Below, one piece after another: positions 1 through 64,000 of a DNA stretch of 64,000 bases; positions within the stretch are counted from its first letter, which is position 1, and every line of letters begins with the position of its first letter. The notes beneath the pieces were generated by a model. That model was not told where the DNA came from. It did no database searches and was given only the letters and a program-made list of their open reading frames with translations. The stretch is taken from contig CAJQUW010008619.1 of NCBI GenBank assembly GCA_907163375.1, positions 1-64,000 on the forward strand. Direction: 5' to 3'. The DNA comes from Prostheceraeus crozeri (Eukaryota > Platyhelminthes > Polycladida > Euryleptidae). The position numbers and the translations under genes are program-made.

Positions 1-93
1 TTAAATAGCAGCACCTCAAACACTGTTCTTAATTAAGTGGAGTTCCTTAATAAGGGACTTAGTAGAAACTGTGTTTGAGGTGTTGCTATTTAA
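1..93. repeat. Inverted repeat with TTAA ends at the window edge
   Basis: Positions 1-23 and 71-93 are reverse complements with one mismatch (arm begins TTAAATAGCAGCACCTCAAA). The spacer is 47 bases. Both outer ends read TTAA, the target of piggyBac-type elements, so this could be a tiny foldback or MITE. The left flank lies outside the window, so neither the boundary nor a target duplication can be checked. Confidence 0.6.
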
Positions 94-1100
94 AGTTAAT
101 TTGTACTTCTTGCCCTCCATTTATGCGCGTTCGTGGACCGTGAGCAAGTCGGACGGTGAGCGAAACGTTGGTCTGTGTTTCTTTTCTTTTATAAAATCAC
201 CTTTTATCGGCAATAAAGCTTGGGGATGAGACTACCACAGTTGTGTTTTCCGGAAAAAATTTATGTAATGCTAGAAACTTTGGAAATATGTAAAATAGTT
301 GACAATTAACCCAATACATAAACAGTGCAAATAGCTTCAGAACGAAAAAATTGCGTCAGCGACCAATGACATCGTGATAAGTATTCAGATGTATTTAAAG
401 GTTCTGAGTAGCGCAACAGATCGTTCAATGGAATTGTGAGACGAACAGGCAAACCGATGGTCCGGAACGTATCTAACAACTTCCACGTTTCTTCATTAAT
501 CGATCCTTATTTACTGGTAAGACGATGCGGAATTGCTGAAATTTTTTTTTTATAATCACAATATGATGTTAATTGTGTCATGCATGTATATCACCTATCG
601 TTCCGGACTTCTTAATAAGTAGACTTAATAATTATGCAGTCGAATGCTGGTCGTGTCGTTATTAATTTTGAATAATACATATTCCGATATGCTCTGATAT
701 GCCGTTTTTATCAAAACCTTAACACTTTTCATTGGTAAAGTATGATGGTTCATATCTTTTACAGATGAAATCATGACTTGTTAAAATATATTAAATATGA
801 ATGAAAATGTCCCTCTCCTTCCAGACAGTGTTCTCGTATTTCAGTGTCATTACTTAATCTCACCTCCACTTTATTGTCATTCTGTAAATTTCTCAATCGC
901 CTTGTCATCAGTCATCTCATTCATTCTCCTTTGTATACATGTACGTGTTTTTCAATTGAAAAAATAAACGTTCTGATATTCTGATATAAAAATCTTACCA
1001 AGTGGGGATCATACAGTAATGCAAAACAGAAAAATTACGCACGATATTGACAACAATGAAATTAAATAAACGATAGATCAAATTGCCATGCAAAAGATGT
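94..1100. other. AT-rich intergenic sequence, nothing recognised
   Basis: No open frame, repeat or RNA signal that I can support. The sequence is AT-rich with stop codons scattered through all frames. Confidence 0.5.
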
Positions 1101-1173
1101 GCGGCTGGTAGGATTCGAACCAACGACCAAGGTTAACTAGACCTGTGCTCTTACCAACTGAGCTACGAGCCAC
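1101..1173 (-). tRNA. tRNA-Thr(AGT)-like sequence, probably a pseudogene or SINE head
   Basis: On the minus strand the sequence folds as a cloverleaf. The acceptor begins GTGGCTC and closes with CAGCCGC, the D arm is GCTC/GAGC, the anticodon loop is CTAGTTA (anticodon AGT, threonine), and a T loop TTCGAAT sits in a good B box (GGTTCGAATCC). Mismatches occur at the last acceptor pair, the first anticodon-stem pair (C/T) and the middle of the T stem, and there is one extra base between the acceptor and D stems. These defects suggest a decayed gene or a tRNA-derived SINE head rather than a working tRNA. No CCA is encoded, as expected in eukaryotes. Confidence 0.6.
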
Positions 1174-3256
1174 TTACGCGACTGTGTCAATTGGCAGGAT
1201 CAAACCCTCACCACCACACATCAGTTATCAAGGCAATTATAATCAACGGCAGATTTTCACTGAAATTCTTCGGCCATGTCACTATTCATGGAGGTCTTCT
1301 ACTTGAAACTTGGAAGATAGAGTCATTTGGAAATGGTGAAAATCCCACGTCCGAACCCCCATAATTGAAGATGTACTACAACAGCGTTTATTAAAACGGA
1401 ATAGATCATATGGAAACACGGATTCTCGCGTTTCACGATACTTGCATGTAAAGTGGGTGTCGTCATAATGAAGGAAAAATGAATGATTTATGTTTGAACG
1501 TTCGGTTATTTCTAATTTACTATGATTTTATAAATGATGAAGTTTGAGACCAGACAGAGTTGGAAGCGGGTCACCGATTTCGGCTGACGCGGCCTCAAAT
1601 AGGCTTAAAATGATAAATTGATCTTTACCGCTATTAAGTTTTTCGAAATTCATTCCGTAGCATATACTCGCATATCTCGAGGCTTTTCTGACAGCGATTG
1701 TGCTTTGTGATTACGGACTCACGTGATCTCAGCACGTTGGAACGACACTTCCAACTTTTAACGCTGTTAACATTATTCGACCTCAGCGAGCAACAATGCA
1801 ACCAGAATCAGTAGAAACGTTGTGTGTCGCGTTGGAATACCATGAAAGCTCTCATTCTCTCCTCTCTCTCTCTCTCTCTCTCACTTAGATTATTTTCAAT
1901 TTGATGTGTATATGCTTACTAAGACATAGTGATGGATCTCAGATTTATTTACATAGTACAATTTGTACATATTGTTTCTAGCTTTTAACCATCATTGATT
2001 TCCAAATTCAGAGAAACTGATCAATAATACCGGTACTGATTGTTATATCTTTTGTCATGAACAGATATGGCTACAGTTTGTACACTGCATGTTGTAGATT
2101 GTTGTTGTAATTGATTTATCTGATCGATTGCTACATTGATGATACAACACGTTTGATTATTCGTTTACATGTAGGCCTATACAATTAAACCTTCAGAGTA
2201 ATTAATTTATTTTTATATAGCATATTAAAACCTACATTGTATATAACTGTTATTACAGATTTCATAATTAAAATGGCTACAATATCGATATTTCGATACA
2301 TTTTCCTTTTTGATACCGATAGGCTGACTAAGGTAAGTATTGACGGGTGATTGCTGCTCGGATTCATTTCATAATATAAGCGGACTGACTCAAAGACTGA
2401 ACTGACCATCTTAATTAAAGGAAGCCTCATGCCTACTGGGACTATATAGCCTCTAGGCAGACCTTTAGAATATTAGGACCAACTCTTCTAAGAATACTAG
2501 CGTACTAGAACATAAGTTTATACTACTAGCCTTTAGGCTTCCTAGGCCAATTACGCCAACATCTTTAACACCGGGCAAAGATGCTCATGGTTACAACTTT
2601 CCGTGAATTATAGGTACGCTGCAACTTGAAACGTTGGAAGCTTATCTATCGGCATTACTCGCACATCTATAGGCTAAAATTTGCGCTACATTAAGACCTG
2701 CAATGTAACGGTATAAGACACTGGTACTCTCGGTACATTTTAGAAAACGGGTCATGGGTCATCGGGTCGGCGGGTCACTGAGAGTGACCCGTTTCCAGCT
2801 CTGAAGCCAGAAACAGGGTGTCTATAATTGTCATAATCACAAGAGATGAAATTTTCAATTATGTCGTTCCTTTGTAGGAATATATTTGGCCTGATGTGTA
2901 AGTTATATTGTAACGCCAATGCTTCGTGCCACAGACAATTCATATCGGTCCCTTGCAATGTCTGTGGTGAGGAGATTCGAACAACAGAGAGTCATTATTG
3001 AAATGTTCACTTAAATTTTGAACATGACAATAATGAGTAATCATTGAGTAATCAATGAGTAATTTTGAACATGACAACATGACACATCATGAAAACCACA
3101 ATTTTATTTCTATTCAATCTTCCAACTTGATCTCCCAACTTCAATTTTTAGAACTATTCCTTTATTTTCCACATTTTATTCAAAGAACTGCTTTCACAGT
3201 CAACTACAACAAGATTTCCTGAAATTTCCGTTGAATATTGAATGTGATAGACGAAG
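1174..3256. other. Intergenic stretch with a CT microsatellite
   Basis: The only clear feature is a (CT)n run at about 1856-1882. The open frames here (for example 2185-2430 and 2752-2958, minus) have no recognisable domain or coding bias. Direct copies of a short ATGAGTAAT motif lie near 3030-3065. Confidence 0.5.
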
Positions 3257-3289
3257 TTAATCGATATTGACGAATCCCACCCACTCCTT

Positions 3290-3560
3290 CAACTCACAGA
3301 CAGATTCTCCATCTCCTCCTTCCCATTGGGCGTGGTGCCAGCCAGACAGCGCGAGTAAGCCTGTTTTGCACTTGAAAGCATCTCTCTCTCCCTGCTTTCC
3401 CATCCTCCTTCCTTCTCCAAAAAGCACGTGATGTTCTGTGACGTCCTCGAATGTGGTAGCAGGACAGATCTCCCCAGTCTGTCTCTCTCTCTCTCTCTCT
3501 TCATTCTCATCCCATGCGCGCCTACACCACTTTCCCACGCCCAATTCTGTCGTCAATTCA
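3290..3560. promoter_or_regulatory. GC-richer patch with promoter-type motifs (candidate)
   Basis: This patch stands out from its AT-rich surroundings. It holds an inverted CCAAT box (ATTGG, 3325-3329) overlapping a GGGCGTGG Sp1/KLF-type box (3328-3335), a palindromic E-box CACGTG (3425-3430), a CRE-like TGACGTCC (3439-3446) and a (CT)n GAGA-type run (about 3477-3500). Overlapping ORFs on both strands (3257-3616 minus, 119 codons; 3428-3703 plus, 91 codons) match nothing I know. The motif names are established; a promoter function here is inference, and no gene is seen to start from it. Confidence 0.25.
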
Positions 3561-3710
3561 TGGTCTACGTTAACGAAACAACACAAGGTAACACTGACGC
3601 GGTTGGATTGAGACAAACAATCGTCTCACAGATCAAATGCAGAGTTGTCGACGTGAACTCACGGAAACCAAATAAAAATCGATTAAAATTTGTTAACTGT
3701 TAATCACAAA

Positions 3711-4439
3711 CCACTTCAACAGAATCAAATAAGTACAACGTAGAAAGATGGTGTGATAGTTCACTTCTCCATGAATCAAACTAATCGCATATGGAACCAT
3801 GAAAAGAATTCTATGAAAAGCTTGCTTTTTGTTGAGGATCTGCAATTGCGATTAATATGAAGACTTCACTAGTTCTACCTCATAAAGAAGCAGGTCAAAG
3901 CACTCCATGGTCTGTGATTTAAGTCAATTGAGGACATTAAATAACTATGACGGGTGGCATTACGGTTCGCCTAACGATTTTCTTTAGTCTATGAGATTTC
4001 TTACTTCGCTTAAAATACCGGTACAATAGTAATTCACACGTATGACATACATAATTGCATGGATATGATTCATTGGATGGATTGGTTATACTGTTGAAAT
4101 TTTGATGACACAAGATTTCTTGATACATTGTGTAATGATATCGGTAAAGTAAGTAAAATAAGTAAATTGATACATCCATAGCAAGTTGATATCCCAAAGA
4201 AAATGGAATTCTTTGAAAGTAGGGATGCAAGCAAGAATGATAAATCTAATGTCAGATGGAAAGAACTGATTTTGATGATTTAGTAACTTTGGTTTATTTA
4301 GGCGAAACGATGCTCCTCCGTTAGGCGAACCAGGGCCTTTTGCTCTCTCTCTAACCCCCATAGCGCAGCACTAATTTAGGACAGAGATTAGGCGAAACGT
4401 AACGTAGCCCTATGACGGCACTCTTCTCTTCACAGAAAT
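3711..4439. other. Intergenic stretch with GGCGAA-type inverted motifs
   Basis: A 13-base inverted pair, GGTTCGCCTAACG (about 3963-3975) and CGTTAGGCGAACC (about 4319-4331), could be the remains of a small TIR element. Further TTAGGCGAAAC copies occur at about 4300 and 4390. No coding sequence is recognised. Confidence 0.3.
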
Positions 4440-4569
4440 AGGATGTCCATGTTGTCTAGAGGGAATTTGAGTTAACTATGGTGGTGGTGCCGATTCTCCG
4501 TCTGGAGAAGTCGGATATGCATGCCGCCTAGAGAGTACATGAGATAAATGGCGTCACTCTCCTCTCCAT
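4440..4569. repeat. Left part of a 67-77 bp tandem array interrupted by a LINE
   Basis: Units are marked by GGATATCCATGTTGTCTAGA-like anchors at about 4440 and 4511, and continue at about 5143, 5210 and 5286 beyond the LINE. Two unit types recur: one carries TTAACTATGGTGGTGG-like sequence, the other GGCGTCACTCTCCTCTCCAT. The array is cut exactly after CTCTCCAT, where the LINE begins. Confidence 0.7.
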
Positions 4570-5035
4570 GGGGGTTTATTTCACTCATGACCTTAAATGG
4601 ACTAGACAATCTCATGAATTGTATAAGAAATGTTGTCGAGCCATGTCTGTGGTCAGACGTCTGAAATATAATGGCAATCATGGATCTGTTGTGTGGAAAG
4701 CATATGTTGGTCTGGTTTACTGCCACTTGGTGTTTTGCTGGCCTGTGATATGTGATATGAACAAGTGTGATTTTCAAAAATTTGTTCAGTTAGATCGTGT
4801 GGCCATGAGGTGGGCACAGCCTTACCATTTTCCCAGCTTAGAGTGTAGACTTGATAAATGCAGTATCAAACTTGCCAGGAAAATTGCATGTGAGTCAAGA
4901 AACCATCCTTTGGCGGATTTTTTTCAGATCCGCGATAATACCTGTAATGTCAGAAAGTCAAGAGTTTTGCGTCCTTTTGATAGGCGCCTTGTTATGTACA
5001 ACAAATCATTTGCAAAATTTTCATCACACACTTGA
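4568..5035 (+). pseudogene. LINE reverse transcriptase, C-terminal fragment
   Basis: The 155-codon frame opens with GVYFTHDLKWTRQSHELYKK, matching the conserved 'LGV-x-F-x-x-DLKW' block just after the catalytic palm of CR1/Jockey-type reverse transcriptases. MSVVRRLK follows, then a region corresponding to the usual thumb ('Y-x-x-x-VxPxLEYxxPVW'; here LVYCHLVFCWPV), and a basic C-terminus ending KFSSHT. The YADD catalytic box and everything N-terminal to it are absent, so the piece cannot be active. The ATG at 4568 comes from the insertion junction and is not a real start. The frame has no stops or frameshifts, so the insertion is probably not very old. Confidence 0.75.
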
Positions 5036-5135
5036 CTGCAATTACGTGAATGTTCAGTTTTGTCATATGTCAATACCGCTCTTTTGTATTGATCAATAAA
5101 GTATTATCTATCTATCTATCTATCTATGTATCTAT
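4570..5135 (+). mobile_element. 5'-truncated CR1/Jockey-like LINE with a (TATC)n tail
   Basis: The insert carries the C-terminal part of a reverse-transcriptase ORF, then a short 3' UTR with CAATAAA just before a (TATC)n tail (about 5104-5135). Array sequence resumes at AGAGGTAGGATATCC, so both junctions are visible and there is at most a 2-base target duplication. Severe 5' truncation and a tetranucleotide tail are usual for CR1-group non-LTR elements. The family assignment is by eye. Confidence 0.75.
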
Positions 5136-5320
5136 AGAGGTAGGATATCCATGTAATCTAGAGAGTACATGAGGTAATTATGGCGTCACTCTCCTCTCCA
5201 TAGAGGCAGGATATCCATGTTGTCTATAGGGGACATGAGTTAACTATTGTGCTGGTTGGTGGACCTTCTCTGTCTATAGAATTCGGATATCCATGTTGTC
5301 TAGAGAGGACTTCTGGATAT
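5136..5320. repeat. Right part of the 67-77 bp tandem array
   Basis: The array resumes after the LINE with anchors GGATATCCATGT at about 5143, 5210 and 5286. The unit at 5162-5203 repeats, with small changes, the one at about 4531-4569 on the other side of the LINE, which shows that they were once neighbours. Confidence 0.7.
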
Positions 5321-5768
5321 AGTTATAGGATACCTATGCGAAAGTAAACTTTTCGGCTGGATTGTTTACATTCTGAAGAAACTGTTGAAATTTGGTTATT
5401 TGGTTAAAACATCGCAGATTTAGAATTCAGATAAGGGCGAGTCCCAATTCTTTTTCAACTTCATTCAATTCAAAAATGAAGTCAAAAATCCTGTGGGTAT
5501 CCGAATTGCAGAGAACATTATGCAACGCATTGATCAGGTGATGACTGGCTGAATGGATGTTTAAACTGACTTTTTCAATCGATTTGAAGCCGGTCAGTGT
5601 TCTTTTTCCAGCCAAAGAGTTCGGTAGGCTGCACAATAAATTTTACTTTCACTTCGCTAGATTTTCCAGAAAAACGTAGGTTAAATGACATCTTTCAATA
5701 GTAAAAAAATGAATACAATTCCCCAGTTACATAGTTGACCGGTCGTCGGGAGATCAATTTGTCATCAC
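5321..5768. other. Intergenic, nothing recognised
   Basis: A minus-strand frame at 5427-5636 has no recognisable domain. No RNA gene or repeat is seen. Confidence 0.45.
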
Positions 5769-5975
5769 AAGATAGAAAAAAATCCCAAAGTTTTGGTCGA
5801 TACTTTCTTAAGTTAAAAAGGAAAAGTGAAAAATCTGACGGGCCTTCGGCGCACAGCGCCTTCAGATCATCGACCGTTTGAAGGCGCTGTGGGCCGAAGG
5901 CCCGTCAGACTTTTCACTTTTCCTTTTTAACTTAAGAAAGCATCGACGAAAACTTTGGGGAGTTTTCTCTACCTT
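5769..5975. repeat. Foldback element with about 96-bp arms
   Basis: Arms 5769-5864 and 5879-5975 are reverse complements with a few mismatches and small indels, separated by a 14-base loop. The inner arm ends are GC-rich (TGACGGGCCTTCGGC paired with GCCGAAGGCCCGTCA), then TTAAAAAGGAAAAGTGAAAA-like sequence, then CCAAAGTTTT outermost. A transcript would form a long hairpin. It resembles a foldback MITE. I see no clear target duplication and no coding potential. Confidence 0.8.
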
Positions 5976-7778
5976 CTGAATTCCCCGGTTGATTGATTTT
6001 CAGTGAATTTAACTGAAGTTGCAGCTATTATATCAGACTGTATGTTTTTTGAACAAGTTACGTACTATTCTATCTTCCTTGTTTAGTATTCATACAATAT
6101 TTATTTCACCATCGTCTCCACCTTTATGTTTTTGTTTTATCACGAGTTATTATTGATATCGAATCATGCGGAAAAACTCATTCCATTTGATCACTCATTT
6201 CCTTAAATACACGGAATCAGATGAAGTACATCTAGAAGTGAAACTATTTTTGGAGCATTAAAGTACAAGAAGATAAATTCATTAGCATCCTGAATTTATT
6301 TATATCCTTCTATTTTGACGATAGAACTACATGAGAAATAAGTACCGCATATGGAGGCAGCTGGTAGTTGACCAAACGACGGTAGATCATGTTCATACTG
6401 ATAATCAAAGGCACGAAGATAACTCTCTTTTATCTTAAAGTCGAATTTCTTTAGATTTGATAAGTACAAAGACTGAGGCAGATGGATTGAGGAGTTATTC
6501 GAAATAGAGAATCGACATTAGAAGAACCGATCTCTATGATAAAGGCATTGATCGCACGAGTGCTGCAAATTTGATGATTCAAATATTAGAATTCCTGACT
6601 AGCCGAAAATTAGGCTCGATGTCTTGGACAAATTATTTCCAATCTAAAATTAATTCCGACTTTTGCACGTTCAATGGAATTTAATGTATTTTATGTAATT
6701 TCATCGGTGAATAAAAGAAATCCGATAAAGTACTTAGACTTAAACAAATATATTTGTTGCACTTAAGTACAATGAGATGAATTCTAAGATGTCCTTGAAT
6801 TTGTTTACATATTCCAACTGCAAGATAAAGTCATCATGACTGGAAGAAGATTCTCTGACCTACGCGACTGATCTGAACGGAAGATGAACTTCTCTAGATA
6901 GTCAAGGAAACACGACTGGGCATTATGCATCGCAAGGAATGCAATGACTCTCCGAGGGTGGTATTTCAGTGAATGAAAAGGGCTCCGTACAAACAATTTG
7001 CATTTTTGGATGTAATATTCGGCTGGTTTATTTGCTAAAGTTCGTATACCTGAGCAAGGCTAGGACAAAACAGAATATCAAAAGTTCATCTCTATAACTT
7101 AGTTACTGTTGGTTAAAAAGTTCAAATATTGTTTTTGTTCAATGTTTACACGTGTAAATAAAATGTAAAACTGAAAGATACCCTAGTTAGACGGTCTCCA
7201 AGAGTAGTAGCTAATCGGCTCAAAATAAAGCGATTTAATCCAAAAATGATAATTAACATTCGACGCCAGTTGGTTGTATCAACCATGAAATACCTGATTA
7301 CATTAATACGACCACTTTATCCTACCAGACGTGCTATAAATTGCTAAAATTCGCTATAAATAGACATTTCTATATAAGCCTGCCAATCATAATCTCATCC
7401 GATTTTGTGATTGGACTTGTCAGCTCCTGTCAAGTGCTTCAAAGACGCATTGAACTTTACCTGCAAACAACTTACATAAGAGCATCTTTGACTTGCTTTG
7501 GTAAAAGATATATATTATCAATTGACAAACATTTTCCAATGTATTTCTAAATACATATGAACACATGTAGCTTCAATCTGCAAATTAGAAGTCATTTATC
7601 AGGCTTCTGGTAGCCGCAGCTGTTCCTGCAACGTACTAATTTTTATAACAATTGGCAGTAATTTCTGCCATGTTTGAAAATTTTTGTATAGAATTCACAA
7701 TACAAAAAACGGCAAAGCATCAGCATATTTCAAGCTAGAGACGGTTAATATTTCTGTTGGCCAATCCTGGATGATGTT
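5976..7778. other. Intergenic with a diverged 125-bp duplication
   Basis: Segment 6207-6335 and segment 6718-6842 are diverged direct copies. Both carry GATAAAGTAC or GATGAAGTAC, then AAGTACAA-GA-GAT-AATTC, then CCT-GAATTT-TTTA in the same order. The rest shows no gene; the ORFs at 6805-6996 (minus) and 7341-7550 (plus) match nothing I recognise. Confidence 0.4.
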
Positions 7779-8347
7779 AATTATATGAAATATTGCCACT
7801 GGCTTTCTCAGGAATTATGAGCGAGACTTTTTACTTAACGTTTCGAGATTCTTTAACGAGAGTGACAAAATGTCATTTATTATGCATAGCAGTTAAACAA
7901 AATTTCAAAATGATGAACATGAGAATATAGACATAGAAAACTGCGATAAAGAAATATGCACAAAATCATCTATCATGGAATACAGTATGTACAAGGTTAA
8001 TCAAAGCAATCTAATCAAAGGGAAATGTATGGAAACCGTAAAAAAATCGACTACCAAATGATACATTACACAACACGGAAAGCAAACGGTTCTCAAGTAA
8101 GCTATAATAAAAAGGGTAGTAAAACTTCACCAACATATATAGTAAGTGGATGTGTAGCTTTGATTAACCTTGTATACACTGTATTCCATGATAGATGATC
8201 TTGTGCATATTTATAGATCGTAATTTTCTATTTCTATATTCTCATGTCAATAAATGATATTTGTCACTCTTTAAAGAATCTCGAAGCCTTAAGTAAAAAA
8301 TCTCGCTCTTAATTCCTGAGAAAGCCAGTGGCAATATTTTATATATT
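7779..8347. repeat. Diverged long inverted repeat (foldback element)
   Basis: Arms 7779-8007 and 8157-8347 are reverse complements. The outer blocks carry AAATATTGCCACTGGCTTTC and TCAGGAATTA-GAGCGAGA, the inner ones ATCTATCATGGAATACAGT and ACAAGGTTAATCAAAGC. The left arm has an extra block of about 40 bases after CATTTATT. The unpaired centre is about 150 bases. The arms have many substitutions, so this copy is older than the one at 31580. No protein is encoded. Confidence 0.8.
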
Positions 8348-9030
8348 TCAAGCTGACCGCTTTCAATTCATGACAAAGTTTTGAGGTTCACATTGAAACA
8401 AAGTGAATACAAATTCCTTAGTTATCACTAGAAGCTCAAAATCCTGACTTTCGGTGATGTTCAGACTAACAACATCACAAATTAGACGTTGTGGAACTGT
8501 GTAGTATCAGGCGACCCGACAACAAAGTTGTAACCGGTATACCATCACTGGACTGTTATTACAAACTGCACCACTCGTTCCTATAAGCTCGCTGTTCCAG
8601 TGAATGAAAAGTTAAGCGTCCCCCTAAAAATCCACTGTGCTGGAGCATAATTCTGAGGATGCTAAAGGAAGGCCCACCATGTGAATGTTGCTGCCAAGAT
8701 AATGCATGTCGAAGTGAAATATTCTAGCATGAAATGAAGAAAAGATAAACCCTTAAAGGCGAATTACGTTGAGCGGTATAAAATTGCCAACTCCGTTTGA
8801 CTTGAACCCCATCGCGCTCGGACCAGTTTTCTTTTGAATTTCCCTTTCAGCCCCACATGCATACCCCTCGTTTAATAAAACTCTCTTCATAGGCCCTAAT
8901 GTGATATTGTCAAAGAAATTTGTGCCATTTACGTGAAGCTACTCCCGAAATCATTCTTGTACGTAAGTGCTACTTGTCGACTAGGAGCTGTACTAACACC
9001 TGAAAGTATTCAAGCAGATCTACAAGTAGG
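8348..9030. other. Intergenic, nothing recognised
   Basis: No supported gene or repeat. AAGTAGG just before 9031 is part of the target duplication of the next element. Confidence 0.45.
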
Positions 9031-9727
9031 CAGGGATGCGGAGTCAGCGTCAGAGTCTTATCAAATGATTGATTTCCTATCAGATGGCCTATAACTAGAC
9101 CCGAAATATAATACAAGCAAATTACTTATCGCCGTGCATATGGCTGTCACTGTCTTGATGTCAACTTTCTCCGTCAAACAAAAGTACAGTGACAGCAGTG
9201 TATGCAAAGCTTGTAATAGTTGAGGGAATGAACCGTCATAGTGAAAAAAGGATTGTCTTTTTACTCGGTCATTTAGTAGAGAAGAAAAGCCAGGCCTTCC
9301 TAGCTTCGATCACACCTACACACTAAAGGTCATATCAGAGACAAAAATAAAATACTAGTTTGTTGAGAACATTGCCTCTTACCCTCACTTTAATCGTGTG
9401 ATGGCTCCTCTAAAGCGCATTTTAAAATCGAAAGTGTACTCATCGATCATCGAAATCTCACATTTTTTTGGAGAAGAATGGGGGATTTTCCTGCCTGATA
9501 GAGACTGGAGAAAAATCGTGTGAAGCACACATCAACAAGATGGGAGGAGGCGGGCCGCATGCATCCAACTTGAAGCGACATTTGACAAACTTTCATCGAA
9601 AATGATTGATAATTGATACAGCAAAGTTCAGGTAAGCCCATAATGATCTATGATGTAGGTTAGCAGTTTATTTTAAAAAAAACTAGGCTTTCTATACTTG
9701 TCAAAATGATAGGACTCCGCATCCCTG
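9031..9727 (+). mobile_element. hAT deletion derivative with 15-bp TIRs
   Basis: The element begins CAGGGATGCGGAGTC and ends GACTCCGCATCCCTG, a perfect 15-bp terminal inverted repeat. The flanking 8-mers CAAGTAGG (9023-9030) and AAAGCAGG (9728-9735) match at 6 of 8 positions, as expected for a somewhat old 8-bp hAT target duplication. At 697 bp it is too short for a transposase gene, but a BED-finger remnant survives inside it, which supports the hAT call. Confidence 0.8.
9519..9605 (+). pseudogene. BED-type zinc finger remnant of a hAT transposase
   Basis: One frame reads CEAHINKMGGGG, then ASNLKRHLTNFH, then RK and a stop. The 'SNLKRHL-x-x-x-H' block is the hallmark end of the BED finger that binds DNA at the N-terminus of hAT transposases; the two histidines of the HxxxxH part are present. 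Of the upstream CxxC pair only the first cysteine is seen (CEAH, where CxxC is expected). Sequence upstream in other frames contains stops, and the catalytic RNase H-like domain is missing. It is a relic inside the TIR element at 9031-9727. Confidence 0.6.
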
Positions 9728-11618
9728 AAAGCAGGTCATGCATGACAATTTATCTGAATTATTATCCACAGTATAATGTCATGTTCTGTTTGGTACAATC
9801 TTCAAGCATGTGTAAGTGCCAATGTAAGCTGTAACTATAAAAACTGTAGGTGTAGACTGCAAGCCAATTTATGCCAATTTAAAACAACCTTCCGCGTATT
9901 CTTATGCAGACGATAACCATGACCATTTAATTTTTTTAATTTCCTTTTTAGTCTTTAATTATTTCTGTTTTTTCAAAAATGCGAAAAATGAAAAACAGTT
10001 CTTCCAAACTATTCTCACTTGAAGCTGGGACATTCCCATAGCGAGTTCTACATATTGAACACAGCTCTAATAATTTAACATAGATTTAATATAATATAAG
10101 AGGGTAGGTGACACATTCCTACTGGCAGACAGAAAAAGGTCGCAACTTTTTGACTTTCCTGTGACAAATCAAGAGCCAAAATTAGTCGGATCTGCGTGGA
10201 ATGACCTTCCCCAATAGTCCGTCTTTTACTCAATTGGCTCTAAAATACTCTTTTACTCTTCTGATGTGTGACTGGACGCGCCCTTCATGGCCCATTTGAC
10301 ATGTCCTCATCTTTATATTGAATGATCATCTCCAAATGCTTGAAAGTCTTTAATCACTAAGCCTTGACAGGATCCAAGGCGTACCGGGAGGACCTCCTCG
10401 GGGGTCCGATCGATATCAGGACAGGGCAAGTCATCAAGAAGTGATCACTCAATTTGAACTTCATCCGGCTAAGAAATCCATGCTAAAACCGATCATCAGC
10501 AATGAATCAGGTCACAGAATTACATAGATAAATGGCCAAGATATCCACGAAATGAATCTTTGGCATAGATGTGTAACTTATCGGCGAATATCTATTTCAA
10601 TGTGTTAAACAACTTATGATAAACAGTTCCTTTTCATTCATTGTTAAAATCCATGTCAATCAGTATTTTTGTCCGCTGAATTTCAGTTAATAAGCAGGAC
10701 CAATATTAAATTGCAATGTTGATAAATACTGTGTTCACAAAAATGCCAAATATCAAATAATAAGTGTCCATGAGCTGAATGGAACCTTTTAATAGTAGCC
10801 GCAGCTAAGAACGACATTTTTTCACAGCAGCCGCGGCTGCCTTCCGAAGAAATGCTGCATTACTCGAAGACTTTGCCCACTTTCAAGTCTATCCTCGCCA
10901 GTTAATTTCAGCCAACGCATTCTTGAGTTTATCAGCTGCAGCTTCGACCACCTACACTACTCCATCATCAATCTCGTGCTGTAGTCATATCGAATTCTCC
11001 GTCCTCTCAAGGGGGAGAGGCGTCTCGCTTTCCCATGACAGACAGGGGGAGACTTCAAAACTTCGCCGACACCGAGAAAGGGTAGCGAAATTCAATGGCG
11101 ACAGCGAGCGTTAATGTGTCACGCGGAACCAGTCGGGTGGTTGGGAATGAGGAACTGGGTGTGGTTTTGGATGAGCTGTGAAATTATTGCGCATCTGTGA
11201 GCACTGATCGTTCAAGATGCTGCACGGAAGCGAATTCCTAACCGATGAGGCGATCCGATAGATATAGTCCTTCGCAAAATTATGGGAATGTGACTTTTAG
11301 CGATTTGTCAAAGATAAGCGGTCCAACTGGCCTCTGATTTCGGTGAGGTTCAGAAACAGTCATTGCACAGACTTCTTGAATATCTCTGAATTTCCCAATA
11401 TTATGGTGACTTATTGAAGTGACCCAGAAATTTTACCGGCACTTTTTGAATAGACTTCAATGAATCCTGTTCTAAAATTAGTTCAGCTCATCTGACACCT
11501 TCAAATAGTCGCAAAAGTCACATGTATCAATGGAAATATCAATGAATATATTCCTTAACCCATTTGTGTCCGAATTATTTTTAAAAAAGATATTTCTCTC
11601 GATCTTTTTTCCCATTTC
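9728..11618. other. Intergenic with a GC-richer patch at 10800-11180
   Basis: Most is featureless. The patch at about 10800-11180 contains the palindrome CAGCCGCGGCTG and a short frame, 11095-11181 (28 codons, starting MATASVNVSRG), whose ATG lies in a good context (TCAATGG). A 63-codon frame at 10923-11114 overlaps it. Neither matches a family I know. The patch could be a first exon, but there is no support beyond composition. Confidence 0.3.
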
Positions 11619-11751
11619 CTTTTGTACCGTCACTAGTGAAGAAGGTCGGACCGCGGACTTCGGTTCGATTCCAGGGCCAGGTGAGTGCGTTCGGGGAATC
11701 AATGGTGTTGGTGTCTTTTATTGACTTAATCGTTGTCTGTTTAGATATTCA
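11619..11751 (+). mobile_element. tRNA-derived SINE, copy 1
   Basis: This shares its whole length with 12215-12370: CCTTTTGTA, then TAGTGAAGAAGGT, ACCGCGGACTT, GGTTCGATTCC (an intact polymerase III B box), GGCCAGGTGAGTGCG, TCGGGGAATCAA, GTGTTGGTGTCTTTTATTGA and finally TTTAGATATTCA. A tRNA-like head with A and B boxes followed by a non-tRNA body is SINE structure. Copy 1 lacks about 20 bases of the head that copy 2 keeps. Confidence 0.7.
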
Positions 11752-12214
11752 CTCACAGAATTAGACAGATCGTCCAACATTATCGAGAAAATTTTTGCGC
11801 AATGATCTGAATTCTTCAAATCTGAAGGAATCGTGGCGATCGGAGCATTTTGAAGGAATTCACGGCAATCCGCAAGCGGCGCACGAATATTTTTCCTATC
11901 TCTGCAAAGTATTAAAAATTTCTTTTTGCCCCCTTAGTAGGTTCCTGCATGTGCCATTGCTTTGAATCAGTTTGCACTTCTAGCAAAGTGATATGCTTAA
12001 ACAATCTAGTTATCTAGTTATGTCTGTCTGTAATGTATTCAATATATACACCGACATATCTTTGTTGTCAATCTACTTTGCGACGTAGTTGTATGACATG
12101 TTGATGCGCTATCTCGCTAGGACATGAATGCTGATAATTATGTATTCTGTCAATAAGAATAGGACAATAGGCTGTCGATATCAATTAGAGATGACATCTG
12201 CCTTCACTCGCCTT
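11752..12214. other. Spacer between the two SINE copies
   Basis: 463 bases of AT-rich sequence with no supported feature. Confidence 0.45.
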
Positions 12215-12370
12215 CCTTTTGTATGGTCAGCGTGGCCTAGTGAAGAAGGTGCGAGGTCGTCTCCACCGCGGACTTAAATTAGATTCCTGGGTCAGGCGAG
12301 TGCGGTCGGGGAATCAAGCGTGTTGGTGTCTTTTATTGATCTAATCGTTGTCATTCTCTTTAGATATTCA
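12215..12370 (+). mobile_element. tRNA-derived SINE, copy 2 of the same family
   Basis: Compared with the copy at 11619 this one has the fuller tRNA-like head (CAGCGTGGCCTAGTGAAG, then GGTCGTCTCCACCGCGGACTT), but a mutated B box (AGATTCCTGGG). The body GTGTTGGTGTCTTTTATTGA and the end TTTAGATATTCA are shared. Both copies have the same orientation and lie about 600 bases apart. This could be two insertions or a local duplication; their different defects show that they have evolved separately for some time. Confidence 0.7.
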
Positions 12371-13663
12371 ATCTTTTTCCAAACGCAATTTGTGGGCGTT
12401 GTGGGCATCGTACGACTTTGGGAGTGGCACTAATAGAACGGGTTTGATCTTTTTCATTTGGTCACCTTCCTGGTTGCTCTGGTGAAAATGTTGGCTGGCA
12501 GCATCGCTATAAAAGAATCGGGTCGAAAAACAAATTTCACATTGCATCGATAGCTATAACCTCGTCTATTTAATTTATGCATGCTTCTTATGTCATATTT
12601 CAGATTAACAGGCTAACAGGCTAGCCATTTATGGAATTAAATTTAAAAGGCATAGAAAATGGTCAACTCCGAAACTAAATAAAATTATATCAATGATGGC
12701 AATGTAATCACAGACTTCAAATCAGCTTTGACACAGGACATCAATAATCTCATCACACCAACAAATCAAATTATACACGAACTGAACCGGCATAAATTTT
12801 AAACGGGAGCACGAGTCAGGTCGAGCATTTGCATGTTTAATAGTGATGCACCGGATAGTGAATTTTACTGCTTACAGAAGCATGTTGACTGATTGCCAAA
12901 TAAAAATACGAATAAATCCAGAAATTCAACTAATATCAGGACAGCCAACTTCCTCTAGAAGGTAAACTGTAGGAACATTATCATTTTATCTTTGTAGGCA
13001 TCCATAAGACCACAAAATATCAAAGATTCGTCAATAGACACTTAGCAACCAAATCGTGCTTTCAATTGATTGCATGTGACTACAGTAAAGATGAGGAAAA
13101 TCGATATCCTATGAAGACAGAAAGCAAGAAAATGTGGAAATGACTGTAGAGTCTGTCTCTGTGTGTGTTACGAGATTACGGAATTAGTCTATAACCATCC
13201 TCAAGTGCGAGCAAAAAGAAGATAAAAATGAACAACATTTAAACATAAATGTTGATGTCTGTTAAGTATAGAATTCATATGACAATAAGCAGCAATCATA
13301 CATCGGTAGGGCGGTCAAGGAAACCAAAATTGTCTTGAGTTCCTAGATAACTCTTTCGATGTACCTCGCATGATTGCTATTGGTAATTTTATATTTTTTC
13401 TTGAGGACGGTCATCAAGATTGCATAAAGGATTTCCTATGCTTAAATTGTTCAAGTCTGAGGTCATCTCTATCTCTCCATCTTTCTATACTTGAGAACGG
13501 CCATGGATTATAGCCAATATTGAGCTAAATAATTAGAAAAAACATCAAATATGCCTACTTCATGGTTCCAAATCTAGCAAATATGAACTCTCACAAAAAC
13601 AATCACAACCACTGTAGTCTATGCTGATGGGCATGGTGGTTCATGGTTGATATTCTCAACTGA
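12371..13663. other. Intergenic, nothing firm
   Basis: AGTGATGCACCGGATAGTG at about 12843 looks like one end of a hAT-type element, but no partner end is found. Short inverted words AGCAATCAT/ATGATTGCT with ACATCG/CGATGT lie at about 13290-13380. No gene is seen. Confidence 0.35.
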
Positions 13664-13705
13664 GGACGCGTATATTTTGACAGGCACAGACCCTTCGCCT
13701 TTGGC

Positions 13706-14788
13706 TTGGATTTTGGTCATCAAATTAGGTTTCCTAAATGCAAGTGTGCAAAAGCAGATGCAATCTCGTCGGAAACCAGAGAAGGCTTGCCTTGGGAAGT
13801 TCTCTTTGCTGACGACTTGGTGATCATGGCAAGGAGCGAGGCGGAACTCATGGAGAAAGTTGTGAAGTGGAAGACATGTTTGGAGGCGAAGGGTCTGAAG
13901 GTGAACAGCGAAAAGACGAAGATGATGATATCTTCAGATGGAGCAGGCAATACAGATCGATCGGGAATCTATCCATGTGGTGTGTGTAACAAAGGAGTTG
14001 GTGCAAATTCCATAAGATGCACGGACTGCGGTAGGTGGATACACAAGAGATGTAGTGGCGTGAAAGGACGCATAACATCAGCTACCGCAAGGGGATTTGC
14101 ATGCAAAGGATGTAAAGGTGACATATCATCAGCAACGAAGATGGGTGACGGAATAGAAGTGGATGTGGCAGGGCAGCGTTACGAAGTGGTGAACAGGTTC
14201 TGCTATCTTGGGGACATGTTGGATGGCGGCGGTGGTGCGGATGCAGCTGTGTCTACGCGCATACGTTGTGGCTGGAAGCGATTCCACGAGCTGTTACCAT
14301 TCCTGGCTTCAAGAGGGACACCTCTCTGGATGAAGGGGAAGGTTTACGAAGCCTGTGTGAGGAGCAGAATGTTGTACGGCAGTGAGACATGGGCCATGAA
14401 GACAGAAAACAAAATGAAGATGGTAAGAGCCGAAAGAAGAATGGTCAGGTGGCTTTGTGGTGTTTCCATTCGAGATCGAATCTACAGCGAAGAGCTCCTC
14501 CAAAGGCTTGACTTGGTTGGAGTAGAAGAAGCCATGAGAAGAAGGCGACTGCGATGGTATGGCCATGTAGTTCGGAAGCCAGATGAAGATTGGGTAAAGA
14601 AGGTGTGGAAGATCGAAATACCAGGACGGAACATCAGAGGTCGACCTCGTACCACCTGGGAAGAAACTGTTCTTGGGGATTGCAGGAGATTGGGTCTCTG
14701 CGAGGATCTCTGCAAGGATCGTGGAAGATGGAGAACTGCCATCAGAGGAAACCGTCCAACCCAGCCAACGGCGGAAAAGGGACGTTAA
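13706..14788 (+). CDS. LINE reverse transcriptase C-terminal part with internal Cys/His finger
   Basis: This is the longest coding-like frame in the window (360 codons), with no internal stop. Residues 34-37 are FADD, the catalytic palm box of reverse transcriptase, followed by KGLKVNSEKTKMM (about 62-74). A cysteine/histidine finger follows (Cys 91, 94, 105, 108, His 113, Cys 116, 133, 136). Then come the thumb-like CYLGDML, GWKRF, ACVRSRMLYGSETWA and RLRWYGHV blocks, and a basic end. The same order occurs in LINEs of many invertebrates. The endonuclease and the fingers of the polymerase are missing. The reported start is a TTG; the true protein start lies far upstream in full-length elements. 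It is a truncated but young-looking fragment and not a host gene. Confidence 0.85.
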   Translation: MDFGHQIRFPKCKCAKADAISSETREGLPWEVLFADDLVIMARSEAELMEKVVKWKTCLEAKGLKVNSEKTKMMISSDGAGNTDRSGIYPCGVCNKGVGANSIRCTDCGRWIHKRCSGVKGRITSATARGFACKGCKGDISSATKMGDGIEVDVAGQRYEVVNRFCYLGDMLDGGGGADAAVSTRIRCGWKRFHELLPFLASRGTPLWMKGKVYEACVRSRMLYGSETWAMKTENKMKMVRAERRMVRWLCGVSIRDRIYSEELLQRLDLVGVEEAMRRRRLRWYGHVVRKPDEDWVKKVWKIEIPGRNIRGRPRTTWEETVLGDCRRLGLCEDLCKDRGRWRTAIRGNRPTQPTAEKGR

Positions 14789-14803
14789 ACGTATGATGAT
14801 GAC
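13760..14803 (+). mobile_element. 5'-truncated LINE with a TGATGA tail
   Basis: Similarity to non-LTR retrotransposons starts near 13760 (codons for ISSETREGLPWEVLFADDL), well inside the reverse transcriptase, and runs to the stop at 14788. It ends in AACGTATGATGATGA, a microsatellite-like 3' tail typical of several LINE clades. Upstream open frame (13664-13759) has no LINE similarity and is probably flanking sequence. No target duplication was recognised. Confidence 0.8.
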
Positions 14804-15269
14804 AAGTGACTGTCTGTGATTCTGCAGGACAGAATGATTCAAACATTGATTGGATTGAATTGGAATCAATTTTTCAAATTGTCAATTAGCCTCAGACCAC
14901 CCTGGAAACGTTGCTTGATGCTCCAATGTTGCGAATTTAGCTGATATGACTCAACAGTATAATTTTTTGTAGATGTCATAAGCCACGATGCTATTAGAAT
15001 CACAATTTCATTGATGTGCAAATTTTCAGCTAGTTGCTGTAGAGATCGCATGGAACTTTGACATTCTCGAGATGTTTACAGATGCAGTTCAGCGAGTTTC
15101 CAAGAATACAAGCGATAGACGAAAGTCATCTTCAAGCAGAGAGTCGGAATCGCCATAATGTGAGGAAACTCGTTGAGGTTCTACCTGACTTCCAGAGCCA
15201 TTCAACAGATCAATAAATATCCTTTTCATGCTATTTTGAGCTTCAATTTTTTACTAAATATTCATACTT
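14804..15269. other. Intergenic, nothing recognised
   Basis: No supported feature; a minus-strand frame at 14866-15051 is probably chance. Confidence 0.45.
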
Positions 15270-15485
15270 GTGGTCTACGTGGCACAACGGTTAAGTGCTT
15301 GACTATGTGATTTTTTGGTTTTGGAGGTCGATCCCCTAAACTCCCACTGGAAGTCGACAGGAAGAGCATCCGGGATAAAAGTACCACAATTCTCCAGCTG
15401 AAAGAACTATGTCAGCCCAAACCCTAGAGTGGGCACTGATCCCAATTAAGTTGACTATGTTGAATATCAATGATGAAGATGATTA
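15270..15485 (+). mobile_element. tRNA-derived SINE with GATGAT-type tail
   Basis: The head GTGGTCTACGTGGCACAACG, GTTAAGTGCTTGACT and GAGGTCGATCCCC carries A- and B-box-like sequences of a tRNA. The body CACTGGAAGTCGACAGGAAG, AGCATCCGGGATAAAAGTAC and GTGGGCACTGATCCCAATTA is not tRNA. It ends in TGATGAAGATGATTA. A second, diverged copy lies at about 52845-52951 on the other strand. The TGATGA-type tail resembles that of the LINE at 13760-14803, so that LINE class could have mobilised it; this is inference. Confidence 0.65.
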
Positions 15486-15660
15486 TGAATTGTAACATGG
15501 AGTAGAGATGCAGAAGGTAGCGTCAAGTGAACAAAAATGCTAGGATACAGTGACAATTTTACATACGAAAGAGCCGTGAGCAGCAGGTGCTTATGATTCA
15601 TTATTTGAAAATAAGGTTGATACCTCCTGAATAACGAAAATAAGGCCAAAATTTCTCGAT

Positions 15661-15745
15661 ATTGTACGTTTATTGCCGACGTTTCGGATGTTCGTCCTTT
15701 GTCTAGCCACAAGAGCAATTCACAAAAGTATGGGAGTATTTTCGC
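15661..15745 (-). mobile_element. Possible Penelope-like element 3' end
   Basis: On the minus strand the order is ATACTTTTGTGAATTGCTCT, GGCTAGACAAAGGACGAACA, TCCGAAACGTCGGCAATAAA, CGTAC. I recognise this pattern (a helix around GGA/TCC, then GAAACGTCGGCAATAAACGT) as the terminal segment of Penelope-like elements in many invertebrates. No reverse transcriptase or GIY-YIG coding remains next to it. The call rests on memory of the motif and is tentative. Confidence 0.35.
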
Positions 15746-16455
15746 ACGTGTTTACTGAGAAGGCTGAAAGACACTCAAGGGATTCGTTATACCGACCTGC
15801 TACATGCAAACATAATTGTTTTACTTAAAATCAAATTGGATCAAATTGCAGCTATTCAAGTATGTTCCCATTTCTCAACTGATGATCCAACTCAATATTT
15901 AGTTATTCCATTAATGCATAAAATCTAATACATGTACATCCAGTATAGTTCGCAAATGCATATTCTTTTTCGAAGATCTTGATTGATGCAAGACTAAGAA
16001 CGGTAAAATGAATTATATAATATATCGAAATAAGTGCTCGCATGATAACTATTATCTAGTGCACCACATAAAGCACCTGTCAATAAATATTCGTCCAGAA
16101 CTCTCCCCCCCCCCGGATTTGAAATCCGTTGCGCACAGACTAGAAAATATGAATTGCATCATAGTTTTTGCTTAAACTGTAGATATTTCGTATTTCCTAT
16201 GGAAAATGATAAATTCTAGAATTTTAGCGGTTTGAATTGACGGCTTTTGTTCTTGCATTCTGAAGTATTGAACCGCAAAAGTAAGGCTGCAGACCGCGTG
16301 CCAAATGAATAAAATCCATGAATTTTACAGCACACACACACCTCTTATCTGCTTGATGATAGAAGTTTTTTACCTTTCAATCAATCCTTCGAAGTGACAC
16401 TTGAAAATCTCATTTTGTGCGATGCGAGGAGCCGACATAAAGAATGAGAATGTGG

Positions 16456-16887
16456 GTACTTCTATTCGATCCCCCCACACATTTTTCAAGCTTTCCAAAA
16501 TCATCAAATTTCTCCAAAATTAGTCATATTGGGTTTAGAATAGACTTGATCTGTCACTGACACTAAAACACGACTGAGAAGTCTTACTTGAACCCTGGGA
16601 TGAAGGATTAGTTCCTTGGATACTCAGTTAGAATACAAGGTACAGCTGTGATCATGAACTTCGTGTGATTGTTGCCTACAAACAAAATGACGAGCAGTTG
16701 TCTAATTCTGAGGCTGTAAATGTTCTACAAGTCAGATAAGAGAAGACACTCAACGCTACGCGACGTTAGTAAGACTGCCCGTAGGAGCAAGAGAAGATAA
16801 TTGAAGATGCGAGCAATAGAAGATCATTAACGATGCAACACTTCCGGGTGTCAACAACAGAAATGTGTGGGGGAAAGAATAGAAGTA
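16456..16887. repeat. Inverted repeat pair around 370 bp
   Basis: 16456-16487 (GTACTTCTATTCGAT, then CCCCCCACACATTTTT) and 16859-16887 (AAATGTGTGGGGG, AATAGAAGTA) are inverted copies with a few differences. They could be the ends of a small TIR element. The right copy is itself split by the insertion described at 16888-17055. Confidence 0.45.
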
Positions 16888-17055
16888 GTACAAATAAATG
16901 GAAAATAGATAGCTATTTTCGAGATCCACACATCGAACGATCCAAAGACGACTTTTAAATTGAAAATAACGAGTATTGGAAGACCGGTTTCGCTATACAG
17001 TAATACGCTTTGACGATTCCAACATGCACAGACAAAGTCAATAGATCTAGTCATA
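16888..17055. mobile_element. 168-bp insert flanked by an exact 18-bp duplication
   Basis: GGGGAAAGAATAGAAGTA occurs at 16870-16887 and again, identical, at 17056-17073. The 168 bases between them split a sequence that otherwise joins as ...AGAAGTA|CCCTGC. Duplications of this length are typical of LINE-driven retrotransposition. On the minus strand the insert opens close to an ATG and keeps a 67-codon frame (16851-17054) running through it, but I recognise no protein and see no poly(A) or SINE head, so the source is unknown. Confidence 0.5.
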
Positions 17056-17073
17056 GGGGAAAGAATAGAAGTA

Positions 17074-18290
17074 CCCTGCTCTACTTGAGTTTACTCTCTG
17101 AATTGTAGTAGTCAAATTGAAATATGAATATTCTGTGTTATAGTGTAATAACATAACAGAATTCTCTTTTCATAACAATCGTGATGCACCTGCGCCGACG
17201 AAAACGTGGAACTTTGCGCACTTGTCATGCATTCACATTGCCATGGTGTTAACATCGCTGTCAAAGTCAAATGGTTATCCTCAAATTATTATCTGTGTCT
17301 AAACCGACGTTTATGCCTTCAATTGACTGATACATAATCGGGGTTATATATTGACTGATATATATATATATAAGGGAGAATCAAAACTTTAATAGCTACG
17401 AGCAATCTTCCGCGCATACTGCGTGGTGTCTTCGAAAAAGTTCAGGTTGAAGTATCGCATGCATACCCTCTTGCATTGATCCAATAAGCTCATGAATGAT
17501 CAAATCGGGAGAATTCATACTTTAGTTCATTTGGTGCCGTGAATTAAATGCGCATAATATATTCTATTGTCTTCCCAACCAACTGAACAAAACTAAAATA
17601 ACATTCACGACGATCACGAGTGGGAAGAGTGTTTTGACGTCGAAAGTTAAACAATTGCCACAAGGAGCACGCTACAAAGTGAGCTGTCACTTCCATGAAA
17701 ACATCTGCTACACACACAGCTAGTCCGACACAATGCAATGGCAGTGATTGTGGCATTTTTCATCCTCGTGCGCCACTTATGGCGGTTCACTTTGATTTAT
17801 TCTCTGATTATTTACCACGAAAGTCAGTAAGACGATTCTAGTAAATTGAGGCAGCATTGTTGGAGCCTATATACAGCTGAGATCATTGAATGACAGTGAG
17901 GAAGATTCTACAAAGAGTTTGCTCAGCAACTGCTTGCATGAATCTAATACTTTCTCTAACATTATAAACACCGTGCATGTTATTCTCGGTTTAACCCATA
18001 AAGCGCAGCTTGAGTAATTCTGTTTACTGAAAAGCTGTCGTGCGTATACCCAGATGATGTGTAATTCAGGGGAAATATATACGAGGCTTGAAGAAAAGCA
18101 TAGAAGATGAAGTTGACCGATCACTCCGTAGAGACCACCCAAAGAAGACATTGGAAGAAATGTGTCAATTCCACGATTCGAATTAAAGGGAGTAAAATCA
18201 AATACCTTTGATTTTCACTTATTTTGATACTGTTTATTGGCAAAATTCTGCTTGTTAAATCAAATATGCAGATGATCTGATTTGTCAGTG
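17074..18290. other. Intergenic with a TA microsatellite
   Basis: A (TA)n run lies at about 17359-17372. Minus-strand frames at 17544-17756 and 17867-18151 have no recognisable domain. TATCTACT at 18291-18298 is the target duplication of the next element. Confidence 0.4.
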
Positions 18291-18298
18291 TATCTACT

Positions 18299-20156
18299 CA
18301 TGGACCGCGGAAGTGGGGGGGGGGCAGGGGAGGCCACCCCTAGAAAAATTTGCCGGGGCCACATGTGTATTTGCCCCCCCCTCAAATTTGAGTTGCTAAA
18401 ATATTCATCTTAATGATCATTTGCAATCTAATTCTCTATTATCCATCAAATAAGTACTAAGTCGGGAGATGAAACGATTCCCACTTGAATTAACAGATCT
18501 TCTCCTCCTCATCAACTCTGCGAACTCTGACGCAAAAAAGTCGACAAAGTGCTTTCAAATCCGTGCGACCCATGGACCGTCTACCCACATGTGTAGTGGT
18601 TTACTAATTGGAATGCTTACAACATGTGCTAGCTATTCGATTCGCTCTCGAAGGTATCTTATATGTCGGTGGCAAACTTATGTATCAAAGGATAGACAAG
18701 TGGTTCTCAACATTGCATGGTCTGTGGCCCCCTTCCCAGCCATTCGACTTTCCGTGGCCCTCTGCTAATGTCTGATAGCAATTCATTTCCCATTCAACTT
18801 CTTTGTTGCTACTTTCTCCAAGTTTCTTCAACCCTTACGATTACATAAATTTACTTAAATTGTGCCGGTATTCTGAACAAGCTGGAGTTGAAGCAAATAA
18901 TCATCTTCCAAGTACGAGTTTGATTTGTTTCTGGCTTCATTATTGATTACAGCAATTGATTTGTAGTAGATAAATAGCAAAATAGTTGTGCTCAATTAAA
19001 AATAACCAACACTATGGTGAATTAAGCACAATAAATCAAATACACGGTAAAAAAACATCGACCAGAGATTCAGTGTGACATCTTTTCTTGCCTTATTAGC
19101 ACGAATTTTCGATGCTCGGTTATGTACTCGAAGCAGAAAAATGCGTTGCAAAGCAAAAGTTTCTAATTGTTTTTTTCCCAATGATGCTCAAGCAACATCC
19201 TTATTCCATTTATATTAGTGTCCCATGCGATTCTCTGACGGGAAGTAGCCAAACCTGGCAATTATCCATGCTAATAAACACAACAACTGTATGTGCTCTT
19301 CTTGTGGCTCCCAGCCAATGGTCTCGTGGCTCATTAAGGGGGTCATGGGCTCCCGGTTGAGAACCACTGGGATAGGCCATGGTTGACTTCTATTGTGTCG
19401 TGCACATATAACAGATTTCGTTAAACGCTCAGCGGATTTTCTGCACTTTGACTTGAATTCACGGTAAGTAAAATTCATTATGAAATGATGAAATTAGTGT
19501 CTTCACACTCAAGATCGGTGGTATAATGCGGTATAGGGCAGTCCCATCAGCGGTTCCAGAAGCCTAGTCGCTGTGTGGTTCCTGGAAGCAGTTACGACTA
19601 AACTTCCAAGACAGATGAACGACGACAAGTGTTCTCTTCCAAGCGCGTGTGTACTTTTTTCGTGCGAAATATAAGGTTATACGCAAACAAACACTTGTTT
19701 ATAATAATCACAATCAGTATGAGATTATATTCAAAGCCCTACACTAGCACTTATTATTGAAATTTTGAATAGGCTGTTTTTTTTGTTCTTTCATTTCATT
19801 TAACATGGAAATAAAGTATAATGATGTAGTAGAAAAGTGCGATATCTCTAAAATTTATACAATGAATTGATTTTTTTAAGATGATCGATGAACTACAGTA
19901 ATTTCAAGACAGAAAATTCTGTGTCTGTGATTTATTTATACTGTCTGTGATTTTTTTTCATGATTATACTTTGCACTATGACCATGAATCAGAGAAAATA
20001 AATAAAGATAATGATGTAGATCAATGATGCTTACATTGTGATTGCGAAAAATGCAAATAAACAGCATCTTTTATGTCTATACAATCTTATTGTGATAAAG
20101 CATTACACAAAATTTATGGCCCCCCGCCCTCGTGAAAAATTGCTCCGCGGGCCCTG
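18299..20156. mobile_element. hAT-like element, host of a second hAT insertion
   Basis: The left end CATGGACCGCGGAAG and the reverse complement of the right end, CAGGGCCCGCGGAGC, match after the first bases. Both are followed inward by long G-runs (GGGGGGGGGG left, GGCGGGGGGCC right). The flanking 8-mers TATCTACT (18291-18298) and TATTTACT (20157-20164) match at 7 of 8 positions, the duplication size of hAT elements. Removing the inner insertion leaves about 1.2 kb. I see no transposase coding, so it is non-autonomous. The boundaries rest on the ends plus the target duplication. Confidence 0.7.
18698..19369. mobile_element. Inner hAT (Charlie/MER5-type ends), 672 bp
   Basis: The left end AAGTGGTTCTCAAC and right end GTTGAGAACCACTG are inverted repeats apart from the first base. 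CAGTGGTTCTCAAC is the well-known end of Charlie/MER5-type hAT elements. The flanking 8-mers GGATAGAC (18690-18697) and GGATAGGC (19370-19377) differ by one base. Just inside both ends lie the usual GGCCCCCTT/AAGGGGGTC-type blocks and the word CCAGCCA. It carries no transposase and is a non-autonomous copy sitting inside the element at 18299-20156, hence younger than it. Confidence 0.8.
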
Positions 20157-20164
20157 TATTTACT

Positions 20165-22520
20165 GCAATACATAACAGAACTCAACATCAATTACTCAAC
20201 TCGATATATATGGAAACTCATCGAGGAAATCGAAGATGATTGAATTACTGATTATTTTCTGAAGCAGTTCCAAATATGCATGCGTGTCACGCTCAACCAG
20301 CAGTCGTTGCTGACGCCGACCTTACATAATTGTTCATTTGAATTATCGAGCGAATCTCTTCTCATTTGTCACACATTAACGTCAAGGATAATTAGGTAAT
20401 TAATTTATAGAAAAACTTTCACTCCTGATTGAGTATTGGCCTTTTATTTTGAGATTAAATCAAATAAACGAAATCTCTTCTCCAACTTACAAATACGAGA
20501 ACAACACTGACTAGGATTTTTATTGTCTCGTGTCATGGTTTCCCAACAGTAAATGACAAATTTATTCTTGACGGCTGGAACATGCAAGAAATAATTAACA
20601 AATATTTCAGTTACCACGCCAGAATGTTTACAAATAATATTCTAATCAAACCCAAAATATGGATAAAACTGTTCACATAAATTTTGCGATTTCTACAAAT
20701 TCACAGTCAATTCTCCACGCTTTGGTAGTTCTGTATCGCATTGTTCATAGACACTCCTGACCATTCCAAGCCATGGTGAAGTCGAAGAGAAACAATGAAA
20801 TTTTCTAGCATCCCATAGACCCTAAGATATCTATGTTAATATCCTATGCATGCACCCTCTAGTTCTATGTTGTATCATGTGGTTGTATAACAGAAATGCT
20901 TGGACTTGATATAGAACAATTATTTATCTCTATGATTATTGACAACCTATCATTTTATCTGTCCTGTAAAGCAGATTATTACCCACACAAGAGATATGGA
21001 TTTCTCCAGTGCAACGGAAGGCGCATCATTAATGAATGACGTTTGTCCAACTTCAATAAATGAAGCATCAATAGATATTTATGCATGTAGGCAAGTCTCA
21101 TTTGATTTCACATACTCTTGGATGTGCATAACGTTTGATGGGCATGAAATGGTACATTAATGCACTCCAATATCAGGCAGAAATGCATTTCAAACTGATT
21201 TCAGTAATTTCCATGACCTCCAAAGACATCGAGAGTGACATACAATATATTTTTATTATTGGAATATGTATTTGTTGTATACTTTTGATAGCAATAAGGT
21301 GCACACGTATCACCATTCTTTGGGTGGACACACATTACAACATTATAAAGCATCGTCCCCAATCAAGAACGTTGTCACATTTAAAGCACAAAACTACCGC
21401 TGAAATCCTGAATTCCATAACAAGATTGCGCACAAAATGAAATCAGATAGGATTTCATGCAATGTTTTATTCAGCTCGTGCATGCGTAGGCAAATATATT
21501 GTGTATAGCTCACAATGTGATATCTGTGATATTCGAAGCAAGAACCGAGAGATGCTATATATATATATACTGTATGACATTGCGTAATTGGTGTATGTGC
21601 GAAGAACTGCAATGACATCTCATACCACAAATTGTCTAATGGCAATGTGCAAGAACCACTTTTCCAATGCATTGATCAAAATGCAAAGAACTGCGATATC
21701 ATGCAGGAAACTCTTGATTATCTCAGGCAAATAACTAGTGCTATCTCTATTGAAAAACATACTTTGACGTATTAGGAGATAATGTGCAATCTGTGGAAGT
21801 GTAAATTATTTCGAATACTTGCACTACATAATGGGCAGTTACGCGGAATTCCTCTGGGTACGATGATTACTCAATTATGTTACTTCAGAGCTTCTTTCGA
21901 GCATTTACTGGTCATTGCACTTAAATCACGGATGTTTGTTTAAATAAACACGCCATCGGCTCGTACTTTCAAACTACAGATATCTGTGAGTGTCAACCAA
22001 CAGTGAATTTGAATTAGCTGTGAAAAGCATTGTATAAAATAGGCCTTTCAGCAGGATTTTACAAATCGTCTATTTCTACTTAAACTTAATTGAAATAGTG
22101 AAATAAAATTCCTGTCTTGGCCATTAGCCAATTTCATCATTCGAGAAGCGATCGACAAGACGTGTGATGAATTTCAATAAAAGCAATTTATCTCTCAAAT
22201 ATTCAATGCTAAGTGTGAGAAGAGAAAGAGATCTGATTTGTGTGAGAATTGAAGCCCATAGCGGGGTAATTTGAGGGCACCTCAAACATGAGGTCCAAGA
22301 ATCTTATCGATATTTTATTGTGCGTTCGCAGGTAATCATCTCATAGCCGGACAACATATGACTGGTCTTACATAAACAATTAAGCTGATTCATGTCTTAC
22401 GATGTATTCACATGTTGCTGATATAGTGTGAATTCAGAAATGTAGAAAACAAGATGAAGCTCCCCAAGGCAGTCGATCTCACAAGGAATAATGACACATG
22501 GTTAGCGTAGCTGGTACCTG
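20165..22520. other. Intergenic with an AT microsatellite
   Basis: A short (AT)n run lies at about 21556-21570. Frames at 20939-21160, 21135-21440 (plus) and 21394-21672 (minus) are unrecognised and overlap in conflicting frames. No RNA gene is seen. Confidence 0.4.
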
Positions 22521-22975
22521 AACGGTGGCCAGTCTCACAAGGCTATGGGTAGAAAACGCTCAAGTAAAAGAGGTGGCACCTCTCCACAATGCGGCCAGTT
22601 TCGCATAGTTGTGGTTAGTAAGCCCAAGTGAAAGCGGTGCATATTCTCTGAAGGCGGCCAGTCTCACAAGACCTCAAGTGAGAGTGGTGGTGCCTCCTCT
22701 GCAGGCGGCCAGTCTCACAAGGTTGTGATTAGTAAGCCCTGAAGGGAGAGCGGTGGCACCTCCTCATAAGGTCTCACTAGGTTGTGGTTAGTAAGCCCTC
22801 AAGTGAGAGCGGTGGCACCCCCTCAGCAGGTGGCCAGTCTCACAGGACCTCAAGTAAGAGCGGTGGAACCTCCTCAGCAGGCGACCACTCACAAGGTTGT
22901 GGTTAGTAAGCCCTCAAGGGAGAGCGGTGGCACCTCCTCAGCAGGTGGCCACTCACAAGGCTATGGTTAGCAATA
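22521..22975. repeat. Minisatellite with alternating long (about 64) and short (about 51) units
   Basis: About seven units share AGAGCGGTGGCACCTCCTC, GCAGG-GGCCAGTCTCACA and, in long units, AGGTTGTGGTTAGTAAGCCC. Anchors GCGGTGG fall at about 22572, 22634, 22685, 22750, 22809, 22860 and 22924, so the spacing is roughly 62, 51, 66, 59, 51, 64. Short units lack the GTTGTGGTTAGTAAG block. A 62-codon frame (22782-22970) is a by-product of the repeat. Confidence 0.85.
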
Positions 22976-24514
22976 ATAACCCAATGAAAGGGAAGATAAT
23001 CAAAAATTCTGTTCAAGATGTCATCAGTGTGATCTGTCTGTCTAGTTGAGTTAATCTATCACTTAAATAGTAAGTCAGTCCATTGACCAATCTTCTTGGC
23101 ATTGTAACTGTTGGTTTATAAGCTCCTCTTGCTGGTTTTGATGCCCGTATGGAACTCTCGATAGTCTGTTTGTACACGTCACTCCGTAGATCGGAGAGAA
23201 TTGACATTTGAAAGCCTCTTGACAAGCATCTGTCAAAATAAAGCTGATCTAACTCTGCATTATTTTACTGATGTTATTTTTAGAGATCCAAAAAGGACCA
23301 CCCGGCATGCACAATGCTGAATCTGCTTTCAGTTCCAAAGCGATGACAGTAGCCACAAGACATTATCAAGGTCTGTCTCACTGAATGGCCTTTAGATAAT
23401 CTTCGGTCTGACATTTGCAAATTAATTATAAGTCATCGTCGGTGATGTTGCAGTCGAACACATTCATGTTTTCCTTCAACATGCTGTTGATCATCATTTC
23501 TATAATCATCTCGGTCAACCACGTAATCATAGTATTTCTGATGCAATCCTTCGCAATGACATTCAACAAATCTGTCATTAATTCATTCAGTTGTCGATGA
23601 ACGAGGTGGCCTACTTGTTACAAAATGGAGTTAGATGAATATTTGGTTACAGCAAAGGCATTGTCGTGGGAGAGTCGGGAGTCTTTGTTGGTTTAAAATA
23701 TTTGATGCATTGAGGGCGGACTTGAATGGCACCGTGCGTTCAGATATCAGAGATTAAGAGCTTTGTCCCACAGAAAAACCGTGCTTTGATTACGAAATAC
23801 TCGACAGTGTTAGGCATAATTAATTTCAAAATCGGTTCTATTAACTATAATGGCAAGTTCTGCTACTTTGGACAAAATCTAAGTGTGATGCTGAAGTTAA
23901 TCTTTTTTTTAATCATTAATTTTTTAAATGATCGCATTACGAAAAAACTGCCTCTTTGTCGACCTCAAAAATCAAACAGAAACTATTTTTACTGCTAAAA
24001 GAGAAAATGAACATTTAACCACTTTAGGATTTTTAGCAGTAAGAATTTGAAAAAATACATACGTACAACAAATGATGAAACACAGTATTAGCTCACTACT
24101 CAGCAAAAACAATTGCACGTTGTTGATCTCACACGGTCATGATGACTTAACTTCATACCAACTAAGTGCCACAAACCACGAAGGAAATAGCACATTATTA
24201 AATGAAGAGAAAAATACAGTCTTGAGTCTACTTCCTATCTGAAGGCCAATCTGTATGCCTTGCAGATACCAAACAGCAAAAAAATTGTACTGAATTAACG
24301 CAGTTTCGATAAATGAGCATGAATCGTTCGCTTGCAATTAGTGCAATTTGTAGGCAAGCCTCTTAAGCAAGCAAATCTACTGCGATACAATGATGCATCA
24401 GATACTATTCAGTTCACAATTGACAGTGAAAATAAAATGCTAATTAACTGGTCAAGAAATAATTTTCAAAAATATCCTAATTCCTTGCTCAATATTCATT
24501 ACTCTATTAAATTA
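22976..24514. other. AT-rich intergenic sequence
   Basis: A small hairpin, ACTGCTAAAA/TTTTAGCAGT, is present at about 23991-24042. Other frames are not recognisable. Confidence 0.4.
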
Positions 24515-24577
24515 GCGGACTTAATTGAGTCCGCTTATTCGTTAATGGAAATGTAGCTTCCGTTAATTAACGAATAA
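24515..24577. repeat. Two adjacent hairpins
   Basis: 24515-24534 is a near-perfect 20-base palindrome (GCGGACTTAATTGAGTCCGC). Directly next to it 24535-24577 pairs TTATTCGTTAATGGAA with TTCCGTTAATTAACGAATAA around a 7-base loop. There is no U-tract, so a terminator is not implied. It may be the end of a mobile element. Confidence 0.5.
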
Positions 24578-25555
24578 ACAGATTTTCCCAACACTGGGTC
24601 TCGGGCACCAACAAGCACTCGGATAACCGTAATTAAGCCTTCATAAGAAGGTCAAAATCATATAGGCAGTCAACATTGATGGTTGTTACAACAATTACAA
24701 CCGACTACATAATGACAACTTTCTGAGGTCAACATTAAATCTACAACTGGAATATTAAAGTACGAGTATGTAATGAAAAGGAGTGAAATTTCTATCTCTC
24801 TTATGGGGATAACCTGTTGTGAAAACTGTTGTTTCCTCAAGTGAACAAGCCACCACCTCAAATAAGGTGACAGCTGCTCGCTTAACCACGGATGGCAGAC
24901 ATTCCTTTGGAAATATGTGAGCTTATGAATTATCTGCTGTTTTCCCCATAAAGATTGTTACATTTCTAACCTAGTAAGTGAGCTACCGACTATTTCTTAC
25001 AATATCATGGAGTTAACTCATAATTTTTAATTAATTTCGAAGCTTATAAAAATTAATTTTTCGCTTTCCTCACAGTGTTGACGTGATAACGCGTCATCTT
25101 GATGTGCCATTCCTTTCGAGTAGACAGAAATTGTCATGAACTTGAAATGAAATTCCAATTTCCTGGTTTCCATCATAATTCCATCAAAATCATTGAACTT
25201 AGCAGAAATTCTCAACAATAATTTTATTTGACTTGTCAGAAGAATTGTTATCATTCTAAAGGAATTGTGGCAGCTGCTTAGCGCTAAATGTTGTCACATA
25301 TGTTTTCCAAATAGCTGCGATAGTTGGAGCTAACATTACTAATTCATGATTGACAATGTGAGAATCTAGCTTGCTAAAATATTTTCTAGAGTTTAGCTCT
25401 CAAGTACCTCACGAGTAAAAGGCCAATATCCGCCAACAAGTAAAGCATTTTTTGCATGTTTGTTGCCATACATAGGAAATTCCTTCTCATAATTCTTTTA
25501 ATAGTGAATTTTGACGTTTATTTAACTGGATCAATTAATTACTCCGACCAGACTA
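24578..25555. other. Intergenic, nothing recognised
   Basis: No supported gene, RNA or repeat. Confidence 0.45.
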
Positions 25556-25715
25556 GTGATTGGGTAATCATTTCTCACACCGCAGGCTTGGACTGTTCAG
25601 CTAGGTTGGTCACTCCTCACACCGCAGCCGTGGTCTGTGCAACTGGCTGAGTCACTCCTCACACCACAGGCTTGGACTGTGCAACTGGCTGAGTCATTCC
25701 TCAAACCGTAGGCTT
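25556..25715. repeat. Short minisatellite, about three 50-bp units
   Basis: Units carry TCACTCCTCACACC, CAGGCTTGGACTGT and GCAACTGGCTGAG. The copies begin near 25570, 25612 and 25662 and the last one degenerates at about 25710. Confidence 0.75.
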
Positions 25716-26439
25716 CGCACGCTTATCATAATAAATAGTAAATTCTTGGATCACAATTAATTCTTTCTATGACCACGACTTCATTCAGTCAGTCGTAAAC
25801 ACACTTCTGAAGAGAATTATTACAACGACATGTTAGAATAATTTTAATTGTATAATTGTCAATTTCTATGGAACTCCTTCAGTTTCTGAGATATAGGTGG
25901 CAGCCAGGGTACAAGACTCATCCCTGGACCTGCTTAGTGTTAAGTCAAGAAACGGTGAAACACCCTAATTTGAATACCGGAAAATTACATTATTGCTTAT
26001 CATTTGAAAGAGATCTTTATCTGATGAATCTTTCATTGCTTAATATGAACACCCTTTTGGATAACACAACAATGTATTCCTTTGATCGAGATGTCAATTG
26101 TGATAATGGTTCCCCACACCCGGAGTTCTATGCCTTTGTCATTGGGCCTTTCCGCTATAGAGGCGTGGTTAAATTTACTGAAAAGTGCCACTTGCAATCT
26201 TCTATCTTTAAGATTGCAGAAGAAGTTTCTTAACATGGCTTGTTGAACAACATAGACAAATTAAAATTATAAATATCCTTTGTTTCTGGATAGGACAACA
26301 GGAAAGGACAACATGGGCTGCATATAAAGGATTTTTTTGCCTCCGTTTTACGCTGGCAAATTTGATCAGAAGGCAAAATAAAATTGGACACGGTTTGACG
26401 TAGAGAAAATTAATGGACGACGGTTGATGTCGACAGTCT
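25716..26439. other. Intergenic with an unassigned 125-codon frame
   Basis: A plus-strand frame at 25856-26233 (125 codons, with YRWQPGYKTHPW near its start and a cysteine-poor body) has no family I recognise, no visible splice signals and AT-rich codon use. It is listed only because it is the longest non-transposon, non-repeat frame in this part. I consider it most likely chance. Confidence 0.2.
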
Positions 26440-26600
26440 ATGATGCATGCATAGAAAATTCTTCAACTTATGATAAAGCATGGACACATATCCTCAAGCC
26501 TTCAATCTATGATGATGCATGGACATGTATATTCAATCTATGATGATGCATGGACATGTATCTTCAAACTATGATGATTCATAGACATATCTTCAATCAT
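26440..26600. repeat. Minisatellite, left flank of the TIR element
   Basis: Units of roughly 30 bases carry TTCAATCTATGATGATGCAT and GGACATGTAT. Copies occur at about 26500, 26530, 26560 and 26590, and again at about 28340-28420 in the same orientation on the far side of the 1.7-kb element. Confidence 0.75.
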
Positions 26601-28335
26601 GGATGTCTATGAAACATAGAAAGTGTTAGGGATTTCCAACTCTCAATCCGTAGGATTTAGTGTAGGCCGGTTTGAAAATACAGATTGCAGAATTTTCATC
26701 AAAGATGCTGAGAAAGTGTTTAGTTGTAAATTGCAATTTTCAATCAGAAATGAAAAAAACAGAGAAATTGGATTAATGCCCTTCATAACATCATTGATTA
26801 AAAGAAAACAACAAAAACGATGAGTATTGTGCACTGACTGGTCTTATAAAACACCAAAGCATTGAATAAGAAGTGGATATCTGATAGCCATGCAATCTAT
26901 TATTTTTCGATTCTTGCATTAACAATCCTACAGTTATTCTGCGTGGAATATATATTTAATCACGAAAAATTCCAACTGAATATCAACTGAACATCGATCG
27001 GAATCAAAGTCCCGACGAATTATCTGAATTCAAAGAAATTTACAATTGTATCAATCAAGCAAGAACTCCGCCTGCAGCTGAAAGAGTATCCGATCGATTT
27101 CATTCACAGAGAATGTCGCGTATCACCATCAGAAATTCTTGATCATAGGATGCTTACTGATGAAGGCTTCAAATAGTTTTGCTTCAGGCTTATTCATATT
27201 TGACAGCTGAAAGGATACCCGGGTACTTAACTTTTCTCAATTCCACCCACATTGCTGGGTTATTAGCATTTTTAGCTGTCTGAAATTGAATTCAATGCGA
27301 CAGTATAGTGCATCACTTATTTTAAAATCATCGAAATTGTTTACAGCAAAAAATAAATATTACTAAATGATTTCTTCTTCCATTTCCGCATCCAACAACA
27401 TTGACGGAAAATATTGAAAGCTTCCAAAATATTGAATTGGAATCAGAGACAATCGAAATTTACAAAACTTTATATTTTCAAGTTCTCCTGGACAAGTTGT
27501 GGTGTGTGATGAGATGAAGACTTTGCCATCTCTTAGATGTTGCGGAAAACACATTATTGGACATGCTGGCGACTCGCGTAAAAACAGTTCGTGGTGTTCT
27601 AGCAGTGATGGTAAAGCCTTCGTTTTCGCAAACTCATCCGTGCACGTCTCTCACCAGTGTTTTCACTGATTTCAAAAAGATCAAACAAAGTTTAGAGAAT
27701 GCTATTGAGATTATGAAGTCTTCTGTTGGATATCCATAAAAGACAGATATAATCATGTCACAAATCGAACTCTCTGTTCACTAGTTCAGAAGGATCACAA
27801 AAGCTAAAACAATTTCTCAGGATACACATTGCCGACCCTCACCTACGCCCAACTATGTATTATTTTATCCCGTCTAGTGATTGAAGCTTATTAGAAATAA
27901 TTGGCTTAAATCAACTGATCATAAATTCAGCTGCACAATCCCAAAGTCTGGTAACGATTTAAAATTCATGATTGCCTCTTGGTCCGGTATTGCTGATCTA
28001 TAACAGAGAGGAGTGACAGAGAGGTCATCGTCATTATCCCATAAAACTTTCCATCTATTTTCGCACGAAAAGAAAGAGAAAATTTGTGTTCTTCAGGTGT
28101 ATGACAATATATCTGATAATTGTAATGATACATCTGCATTTAGATCATTTTCTTGAAATTCGGGAACAATTGAACAACCGTTGTGTAACTGCTCATATTG
28201 ATGCCCAGTTGATTGGTTCCTACAACTCATGAAAGCCATATGACCAGAAACCTAATTTGCCTGAAAACCGGCCTACGCTAAATCCTACGGATTGAGTTGG
28301 AAATCCCTAACACTTTCTATGCTTCATAGACATCC
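26601..28335. mobile_element. 1.7-kb element with about 73-bp terminal inverted repeats
   Basis: 26601-26673 and 28264-28335 are inverted copies with only a few differences, beginning GGATGTCTATGAA, CATAGAAAGTGTTAGGGATT and running in to AGGCCGGTTT. The same minisatellite flanks both sides in one orientation, so the element was inserted into an existing array. Inside, frames at 26623-26823 and 27557-27739 are unrecognised, and no DDE transposase motif is seen, so it is non-autonomous or of an unknown family. The target duplication is obscured by the repeats. Confidence 0.75.
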
Positions 28336-28420
28336 CTGCTTCAATCTATGACAATTCATAGACATATCTTCGATCTATGATGCATGGATTGGACATGTTT
28401 CTTCAATCCATGGGACATGC
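28336..28420. repeat. Minisatellite, right flank of the TIR element
   Basis: This continues the array of 26440-26600: TTCAATCTATGACAATTCAT, AGACATATCTTCGATCTATG, ATGCATGGATTGGACATGTT. Confidence 0.7.
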
Positions 28421-30166
28421 ACAAACGGAAAATGGAATACTCTATCGAGAATTTAGTCCTCGTTACGACTCTGCATCTAGAGATATCAATGATATACGAA
28501 CATCCAACAGTCCCATCATGGACTCACATTCGGAAAATATTTATGCAGCTATCAGTCATCCATTCAAAGAAACATTCGAATTGGATTCGTAACGCTTTTG
28601 ATGCTCTGGTTCGTGACGCTTTTAATACTCAAACATGCACAACAGTGTCACCAGCAGTAACTGCAGTTGAAACAATAGCAGCAATGCTTCCTGCGTCGAT
28701 TTGAGCTGATAATCGTTACGCACCAACGTCGTACTGTCCATTGGTCTATTAGTGACATTGTCTCGTCGCATAGCGTTGGTCAGTCAATGTGTGTCTGCAA
28801 GAGCTTTCATTAATGAGAGAGCGCTGCAGGCGACCGCGCTTGGCTGTGAGACAGTAATGTGTAATTCATGCTCTGTCAGTCGCGACACTGCTACAAACAT
28901 TGATCGATTAAATGTCAGTAGACAAAATGCGGGTGGATTGTACATCACATGACGTACGCTGTTGCTGCAATTCCCTGTACTGCCCCTCTAAGGATCATGA
29001 AAAGGTGCGGTACAATATAATCAGGTCAGCAGTATTCACGAAAGATGACATACTGCATCCAACAATCAGACAATGGATCGCTTTATTTGTTGTGACGATA
29101 GAAGAGAATTGTTTTGAAAATAAGATTTCATTGGCAAGAAAAAGACATGACAGTTTGAAAGCTCAGTACAGAAAGTGTGCGATGTCATTGAAAATTTGAC
29201 CGCCTCCAAGATTCAAATCAAAATGTCTGGAAAATTGAAATGAACAAAACTCATGAATTCTACATCACATCCTACAGCAGCGTCCCGCAAACGCGAGACA
29301 TGTCATCCCAATTATTAAACCTCGATCGTCCTAGCTAAAAGTGAAATGCGTAGTAACTGGGGTACTTATGGGCTATCTCCTCAGGTTTTCAAATTTGTCT
29401 CAAATCTGCAAATGTAAATCAATCATCACCAAACTTCAGGTAGACGTACTTAAGTATATTTTCCACCCACATACAAAAATTTATGCAGATCGAACCAGCA
29501 CTTTTTACATTATAAATGATAGCGTGAAGTGTAGCAATGTCAACAGCCTGATCTGACTTCTTCTGCTCGACGCTTCATTGTTACTCGCGTTTGCATTGTT
29601 TTCGCTGCCTCTTCGTCTAACCCACTGCTATTTCAGATCTTCCCACAACCACTACCTTGCCACATCCTTTTAATGTTAGTCTAGGAGATGTGGCCTGGCC
29701 ATCATCATTTCACGAGTTGTCGGGAAATGACTTTGTTGACTTCAAGTGCTTTCTGCAGAGACGATGAGGTTAGAAGAAGTCAGATCAACATCGTTTCACT
29801 TCAAGTTATCGCCCCTAATTCAAAAGCTGTTTGTCCGATTTGCACAAATTTATACATGTGGGTAGAAAATATCCGCACTATGTGCCTAAAGTTTTGTGAC
29901 GATTGATTCATTTCTACGGATTTTAGACAAATTTGAAAACATGGGGGAGGGGGAGATAACCCATAAGTGCCGTAACTGGCATAATAGGCAACATCGGATA
30001 TAAACATTATTGGACTTCAATATTTTGAACCTATTTGATACAATAACACAACGTAAAAACGTAAATAAAGTTGTGAATATATTGCAAGTGTGAGTTTCTT
30101 GGTCCATTTCTTTAAACTACTCTTACAACTATTCGACTGCTTAGTCAAAAATATTTCATATTTCAT
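28421..30166. other. Intergenic, nothing firm
   Basis: Several short frames (28384-28704, 28752-28952, 28912-29199, 29341-29556, 29688-29906) are unrecognised. No RNA gene or repeat is supported. Confidence 0.4.
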
Positions 30167-30221
30167 GCATGATGTTAAAATGAAGCATTTGTATTTAAAA
30201 TGCTTCATTTTAACATCATGC
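30167..30221. repeat. Perfect hairpin with 24-bp arms
   Basis: 30167-30190 and 30198-30221 are exact reverse complements (arm begins GCATGATGTTAAAATGAAGC) around a 7-base loop. The arms are AT-rich and identical, so the structure is recent or maintained. There is no clear target duplication. Confidence 0.85.
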
Positions 30222-30429
30222 AGTTTATAATCAAATAATACGAATGCAATACCTTACGTAAGTGTGAAAAATTAAAAATCACAACATTCTTTCAGTTACA
30301 AAGCTGACTGACTTTTAATTTCAAAACATCTTATTGCCCCTTTGTTATTTCATCGAGCGCATTTCAGTCACTGACCGGTACCTTTTGAATGCACATAATT
30401 TCTGTGTAGAAATAACAATTTGTAGACTG

Positions 30430-31203
30430 TAAACTTCAAAAGTTTATATTTCGTGTTCTCGCCTTCTTTTCTCAGACATTCGAAGACATGAGTTAGGAAG
30501 CCTTCGACTAACGATTTGAGATTCGACGGTTCGAAGAATCCCACTCATCTTTCACTCTCGCAAAAAGCTGATTTCTGTTTCTCGGTCGCGGATACTTGAA
30601 CACAGAATCCTGAAGAATCGACCGAATGTGTTCAATGACGCTTTATGTCCACTGAATTTCCAGGCCAGTCTTTCCAAACAGCAAGTCCAACATCGTCCAA
30701 AACAGTGAGGATTCCTTCGCTCTATGTACTCGCGCACCATCCTGCATAAGAACTGCTTTCTACGTATACGGGACGATTAGACGATCATGTATTTAATCGA
30801 AGTAGACAGGCAAGATTTTGTCCCTGTAGTAGTCACCAGTCACCGATCCTCCGTTTTCGACCACATGAAGATCCGCATTACCGTATCGAGTGATACCGCC
30901 AGCGACCATAACTTTCAAAGGAAGCTTTGGTATTGGGAGTACACGAGGTGTGCTTGCTGGTGAACTGGCTCGAATTCGGAAGTTTTGCTTGTTTGGCTTT
31001 GAAATCAGTTCCATTACACCTTCGTCTGTCCACAAAACATGGGAACAAGTATTCACGACCGAGAAACAGAGAACAGCTTAAAAATGAGTGAATTTCTTTG
31101 GAACCGTCCTATCTCAAATCATTGGTCGAAAGCCTTCTAACTCGTGTCTTGGAATGTCTGAGAAATGAAGGTAAGAACACGAAATATAAACTTTTGATGT
31201 TTA
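30430..31203 (-). mobile_element. Tc1/mariner-like element with about 110-bp TIRs, internally deleted
   Basis: The left end (about 30432-30542: TCAAAAGTTTATATTTCGTG, TCTCAGACATTC, GATTTGAGAT, GACGGTTC) is repeated inverted at about 31092-31201. The outermost bases are TA on both sides (30430-30431 and 31202-31203), fitting a TA target duplication. Between the TIRs lies only the C-terminal part of a DDE/D transposase on the minus strand. Long TIRs of this size occur in some Tc1/mariner families. Confidence 0.8.
30543..31091 (-). pseudogene. Mariner-like transposase remnant
   Basis: Reading the minus strand from about 31056: VLWTDEGVMELISKPNKQNF (first catalytic Asp in WTDE), then RASSP, PKLPLKVMVAGGITRYG, LHVVENGGSVTGDYYRDKIL, PVYFD. 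The frame then shifts, continuing with MQDGARVHRAKE (second catalytic Asp) and, in yet another frame, IEHIRSILQDSVFKYP (third acidic residue). The helix-turn-helix DNA-binding half that should precede WTDE is missing; the right TIR begins almost at once. Stops and frame changes make it inactive. The order of blocks is typical of Tc1/mariner cut-and-paste transposases. Confidence 0.8.
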
Positions 31204-31579
31204 AAATTTACATATTGCAATTTTTACACACAAAGTATGTGCATTCATGGATACTAAATAGATTTTTATCCGACGAATATCTGTTTTTACTTAAAGGCTT
31301 TAGGGGGTCAGAAGCATTTGGTCCACCATGTATTTCTCAGTTACTAGATTATTTCCTTGATGACGGTCAGAAAGGCCTTGAGCATGATTTCACTATAAGT
31401 TAATTATGAAAAGTGGTTGCTTCGTTTTATTATTTACCACAAAAATCAATAGCGAGCTTCCTACTGAAAAATGGTTATTGATTTTGTAATGAATTCATCG
31501 CATCTGAACTATGTCCTTGAATTGATTACTAAATTGAGTTCTCAGGTATTTTGTTACACAAAATTTTAAAATATCGTTC

Positions 31580-32327
31580 TAGTCCGGGAGCCAGCGTGAA
31601 GTTGTGCAGGGAACGAGGTAGTACGCAAAACTTTCACATAGCATAGTACACCTCTAACCTACTGCAAAACTTCGCGTCTGCCGGATCAGATCATTTGCTT
31701 TTCAGAAATAGAGAGGATAACACAATCCTATGTATTTCCAGTGGTAAAATTGTGACATTTAAGGTGTTGACTCCATTTTTTCGAATTTTTGCTCATAAAA
31801 GTTACATAAATTGGTATTTTGTTGAACTGGTTATTATAGAAATCATCTACAGATCATGATCTTTCTAATGAGTTATCATTCAGTGACAGAGGATGAAGTA
31901 AAGTGTACAAACAGACACTTTTCGTTGGTGTAACTGTAAATTTTAACATAGAAATTTCAGGAAAATTGTTGATATACTTTAACGAAAAGTGTCTGTTTGT
32001 ACACTTTACTTCATCCTCTGTCACTGAATAATAACTCATTTGAAAGATCATGATCTGTAGATGATTTCTATAATAACCAGTTCAACAAAATACCAATTTA
32101 TGTAACTTTTATGAGCAAAAATTCGAAAAAATGGAGTCAACACCTTAAATGTCACAATTTTACCACTGGAAATACATAGGATTGTGTTATCCTCTCTATT
32201 TCTGAAAAGCAAATGATCTGATCCGGCAGACGCGAAGTTTTGCAGTAGGTTAGAGGTGTACTATGCTATGTGAAAGTTTTATGTACTACCTCGTTCCCTG
32301 CACAACTTCACGCTGGCTCCCGGACTA
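31580..32327. repeat. Large foldback: 347-bp arms, 54-bp spacer
   Basis: 31580-31926 and 31981-32327 are reverse complements along their whole length, with four mismatches that I can find (two at about 31625, one each at about 31866 and 31876). The ends read TAGTCCGGGAGCC and GGCTCCCGGACTA, so a TA duplication is possible; alternatively TTC precedes and follows the element. Within each arm the outer segment and an inner one (GATCCGGCAGACGCGAAGTT-type) are again inverted relative to each other, giving nested repeats. No protein is encoded. It fits a non-autonomous foldback DNA transposon. Confidence 0.9.
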
Positions 32328-32492
32328 TTCCCCTTCCTTTAGCAGAATTTACATTGTTTAAAAAAATGTACACACGGGTCGAGCGGTTTCAGCACTCAGT
32401 GCTATTATTAAGACCCAACTTAAAGTAAAAGCTTGCAATGGCTCAAGACATGCACTTAAACACGGTGACAAAATCACTCAAAAAGTGACAAG

Positions 32493-32588
32493 AAGTGACA
32501 AGAAGCAACTTACATGAGAACTGTTAACCAAGTTCTTGTTAACATAAACTTGGTTAACAGTTCTCATGTAAGTTGCTTCTTGTCACTT
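32493..32588. repeat. Perfect hairpin with 42-bp arms
   Basis: 32493-32534 and 32547-32588 are exact reverse complements (arm begins AAGTGACAAGAAGCAACTTA and ends GTTAACCAAGTT). The 12-base spacer CTTGTTAACATA itself contains GTTAAC. Just left of it GTGACAAGAA is duplicated. Confidence 0.9.
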
Positions 32589-32640
32589 TCCTGACGATGA
32601 TCGTGTAGAACGGTCGAAAGATCTCGACAATAAACGATCG
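32589..32640 (+). other. Possible Penelope-like 3' segment beside the hairpin
   Basis: CTGACGATGATCG, then CGGTCGAAAGATC and TCGACAATAAACGATCG form a small stem (GATCG/CGGTC) followed by a CAATAAACG motif, similar in layout to the segment on the minus strand at 15661-15745. No coding sequence accompanies it. Tentative. Confidence 0.3.
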
Positions 32641-33899
32641 AGAAAAAAAACGAACATCTGTTTTGCGGACTCCCTAGAAATTATTGCAATGAATAAGGAT
32701 CCGTTATTTCAAACAACAAGTGAATTAATTAACAACATACCGTTTCTCACAAGAATGATCATTATTCAAAGAGTTACAGATTTCACAGCTACAGTTAATA
32801 GAAGAATGTAAAGAACTGAACTTATTGAAAGTGCTATTTATTTGTTTCCTGGTTTTGAACTCTTCTTAAGGACACGACATATTACAGTTGAGTTGTCTGA
32901 CTTCAGATAATGCCTGAAGGATGGTATCATGCTCTATACCTTAACAGAACCACACCTTTGCTATCCATTATTCCTGGAGGGACACTGACACTGTCTAGGA
33001 TTAGATAATACTGAATGTGATTATTTCCAATTCATTCTTTGAAATGAAAATATTCGCATATAATTTCGTGTCAGCACTTCTGGACATTTTCGGCATTGTA
33101 ACACTACGCTAAGTTTGAGGTACTATTTGTTTTCAGCCTACTGCTTATGAGGTCATAAATCTGATTTCACCATCAAAATATTCTCATATTCTTATCCTCT
33201 TCAAGCATATAATGTAATATCATTCATTGAATAAAAATTCGCTCGAGTTTTCTCTTATTTGTGTATTTATGCGAAAAATTATGAAGTTAAGGTAAAAGCA
33301 TGTGTACAATTCAATGTTTCGGAAATTCACCCGTCCTCAAGGGCATCAATATCAGTATCAGCTGTAAAAGTGACACAAATGAAGATTTGTTGCCTGACTG
33401 CGGATAATGTGAACAAGATTCAAAAAATCAATTTGTTCATTCTTGCGATCGATTTGTGGAGACCGTAAGTGTCTTCAGTCTTTGTGTTACATTTATCGGT
33501 AATGACATTGAGGGCGGGTGAGTACCCGAATCCGTTGGGTTGCACAAATGCTTTTACCACAACTAGTTGATTCGACGCATAGAAATTCAAAGGAAAATTC
33601 AATGAACTCTAGCGAATTTGTATTCAAGAAATAATGACTTACAACCTGTTCAGCGCGATGCTTCTTACGGTGTAACAGCATGGTGCTGAACGGTTTTCAT
33701 AGTCATCACAAAAATACAATGACTTTTGTACATGCTATGATTAACGACATCAATGTTATGGTTCCTGTCTCCCTCGGACTCTTCCTTATTTCACCAGCGA
33801 ACTGCTTCATGCATTGAGGAGGTATGTGACATTTAACTGTATCTGAACTCTTCCAAAGCGGAAATCATGTGGTTCCTTCAACTTCCTTCTGCTCCTCTT
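32641..33899. other. Intergenic, nothing firm
   Basis: Frames at 33259-33468 (plus) and 33493-33681 (minus) are unrecognised. On the minus strand MLLHRKKHRAEQ runs into GTTGTAAGT (about 33636), a donor-like site, which is the only hint of an exon. Confidence 0.35.
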
Positions 33900-34420
33900 G
33901 CAGTAAACTCTCTCAATATCGTTCTGGTCACATCCGTTCGCTGATTGGGAATTCAGTCAGAATCCAACCTGCCTATGAAAACCCAGGTCAACTGAACGGT
34001 GCCCATTGTCCACTGTCTCTAGACCTGCCCTCTTCTCGTTGATCGTCTCATTCGCACATTCACGGCTGGAATATTGCAGTTCTGCCTTTACCCAAAGCCC
34101 CTTTAGACCACTGCTGTCTGCGGTCAACTGTACCGCGCAACTCGTCAGTAGTGCGGGATCACTTTCCTATTATGCGATCTGTATTGTCTGCGGATGCATG
34201 AGTAGATCAACTATTCTGGCCTACCATTGTCTCATCGCTAGTGCTTCCCTTTGCCTCGCAAACAGTCTCCCCCCGATCCCTCGAGTCAACTCCACGAGTC
34301 GCCCACGCTCCATCTCCGCCGCAATAAAACTTACCATCCCATCCATCTGCCTATCCTCAATCGGCAACCGAGTATTCCCAGTTGCGGCGTCCCGTGCTTA
34401 CTTTGGATCACCTATGGCAC
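33900..34420 (+). pseudogene. Decayed LINE reverse transcriptase C-terminus
   Basis: Within a 197-codon frame (34006-34599), SLIVSFAHSRLEYCSSAF corresponds to the '-V-SRLDYCNSLL' thumb block of CR1/Jockey-type LINEs. VNCTAQLVSSA matches 'QNxAARLV', and NRVFPVAASRAYFGSP matches 'RAFSVAAPxLWNSLP'. The key residues have drifted and the palm box is absent. The rest of the frame beyond about 34420 has no LINE similarity. It is an old, truncated copy. Confidence 0.6.
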
Positions 34421-35324
34421 ATATGCAAGTGGAGGTGGTCCACATAAAGAGGCCAAAATATTGCCATATTTTTTGCGGGATGACACAAAGTGGTCCTTTC
34501 ATAGAGGTAGAGGGGATGGCTTGCTGTGTATTTTGTAATTTAATTTCTCATGACCGTGAATTCGATTTCCAACTGAACGCAACTTTCGACGTTCGATAAG
34601 AAATGATAAAAATAACTGCTTAAATGGTTTCAGCATCTTTCTTTACAAGCTCAATTTCCATTGGTCAAAATTATCACTTTCATCATTTTTATGATTTTAT
34701 CTAATGCATTATATTTCTTACAGCTTTTATTCTATTGAAAAATGATTCTCACATGCATAATCAACTGACGTGATCAAGTAACTGACGTGATCAAAGTTAT
34801 TTGGAAACGACATGTTCATTTCAGTTGAACTGATAAGACTGCAGCTAGGTCACTGTGACGAGTTCATTTCATTTTTGAGTCAGAATCTTTTCTGGAATGG
34901 ATTCAACAAGCAATGAACACTCAATCTCACTCGCAGTGTGTTGGCATGACATTCCTGATAACGTAGTTGACTAATTTCGTGATCATACAGCTTTCTTGCT
35001 ATCATGTCAATCTTCATGGTGAAATTATTGATCGTCGATTTCCGATAACGTCATAGATCAGCAGACACTGCAATGGACAACTCATAATTTCCTGTCTATT
35101 CAGCTCTTTTGACACAGAAATATTGACTTCAAGAGAATTGATCTTTCCGATATCCTTTTATAACTATCCGCCATTATGACGTGAATTCTCCTTAATATAT
35201 TAATTCCCTGCACCGCCTAGCGTCGTCGCCATCAGCGCTATTTACTAACGTCACACAGACGGCATTGAATGACGTTTGCTTTCCGTTGCGATTGAGGTTG
35301 ACTGAAATGTCATCCATGAGCGTC
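34421..35324. other. Intergenic, nothing recognised
   Basis: A short direct repeat AACTGACGTGATCAA occurs at about 34765-34795. No gene is seen. Confidence 0.4.
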
Positions 35325-35396
35325 TCCTCGATAGTATAGTGGTGAGTATCTCCGCCTGTCACGTGGAAGGCCCGGGTTCGATTCCCGGTCGGGGAG
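35325..35396 (+). tRNA. tRNA-Asp (GTC)
   Basis: A 72-base cloverleaf with every stem paired. The acceptor TCCTCGA pairs with TCGGGGA, the discriminator is G, the A box is TAGTATAGTGGTGA, the anticodon stem is TCCGC/GTGGA with loop CTGTCAC (anticodon GTC) and the T stem is CCGGG/CCCGG with loop TTCGATT. It closely follows the animal tRNA-Asp sequence as I know it, has no intron and encodes no CCA. It looks functional, although a T-run terminator (TTTTTTT at about 35400) is the only flanking signal seen. It is the best-supported host gene in the window. Confidence 0.93.
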
Positions 35397-35407
35397 CAAA
35401 TTTTTTT
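35397..35407 (+). terminator. RNA polymerase III T-run terminator of tRNA-Asp
   Basis: Immediately after the tRNA the sequence is CAAATTTTTTT, a run of seven T within a few bases of the 3' end, as required for polymerase III termination. Confidence 0.7.
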
Positions 35408-35845
35408 CACAAACATTTCATTCATTTGTACAAAGATGAGAAGTTGAAATTAATTGATGCAATTTTCCTTACAAGTTGAATTTAGCAAAAAAATTGATTT
35501 ATTTTCAGTCTTTCGATGCACAGAAATTAATAAATTGCATCAAAAAATAATTCACCTTATCAATGAGATAAAATTTATCAATCAGATGATATCAGATGAT
35601 GTTCTTGATAATAATAATAAGCGTTTTATTTTTTCATGAATGGAAATCGAAAGTTTACAGAATCATTGATCATCACATAAAAGTCACGATAGCTAAAAGG
35701 AAGAGGTTTCCTTCTACAATCAACGAGACACACCAGAATTATAAAGTCTACATCCACAAATTACAAATGAATTGCTTCGGCGAGAAGAATGGATCTCGGA
35801 TATAATGAAGCGGCTCGATTTTCGAAATATAGCAAATTATTATAA
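35408..35845. other. AT-rich intergenic sequence
   Basis: Nothing recognised. Confidence 0.45.
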
Positions 35846-36834
35846 TGATTGGGACGCTTGGTTCATTATAACAATAATCAGGGCTCTCTTTACCAAATTT
35901 TTTAACTCCAATTACAATTTCATTTATTTGTAAACAGAACCAAAGCGCATGAAACGGAAATTTTGAATTTCCAATACAGGCGGTTGGTACAGTAAGTGTA
36001 CAAAGCGCCCTTATCGAAAGTATTTTTTGTTCTGATTACAAACTCATTATTCAGTAATGAACACAATGGATCTGGTACACTTCTTCGACACGGACACTTC
36101 TTCGACAAGACATTTGTTCGACACGGACACTTCTTCGACAAGTTCTGCATGAATAATGCTTTATCTAGCATGAATAGTTCTGCATGAATAGAATTTTAGG
36201 TACTGGCTATCTTTCGTCTTTATGGTAATATCTTAAATTACAAATACGCTTCTAGTTCAATCTATGCGATGCAAGAATTATATTTTTTTAGAAAGGAAAA
36301 AAATTAATTTAAGACAAAAAGTATAAAAAAAATGCAAATTCTCAAAAATACACAACCTGAAAAAGAAAAAGACTATAATTGCTTAATAACGAACAAACGT
36401 CGTGTCGAAGAAGTGTTCGAAAATTTGTCGAAGAAGTGTCTGTGTCGAACAAGTGTTCGTGTACCAACACAATATAATAATGAACGCAATAAAATTCGAA
36501 TATATTTAAATTTTCAATTAGGGCGCTTGGGGAACCAAGTGCCCTTATTAAACTGATCTGAACAGCTACAACATATAGAATATTCTATCTTAGGATGTTC
36601 TACAAATATTATATATTTTTTCAATCATGTCGATAAAACAGCGTTACACAGATAATCAATACATATTGTAGGTATAAATAAAGGACAACTAGCCCTACCT
36701 ATACAAGTAATATGGAGTTTCAATTCATCATAGATATCAAATGAAGATGTGAGGGCGCTACGTACAATATCGACTCCCATTGGAGGGCATCTTGTACAAA
36801 TCGCCTCCTATTCACGCCATAGTACCAAGCACCC
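35846..36834. repeat. AT-rich composite with inverted CACTTCTTCGACA motifs
   Basis: 36074-36142 carries repeated GGACACTTCTTCGACA and ATTTGTTCGACAC words, and 36399-36465 carries them inverted (TGTCGAAGAAGTGTC, GAACAAGTGTTCG). A second motif, (A/G)GGGCGCTTGG, appears in both orientations near 35849, 36001, 36521-36546, 36752 and 36828, the outermost copies facing inward. This suggests a non-autonomous element of about 1 kb with iterated internal binding-site-like motifs. Minus-strand translation gives a repeated KKCPCR, which I take as incidental. Confidence 0.45.
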
Positions 36835-39232
36835 TAATTATTATTATTATTAAATAATAATTTTTTGATAGATGCGCAAATTTGAAGCTGCTCAATTTCA
36901 TCAATGAAAATGAAAATAAGAATAAAAAAACATTTAATTAAGAAAGCAAAGTCAACTAAAGATTCTGTGGGAATTCTGTCGAGCATAAAAAATCCATATC
37001 ATCTATCAATTTTGCATTCACATCGAAGAAATTTCTTTAATTGTATCCTACGATTTTAAAAAACAGTTTTCTCCAGAAATGACAGGGATTTTTCACACTC
37101 GCTGCCGAAGCTGATGAAGAATTTTCTTTTGTACAAACCTACTTTTCAGCAACTTTTTCACTACTTTTTTAATGTGAAAATGTGCATATTAGCCATGGCA
37201 TACCTAACAAATAACCAACAATAATCAAGAGTGAAAAAGGATAATGCCGAATTCTCTCTACTAGCTGTTTTAGAATAGAGACAAAAATCAATGATAAAAT
37301 CTCAGGCCTAGGCCTTTTTCAACGCGATGAAAACAAATTAACAAGAATTTTCGCCTCTGATTTAGTAGAATTATGCCCACAAACAGGAAATTGGAGAAAT
37401 TCTCAGATTTACATCAGTCGATTTGCAGAATCTATTTGCTTTTACAAAAATGATCTCGCAATTATTGTTAAGTTCCTTGGTGAATCAGTAAAGAAAACGA
37501 TCGAAGTATTATGTTCAATTTTACATGGACAATTTGACCAAATCGAGGAGAGACTAGTTTTGATGTAATAATACGTAGTTGTGTCATCAATAATCAATGG
37601 ATGCCGACAGATGGCTTTCAGCTTTTGTCATTGATTTTAACACCTCTTAAAGTAAAATGTTTGCATCGCTTTTCTGATAAAAAAAAAATAAGTTCGTTTG
37701 ATCTAGCAGGAAAACGCTCAATTTTCGGCTACATCATTTTTTCATGTAGTGGGAGAGTCAAATTCATGTTGAGCAGAGTTTTCTGTGGCTCTGGCAGTTA
37801 AACTGATGGTGTAACTACGGAATGATTTTGAGAATCGTAGCAGATAAGTTAAAACTCCCCGATTTATGATGTTTAGACTGACTTTAAAAAGAAGAGTTTG
37901 TTAACAGGTCTTCGATATACAGCGTCTTCTATCGTCACTGTCACGGAAATGATGGCACAGACACAGAATTACACCGTATTTCATTGTTGCTATTGCTGTT
38001 GTTGTTGTCGTTGTCTTGGTTAACTCGTTGTGACATCTGAGTGTCTTCGAATATATCAGCAGCTGCTGGTTGTCGTCAGAAGTTTCGTTTTCATTCTGAT
38101 TGTCACGTCTACTTGTTTCACTTCCCCAAGAATATGCTTGCTTCTAAAATTACTTTATTACTAAAAAATTATTTACACATTTCGCGACCCGGTTCGCATT
38201 CTCAAGGATCGGTAGGAGTCAGAACATGGATCAAATTCACCCAAGGAAAAAACCGGAAAAATCGGTAAAAACCGGGGTTTGAATGCATAAACTCGCACAT
38301 TAGACTAATTTCGTAAAAAACCGGAAAAGACGGAAAATTGCGATTCCTGAGTCAGAAGCTTTATATAAGAGCGAATCAAGAATTGTATTGCATGTAAGAT
38401 TGTCTATCGAACTGTGAACTGTGTTAGATTGTAGAAAGGCAATTCGTGTTTCCAGCCGATTTGGCTGCATCTTTGCCAGCCTTGCTGCGAGATCGACCAA
38501 AAAGGCGCTGCACCTGTCAACTTTTGAACATACTTCACTTCATGAATTATAAATATAATCACAAAACAATTATAAATTGATATTTTACAACACCTGAATA
38601 TCAAAGAGCGAGGACTTTTATCTAAATTGCTGTGCATTCTCTATTATTCTGAGCATATGGTAAGATCTGAGCTTGTGTGGAGGTCAAGTATATGGCATGT
38701 CAATCTCCAGTGTCCTGATGAATTTGATAATCTCTAATTGTATATTCATGTAATAATGTTCATTACAAAACAACATTTACGCAATGCACAATTACCGCGT
38801 TGTTTATTTTTTTAATGAGACAAAGTTTCTATTGCCGATTAGACAGCTGTCAAAGGGGCCAATAGAGTAGTTTGGAACCCGCATCTTTCAATTACCTGTG
38901 CTTTGATAATTGCTCTTCAGCAAGTCTCTAATTGAGATCACAGGAATGAAGAGTAGGCCTGTCATGCAGGCTTGGTGATAGCCGCTTGAAGTTTTCATTT
39001 TTATATAGAGAGTGCATCACTCTAGCACAAATAAACTTGAGTCTATCCAAGGATTGCTTGAGATCGATATTAATAGGAAACAACAAACAAACACAAAATT
39101 TTAGCCCTAGTCGTGAACAGATCTTTTCTACTCATTCTCTCCACCCAAGTTATGAAGCCATGCTAGCAAGCTAAGAGTCAGACTGTCTTCACACTCGCAG
39201 CTCTCACCAAGTTATGGCTATAAACCGCGAAG
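36835..39232. other. AT-rich intergenic sequence
   Basis: Around 38240-38330 there are several AAAACCGGAAAA-type words. No gene is supported. Confidence 0.4.
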
Positions 39233-39308
39233 AGGGCGGACAGAGTCGAACCTTAGACTTTCTGTACGTCGCACCGAAGTGCGACTCAACCAACTGAGCT
39301 ACCCTACC
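39233..39308 (-). tRNA. tRNA-like sequence, probably a tRNA-derived repeat
   Basis: On the minus strand GGTAGGG, TAGCTCAGTTGG (a good A box) is followed by a strong stem TCGCAC/GTGCGA with loop TTCG, a long variable part and GGTTCGACTC (a B box). The stem has a 4-6 base loop instead of seven, and the acceptor closes poorly (CGCCCTC), so it is not a functional tRNA. The TTCGG in the loop resembles tRNA-Arg(TCG) or Glu. It is best read as a SINE head or pseudogene. Confidence 0.5.
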
Positions 39309-42300
39309 ATCCAGCTTTACACTGGTAGCAGAATGAAGTAATTGAACAAATTGACAGCACAGCAATCGACAAGAAAGAACTCCTATTGGAAGCGAGGACA
39401 ATGGAGATACCTTCTATTTCCATTATCTATGGAATCATTAACTTTTGGTATAGACAATATCTTATCTTTTGAACATAGAAATCCGACGCGTCTCTTTCGT
39501 TTAAGTCAGTAGTAATCAAACAACTGAAACCTGCAGCAGCTGTAGATTCTTGCCGAAAGGCTGAAGTCATTCTAAATTACTTTATCAAAATGATTAAATA
39601 CATTAATGATACTATTAATGCGAATCTTTGAGTACAGTGACAAGCTACCGATACCTAGCGATTGTCAGCCACTGGAGACCGCCAGTCTTGAGGCACTGTC
39701 GTCATGGCAGCGGTTGTCCACGGTGTGTTATAGTCTTTTCATATCAAAGACTGTAGAAAGTTCACTTCAGGTTTCATCATAGTAGAATCGTGGGCAGTGG
39801 ACAAACAAAAACATCAGTGACAGCCAGACGCAAGTTTGGAGTACTAGAACCTGAATGGACCAAAAAATAATATCCACAAATAATCGGTTCATCGGCAAAT
39901 TCGCTGACGCAATCCTCCATTTCTCATCGGTGTGAATGATCCCTGAGGAAATGAAGAAAAAGACTTACTTTTGCCAGAAATCCTTTCAGGATACTTGTAG
40001 CTTTCACTGATATTGATCGCGGTACTCGAATAGGCTTGTGAAGAATGACTGAAAGGAAAATATGTTATTTTGAATGAAACACGCAAATACAAATGAATGA
40101 TCGCAAGTCTAGACACCAGATTCTATCCATCATTTATAATATGGTATATGAATAAATAGTATAATCGAAACAAATAATTTTAGTAAGGAGTGTATTCGAA
40201 ACACATGGAGAAAGTCTTCTTTTGAGGGTGTGCCTGAACAGAAATATTCAGAAGATGATAGCCTGCGCCCGAAATTATGTTTGATGAAATAAAAAACAAA
40301 TGCGCGATGTTTCGCCTTCAGCTTATTCATGCGCTGCAGTCTTTGGTCCTGCCCTTTCAGTATTATGAGCAGTGTCTACAAAACGAGCAGTCAGTCAATC
40401 ATCCCATATCGGCGTAACGAAAGAGAAACATGCGAATTTAAGCCACCACATAAAAAGCAGTATATAATACAAGACAATATTGTAAGTAATACCAATAACA
40501 GTAAATAACATCTACACAGTGCAAAAATCAGTTCTATAACAATAAAATGCGAATTTTGATGCCTTCAAGTACAAACTAGCGAATAAATGAACATCTCTGC
40601 ATGAAACATAATTTTTTCGAGAAGAAATTTGGCCCACGACGAGGAAAAGGTGGACTTGATATCTCGATGTTGGTCATTCAACTTGGAGACCAGCTTGGAC
40701 AAACCTAATTAACCGTTCCCCGGCGGAACCAAAACCGTATGCGAAGCATCTCATACAAGTCAAAATTTGTCGACTTCACAAAAGACACTTGAAGAAATGT
40801 TCTGCAGGTGACTTAAGGTCAACTGAGTTCATTTGTTAAATGAGAAAAGCAGCTGTGAATCAGCCGACTCCGCCCTCGCAAACTTGCTTCTTCAGACGGA
40901 TAAGCGACCTCATCAGACAAAGCCAGACGATTCAAACCTGTGTGCACTTCGTCCTCCGTATGACTCACACGACCAGTAGATCCCACCCTCACCATGTAGA
41001 GTTGTTGGAATTATCAGGTACAACCTGTGTATTATCTATCATATCAAATGCTAGAAAAAGTCGCCATTGTACCACTTCACGGTTCAATAGTTAATTTGCC
41101 ATCAGTACAGAGCTCGAAGGCGGCAGTGCATCAAATGTCAGATACAAGTAGATCAATAAATAATTACACAGCGTCGGTAAAAGTTCATATAATCTGTCAT
41201 CATTTAAAATTGCTGTCTGATGAACTTGAGTGCTGGCCTCTTAATCAGTGCACTCATGAGCAACATTCGTATTTCAAGAAATCAGAGAGATTCCAAGAAC
41301 CTTCAGAGGCGATATTCGCATCTCTATGGTGAAGCGACACTGATGATACATAGAAGTAGTAGGCATGATGACAAATCTACAGACTACTATGTACATGTAG
41401 AAGCATAGAAATCAACAAAACCATAAGAATGTGTAGAAGACAATAGAAGGCTAAAGTTCGACTGTCATAATACTAAACAAGTTCATACGACCAAATGCGT
41501 CTGTACAAGATTAATCCACTGAGGCGTGATGTGCCTATAAGCGAGCATTTCGACTTGAACTTTTTGGGTCAAGTCTCTCGGCCAGACCGGCAAACAATTG
41601 TAAACAACAGGAAGACGAGATTAACTAGTGGCACCACTCACACTCTCGCACAATGCTTAAAACGCCTACAAATCGCGCTTGCAATATCTTATGTATTTCT
41701 CAAATTTTTGAATGTACCTTGCGCTTGCGTGGGTTGATGTAAGAGCACTTGCTCAATTGCTTTCAATTTAATAGCAAGAAAGGGGTTTGAAATATGACAG
41801 CTATTGACCGATCGAAAAGTAGATGACGATGTCCATAATGCTTCTCTTTTAAGATATATAATCCTGTTGCATGAAACAAAACAATTTGTCAAGAAAACAA
41901 ATGTTCATGCAAATTAGTGAGTTCTCTAGACCTATCTGACAAACGCATGAAGCATCCAAGCCATTGATTCGTTTTATTTCAATAAATTCTTTAAATGCGT
42001 CAGACTCCTAACGTTCTAACTCCTCAACAATTTTCAATACTCTTCAATGGTCGTAGAGCTGTTGACGATAATTGAACAGTGGAATCGATCATGTTCAATA
42101 TGAGAACACATAAACGAGAGGTGCAGTTCCTTGTATTTGTAATTAAACATGTTTCATGACAGTAGGACGTCGTCCGATGATTGTAAATAGAACATATAGA
42201 ATAGGACAAAGGAATGAATTGACGACATTATGAATTGGACATTATGAAAGGAATGAATTGTGACATTATTGCAATGACATACTGACGAGGGAAGAAGGTG

Positions 42301-45300
42301 GTTCGTTGAGGCAATAAATGATCATTAAGCGAGGAGGAAATCGTATTCATCATGACTTCAAAAATGACAGTGTAATAAGGTGGAGTTTTACTTTCACAGT
42401 CGTCGAGTATGGAAAATTACAAGAAGAAATAGTGATGTCGTTGATTGTCGTCACAATCCTTGCGATGAGGCAAGCACGAACGTGAATGTTTTCTTAAATT
42501 ATGTTTAGTATTTCCCTTTCCACCTCCTTTTAAAAAAAGTTTCTCGAGATCGATAAGACAGTCACCAAGATTCAAAATTCTCGAATCTCTCATTTTGCCT
42601 CTACTCTCATGGGCTTATTGTTGATGTGCCACTGATGATGGCCACAGCGACTGAAACATGCATGGTTTGGGAATAAAGTTCTCATAAAGGAATCACTTCG
42701 GCTACTATTTAAAAGCTACATCAACGCTGTGTTGCAATAAATCACAAATGTTTGCGCAGTCCGTCTCACTACCTAATTTTTAATTATTTATTGCATGCGT
42801 GTATTGCAATTTGTTTGTGCTTAATAACTGTGTCCGCAAGCTCAAGAATGCTTGTAGTTGGGATTCTTCACACACCTGAATGAATAAACACAAAAACAGC
42901 GTATTACGCTGCGAGTACTGAGAGATCATCAGCAGTTAGCCGAGCATCAATGCTGTCTCGGCCGTATAATAACTGGAAACCTCCATTCGGCCGAATAGTA
43001 CTATTCATGCTGCAGTATTCCAGATTTCCTCCGGTACACAGAGGAAGTTTTGAATAATACAGCATACTCAACAAGGTACTTTTTACTTTGATGCTTCAAA
43101 TTGAACCTATCTTTCCTATCTTTGCTGCTAGTTGGTATTAATGAATAAGATTCATAAAGTTTGTTATCAGTAAGACCATCATAATAAGTTTCTATCAGTA
43201 ATTATTGACTCTTTCAAGAACACGAAGTCGGCATGTGACGGATAAGCTGGAATGACATGCGCTGAGTGCTTTCTCACACATACAGTCCATTCCATCCAAT
43301 TTAGACAACTCATGAGAATGGATACGTGACTGTATCTCAGGCAGAAATTCTCTCTAGCGTGTGACGAAATGCGGTTGCAGATGAGAAGTCTACTCAGACG
43401 TGGAGATTCTCAATTACACAAGATTACACAATGACAGACGGAAATCAAGATCCACCATACAAGAAAATCTTCGTACCTCATGAAATGTCATCCATCTATC
43501 GCATGTTTCCGACCGGAATCAAATTCTCAGCACAGAATTCCCTGACCTGTACCTGTCGTATAATGAACTTCTTACAATGCTGAACATCGTGTTCGACACC
43601 AAATGATTGGACAGAAGGAGGATTAACATTAACATGCCTATCTAAGCCACCACACAGCTCTAGGATAACTAAAAGAACAATAGAAATATGCTATACTGCT
43701 ATACACAAGTTCGATGATTGTTGCCATAAATTTTGGATAGAATCTAAAATCGGATCTGTCTTCCCAAGATCAATGGTATATGCACATTGGACATGAGGAG
43801 GCATCGTTCTAGAAAGAAAGTTCCCAGTAGAATATGCATAATATTACATAATATGCGTATTATGGAAAAACGCATATTTTCAGATAATATATCACCTTAA
43901 TTGGATATCTTTAACTATAAATGAGACATAACTGGCTGAATTTTGTTCTACAAACCATTTGGTGATCACTTGGACCACCTGGAGATTCCGTATATTCGCC
44001 GCGGATTAATACGTTCAAATTCATTTCGAGCATCAATTTCAAAACAGTGAAGGTCCCTGCTCATACTGCTATGTTGAGGGAAAATCAGTAGATGGGGATA
44101 GCAAGCGTTGCATATAGAACATATTATCGATGTCCAGTCAGACTGGATTTCTATGATTTCCTATTGTGCCCCGGTTACGAGAGGCAGATCAATGGACAAC
44201 AGCAATATACAAGACATCACAATAGCACTACTTGATATTGTCACATTATCTTCAATTGTATTGCTAAGTAATATGTAAGTAATTATAATATATTATATAA
44301 GTAAGTAATATATAGTACATTATAAGCAATTGTAAAGGTATCAATTATATTGCTTCCTTTACAATTTACCAAGACATGGGACTTCTTCATGTCATCCTAT
44401 GGGTGTGGAAGTGCACTATCGCATGTCTGAGGTAAATAGTGGTTTGTTTGGTCCTCCACAGACGCTTCTAGCTCGTGCCACTTTCAAGAATAGATTGCAA
44501 TCCAAAGAATAGCATATATGAATAGTTCAACAGAAACACATGGAAATTGCTGAATTTGAAACATAATGAAAAACGGTGAATGCTATTCAATCTTTGCGAC
44601 GGATTCTATTAAATATAAAATAACAATAGCCGGATGAAATTGTGTTGCGCTTTTATAAAGATGAAATAAACAATAATCGCACATAGGTGCCTGCGTGTCA
44701 TTTTTATGACTAAATTGCGGCCTGTTAATGTGATCTATATGAAGGGAACAACACGATCTGAAAGATTGAAACAGACGGGCAATTTGCTGGACTATCAACA
44801 AAGAAATAAACAACACCACAGATAGCTTACTACTTGTATTATCTACTTTTATGACTATCATACTTATAGATGGCAGAACGGGAAACAGTAAAATACTTCG
44901 AGAATTGAAGTTAGAAAACTGTACTATCGCTTCGATAGAGAAAGACTCTCTGCAGATGAAAATTTGAAGACAACATTAATATCGTGATGAACGGCTTTGG
45001 TACTTTTCTTTCATGCAATATTCACATTGTTACTAATTTCGGAGAAAATGATTCAAAAATTTAGTGACAACGTGGAAAAGTTCGATGTTTCAAGTTTCTC
45101 ATGACAGCACTCGCAACACGATGGAGAGAATGCCTTGAAGATGAAAAGAAACTATTCTCGTCAATCATCTACGAAAATCCTTGACTAGATCGTTCTAACT
45201 TGGCATGGCACGACCATGTGGTACATAAAATTATATTGCCCTCTCGTTCGTCACACAGGAAGTTAGCTGACAGTTAGAGCGGCGTGCAGACAACACTTGT

Positions 45301-45684
45301 GAGAACGTTCAGTAGACACACAAACAGACAACAACCGATCAACTTCGGGTTTGAGATAACAAATGTGTGGGAACTTCAGCGCCACTTTGATACGAGGCGC
45401 CAGTTAGGGAAGAGAGAGAAGAACGGTTTCCGGGGTTCAACTCAAGATACAAACAATCTCAAAACGGTCGACTCAACACGACCGCATCGGCAGTGACTGA
45501 AATTAATGCAGATTTATTAACTCATCCGATCATCTCTACTGGATCGAATTAATACGTATTAAGAGTGCACGCGGATCAAATCGTTTTCATAATTATTGCA
45601 TGCTTTGCCTGTTGAGATTATCAGAGGTTAGACAGAAAAATGGGACAGAATTAGCAACTGGAGTTTAATTAGACATTCAATTCA
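39309..45684. other. Long stretch without recognisable genes
   Basis: 6.4 kb with only short, unrecognised frames. Small features: an AATATGCGT/ACGCATATT hairpin at about 43850-43880, an AT-rich run of TAAGTAATATA words at about 44270-44330, and GTGCCACTGATGATGG...GACTGAAACATG at about 42629, perhaps a decayed Penelope-type end. A similar GATGTGCCACTGACATGAAAC lies at 63973. Confidence 0.4.
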
Positions 45685-46944
45685 TTGTCACAACTCGATG
45701 TCAGCAATCAACTCATCGTCACAACTCGATGTCAGCAACCAACTCATTGTCACAACTCGATGTCAGCAATCAACTCATCGTCACAACTCGATGTCAGCAA
45801 CCAACTCATTGTCACAACTCGATGTCAGCAATCAACTCATTGTACACAACTCGATGTAAGGAATCAACTCATTATCATAACTCGATGTCAGCAATCAGCT
45901 CATTGTCACAGCTCGATGTCAGCAATCAACTCATTGTACACAACTCGATGTCAGCAATCAACTCATTGTACACAACTCGATGTCAGCAATCAACTCATCG
46001 TCACAACTCGATGTCAGCAACCAACTCATTGTCACAACTCGATGTCAGGAATCAACTCATTATCATAACTCGATGTCAGCAATCAGCTCATTGTCACAAC
46101 TCGATGTCAGCAATCAACTCATCGTCACAACTCGATGTCAGCAATCAACTCATCGTCACAACTCGATGTCAGCAACCAACTCATTGTCACAACTCGATGT
46201 CAGCAACCAACTCATTATCACAACTCGATGTCAGCAATCTTCTCATTGTCACAACTCCATGTCAGCAATCAACTCATCGTCACAACTCGATGTCAGCAAC
46301 CAACTCATTGTCACAACTCGATGTCAGCGATCTTCTCATTGTCACAACTCCATGTCAGCAATCAACTCATCGTCACAGCTCGATGTCAGCAACCAACTCA
46401 TTGTCACAACTTGATGTCAGCAATCAACTCATCGTCACAGCTCGATGTCAGCAACCAACTCATTGTCACAACTCGATGTCAGCAATCAACTCATCGTCAC
46501 AACTCGATGTCAGCAATCAACTCATCGTCACAACTCGATGTCAGCAACCAACTCATTGTCACAACTCGATGTCAGCAACCAACTCATTATCACAACTCGA
46601 TGTCAGCAATCTTCTCATTGTCACAACTCCATGTCAGCAATCAACTCATCGTCACAGCTCGATGTCAGCAACCAACTCATCGTCACAACTCGATGTCAGC
46701 AATCAACTCATCGTCACAACTCGATGTCAGCAATCAACTCATCGTCACAACTCGATGTCAGCAACCAACTCATTGTCACAACTCGATGTCAGCAACCAAC
46801 TCATTATCACAACTCGATGTCAGCAATCTTCTCATTGTCACAACTTGATGTCAGCAATCAACTCATCGTCACAACTCGATGTCAGCAAACAACTCATTAT
46901 CACAACTCGATGTCAGCAATCAATTCACTGTCACAACTATCGGC
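45685..46944. repeat. 31-bp minisatellite, about 40 copies, with higher-order structure
   Basis: The unit is CTCGATGTCAGCAAT plus CAACTCATCGTCACAA, 31 bases. Copies differ at a few sites (AATC/AACC, ATCG/ATTG/ATTA, CAACTC/CTTCTC). A few early units are 32 bases (TGTACACAACTC). The unit has no stop codon in any plus-strand frame, so overlapping frames of up to 417 codons arise. These frames cannot be taken as genes: the period is not a multiple of three and all three frames are equally open. The order of variants shows a 7-unit (217-bp) higher-order period near the right end. Confidence 0.95.
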
Positions 46945-49900
46945 TAGAAGACTCCTATAATGCTTCAGGAAGATTTTGCTGAGTGTTTCAATGGTTTAGA
47001 ATCTATCAAATCACTGTTTAAATAAGCAATCAATTCTTTAATGTCATCTTACATGGAAGTCCAGAGCGGAGATTCACTAATAAATTCAAGCATTTAATGC
47101 AATATAGCTGTGTTTTGTAACATTGCGATACTTAATGCTGCGACAAATACCATAGCTCAATCCCAGTGTTTTTTGTAGGTGGCCCCATGATTGAGAAAAT
47201 GTACTCGATGAATCATGTCGTTAAAGTGTGCATTACTAAGCTCAGTACGATGGCCCATAATAGAAAATGTATAATTTTATCGACCTTCTGTTCTTACATT
47301 ATACATATATTATATATTACATATCATTATTTCAAGCAAAATAATGTCTTTTTCATTAAGCAATACATAGCCTCGTTCATATCCTGTAGCTACGCTAGGG
47401 GTGAAAATTCTGTCAAATATTGTCTGTGATATCTAATTAAATGATGATCTTAATCATTTCGTTCTTCACTTTTCTGCTTTTGATCTTTTGCTGACGTTGT
47501 TTACGATCGCTTCTCTCTTTTAGGCTTTGATCAAAAAATACCTACCGCCTACCGCATGTTTCCATAATATTTACAAATTTGCAAAAATCATTCATTTGAT
47601 TGAAGTGAATTCTAAAATGGAGCATATGAAGACGTCTCTGATTGTCGTCATATTTTGAGAAATGTCCCCTTGAAAACTGATTGAAAAACGTAAGTGTCAC
47701 TAGAACATACTTATGATTGATGTCGAGCGGCATGTACAATTTCTATCCCTTTAAATGAACCTAAAACAGATGAATTATAGATGAAGATCAAATGATCAGC
47801 GAGATGGAACGTTTCAGAACGAACTTTAGTTAAGCAATTTTCCATACCAACTATTTTAAACAGATTCACATTGACATGTCGGGTACTTTGAAATAGAGAC
47901 AAGGTTTGTGGTTGAAAGTTATTGCCCTGTGTCGAAACAGTTTTTAAACGAACTCCAATGAATGACTAAGTCAATATGAAATTTGATTACGTAAGACTTG
48001 CATATTTAAGATCACATACGCATTTATAAATACGGAAAATGATTGTGTACGTACTCGAATCAACAGCCAAGTTTGCGAAAATCTTAAAGTCTAAATAGGT
48101 CGACTCTGTGTGCTAAACATTGGAGCTGCTTTATATTTCGATGGCAGCCTACACAATACTTAGTACCAGGAGTACGGATTCGGTAGATTATGTCTGACAG
48201 TCCGATATATAACTGCTAATGTAAAGTAGAACTGCAAATGACCCTCGTGAACACGTGTTGACTCCTAGGTCTATGTGTTTTCAATGAATACAAGTCGAAC
48301 TTTTCATTAAGACTGTCTTTCGCCAAAACTCTTACTAAAAGCAGGTCCTGACGTGAGGAACCGAATAGCATATCTGCAAGTCTAAATAGAAAGATTGTTT
48401 TATGCAATACTACACCATCTGATATTTTGACACAACTCAGACTTCTTTTAATGAGGTCCCTCAAAAAGTTAGAAGGACAGGGTGTTTCCCCTTTTTATAC
48501 TTAACCCCTGCAACTGACACCGAATTGACTTAATCTTTAGGCACGGATGCCTCTGAGTAAGTGGAGCATTTAATCTCGACAATAGACTAGAGCAATTTCG
48601 ATAATCGATTCATTAGAGTAAAATTTCCTAATTTTAGTGATGGACTTACTGTGGTACATGGACTAGATTTTTATTCCGCTGAGATTCGCTCTATGGTGCG
48701 TATAGACGAAGTGATCCTCATGCCCTGAATTACATCTTCAAAGATGAAATCAATAGGACGTCTGGTGCAAAATAAGACACATTAGTGGCTTAAATTAGTA
48801 TTTTCCTTACAGATAGTGAATTTCCCTACTTTACTGATCGAAAACATTCATCACTTGAAGGAAGTCATAAATCCCACTCTAATGATATCTAAAATCTGCT
48901 GTAACTATGTTTAATTGAGCCCCGCTGTATCGCAAATAGTATCGGCTGTCATTACATTATCAACAATGACAAAAAATTGAGATGGACTTTGCAGGAATCT
49001 GTAGGATTTAGTCACCGAGTCCAAATCCGGCTAAAACCACCGAGTGCACAACCCAGGCTTTGCAGCATAGGAAGCAGGTGACATGCCTGACAAAGCGACG
49101 ATGATATTGTTGCATGCCTTAGCAGACTTCATTATTTATTGATTCGAAGTACAATGTTACATCAGTAGCGGTATATCAGTTGACTTGCATGCTCCGTACA
49201 GAAATGCTCAAAATTACAGTTTTGACCGTTTGGAAAAGCATACATGCATGATGACTATTTATCGTATGTAACAAAGGACGCCTTGACCGACAGAAATGAT
49301 TTCTAAGACAGTGAATTACAAAAAATTATTGAAATTAATATCCTTGGTAGGCATCGTTTACCATCCTCAGCAGTCTGACAACACTTCCACCTGCGTTCTC
49401 GAATTCCTCCGACAAGCTCTATCGATCAACGCTAGATCAAGCCATTGGTCTGATTGGGAGGGATGGTTCATCTGGCAGCTATATGCGTCCACTGGAGATT
49501 CTCGAACTAGAACAGACCGAGTTCAGACAGAGTCGAGACTTATGAGGATACTATTTTCACATATACCTCTAAATACATTCTAATTATGTCTATACCGGCG
49601 AATAGGCAATATCATGATTTAATGAAGACAAATACATCAAGGAGGGAATTTATGTTAGGATAACTCAAATTTAGCATTGATTACAGCAGGCTCCAACATT
49701 TTCCAGCATCAGTATCAGGCTACGAAGCTCACTTTGACAATGGATATCGGTGTAATCGACGAGCTTTAAACGTAGAAAACTTCGCTTCACTGCATGATGA
49801 GACAGAAAGAACGGAATAAATGCTCTACTGCCGTCAGAGACAGTCTTAGATTTGCAAGGTTCGCCCACATTCTCCCGACTCGGGTTCGTGGCGCCTTCTT

Positions 49901-50519
49901 TCCTGACTCTTCTCTCATCCTTCCTTAAATGCGAACATGATTACATAACCGCCATCATTTATAGATTAAGTAGAACGACGTCATAAATTATCCTTGCTTT
50001 GACTGCACTCAGCTGCATCCGCACCGTCGGCGACAAGACAGGCTTCTATCCTGATCGTCTCTCATTCCTTCGGGATTGAGCAGCTCTGTGTGTTGTAATT
50101 CAAGAGACAAGGAGCAGGCTGATGAAATGAATGCAAGCTGTGAAACTTCAGTCGCCGAGCATAACTCGTATCTGATCTTCTATGGAACGGCGAGTCAGTG
50201 AATATTCAGTCATATAACTTCTACCCGGTCTTTGTGATTCCACAGGAAATTAGATTCATAGACAAGGCTTGTAAAAAATTAATTGCATTTCTAAACAATC
50301 AACTAATTTTCATTAAAACAGGATGTACTTCTTTATTTAGAGCGTCTCGCTTTTCTTACTTACCTGATTTCATTCCCGTCTGAAGTTCATAAGGGTCCGT
50401 AAGGATGAACGGTACTTAAGAAATAAAAATAAATGATCATCTTCTATACTTGGAAGCACATTAGACGAGCAACTTTCTCTCATGTGAACGAGTCCTTATC
50501 AAAGATTTATTCATTTCTT
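46945..50519. other. Intergenic, nothing firm
   Basis: Short frames (47166-47429, 49296-49583 plus; 47542-47739, 48216-48464 minus) are unrecognised. No RNA gene is seen. Confidence 0.4.
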
Positions 50520-50650
50520 ATTCGTTAGTGATGAGTGCTTGGCACGAACGCAGAATACCTATTTTAAAAGTCTGAAATTTGACCCGACCTAGGTTTGAAC
50601 ACAGATCTCCTGGACGCAGAGCGGACACTCTACCACAAGGGCGCAGCGCC
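50520..50650 (-). mobile_element. tRNA-derived SINE
   Basis: Minus strand: GCGCCCTTGTGGTAGAGTGT (A box), CCGCTCTGCGTCCAGGAGAT, GTGTTCAAACC (B box), TAGGTCGGGTC, then a body with GACTTTTAAAATAGGTATTC and GTGCCAAGCACTCA. The order of the tRNA-like head, GGTCGGGTC, and TTTAAAA-GGTA matches a SINE type I know to be common in marine invertebrates. The 3' end is approximate. Confidence 0.65.
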
Positions 50651-51324
50651 TGCAAACTCCACCAGTACGCTGTTGTGGCAAACTTTTTCCACTTCTGTCA
50701 ATTTTTCGACAGGTGTGCTATCTGTTGAGGGAATGCTTGGCTCTTCACTGAACTGAACTGCTGCCATCATGTGATTTGGGGTCAACCTCTCAGTCGCGTT
50801 CCGAGCATCCTCGGCCAGCAGTCCCACCGTGTTATCGGATATTTATGAAATCGAATTGATATTAATGGAATAATTTCCCCGCAATGCAATCTGTGATATT
50901 TCACAAATTTAAGAACGTCTTCCCAGGTGGTTGGTGACATTTTGTGCAACTTTTCTATACATAATCTATGTATCTTTATAACTGCTGTACATTCTATATA
51001 GAAAACCACTACAAATCTATCTTCATACAACTCTATCAATCAATTGCAATAATTCGGTGACCCTAATAAATTCCTGACAACCATTGCCATGGAATTTTGA
51101 CTAAGCAGACATTATCAGCATTTTAGAGCACTGTGATGCTCTTGAAGGCTGGAATATATTCATTCCGTAGAGTGTATTTTCTTCACAGCGTGAATTTGTG
51201 ATGGCATGGATTTCCCGCAGTGTCTAATCAGTACTCAAATATACCTCTCCGCACTCAGATGCGTGAACATTTCTTTTCATCATTGTTTATCAGATATATG
51301 TTGATAGTATCGGATAACGGTACG
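50651..51324. other. Intergenic with an unassigned minus-strand frame
   Basis: The 65-codon frame 50630-50827 (minus) has fairly even codon use and contains AEDARNATERLTPNH, but no family is recognised and it runs into the SINE. It could be an exon fragment or chance. Confidence 0.25.
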
Positions 51325-52640
51325 GATTGTAATCCCGGTATTCCGTGGGTTTGTGCAAATCCCGAAATCCAAGGATTAATTTACCCATTTAGTTGTTATT
51401 TTGGTAGTAATTGATGGATGTTTTGCTAGCTGAAACCGAAGAGATTCTAGAATGCTTTTGGATATCTTTCTTTGAATTACTAATTAAATTTTGTAGCCTA
51501 TATATTACAGTTGTGTCAGTATACTTGCATATGTGATCATATACTTGCGCCATTTATGTTTCCTATCACATGTACAGGGTAGAGATTCCACAATCCTGGA
51601 AAATCTGGGTCACGAGATTCTGGGATTGAGTAGAATAGTAAATGTGCTATGACAACAAATTGTGCATGTTAATGATATGGGATACCGAGATGTGGGGGCA
51701 GCATAGAGTCGGAATTGTTAAAAGTCGGTTTACTTATAATATCGCAATTGACAAGTTGACTTAAAGTTTATTCTGATTTGTGTACAAATTGATAACGGCA
51801 ACGTTGAGAGCAACAGGAAACAGCTATGTTCCTGGTTTTTGCACTTTTAACCTGCAATTTCCTGAGATTCGGGATCTGTTGAGTGAAGACCCGGGATTAG
51901 AGGTTGCCTACAAACTTTTCTTGATCCCGGGATTCGGGATTACAAGTTCTGACCCCGGGATCGAGGTTGACAAAATATAAGCACACCAACTGTGGCTACA
52001 AGTAAAATTGCAAGACAATCAAAAACACAACTATTTCCTCAATGCATTCAACTAGCACATTGAGATTCCAAAATCCCAAGCTCGGGATTGCGCGATTGAA
52101 GAATGCTTTATATGCCTCTTTACCGCAAGCTAAGATAATGCTGTGAATAACAACTGAGTTCAAATGAGAATAATTCTTCCTGAACAAGTTAATCCCGGGA
52201 TTTATGTTAACCAGACGTTAAAAATGTGAACAAAAACTGTGATAAGAGAGCGATTTGCCTACTAAAGATCTCAATCCCAAGAATTAGCTCGATTCCTAAT
52301 CCCGGTATTTTGTAGGCCTATTTTGCCAATGCTCATCTTCAAATTGGTCATGCCTTCAAATGTTGCTAGTTTTGTCAGATGACAAGTTCAAATTTACGTC
52401 TTGACTTTTATTCAAAAAGCCTCATAAATGAATTATTGAAAGCGCAACGTTGACGATTATATTGAAGTTTTCTATGAATATTTTTATTGTTTTTTTTTTT
52501 GAAGTGCCTATTTCTATCGTGCATGTATTTCTGGTGCTTTTATCTTCACCAATTTGTCTTACCTTAGACGGAAACAGTTGTATTATTAATTTCTCAATCC
52601 TGGGATTATGACCCCAATCCCGAGATTGGAATCCATGCTT
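51325..52640. repeat. Cluster of GGGATT/AATCCC motifs, often palindromic
   Basis: Copies of GGGATT, AATCCC or the full AATCCCGGGATT-type palindrome occur in both orientations near 51331, 51358, 51593, 51617, 51865, 51890, 51923-51941, 51952, 52073, 52084, 52189, 52272, 52298, 52594 and 52617. They are irregularly spaced and not tandem. Many are followed by A or TTA (GGGATTA). The rest of the sequence between them is ordinary AT-rich DNA. The function is unknown; see findings. Confidence 0.6.
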
Positions 52641-52844
52641 GTACCAGATGCTTCTATTTCATTGTGTGGAAAAGAAGTTTGACTGATTCCAACTTCACTG
52701 TGGGAGGATTTTTATCTCAGTGCGTGTGAATAGATTGATTGATAACTTACTGCGTGAAAATTCGCACACGCACTGCTGACCGTTTTCTTAGATCCATCAG
52801 CGCGGGAAGTGAGTTGATCCGCACTGAGTATATTCAAGTCTTAA
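52641..52844. other. Intergenic, nothing recognised
   Basis: No supported feature. Confidence 0.4.
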
Positions 52845-52951
52845 TTCGATGCCCTTCCTGCAGACTTCCAATGACATCTTCGGGGTTCAAACTCTATACC
52901 AGATGAACGATAGGAAAAAAGCACATGACCAATGTGCCACAGAGACCACTT
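52845..52951 (-). mobile_element. Diverged copy of the 15.3-kb SINE
   Basis: The minus strand reads AGTGGTCTCTGTGGCACATT, GGTCATGTGCTT, GAGTTTGAACCCC, then CATTGGAAGTCTGCAGGAAG and GGCATC, parallel to the head and first body part of the SINE at 15270-15485. The later part is not recognisable, so this copy is 3'-truncated or decayed. Confidence 0.55.
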
Positions 52952-54954
52952 CATAGAAGTCGATGATCAGTGTCAATTTGACATCAAAATCTAAACACAT
53001 TTCAACTGCATCGTGGCAAGAGGAAATCTCACATTTGCATTTTTTGGAGGAGAATTCACGTGTAAGTAGAATATTAGGTGGAGCATCTCAGCTGAATGTG
53101 AAGTCTGACTGATTCTGATATGCGCCTCTGTGACAGTGAATTGCATGGAGGAATTGATAGAAATATCATTAAATTGAATCGAAAACCTCCAGACTTGAAA
53201 AGCCTATACACTGAATTCCTCAGCAGCTGCAGATGCTGTGTGGATGCGCGAAGATGCAGTCGTAGATGTGTGTCCATTGTGCCCTAGGAGGAATTCACTC
53301 TATTTCCTGAAATCAACAGGACAATAATCGAGTTCCTTCCTGAAATATAGTGAATTGGATCAAGTTAGAATGCTTGAGGCAACATGGAAGCATGAACCCA
53401 GGTAAAGTTTAGGTATACGTATACCTGGGTAACGGAGGAAATAGTTCCGATGTGAACTGTACTGTAAATTGCTTTTCTCACTCGCCGGGGTTTCTGAGTC
53501 GGAGTTATATCGAACTCATCAGAAAGCATGCGGTTATTCCAGTCATGAGGCAGTGGGTCTATTAGAATAAGGATAGAAATTGTGAAAATCACGTTGAGGT
53601 CAAACTTCATAAATGAAGAATTTACCGATGTTCCGAAACAAATATCATCGATTGGAACACATGCTGCGGCTCAATGGTATGATTCTGTGTACGATCAAGT
53701 ACAGGACATCAAACAGTATTTGAAGGCATTATAAAAATGATAAATGAGGGGAGCAAGCCGGAGATATTTAACTTCCTGAAATAACGCATGTGCCACCCCT
53801 ATTCCAAAAAGACACAAAACATTGCTCTTGGAAAGGAGCACAATTTATGCTTGATGACTTTCTTAAATAATGCATAACTAGGAGTTTATGGTTATCTGAA
53901 GTCATTTCCCACTGAGCATCGAGATATGCATGATACTTCACTTGGTGTCGGAAATAACTAGTACATATACCAGAACACATCCTCAAATATTGCAAAATAG
54001 AAATTTCTTCAGAATGCACACTAATGTGAAAACTTAAATTAGTTCCTTCCCATGATTCTTCTAGTCCTATCTCATTCCATGATTTTTTCGTCTGATATTG
54101 CATGACATGATAAGTCATCAAATTCTCGGGGAAATTTAGAGTTTTGTTTACTATTGATGTAGATATTACAGTTTTATTGACATCCTAAAGAAAACAAGCG
54201 TTCAATAGTAACAATCGCCACTTCGGCATATTATAAGCGACTGACGCGTCGTAGAATTAAAAAATAATTGAGTATTTACGCATTTTTAAAACTTTGTATT
54301 TCCTATTTCGTATGTTATCATGTTAATGGGGAAATAATTACGTAGTTGCACAGGAGCTGTCTCAACCAGACAATTACTGACTTCAGTGGATCGGATAGAA
54401 TTCATGTTCAGATTGCTTGAAGAGAATTTTGAAAAAAACTGAATAAAGTGATGTACTTAAGTCAGCTTTCAAGCACAGTAGGACCTCGCTACAACGACGA
54501 CTCCGAGCGTATAATCCTGGATCCTAGATGATAAGTCCCAACGACCCAATCAATAACTCCTGCATCTACTTCCAATATCACCAATTCCAAAATCACAGAA
54601 TATGATAAAATTATCATTTCAGCGAATATTAACAGTGCCGCAGTACATGTACATGTAGCACTGTTTAGGGCTGACTTGCAATTTGCACTTTATTATTCGT
54701 AATTGACAAAAGCACAACAATTCTCTTATCTATTGGGAAATACAGCAAATCCTCCAGAGATTGTCTGCGCCTCAATCTATGTGGCCCTGTCTGCACCGCT
54801 CGATTCATTGTGCCGAAGTTGGACATTCATCTATCTGTATATAGCTCCTTTTTAAAACGTGGCCTCAATAAATCAACTTTTAACAAGGATGAAATTACAA
54901 GATGAAAGCACTCACAAGCTTAGACGACATGCAGCTAAGCACTCTGAACCAACA
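52952..54954. other. Intergenic with an unassigned 117-codon minus frame
   Basis: The minus frame 53768-54121 (117 codons) has no recognisable domain. No repeats or RNA genes are supported. Confidence 0.3.
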
Positions 54955-55690
54955 TGCACTTCAGGACAGGTGTCCAGCATGGAGGAGTTCTCTCCCTCTT
55001 CCTCTTCAACGTGAACGTGCACGACAATCCTCTTCCAACAGACACTACACTCAAAACAGCAGTCTACGCTGACACACAACTCTCAACAACAGCCGAATCT
55101 ATGACGTCAGCCTAGGCCCTCAACCCACATGTAAACATCGTTTGCGAAAAAGCGAGGCACACCCTGACATCCTTTCATTTCTCACTTCCACCAATTGGGG
55201 ACAACAACAAGAGATCTTTGTGGCTACCTACAATATCTTCATACGTCCCCGCTGGAATACACATTCACAGTCTGCTCACAAATCATCTCTCGAACAAACA
55301 TAGACAAACTGCAAGCAATACAGAATAAAGCGCTCGGGATCGTCACAGGATACACACAAGCACACAACTTCTACAAGAAACAAGTCCTCCCATTCCTGAA
55401 CATCACACGCACTACACACAAAACACCTCGATCTCCTTAAGCAACAACCACCTCCCTACAGACAACAAAAATCCACCATCACACCTCCACCCACACAGTG
55501 AACCCCATAACAACAAAATAAATGCTCAAAAAACCTAACAGACTCACCAAGTCAGCACACACAGACAAATCAGCGCAATACCCCCGGTGTCAGACTCAGA
55601 ACTAACATTCGACAAACGCACACGCACAGCTCCACACCGACAAATCACCTTTCCTGGAAGAATATCTACACAACATATCTAACTATTCCC
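54955..55690 (+). pseudogene. Decayed LINE reverse transcriptase (palm to thumb)
   Basis: The translation, in changing frames, gives FNVNVHDNPLPTD (block 'LFNIYxHDIPxPxD'), then AVYADTQLST, where the catalytic YADD should be (here YADT, so the second Asp is lost). Then SPLEYTFTVCSQIISRTNID and KLQAIQNKALGIVTGYTQ (block 'LQ-x-QNKALRIxTG') in the frame 55195-55440. Numerous stops and frameshifts separate these blocks. Sequence to about 55690 is unusually CA-rich and probably belongs to the same copy. This is an old, inactive Jockey-like element, different in type from the LINEs at 4570 and 13760. Confidence 0.75.
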
Positions 55691-57175
55691 TGGAGATCTC
55701 TTGTACGATACATCAAGGGTGCATTCTAAGGGCATAATCTACGATAAATATAAAAAAATCTGCTAATATTTCTTTGGCAGCAGCATCCTTGATGCACTTC
55801 CTATCCAGGCAGTATCTAGATATGAATCGTGGATGGAATCGTTGGATATATCAGATAACTACCTCTATGGCGGAGATATGCGCATCGACAATCGACTCGT
55901 CTCGGCCTCGCTACGAATCGTCGATTTCGTATTAAAGAGACGAGTACAACAAATCTATTGGCTTCAACTTTCTTTGTGTAAAGCCAAGTATCAGTGATAT
56001 ATCATACTTCAAATGTCGAATGTGTGTGAATGATTTATAGGCCTAGTATTTTGATTTGTTGTCCTAATACTATTCGCATGTGTTGTCACAGGTTTATAAA
56101 GGATATTAACTTAGATATCACGCTCTTATAGAACATGTGTGCAATGTCTATGTGAGCAAAAACAGTTTTGAAAGCCTGCCTATAAAACGGAAAATTACAT
56201 CAAGTGATAGTTGAAAACATTGGTTTGCGACATCTATAATAAAAAATGGCAATGTCAGTCAAAGATGTCCGAAGCATTACAAGGTACTTGAAACTGGGAG
56301 GATACTGGTTATATTGTGGACAGCTTCCTCTGATGGCTGGCAACTATCATGAAAGCGCTTTGGTAATTCCTTATTTTTGAAGTCACTTGCTTGTGATGCT
56401 ACTTCATTTAATTATAGGCAAGTGATAATAGTAGCATTGCATCACACAAGAACGGTGTTCCCGCATAGCAGGCAGTATTCCTCAAACTCTCAGAAGAAGC
56501 ATATGCAGCATTCAAGTCACACAAAATTTCGAGTGATCACGTACCTTGATAGACACATTTTCTATAAAATTCTTTTCCTGTAATAATGCCTAAAAAAGAG
56601 CTGATATGAAGAGCAACGCCCATGACCTAAATGATGATTCAATCGCCGGTGAAATGAAGCTCTCCGGTCACGACATTTCAGATGAATGTCAATGTTGCAT
56701 CATGCTATACCGAAGGCGCGAACGTTCAAGGAAACCCTTTACGTATCAGATTTCATGATGAGATCGATAAGATCTTCATTTGTAAAGGCGTTTTCTTCGC
56801 GATATTAATCCTCATTACTGAATCATTTAATTATCGTTGACAAGATCCTCCATTAAAATCTGAATTCTACATTTTCATTTCGTTTCCCATGAGATAAGTG
56901 AGGTGCTGATGTGCTCAATCTACATGTAAGTTAATGTAAGAATTACATTAGATTGTACAGACGGCTCACATATACGTTGATTGCAGATGTTTTAGGCCGA
57001 AAGGTTCCACTGGATATTTGAAGGCAACAGAGCCTTCAAATCTTGCTAGTCTATGAGGAGCGATATGGATGCCACAGAAATAATAACAGCACGAGAATGC
57101 GCAAAACCAATAAAAGCGAAATACGTCTGGGCTGCCGCTTGACAAGCAGTTCATTAAAAGTGCGGTCAAAGACTG
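55691..57175. other. Intergenic, nothing firm
   Basis: A weak inverted pair ATCAAGG-TGCA/TGCA-CCTTGAT lies at about 55710-55805. No gene is seen. Confidence 0.4.
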
Positions 57176-57295
57176 CAGAGTCCTTGGTTCCACAGACCAC
57201 AAAAGAAGAGAGTACAGTCAAGTCAGGAACCTGAGCAGTGTCCGTGGTTCCACAGACCACAGGAGAAGAGAGGACAGTCAGTGTGACTCGCACAG
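57176..57295. repeat. 60-bp tandem duplication
   Basis: The block GGTTCCACAGACCACA, AGAAGAGAG, ACAGTCA occurs at 57186 and, exactly 60 bases later, at 57246, with a few differences. Confidence 0.85.
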
Positions 57296-57490
57296 ATGAT
57301 AGCGAAGACAATAATAAGAGATGTAAGACATGCGTGACTTACTGAGGCAAATGAATAGACGCACCAATTCTAATTGTAGGACTGTAGGCTCTATTTATGA
57401 TGTACAATTTGAGCATTATGCACATCCCCCAAATAGATTTCCTGGCTGCGCCCTTCTTCCCGGTCAACATCATTCTCGATGTGACTCCCC

Positions 57491-57737
57491 TATATAATTT
57501 GCCTCATTGATCAGAGAGCTTCATGCATCAGAAGAATTTCTCTTAGAAAGGATTCGAACCGAATTTCACCAATCCCCGTCTCCTCACGCACGCGGCGAGC
57601 ACGTGGACACGAGCAGCAACGGCGAGACAAGAGCTGCTGCTATGACGGAGGAGGTAGACGAGGTCAGGCGTGCGTCGCCAGATTGTTGTTATGTAATCCC
57701 CGCGCGCGCAGCGGCGAATGTGGTGGGGATGTGACAC
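57491..57737 (+). other. CpG-rich open segment behind a TATA-like box (candidate first exon)
   Basis: TATATAA (57491-57497) is followed about 20 bases on by TCAGAGAG, an initiator-like word, and then a 75-codon frame (57507-57734, reported start TTG; first ATG-type start near 57642, MTEEVDEVRR). The frame lies in the most CpG-rich 200 bases of the window (CACGCACGCGGCGAGCACGT, CCCCGCGCGCGCAGCGGCGA). A minus-strand frame covers the same bases. No domain is recognised and no clear donor site follows. Exon status is a guess based on composition. Confidence 0.25.
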
Positions 57738-58380
57738 AGTACATCACTTCATTCGAGTCATCACATGATGAGCGCAGCGGAAAGCTCTGAAGTTGCAAGT
57801 TCAAGTGACGTTGTAAAGAAGCCATTAAAGTCGATGAGTTATCTGCTGCCTAATTTATGCGATTTCAAGTTTGAAGATGCGTGGGAAGCGGCACCCTTAC
57901 TCAAATGAGATTTCTGGTGCCACCTGGCGCCTCAGTCAACTGCTAGATCATCAGGACATTGCTACAAAGAGCTTAAAGTCTATGTTACACAATCCTGTTT
58001 CACGTTGAGAAACCAATGACTCAACTGACAATCCACCGACGTAAAACTGACACATCATCAATTTCGATGATTAAAATGTCTCCCACTCAAAATCAAAATG
58101 TAGCAATACACAGAAGTGAACGACAAAACAATTCCCATCGGTTACAAGGTAGTAGCAGGTGTTCACCACTACGTAGGAGGAAACTCTTCAATTGAATTTA
58201 AAACAAATTGATCACTTGTGAAATCCAGCTTGAAAACATGCTTGATCTCACGTAATCATTGCTGTACATGTGTATTACAAAGTTTCGAACCTTATTTTCT
58301 TGAATAGAAGAAGAGTCAGTCCGCAATTAGGACATAAATTCATCAATTAAAGAGATTTTACCCATAGAAATCAAACTTAG
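57738..58380. other. Intergenic, nothing recognised
   Basis: No supported feature. Confidence 0.4.
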
Positions 58381-58793
58381 AGGGACTAGAATGGACAGTA
58401 GCTGCTTTACTGTCCCCTCCTCTGTTCTCCGTGTCCCTGGCCCTGTCCTCCACCTGCTCCCGTTCCGACCCAGTCCCTCTTCGCACCGCTTTGGTCCGAG
58501 ACCACCTTTCCTCCCTCCCCGAAGCTGACCTGACCATCTGGACTGACGGCTCCGTTATTGGACGACTCGGACCAGGTGGCTCGAGTGTATTCATAACCTG
58601 CTCTTCATGCTCTTCCGCTTTCTCTCTTTCCTTTCATGCTGGAACGCACTGTTCAAGCTTCACAGCTGAAATGGTTGCCATCCAGCATGCTCTCTCTTGG
58701 TCCGTTTCCTATCACTCCTCGTGTCTCTCTTCCTCTCTTGTTCGATTATCTCTCGGCCATGGTCGTGCTCCAGCCAGCCAGCTGTTTTACTGA
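58381..58793 (+). pseudogene. RNase H domain of a LINE, inactivated
   Basis: The frame 58431-58793 (120 codons; GTG at the reported start) contains LTIWTDGSV (residues 35-42, with the first catalytic Asp at 39), GPGGSSVF, SLSFHAGTHCSSFTAEMVAI (Glu 80) and HALSWSVSYHSSC. This is the RNase H domain that some non-LTR elements carry after the reverse transcriptase. The third catalytic Asp, usually in a SDSQS-like block near residue 107, is replaced by SLGHG, so the copy is dead. Codon use is C-rich, unlike the surroundings. No reverse transcriptase remains upstream. Confidence 0.7.
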
Positions 58794-59314
58794 TGTTGAT
58801 GCTGCTGCATCATAAGAAGAATGAAATTACTGAAATCTCTCACAGTATCAATTTGTTGCTATCAGACGATACATGGGCGGCAGTTTTATCGAAAGGATTA
58901 TTTGATAACATTCTGAATCTTTCTAAAGTTCTAACTCTTGCATGACAAGGCAGCACCATCTCGGAACCGCTGTCATGATAACGCAGGTCCTCGACGTAAC
59001 ACCTGTTTCAATGTGAATGTCTGTTCTAGGCCTTTATTATTATAGTGTGTCGGAATGGCAAGAACACTGCCACTGGAATGTGGCTATTTATCAGCCTGAC
59101 GTCTTTGAATCGTTTGACAAAAGCTGTCAATAATTATTGACCCAAATCTTCTTTTTTTAGACCAGGATTATTGATTTTTAGATAATTAACATAAAATACA
59201 TGTAGATCATAATTATTATACTTTCCCTGTATTGCATCCGGTTTGTCTAAAAAATATATTTTCAGACCTATCTTCCGCATGAATTACAGTTCCTATCAAA
59301 ATGATAAAGATATA
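58794..59314. other. AT-rich intergenic sequence
   Basis: Nothing recognised. TA at 59313-59314 is the target duplication of the Tc1 element. Confidence 0.45.
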
Positions 59315-60963
59315 CAGATTGTTTCATAAAAAATGGATCACCCTTAAACATCGCCTTAACTTCAACTTTGTCTAACTCCGCCAAACTTGAACGAATTTCT
59401 CTGAAATTTGGAAGATATGTCAGTTGTGCTTACTAATATAATTGTTGGAAATTTTAAGCATGAATATTGAGTTGTTTTCCTGTTATAGATAAAAAAGTAG
59501 TAGATAATTTGATCTTCATTTAGCAATGTTACACAAAATCATACCTCACTCTTATAAAATTGCATTTGTTTCCTTTGTTATGTAATATGTTGTTCTCCAA
59601 GCCAAAAGCTATCAAGCAAAACAAAAATAAAGAAAATCGGTCAATCAGAGCCAGTATAGCACCATTATTCATCAAAAATAATGTAACTGCTACATGTGAT
59701 TAACTGGACTTCATGTTCCATAGCTTCCTGACTTCGTTGCGGTGGTGTTGGCAGCACTCCTGATTGCTTTCAGCTAGAAATCTATCTCTTACCGGTTGAA
59801 AACAATACAAAGCACAAATGAACAATAACGAGATCGCATTCACAAAAGGCAAAGTGTCAGCTTTGCTAGAACAAGGGTTTTCTTTGCGAGCTACAAGCAA
59901 GCGACTAAATGTCCCTTACACAAATGTGCATCGATGGCATAACAATGATTTTCGACTCTGTCGTAAAGAGGGCTCTGGCCGTCCACGCAAAACATCCAAA
60001 CGTAGAGACGGCCTAATTTTGAGATTTGTTAAAGTTGATCCAAGTCTCTCGTTAGCTGAGATGGCTGCACTAGACTCGTCTATTTCTAAGTCCACTATTC
60101 GTAGAAGACTTATTGAGTCGAATTTCAAGAACTGTAAGAGGCCCTCTCAGATCGAATTATCAGATCAGCATACAAAAAGACGTCTCAGATGGGCAATGAG
60201 TCATTGTCACTGGCGAAATCAATGGGATCGGGTTGTCTGGTCTGATGAGGCATCAGTCCGTCTGAAGGATAGTGATGGTCGATTGAGATTATGGATAAAA
60301 TCTGATCAGGAAATTCGAGACATTTGCATCGTCCCGGGTACAAGGTGGTGCGACTGTACTGATTTGGGCTGGCATTTGGACCAATGGCCGCTCTGAACTT
60401 CACATACAGCAAGGAACCATGAATTCTGAACGCTATGTGAATGTTTTACGAATGAACATTGGCCAAATGACAGATCAACTTGGTGATCCATCGACTTGGT
60501 TATTTATGGATGATAAGGCTACGTGTCACAGGAGTAGTCGAGTCAACTTATGCAAGTCTCAATTAGGGTTTAGGACATTATCCAGCTCGTTCTCCTGATC
60601 TGAATCCCATAGAAAGTGTATGGAGTATTCTAAAACGCAATGTTCGTCGTTCACTGCTACCTACAGATGGCGTATCACAACTTACGTCACTGTTAAAAAG
60701 AGAGTGGAGAAAGTTAGATCAGTCAAAAATCAACGATATCATCGAATCAATGCCCAGACGAATTGGTAGTGTCATTGACAATACGGGTAGGGCCACAAAA
60801 TATTAGCTTCTTAAGAACCGTTGCTGTATCATAGCTTATCAGATTATATAAGGACATTTAAATATATTAGGGACATGAAATAACATGAAAAATGCTTTCT
60901 GTGTCATACTTATGCTTTATTTAGTCAAATTTTGGGATGATCCACTTTTTATGAAACGGACTG
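59315..60963 (+). mobile_element. Full-length Tc1-family transposon
   Basis: The left end CAGATTGTTTCATAAAAAAT continues GGATCACCC. The reverse complement of the right end is CAGTCCGTTTCATAAAAAGT, then GGATCATCCC. Both are flanked by TA (59313-59314 and 60964-60965). The TIR is about 30 bp, the total length 1649 bp and one transposase gene lies in the middle, all usual for Tc1/mariner. Both ends survive, but the transposase is broken. Confidence 0.92.
59818..60806 (+). pseudogene. Tc1 transposase with two frameshifts
   Basis: The ATG at 59818 starts a typical Tc1 protein of about 330 codons: a helix-turn-helix (VSALLEQGFSLRATSKRLN), a GRPRK-type hook (GSGRPRKTS), a second DNA-binding domain, then WSDEAS with the first catalytic Asp (about 60240). 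The frame is lost between about 60340 and 60380. It continues in the +2 frame with STWLFMDDKATCHRSS (second Asp, 60509-60514) and is lost again near 60560. It ends in a third frame with SPDLNPIESVWSIL (catalytic Glu 60612-60614) and a stop at 60804-60806. The Asp-Glu distance is close to the 34 residues of the DD34E class. Two shifts make it inactive. Confidence 0.92.
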
Positions 60964-61517
60964 TAGTCTTTGTGTAATGAATTGTGTAATGTAACCAATA
61001 AACAATCTGTAGACATAGCAATCAATGAAAGCAAAGGTTAATGTCACACTTTTTTACAATACAAATTTCTGTGAGAGTGATATAATTGCGATTTTGAAAA
61101 TTATGAACACAAAATCTCAGCGTCATCCCGTAAATAAAATTGTGAATACATTCCAAATCTATAAGTTTATTTACTACAAAGATGCTTTTAGCGAATTTAC
61201 CCCATGAGTATGAGCAAACACTCGAAACGCGCAGGAGCTGTTTATAATTTTAATATTTTCATTTTTATTGAAGGCCAATATGTCATAAAAGGAGAGACAA
61301 GCTTTGCTGCATACTGAAGAATCATCTCCTTTTCTCGGAAATGCTGTAGGTCTTGCGTGATCTATTTCTAGCTGAGACGTTCATAGAACACTATAGAAAA
61401 AGGAGTAGAAAAAGTTCATAGCACACTAGCGTACACAAAGAGACGTCGTATTAACGCTGCTCTCAATACACCAGCACACACTGGTTAATAACTGACATGT
61501 AGAGCGGTAGTACTATC
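60964..61517. other. Intergenic, nothing recognised
   Basis: A 60-codon frame at 61025-61207 is unrecognised. Confidence 0.4.
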
Positions 61518-61595
61518 TCGGTAGATAAAACTCGAACACCAGACCTTTGCACCTCCGTACCGAAGAGCAGTACTTACCCAATGAATTATCCTAAC
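61518..61595 (-). tRNA. tRNA-like sequence, probably a SINE head
   Basis: Minus strand: GTTAGGATAATTCATTGGGT (A-box-like), GCTCTTCGGTACGGAGG and GGTGTTCGAGTTTTATC (B-box-like). The centre carries CTCTTCGG, close to a tRNA-Arg(TCG) loop, but the stems pair poorly. It is similar in layout to the sequence at 39233-39308. It is not a functional tRNA. Confidence 0.45.
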
Positions 61596-62284
61596 GTCTG
61601 CTTGTTAGCAAGATCTCTGTGGCATGTACTTCTGATCCAGTATACTAGAGTCGAGAAAAGGATCGAGAGAGTTGGATTCGGACTAAAAGCAATTTTAATT
61701 ATATTCAAATTATAATCCAGCCAAAATCAGATGACATCTGCAAGTTTCAAGTTCGAATCTATCTCCTCTCGTAATACCACGGAATGAATGATTAATGCCG
61801 GATATCACAATACAAACATTTTCTCTACACATTAATATATCCCACTAGGTTTAGAAATTCCTAGATAAGATCATGTATGTCATAATAGATCGAGTGATTT
61901 TGTTTGCTTTTCTGAATTGGATATATATATATATATTCTGAAAAGACGACCTAATTTGGGAACAATGGCAAATATGCACGACCCCAACAATTAACTTCGC
62001 CAAACCAAACTGTTGTATTGGAAGACACATTATGTGGAGGAATTCAGCACTGTAGAAAACGCTCACACAAAACCTTGCATTTGCTAATTATGTTTCAGTC
62101 ATTCAATGGTGCTTCTAAAACGTATAAATCTGAAAATGAATCCAAAGACAAAAAACAATCAAAAAGGAAAACTTCAACACTTAACCATTTTTGATGTTTA
62201 AACCCTCTCTTGCACTCAAAGATTGCAAAAAACATGTAATTTTGGTATACAGACATAAAATTTTCGAGACAGACATCAAAATGT
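61596..62284. other. Intergenic with an AT microsatellite
   Basis: A (TA)n run lies at about 61919-61936. No gene is seen. Confidence 0.45.
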
Positions 62285-62592
62285 TGAGTGATAGTTTTGA
62301 GGGTGGTGGTGGTGATTTTGAGTAGACTTCGAAATAAATATCTCAGATTTAAAGTCAGTAGATTTCGATCGAACTAGATATCCTTGATATTGAGTCTATA
62401 GATTTCGAATTAAATATCTTTGATTTTGAGGCAGTAGATTTCGAACTAGATATCTTAGATATTGAGTCTGCAGATTTCGAATTAAATATCTTTGATTTTG
62501 AGGCAGTAGATTTCGAATTAGATATCCTGCATTTAGAGCAGGCAGATTCTGATTTAGATATCTCGGATTTTGAGTTGGTAGATTTAAAATGA
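62285..62592 (+). repeat. 36-bp repeat encoding an acidic 12-residue motif
   Basis: The unit TAGATTTCGAATTAAATATC plus TTTGATTTTGAGGCAG is exactly 36 bases. Two versions alternate, giving a 72-base period. One plus-strand frame stays open from 62362 to a TGA at 62590-62592 (76 codons) and reads as 12-residue repeats such as VDFELDILDIES and ADFELNIFDFEA. The first units, before 62362, are out of frame by one base with a TAG at 62359. There is no ATG start and no splice site is confirmed, so it is either a coding-repeat relic or a minisatellite. Confidence 0.6.
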
Positions 62593-64000
62593 ATGTCTCA
62601 AATTTTGAACAGATCTTTGGAAGTTGAGTGAACTATGAAAGACTTGCTTGAGAAGACATTTCAAACCATGAGAACCATAAAATTCGAATCATTTCTGGTG
62701 GTCACCCGGTTTGCAGGTCACGACATTTGTAACCGTAAGATCAGGTCAGATTTATGAGCCATTAATCATGAACCTTTGCTCTCGGCTTGAAATGAGAACT
62801 GAGATAAAATCAAAGAATTCGGCCAGGAATTAAAATGAATTACAAATCATGCCGTGAGAGTTAACGTCACCGTAAATCTTTCCAACTTCGACTTTGCACG
62901 ACATAAGGAACTATTATTGTGAAGATATTGTCTCAGATTTCTCTTCAATGATTCTGTAGACGGTTTTTCTCAATGTCAATATAAAAAACCTCCAAATGCC
63001 GTTAAATTTAATGAATTGCTAAGCTTTCCAGCTAGGAAGTTTATCGCTTGGAGGTCAGGGAGGACGCTAATTTTTGAAAGAGAAATTTGAGGAGGTTTAA
63101 AAGAGCTGTGGGAAAGTTGTCAGGAGCTGACCAAATGTCAGGCTATGGTCAGGTTAATTCAGGTTTGCATCGAAGTTATGCATTGGCTAGTACGAGTTAG
63201 ACAACGATACATTATAAAGATGCTGCTGATATTAGAGTGATTACACACAATCTCAGAAAGATAAATTCACTGTGGTCATCTGAATCGACAGCTTCTCAAT
63301 CTACATAACAAAAAACTTCTCTACGCTGTGAAGGCTGAAATGTGCGGTGATAGGTGTCAGTGGGCTCGGCTTTGTCTGTCTTAGCTATTTACGCATTGAA
63401 AAACCTCTCCTTAGCCGATTTTCAGCTTACTGTAAATCTGAGTAAAAGCCTAAACAAATTGCTGAAACTTCACACATCCAAAGAAGCTGAAAATGAATAA
63501 TCTTTCATGTTCTATCCACTTCATAAGAGCGATTTTCTCAAAATTCACCGACATCAAGCCAATCTTTCGAAAGACAACAGGTTCTCTAATGACTTCATGG
63601 GCATTTCTTCCAATGTGCCGCTACAGAACATTATCCATCACAACCATTGGTTCATATATTTTGAAAACCTTCCTGTTGATAAAAGCATCTAATTCCACTG
63701 TTGCCTCAGCATGTCCTCAAGTCGACAATAGAAATCCGACTTACTGGCCTACAATATCAGTAGATACTACATGCTACAAGAAAAGTGGATTCCTGAATTT
63801 CCACTTGAAAGGAAATATCTGATCTAAGGGAATCAAATAAATTCAGAATTCAGATTTTCTTTCGGGGAAGCAGATGATTCATTTGAAACATTAATTTCAA
63901 GTAGATCTAAAGTATTAGCCTACTGTATCTCATTGATGTAAACCTAACACTGCGTTTTGCCACTCTCCGGTGATGTGCCACTGACATGAAACACACAAAT
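62593..64000. other. Intergenic to the window end
   Basis: The frame 63493-63822 (109 codons) is unrecognised. GATGTGCCACTGACATGAAA at 63973 echoes a sequence at about 42623. Confidence 0.4.

What the first reader, a model, noticed from the sequence alone, without database searches (positions are those of the whole stretch)
31580..32327. Near-perfect 748-bp foldback with nested inverted repeats
Two 347-bp arms differ at only four sites by eye. Each arm also contains a diverged inverted pair of its own (outer GTCCGGGAGCCAGCGTGAAG against inner CCGGCAGACGCGAAGTTTTG), so the structure is an inverted repeat of inverted repeats. Long near-identical arms are unstable unless young or repaired against each other. 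A read-through transcript would be a double-stranded RNA over 340 bp long, a natural substrate for Dicer.
Basis: partly seen in the sequence, partly recalled or inferred. Interest (0 to 1): 0.7.

Follow-up and report, generated by a model that had tools for sequence, protein, structure and literature searches.

The report
Young high-copy foldback mobile element
The near-perfect palindrome is one copy of a recently spread, non-coding jumping DNA element that occurs many hundreds of times in this large genome, and its two mirror-image arms look as if they are kept alike by repeated short copying from one arm to the other.

Summary
The 748-bp foldback is real: arms 31580-31926 and 31981-32327, 4 mismatches, 54-nt loop. 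It is one copy of a young, non-coding DNA transposon family (long-TIR MITE/foldback) in a 2.05-Gb genome. The exact 22-bp terminus occurs 1,376 times (reversed control 0). 48 distinct full copies lie on average 1.5% from their consensus; 42 of 48 have a 3-bp and 2 a 4-bp target-site duplication.

Arms of one copy resemble each other more than arms of different copies (mean 5.1 vs 8.8 differences; 0 of 100,000 permutations). Of 123 arm variants seen in a single sampled copy, 26 are on both its arms. One two-variant haplotype occurs exactly twice in the genome, on the two arms of one copy. So the arms convert each other, in patches. Double variants are depleted at both arm edges, which favours homology-dependent gene conversion over snap-back copying from the loop.

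No transposase partner was found, so the superfamily stays open. The Dicer idea could not be tested. I call it a new member of a known kind; the arm-conversion record is its most interesting feature.

The parts
31577..31579 (.). left target-site duplication TTC
   Evidence: 42 of 48 full copies have a matching 3-bp pair, 2 a 4-bp pair
31580..31926 (+). left arm (terminal inverted repeat, 347 bp), starts TAGTCCGGGAGCC
31583..31624 (+). outer half of the nested inverted pair of the left arm
   Evidence: arm positions 4-45; fold
31646..31685 (-). inner half of the nested inverted pair of the left arm
   Evidence: arm positions about 67-106
31807..31807 (+). variant T (element position 228), present on both arms of this copy (mirror site 32100)
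   Evidence: genome-wide 54 arms in 47 copies, 7 copies on both arms
31927..31980 (.). 54-nt loop
31981..32327 (-). right arm (347 bp), ends GGCTCCCGGACTA
32222..32261 (+). inner half of the nested inverted pair of the right arm
   Evidence: mirror coordinates
32283..32324 (-). outer half of the nested inverted pair of the right arm
   Evidence: mirror coordinates
32328..32330 (.). right target-site duplication TTC

Best explanation
A 748-bp non-autonomous cut-and-paste-type DNA transposon with very long terminal inverted repeats (a MITE/foldback), moved in trans by an unidentified transposase and recently amplified to at least several hundred copies. Shown: defined ends, 3-bp (rarely 4-bp) target-site duplications, high copy number, low divergence, and sharing of private variants between the two arms of the same copy. 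Inferred: the arms are homogenised by short-tract, homology-dependent gene conversion between the arms of one locus (same molecule, sister or homologue). The need for homology on both sides of a tract would explain why sites near the terminus and near the loop are rarely converted. Also inferred: conversion weakens once arms have diverged by some 10-20%, and breaks near the palindrome tip leave one-armed remnants.
For: 1,376 exact 22-bp termini, reversed control 0. 48 distinct full copies: 42 with 3-bp TSD, 2 with 4-bp, 3 without, 1 not assessed because its end is altered. Divergence from consensus mean 1.5%, range 0.7-2.9%. Arm differences within copies mean 5.1, between copies 8.8; 0 of 100,000 permutations as low, lowest 7.6; 34 of 96 arms have their own partner as nearest or co-nearest arm (14 of them tied), chance about 1 in 95. 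Variants found in one sampled copy: 26 on both arms, 97 on one. Variants in two or more copies: 107 copy-occurrences on both arms against 47.7 expected if arms were independent. Whole-genome exact counts: the L036 haplotype 2 places, the two arms of one copy; the L067 haplotype 6 places, three copies, both arms each; the L053 variant 11 places, 4 copies on both arms and 3 on one; the window's 228T 54 places, 7 copies on both arms and 40 on one, about 1.1 doubles expected for 688 copies. All 19 copies with a private double also keep arm differences that are old polymorphisms, bounding tracts at 75-334 bp. Doubles lie farther from the nearest arm edge than singles, 118.7 vs 65.1 bp, 0 of 100,000 permutations.
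Against: No transposase or autonomous element was found. The 48 copies are not a random sample (best matches, or contigs listed first), and the four haplotypes tested genome-wide were picked because they were double in the sample; leaving out the picked copy, 11 further copies carry them on both arms and 43 on one. The exact mid-arm interval 76-275 was chosen after seeing the data. GC bias, a frequent mark of gene conversion, is not clear: doubles 12 AT>GC to 7 GC>AT, singles 35 to 35. Assembly or polishing artefact cannot be fully excluded without reads.
Confidence: 0.85

Rival explanations
1. The arms are renewed wholesale by snap-back (hairpin-primed) synthesis or by mismatch repair of an extruded hairpin, both starting at the loop.
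For: Such structures are plausible for a 347-bp-arm palindrome (general knowledge); arms of young copies are nearly identical.
Against: Loop-proximal sites should be the most homogenised; private doubles at arm positions 301-347 are 0 of 26 against 19 of 97 singles, p 0.012. All 19 copies with private doubles keep old arm differences, so whole-arm renewal is not the last event in any of them.
Confidence: 0.1
2. Arm homogenisation is an artefact of assembly or short-read polishing, which writes one arm's bases onto the other.
For: Identical inverted arms are hard to polish (general knowledge); no reads are available here.
Against: The assembly keeps arm differences freely: every one of the 33 copies has at least one, and 40 of 47 copies with 228T have it on one arm only. 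The L067 haplotype is on both arms at three separate loci and nowhere on one arm.
Confidence: 0.08
3. A host-useful inverted repeat transcribed into a long hairpin RNA for RNA interference, with arm identity kept by selection.
For: Arms would pair almost perfectly in a read-through transcript.
Against: Hundreds of dispersed copies with TSDs behave like a transposon; two diverged relatives have arms only 80-82% alike; no expression data.
Confidence: 0.04

Closest known systems
Galileo (Drosophila, foldback-like; PMC2775673, passages seen)
   Same: Long TIRs; its Table 2 shows TIRs of one copy far closer (e.g. 0.0018, 0.0071) than most TIRs of different copies.
   Different: No sequence relation was tested. 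Galileo is a P-superfamily element (the PMC4079207 passages list Marzo et al. 2008 among exceptions to Mutator; the superfamily and 7-bp TSD are recalled). The element here has 3-bp TSDs and only a 54-nt loop.
Tetris/DAIBAM foldback elements of Drosophila virilis (PMC4079207, passages seen)
   Same: Non-coding, long TIRs, autonomous partner not found; the authors also mention homogenisation by unequal crossing over or gene conversion for repeats inside the TIRs.
   Different: TSDs of 8-10 bp and tandem repeats inside the TIRs; here 3-4 bp and no tandem array in the arms (one search lists none there).
KolobokP (PMC9587614, abstract and passages seen)
   Same: A terminal block that carries short inverted repeats of its own; 3-4 bp TSDs for some families.
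   Different: KolobokP blocks are direct repeats of about 450 or 660 bp and termini are 5'-RR..YY-3'; here blocks are inverted and termini are TA..TA.
AcademX transposons (one passage in PMC10045372)
   Same: 3 or 4 bp TSDs, as found here.
   Different: No Academ protein or terminal sequence could be compared; the main Academ paper is not held.
Palindromes of mammalian sex chromosomes (PMC8981503, passages seen)
   Same: Arms kept alike by arm-to-arm gene conversion.
   Different: Megabase-scale, few, gene-bearing, GC-biased; here hundreds of small mobile copies and no clear GC bias.

Membership tests
MITE / non-autonomous TIR DNA transposon | terminal inverted repeats with fixed ends | tested here: met
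   ends TAG...CTA in the copies listed
MITE / non-autonomous TIR DNA transposon | target-site duplication of fixed length | tested here: met
   3 bp in 42 and 4 bp in 2 of 48
MITE / non-autonomous TIR DNA transposon | high copy number, homogeneous length, no coding capacity | tested here: met
   1,376 exact termini; most of the 34 copies are 748 bp; no ORF of 80 aa or more lies in 31580-32327
MITE / non-autonomous TIR DNA transposon | autonomous partner with the same ends | tested here: inconclusive
   not found; searches partial
Foldback element (structural class) | TIRs make up nearly the whole element | tested here: met
   694 of 748 bp
Foldback element (structural class) | arrays of subrepeats inside the TIRs, as in Tetris | tested here: not met
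   no tandem repeat reported at 31580-32327
AcademX | 3 or 4 bp TSD (PMC10045372 passage) | tested here: met
   not specific to Academ
AcademX | related transposase/nuclease element with these ends | tested here: inconclusive
   4 XPG_I matches in the genome; one of the four fetched and it looks like EXO1 by eye (recalled), not a transposon; the other three not examined
PIF/Harbinger | 3-bp TSD, typically TWA (recalled) | tested here: inconclusive
   length fits, but among the 42 3-bp TSDs only 7 are TTA or TAA; others include TAT, GTA, TTC, CAT, CCA
PIF/Harbinger | DDE_Tnp_4 transposase inside an element with these ends | tested here: inconclusive
   150 of 5,513 candidates scored, all matching; their loci could not be cut out. 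One neighbour (L059) seen, without these termini beyond the MITE itself
Zator | ISAzo13-type transposase (PF07592) in the genome | tested here: inconclusive
   no match, but the family rang in none of the 14 control genomes
Kolobok | TTAA target, termini 5'-RR..YY-3' (PMC9587614 passages) | tested here: not met
   termini TA..TA and varied 3-bp targets
Hairpin-RNA (Dicer substrate) locus | transcript and phased small RNAs | not testable with these tools
   no RNA data

The most novel reading that the evidence does not exclude
Each dispersed copy is a small natural recorder of recombination. After insertion, private mutations are copied between the inverted arms in patches that need homology on both sides and stop with divergence, while breaks near the palindrome tip leave one-armed remnants. 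If so, one MITE family gives a genome-wide readout of both palindrome gene conversion and palindrome breakage in the same genome.
Probability: 0.4. Interest if true: 0.5.

Novelty: new member of a known kind. Interest (0 to 1): 0.4.

Why it matters
Long inverted repeats are expected to be unstable. A family of several hundred near-identical, dated copies in independent places lets one measure how often the two arms exchange sequence, how long the tracts are, and how the structure is lost. It also warns that arm-to-arm divergence of a foldback element cannot be used as an insertion clock.

Tried and rejected
Autonomous partner: (1) 20 stretches around termini listed were fetched and gave mostly the same 748-bp element, diverged or broken copies, and none with an internal gene linked to these ends by the searches made; I did not scan all of their ORFs for transposases. 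(2) A diverged copy as DNA query (40 of 503 candidates scored) returned more elements of the same kind; matches that stopped at query position 620 looked like a one-ended subfamily, but the six such places that I fetched were ordinary full elements with shortened alignments: rejected. (3) XPG_I, DDE_Tnp_4 and PF07592 searches did not settle the superfamily. (4) A DDE_Tnp_4 match 1.2 kb from a copy (C9128) was looked at through L059: no such terminus apart from the MITE's own.

TA as a 2-bp TSD (Tc1/mariner type) was my first thought; the flanks show that TA belongs to the element and the duplication is NNN.

Wholly in-situ origin of the window's 228T double variant: rejected, since six other copies also have it on both arms and 40 on one.

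One-armed remnants: ten partial copies were listed by eye, with kept lengths 395, 403, 413, 419, 565 (loci) and 434, 413, 434, 678, about 210 (loci); 7 of 10 end at 395-434, just past the loop. The binomial value 9e-6 uses an interval chosen after seeing the data and, for the first five, copies selected for a whole arm, so it overstates the case. One of the seven (L024) still has 24 bp of the other end and is an internal deletion. Three interrupted or internally changed copies (L031, L032, L033) were left out.

Rfam found only two tRNAs in the window. Plasmid collection: no match, uninformative for such an element. Literature: searches were listings; passages were read of PMC4455052, PMC4079207, PMC9587614, PMC10045372, PMC2775673 and PMC8981503; PMC7165386 is not held. 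I make no claim that arm conversion in MITEs is unpublished.

Full report
Observation. The foldback is exactly as described: two 347-bp arms, 31580-31926 and 31981-32327, with 54 nt between them and four mismatched pairs. Each arm contains a diverged inverted pair of its own near its outer end. The right end is the last A of GGACTA at 32327.

What it is. The window lies in a genome of 2.05 Gb in 14,165 contigs; that it is a eukaryote is inferred from size and from the retrotransposon and Tc3-like fragments in the window. Searching with one arm gave 63 matches from the 40 scored of 487 candidates. The exact 22-bp terminus is present 700 times forward and 676 times reverse, and the reversed control pattern 0 times. 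Since 57 of 96 termini in my sample carry the exact 22-mer (not a random sample), the family probably has about a thousand copies; this is a rough estimate.

Ends. Among 34 copies, 30 have a perfect 3-bp duplication directly outside TAG...CTA and 2 a 4-bp one. Among 48 distinct copies it is 42 and 2, with 3 lacking one and 1 not assessed because its end is altered. In the window the duplication is TTC/TTC. The targets are AT-rich but varied. This is the signature of cut-and-paste transposition with fixed ends. No ORF of 80 aa or more lies inside the element, so it is non-autonomous. Divergence from consensus is 1.5% on average, range 0.7-2.9%, so it is young; the sample favours close copies.

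Rows dropped before the counts: seven loci flagged as the same or flank-sharing places (L008, L015, L016, L020, L048, L064, L065), copies less than 90% identical, and partial copies.

Do the arms repair each other? If arms mutated independently, the two arms of one copy should be no more alike than arms of different copies. They are: 5.1 against 8.8 differences per 347 bp, with 0 of 100,000 permutations as low (33 copies gave the same answer). Of variants seen in one sampled copy, 26 are on both arms and 97 on one. These 26 are spread over 19 copies.

Whole-genome counts are free of the sampling limit. I took four variants that were double in a sampled copy. The two-variant haplotype of L036 occurs at 2 places, the two arms of that copy and nowhere else. 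That of L067 occurs at 6 places, three copies with both arms each. The L053 variant is at 11 places: 4 copies on both arms, 3 on one. The window's 228T is at 54 places: 7 copies on both arms, 40 on one, against about one double expected for 688 copies. Because the variants were picked as doubles, the fair remainder is 11 further copies double and 43 single.

How. Every one of the 19 copies with a private double also keeps at least one arm difference shared with other copies, so the exchange is patchy, with tract upper bounds from 75 to 334 bp. Doubles are concentrated away from both arm edges: mean distance to the nearest edge 118.7 bp against 65.1 for singles, 0 of 100,000 permutations; 0 of 26 doubles but 19 of 97 singles lie in the 47 bp next to the loop, p 0.012. 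Copying that starts at the loop predicts the reverse. I therefore favour homology-dependent gene conversion between arms of one locus; which molecule is the donor (same chromatid, sister, homologue) is not shown. GC bias is not evident (12:7 against 35:35).

In this window copy, two of its four arm differences (element positions 46, 47) are old polymorphisms of the family and two (287, 298) are on one arm of this copy only within the sample.

Older relatives. L044 and L050 have arms 82.3% and 80.3% identical to each other, and 85.3-90.8% identical to the consensus arm (a shuffled arm scores 74.7% with this gap-tolerant aligner). They look like copies whose arms have drifted apart, with L050 still flanked by TGA/TGA. 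Two copies are too few for more.

One-armed remnants. Seven of ten partial copies stop just beyond the loop (lengths 395-434). This suggests breakage near the tip of the palindrome, but the sample is small, partly selected, and the interval was chosen afterwards.

Superfamily. 3-4 bp TSDs fit AcademX (one passage in PMC10045372), and 3 bp fits Harbinger (recalled) and Zator (same paper). None could be tied to these ends: XPG_I gave 4 matches, of which the one examined looks like EXO1 (by eye); DDE_Tnp_4 gave 150 matches out of 5,513 candidates, whose flanks could not be fetched; PF07592 rang in no control. Kolobok is contradicted by the termini. The superfamily is therefore open.

RNA interference. 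Nothing here shows transcription or small RNAs.

Verdict. A real, young, high-copy foldback MITE: a new member of a known kind. The arm-to-arm conversion has precedent in Galileo, where TIRs of one copy are closer than those of different copies (PMC2775673, passage), and in sex-chromosome palindromes (PMC8981503, passages). The number of independent copies makes this family a good place to measure it.

Noticed in passing
32493-32588: A 96-bp palindrome (48-bp arms, 96%) 166 bp from the foldback. In the 40 of 90 candidates scored, only the window holds the whole; the other 39 places match its right part (32547-32600) at 100% and its left arm as the inverted copy of the same stretch, some in a 2,656-bp periodic array on contig C5313. 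It may be a new inverted duplication at a repeat end.
   Followed up: partly
5765-5979, 7779-8348, 29361-29971, 30386-31247, 33219-33635, 36077-36456: Six further inverted-repeat structures in the same window, more diverged; 29361-29971 is flanked by GTAACTGG on both sides, an 8-bp duplication.
   Followed up: partly
45677-46938: A 31-bp minisatellite of about 40 copies, 90% matches; because 31 is not a multiple of 3 its plus strand is almost free of stops in all three frames (3, 0 and 2 stops; minus strand 46-51).
   Followed up: partly
G000, genome-wide: DDE_Tnp_4 (Harbinger-type) transposases are very abundant: 5,513 first-look candidates, 150 of 150 scored match, several families with identical-length open frames; contig C10797 has five in a row about 3.2 kb apart.
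   Followed up: no
31580-32327, family: In 33 copies substitutions at CpG are 4 of 329 although 32 of 748 consensus positions are in CpG, so there is no sign of methylation-driven CpG decay.
   Followed up: no
L069 1410-3596: A 728-aa uninterrupted frame that looks like EXO1 (by eye; found through XPG_I), unusual in lacking introns over that length.
   Followed up: no
13664-14788 and 59800-60396: Fragments of a reverse transcriptase with a PHD finger in frame, and of a Tc3-like transposase.
   Followed up: no
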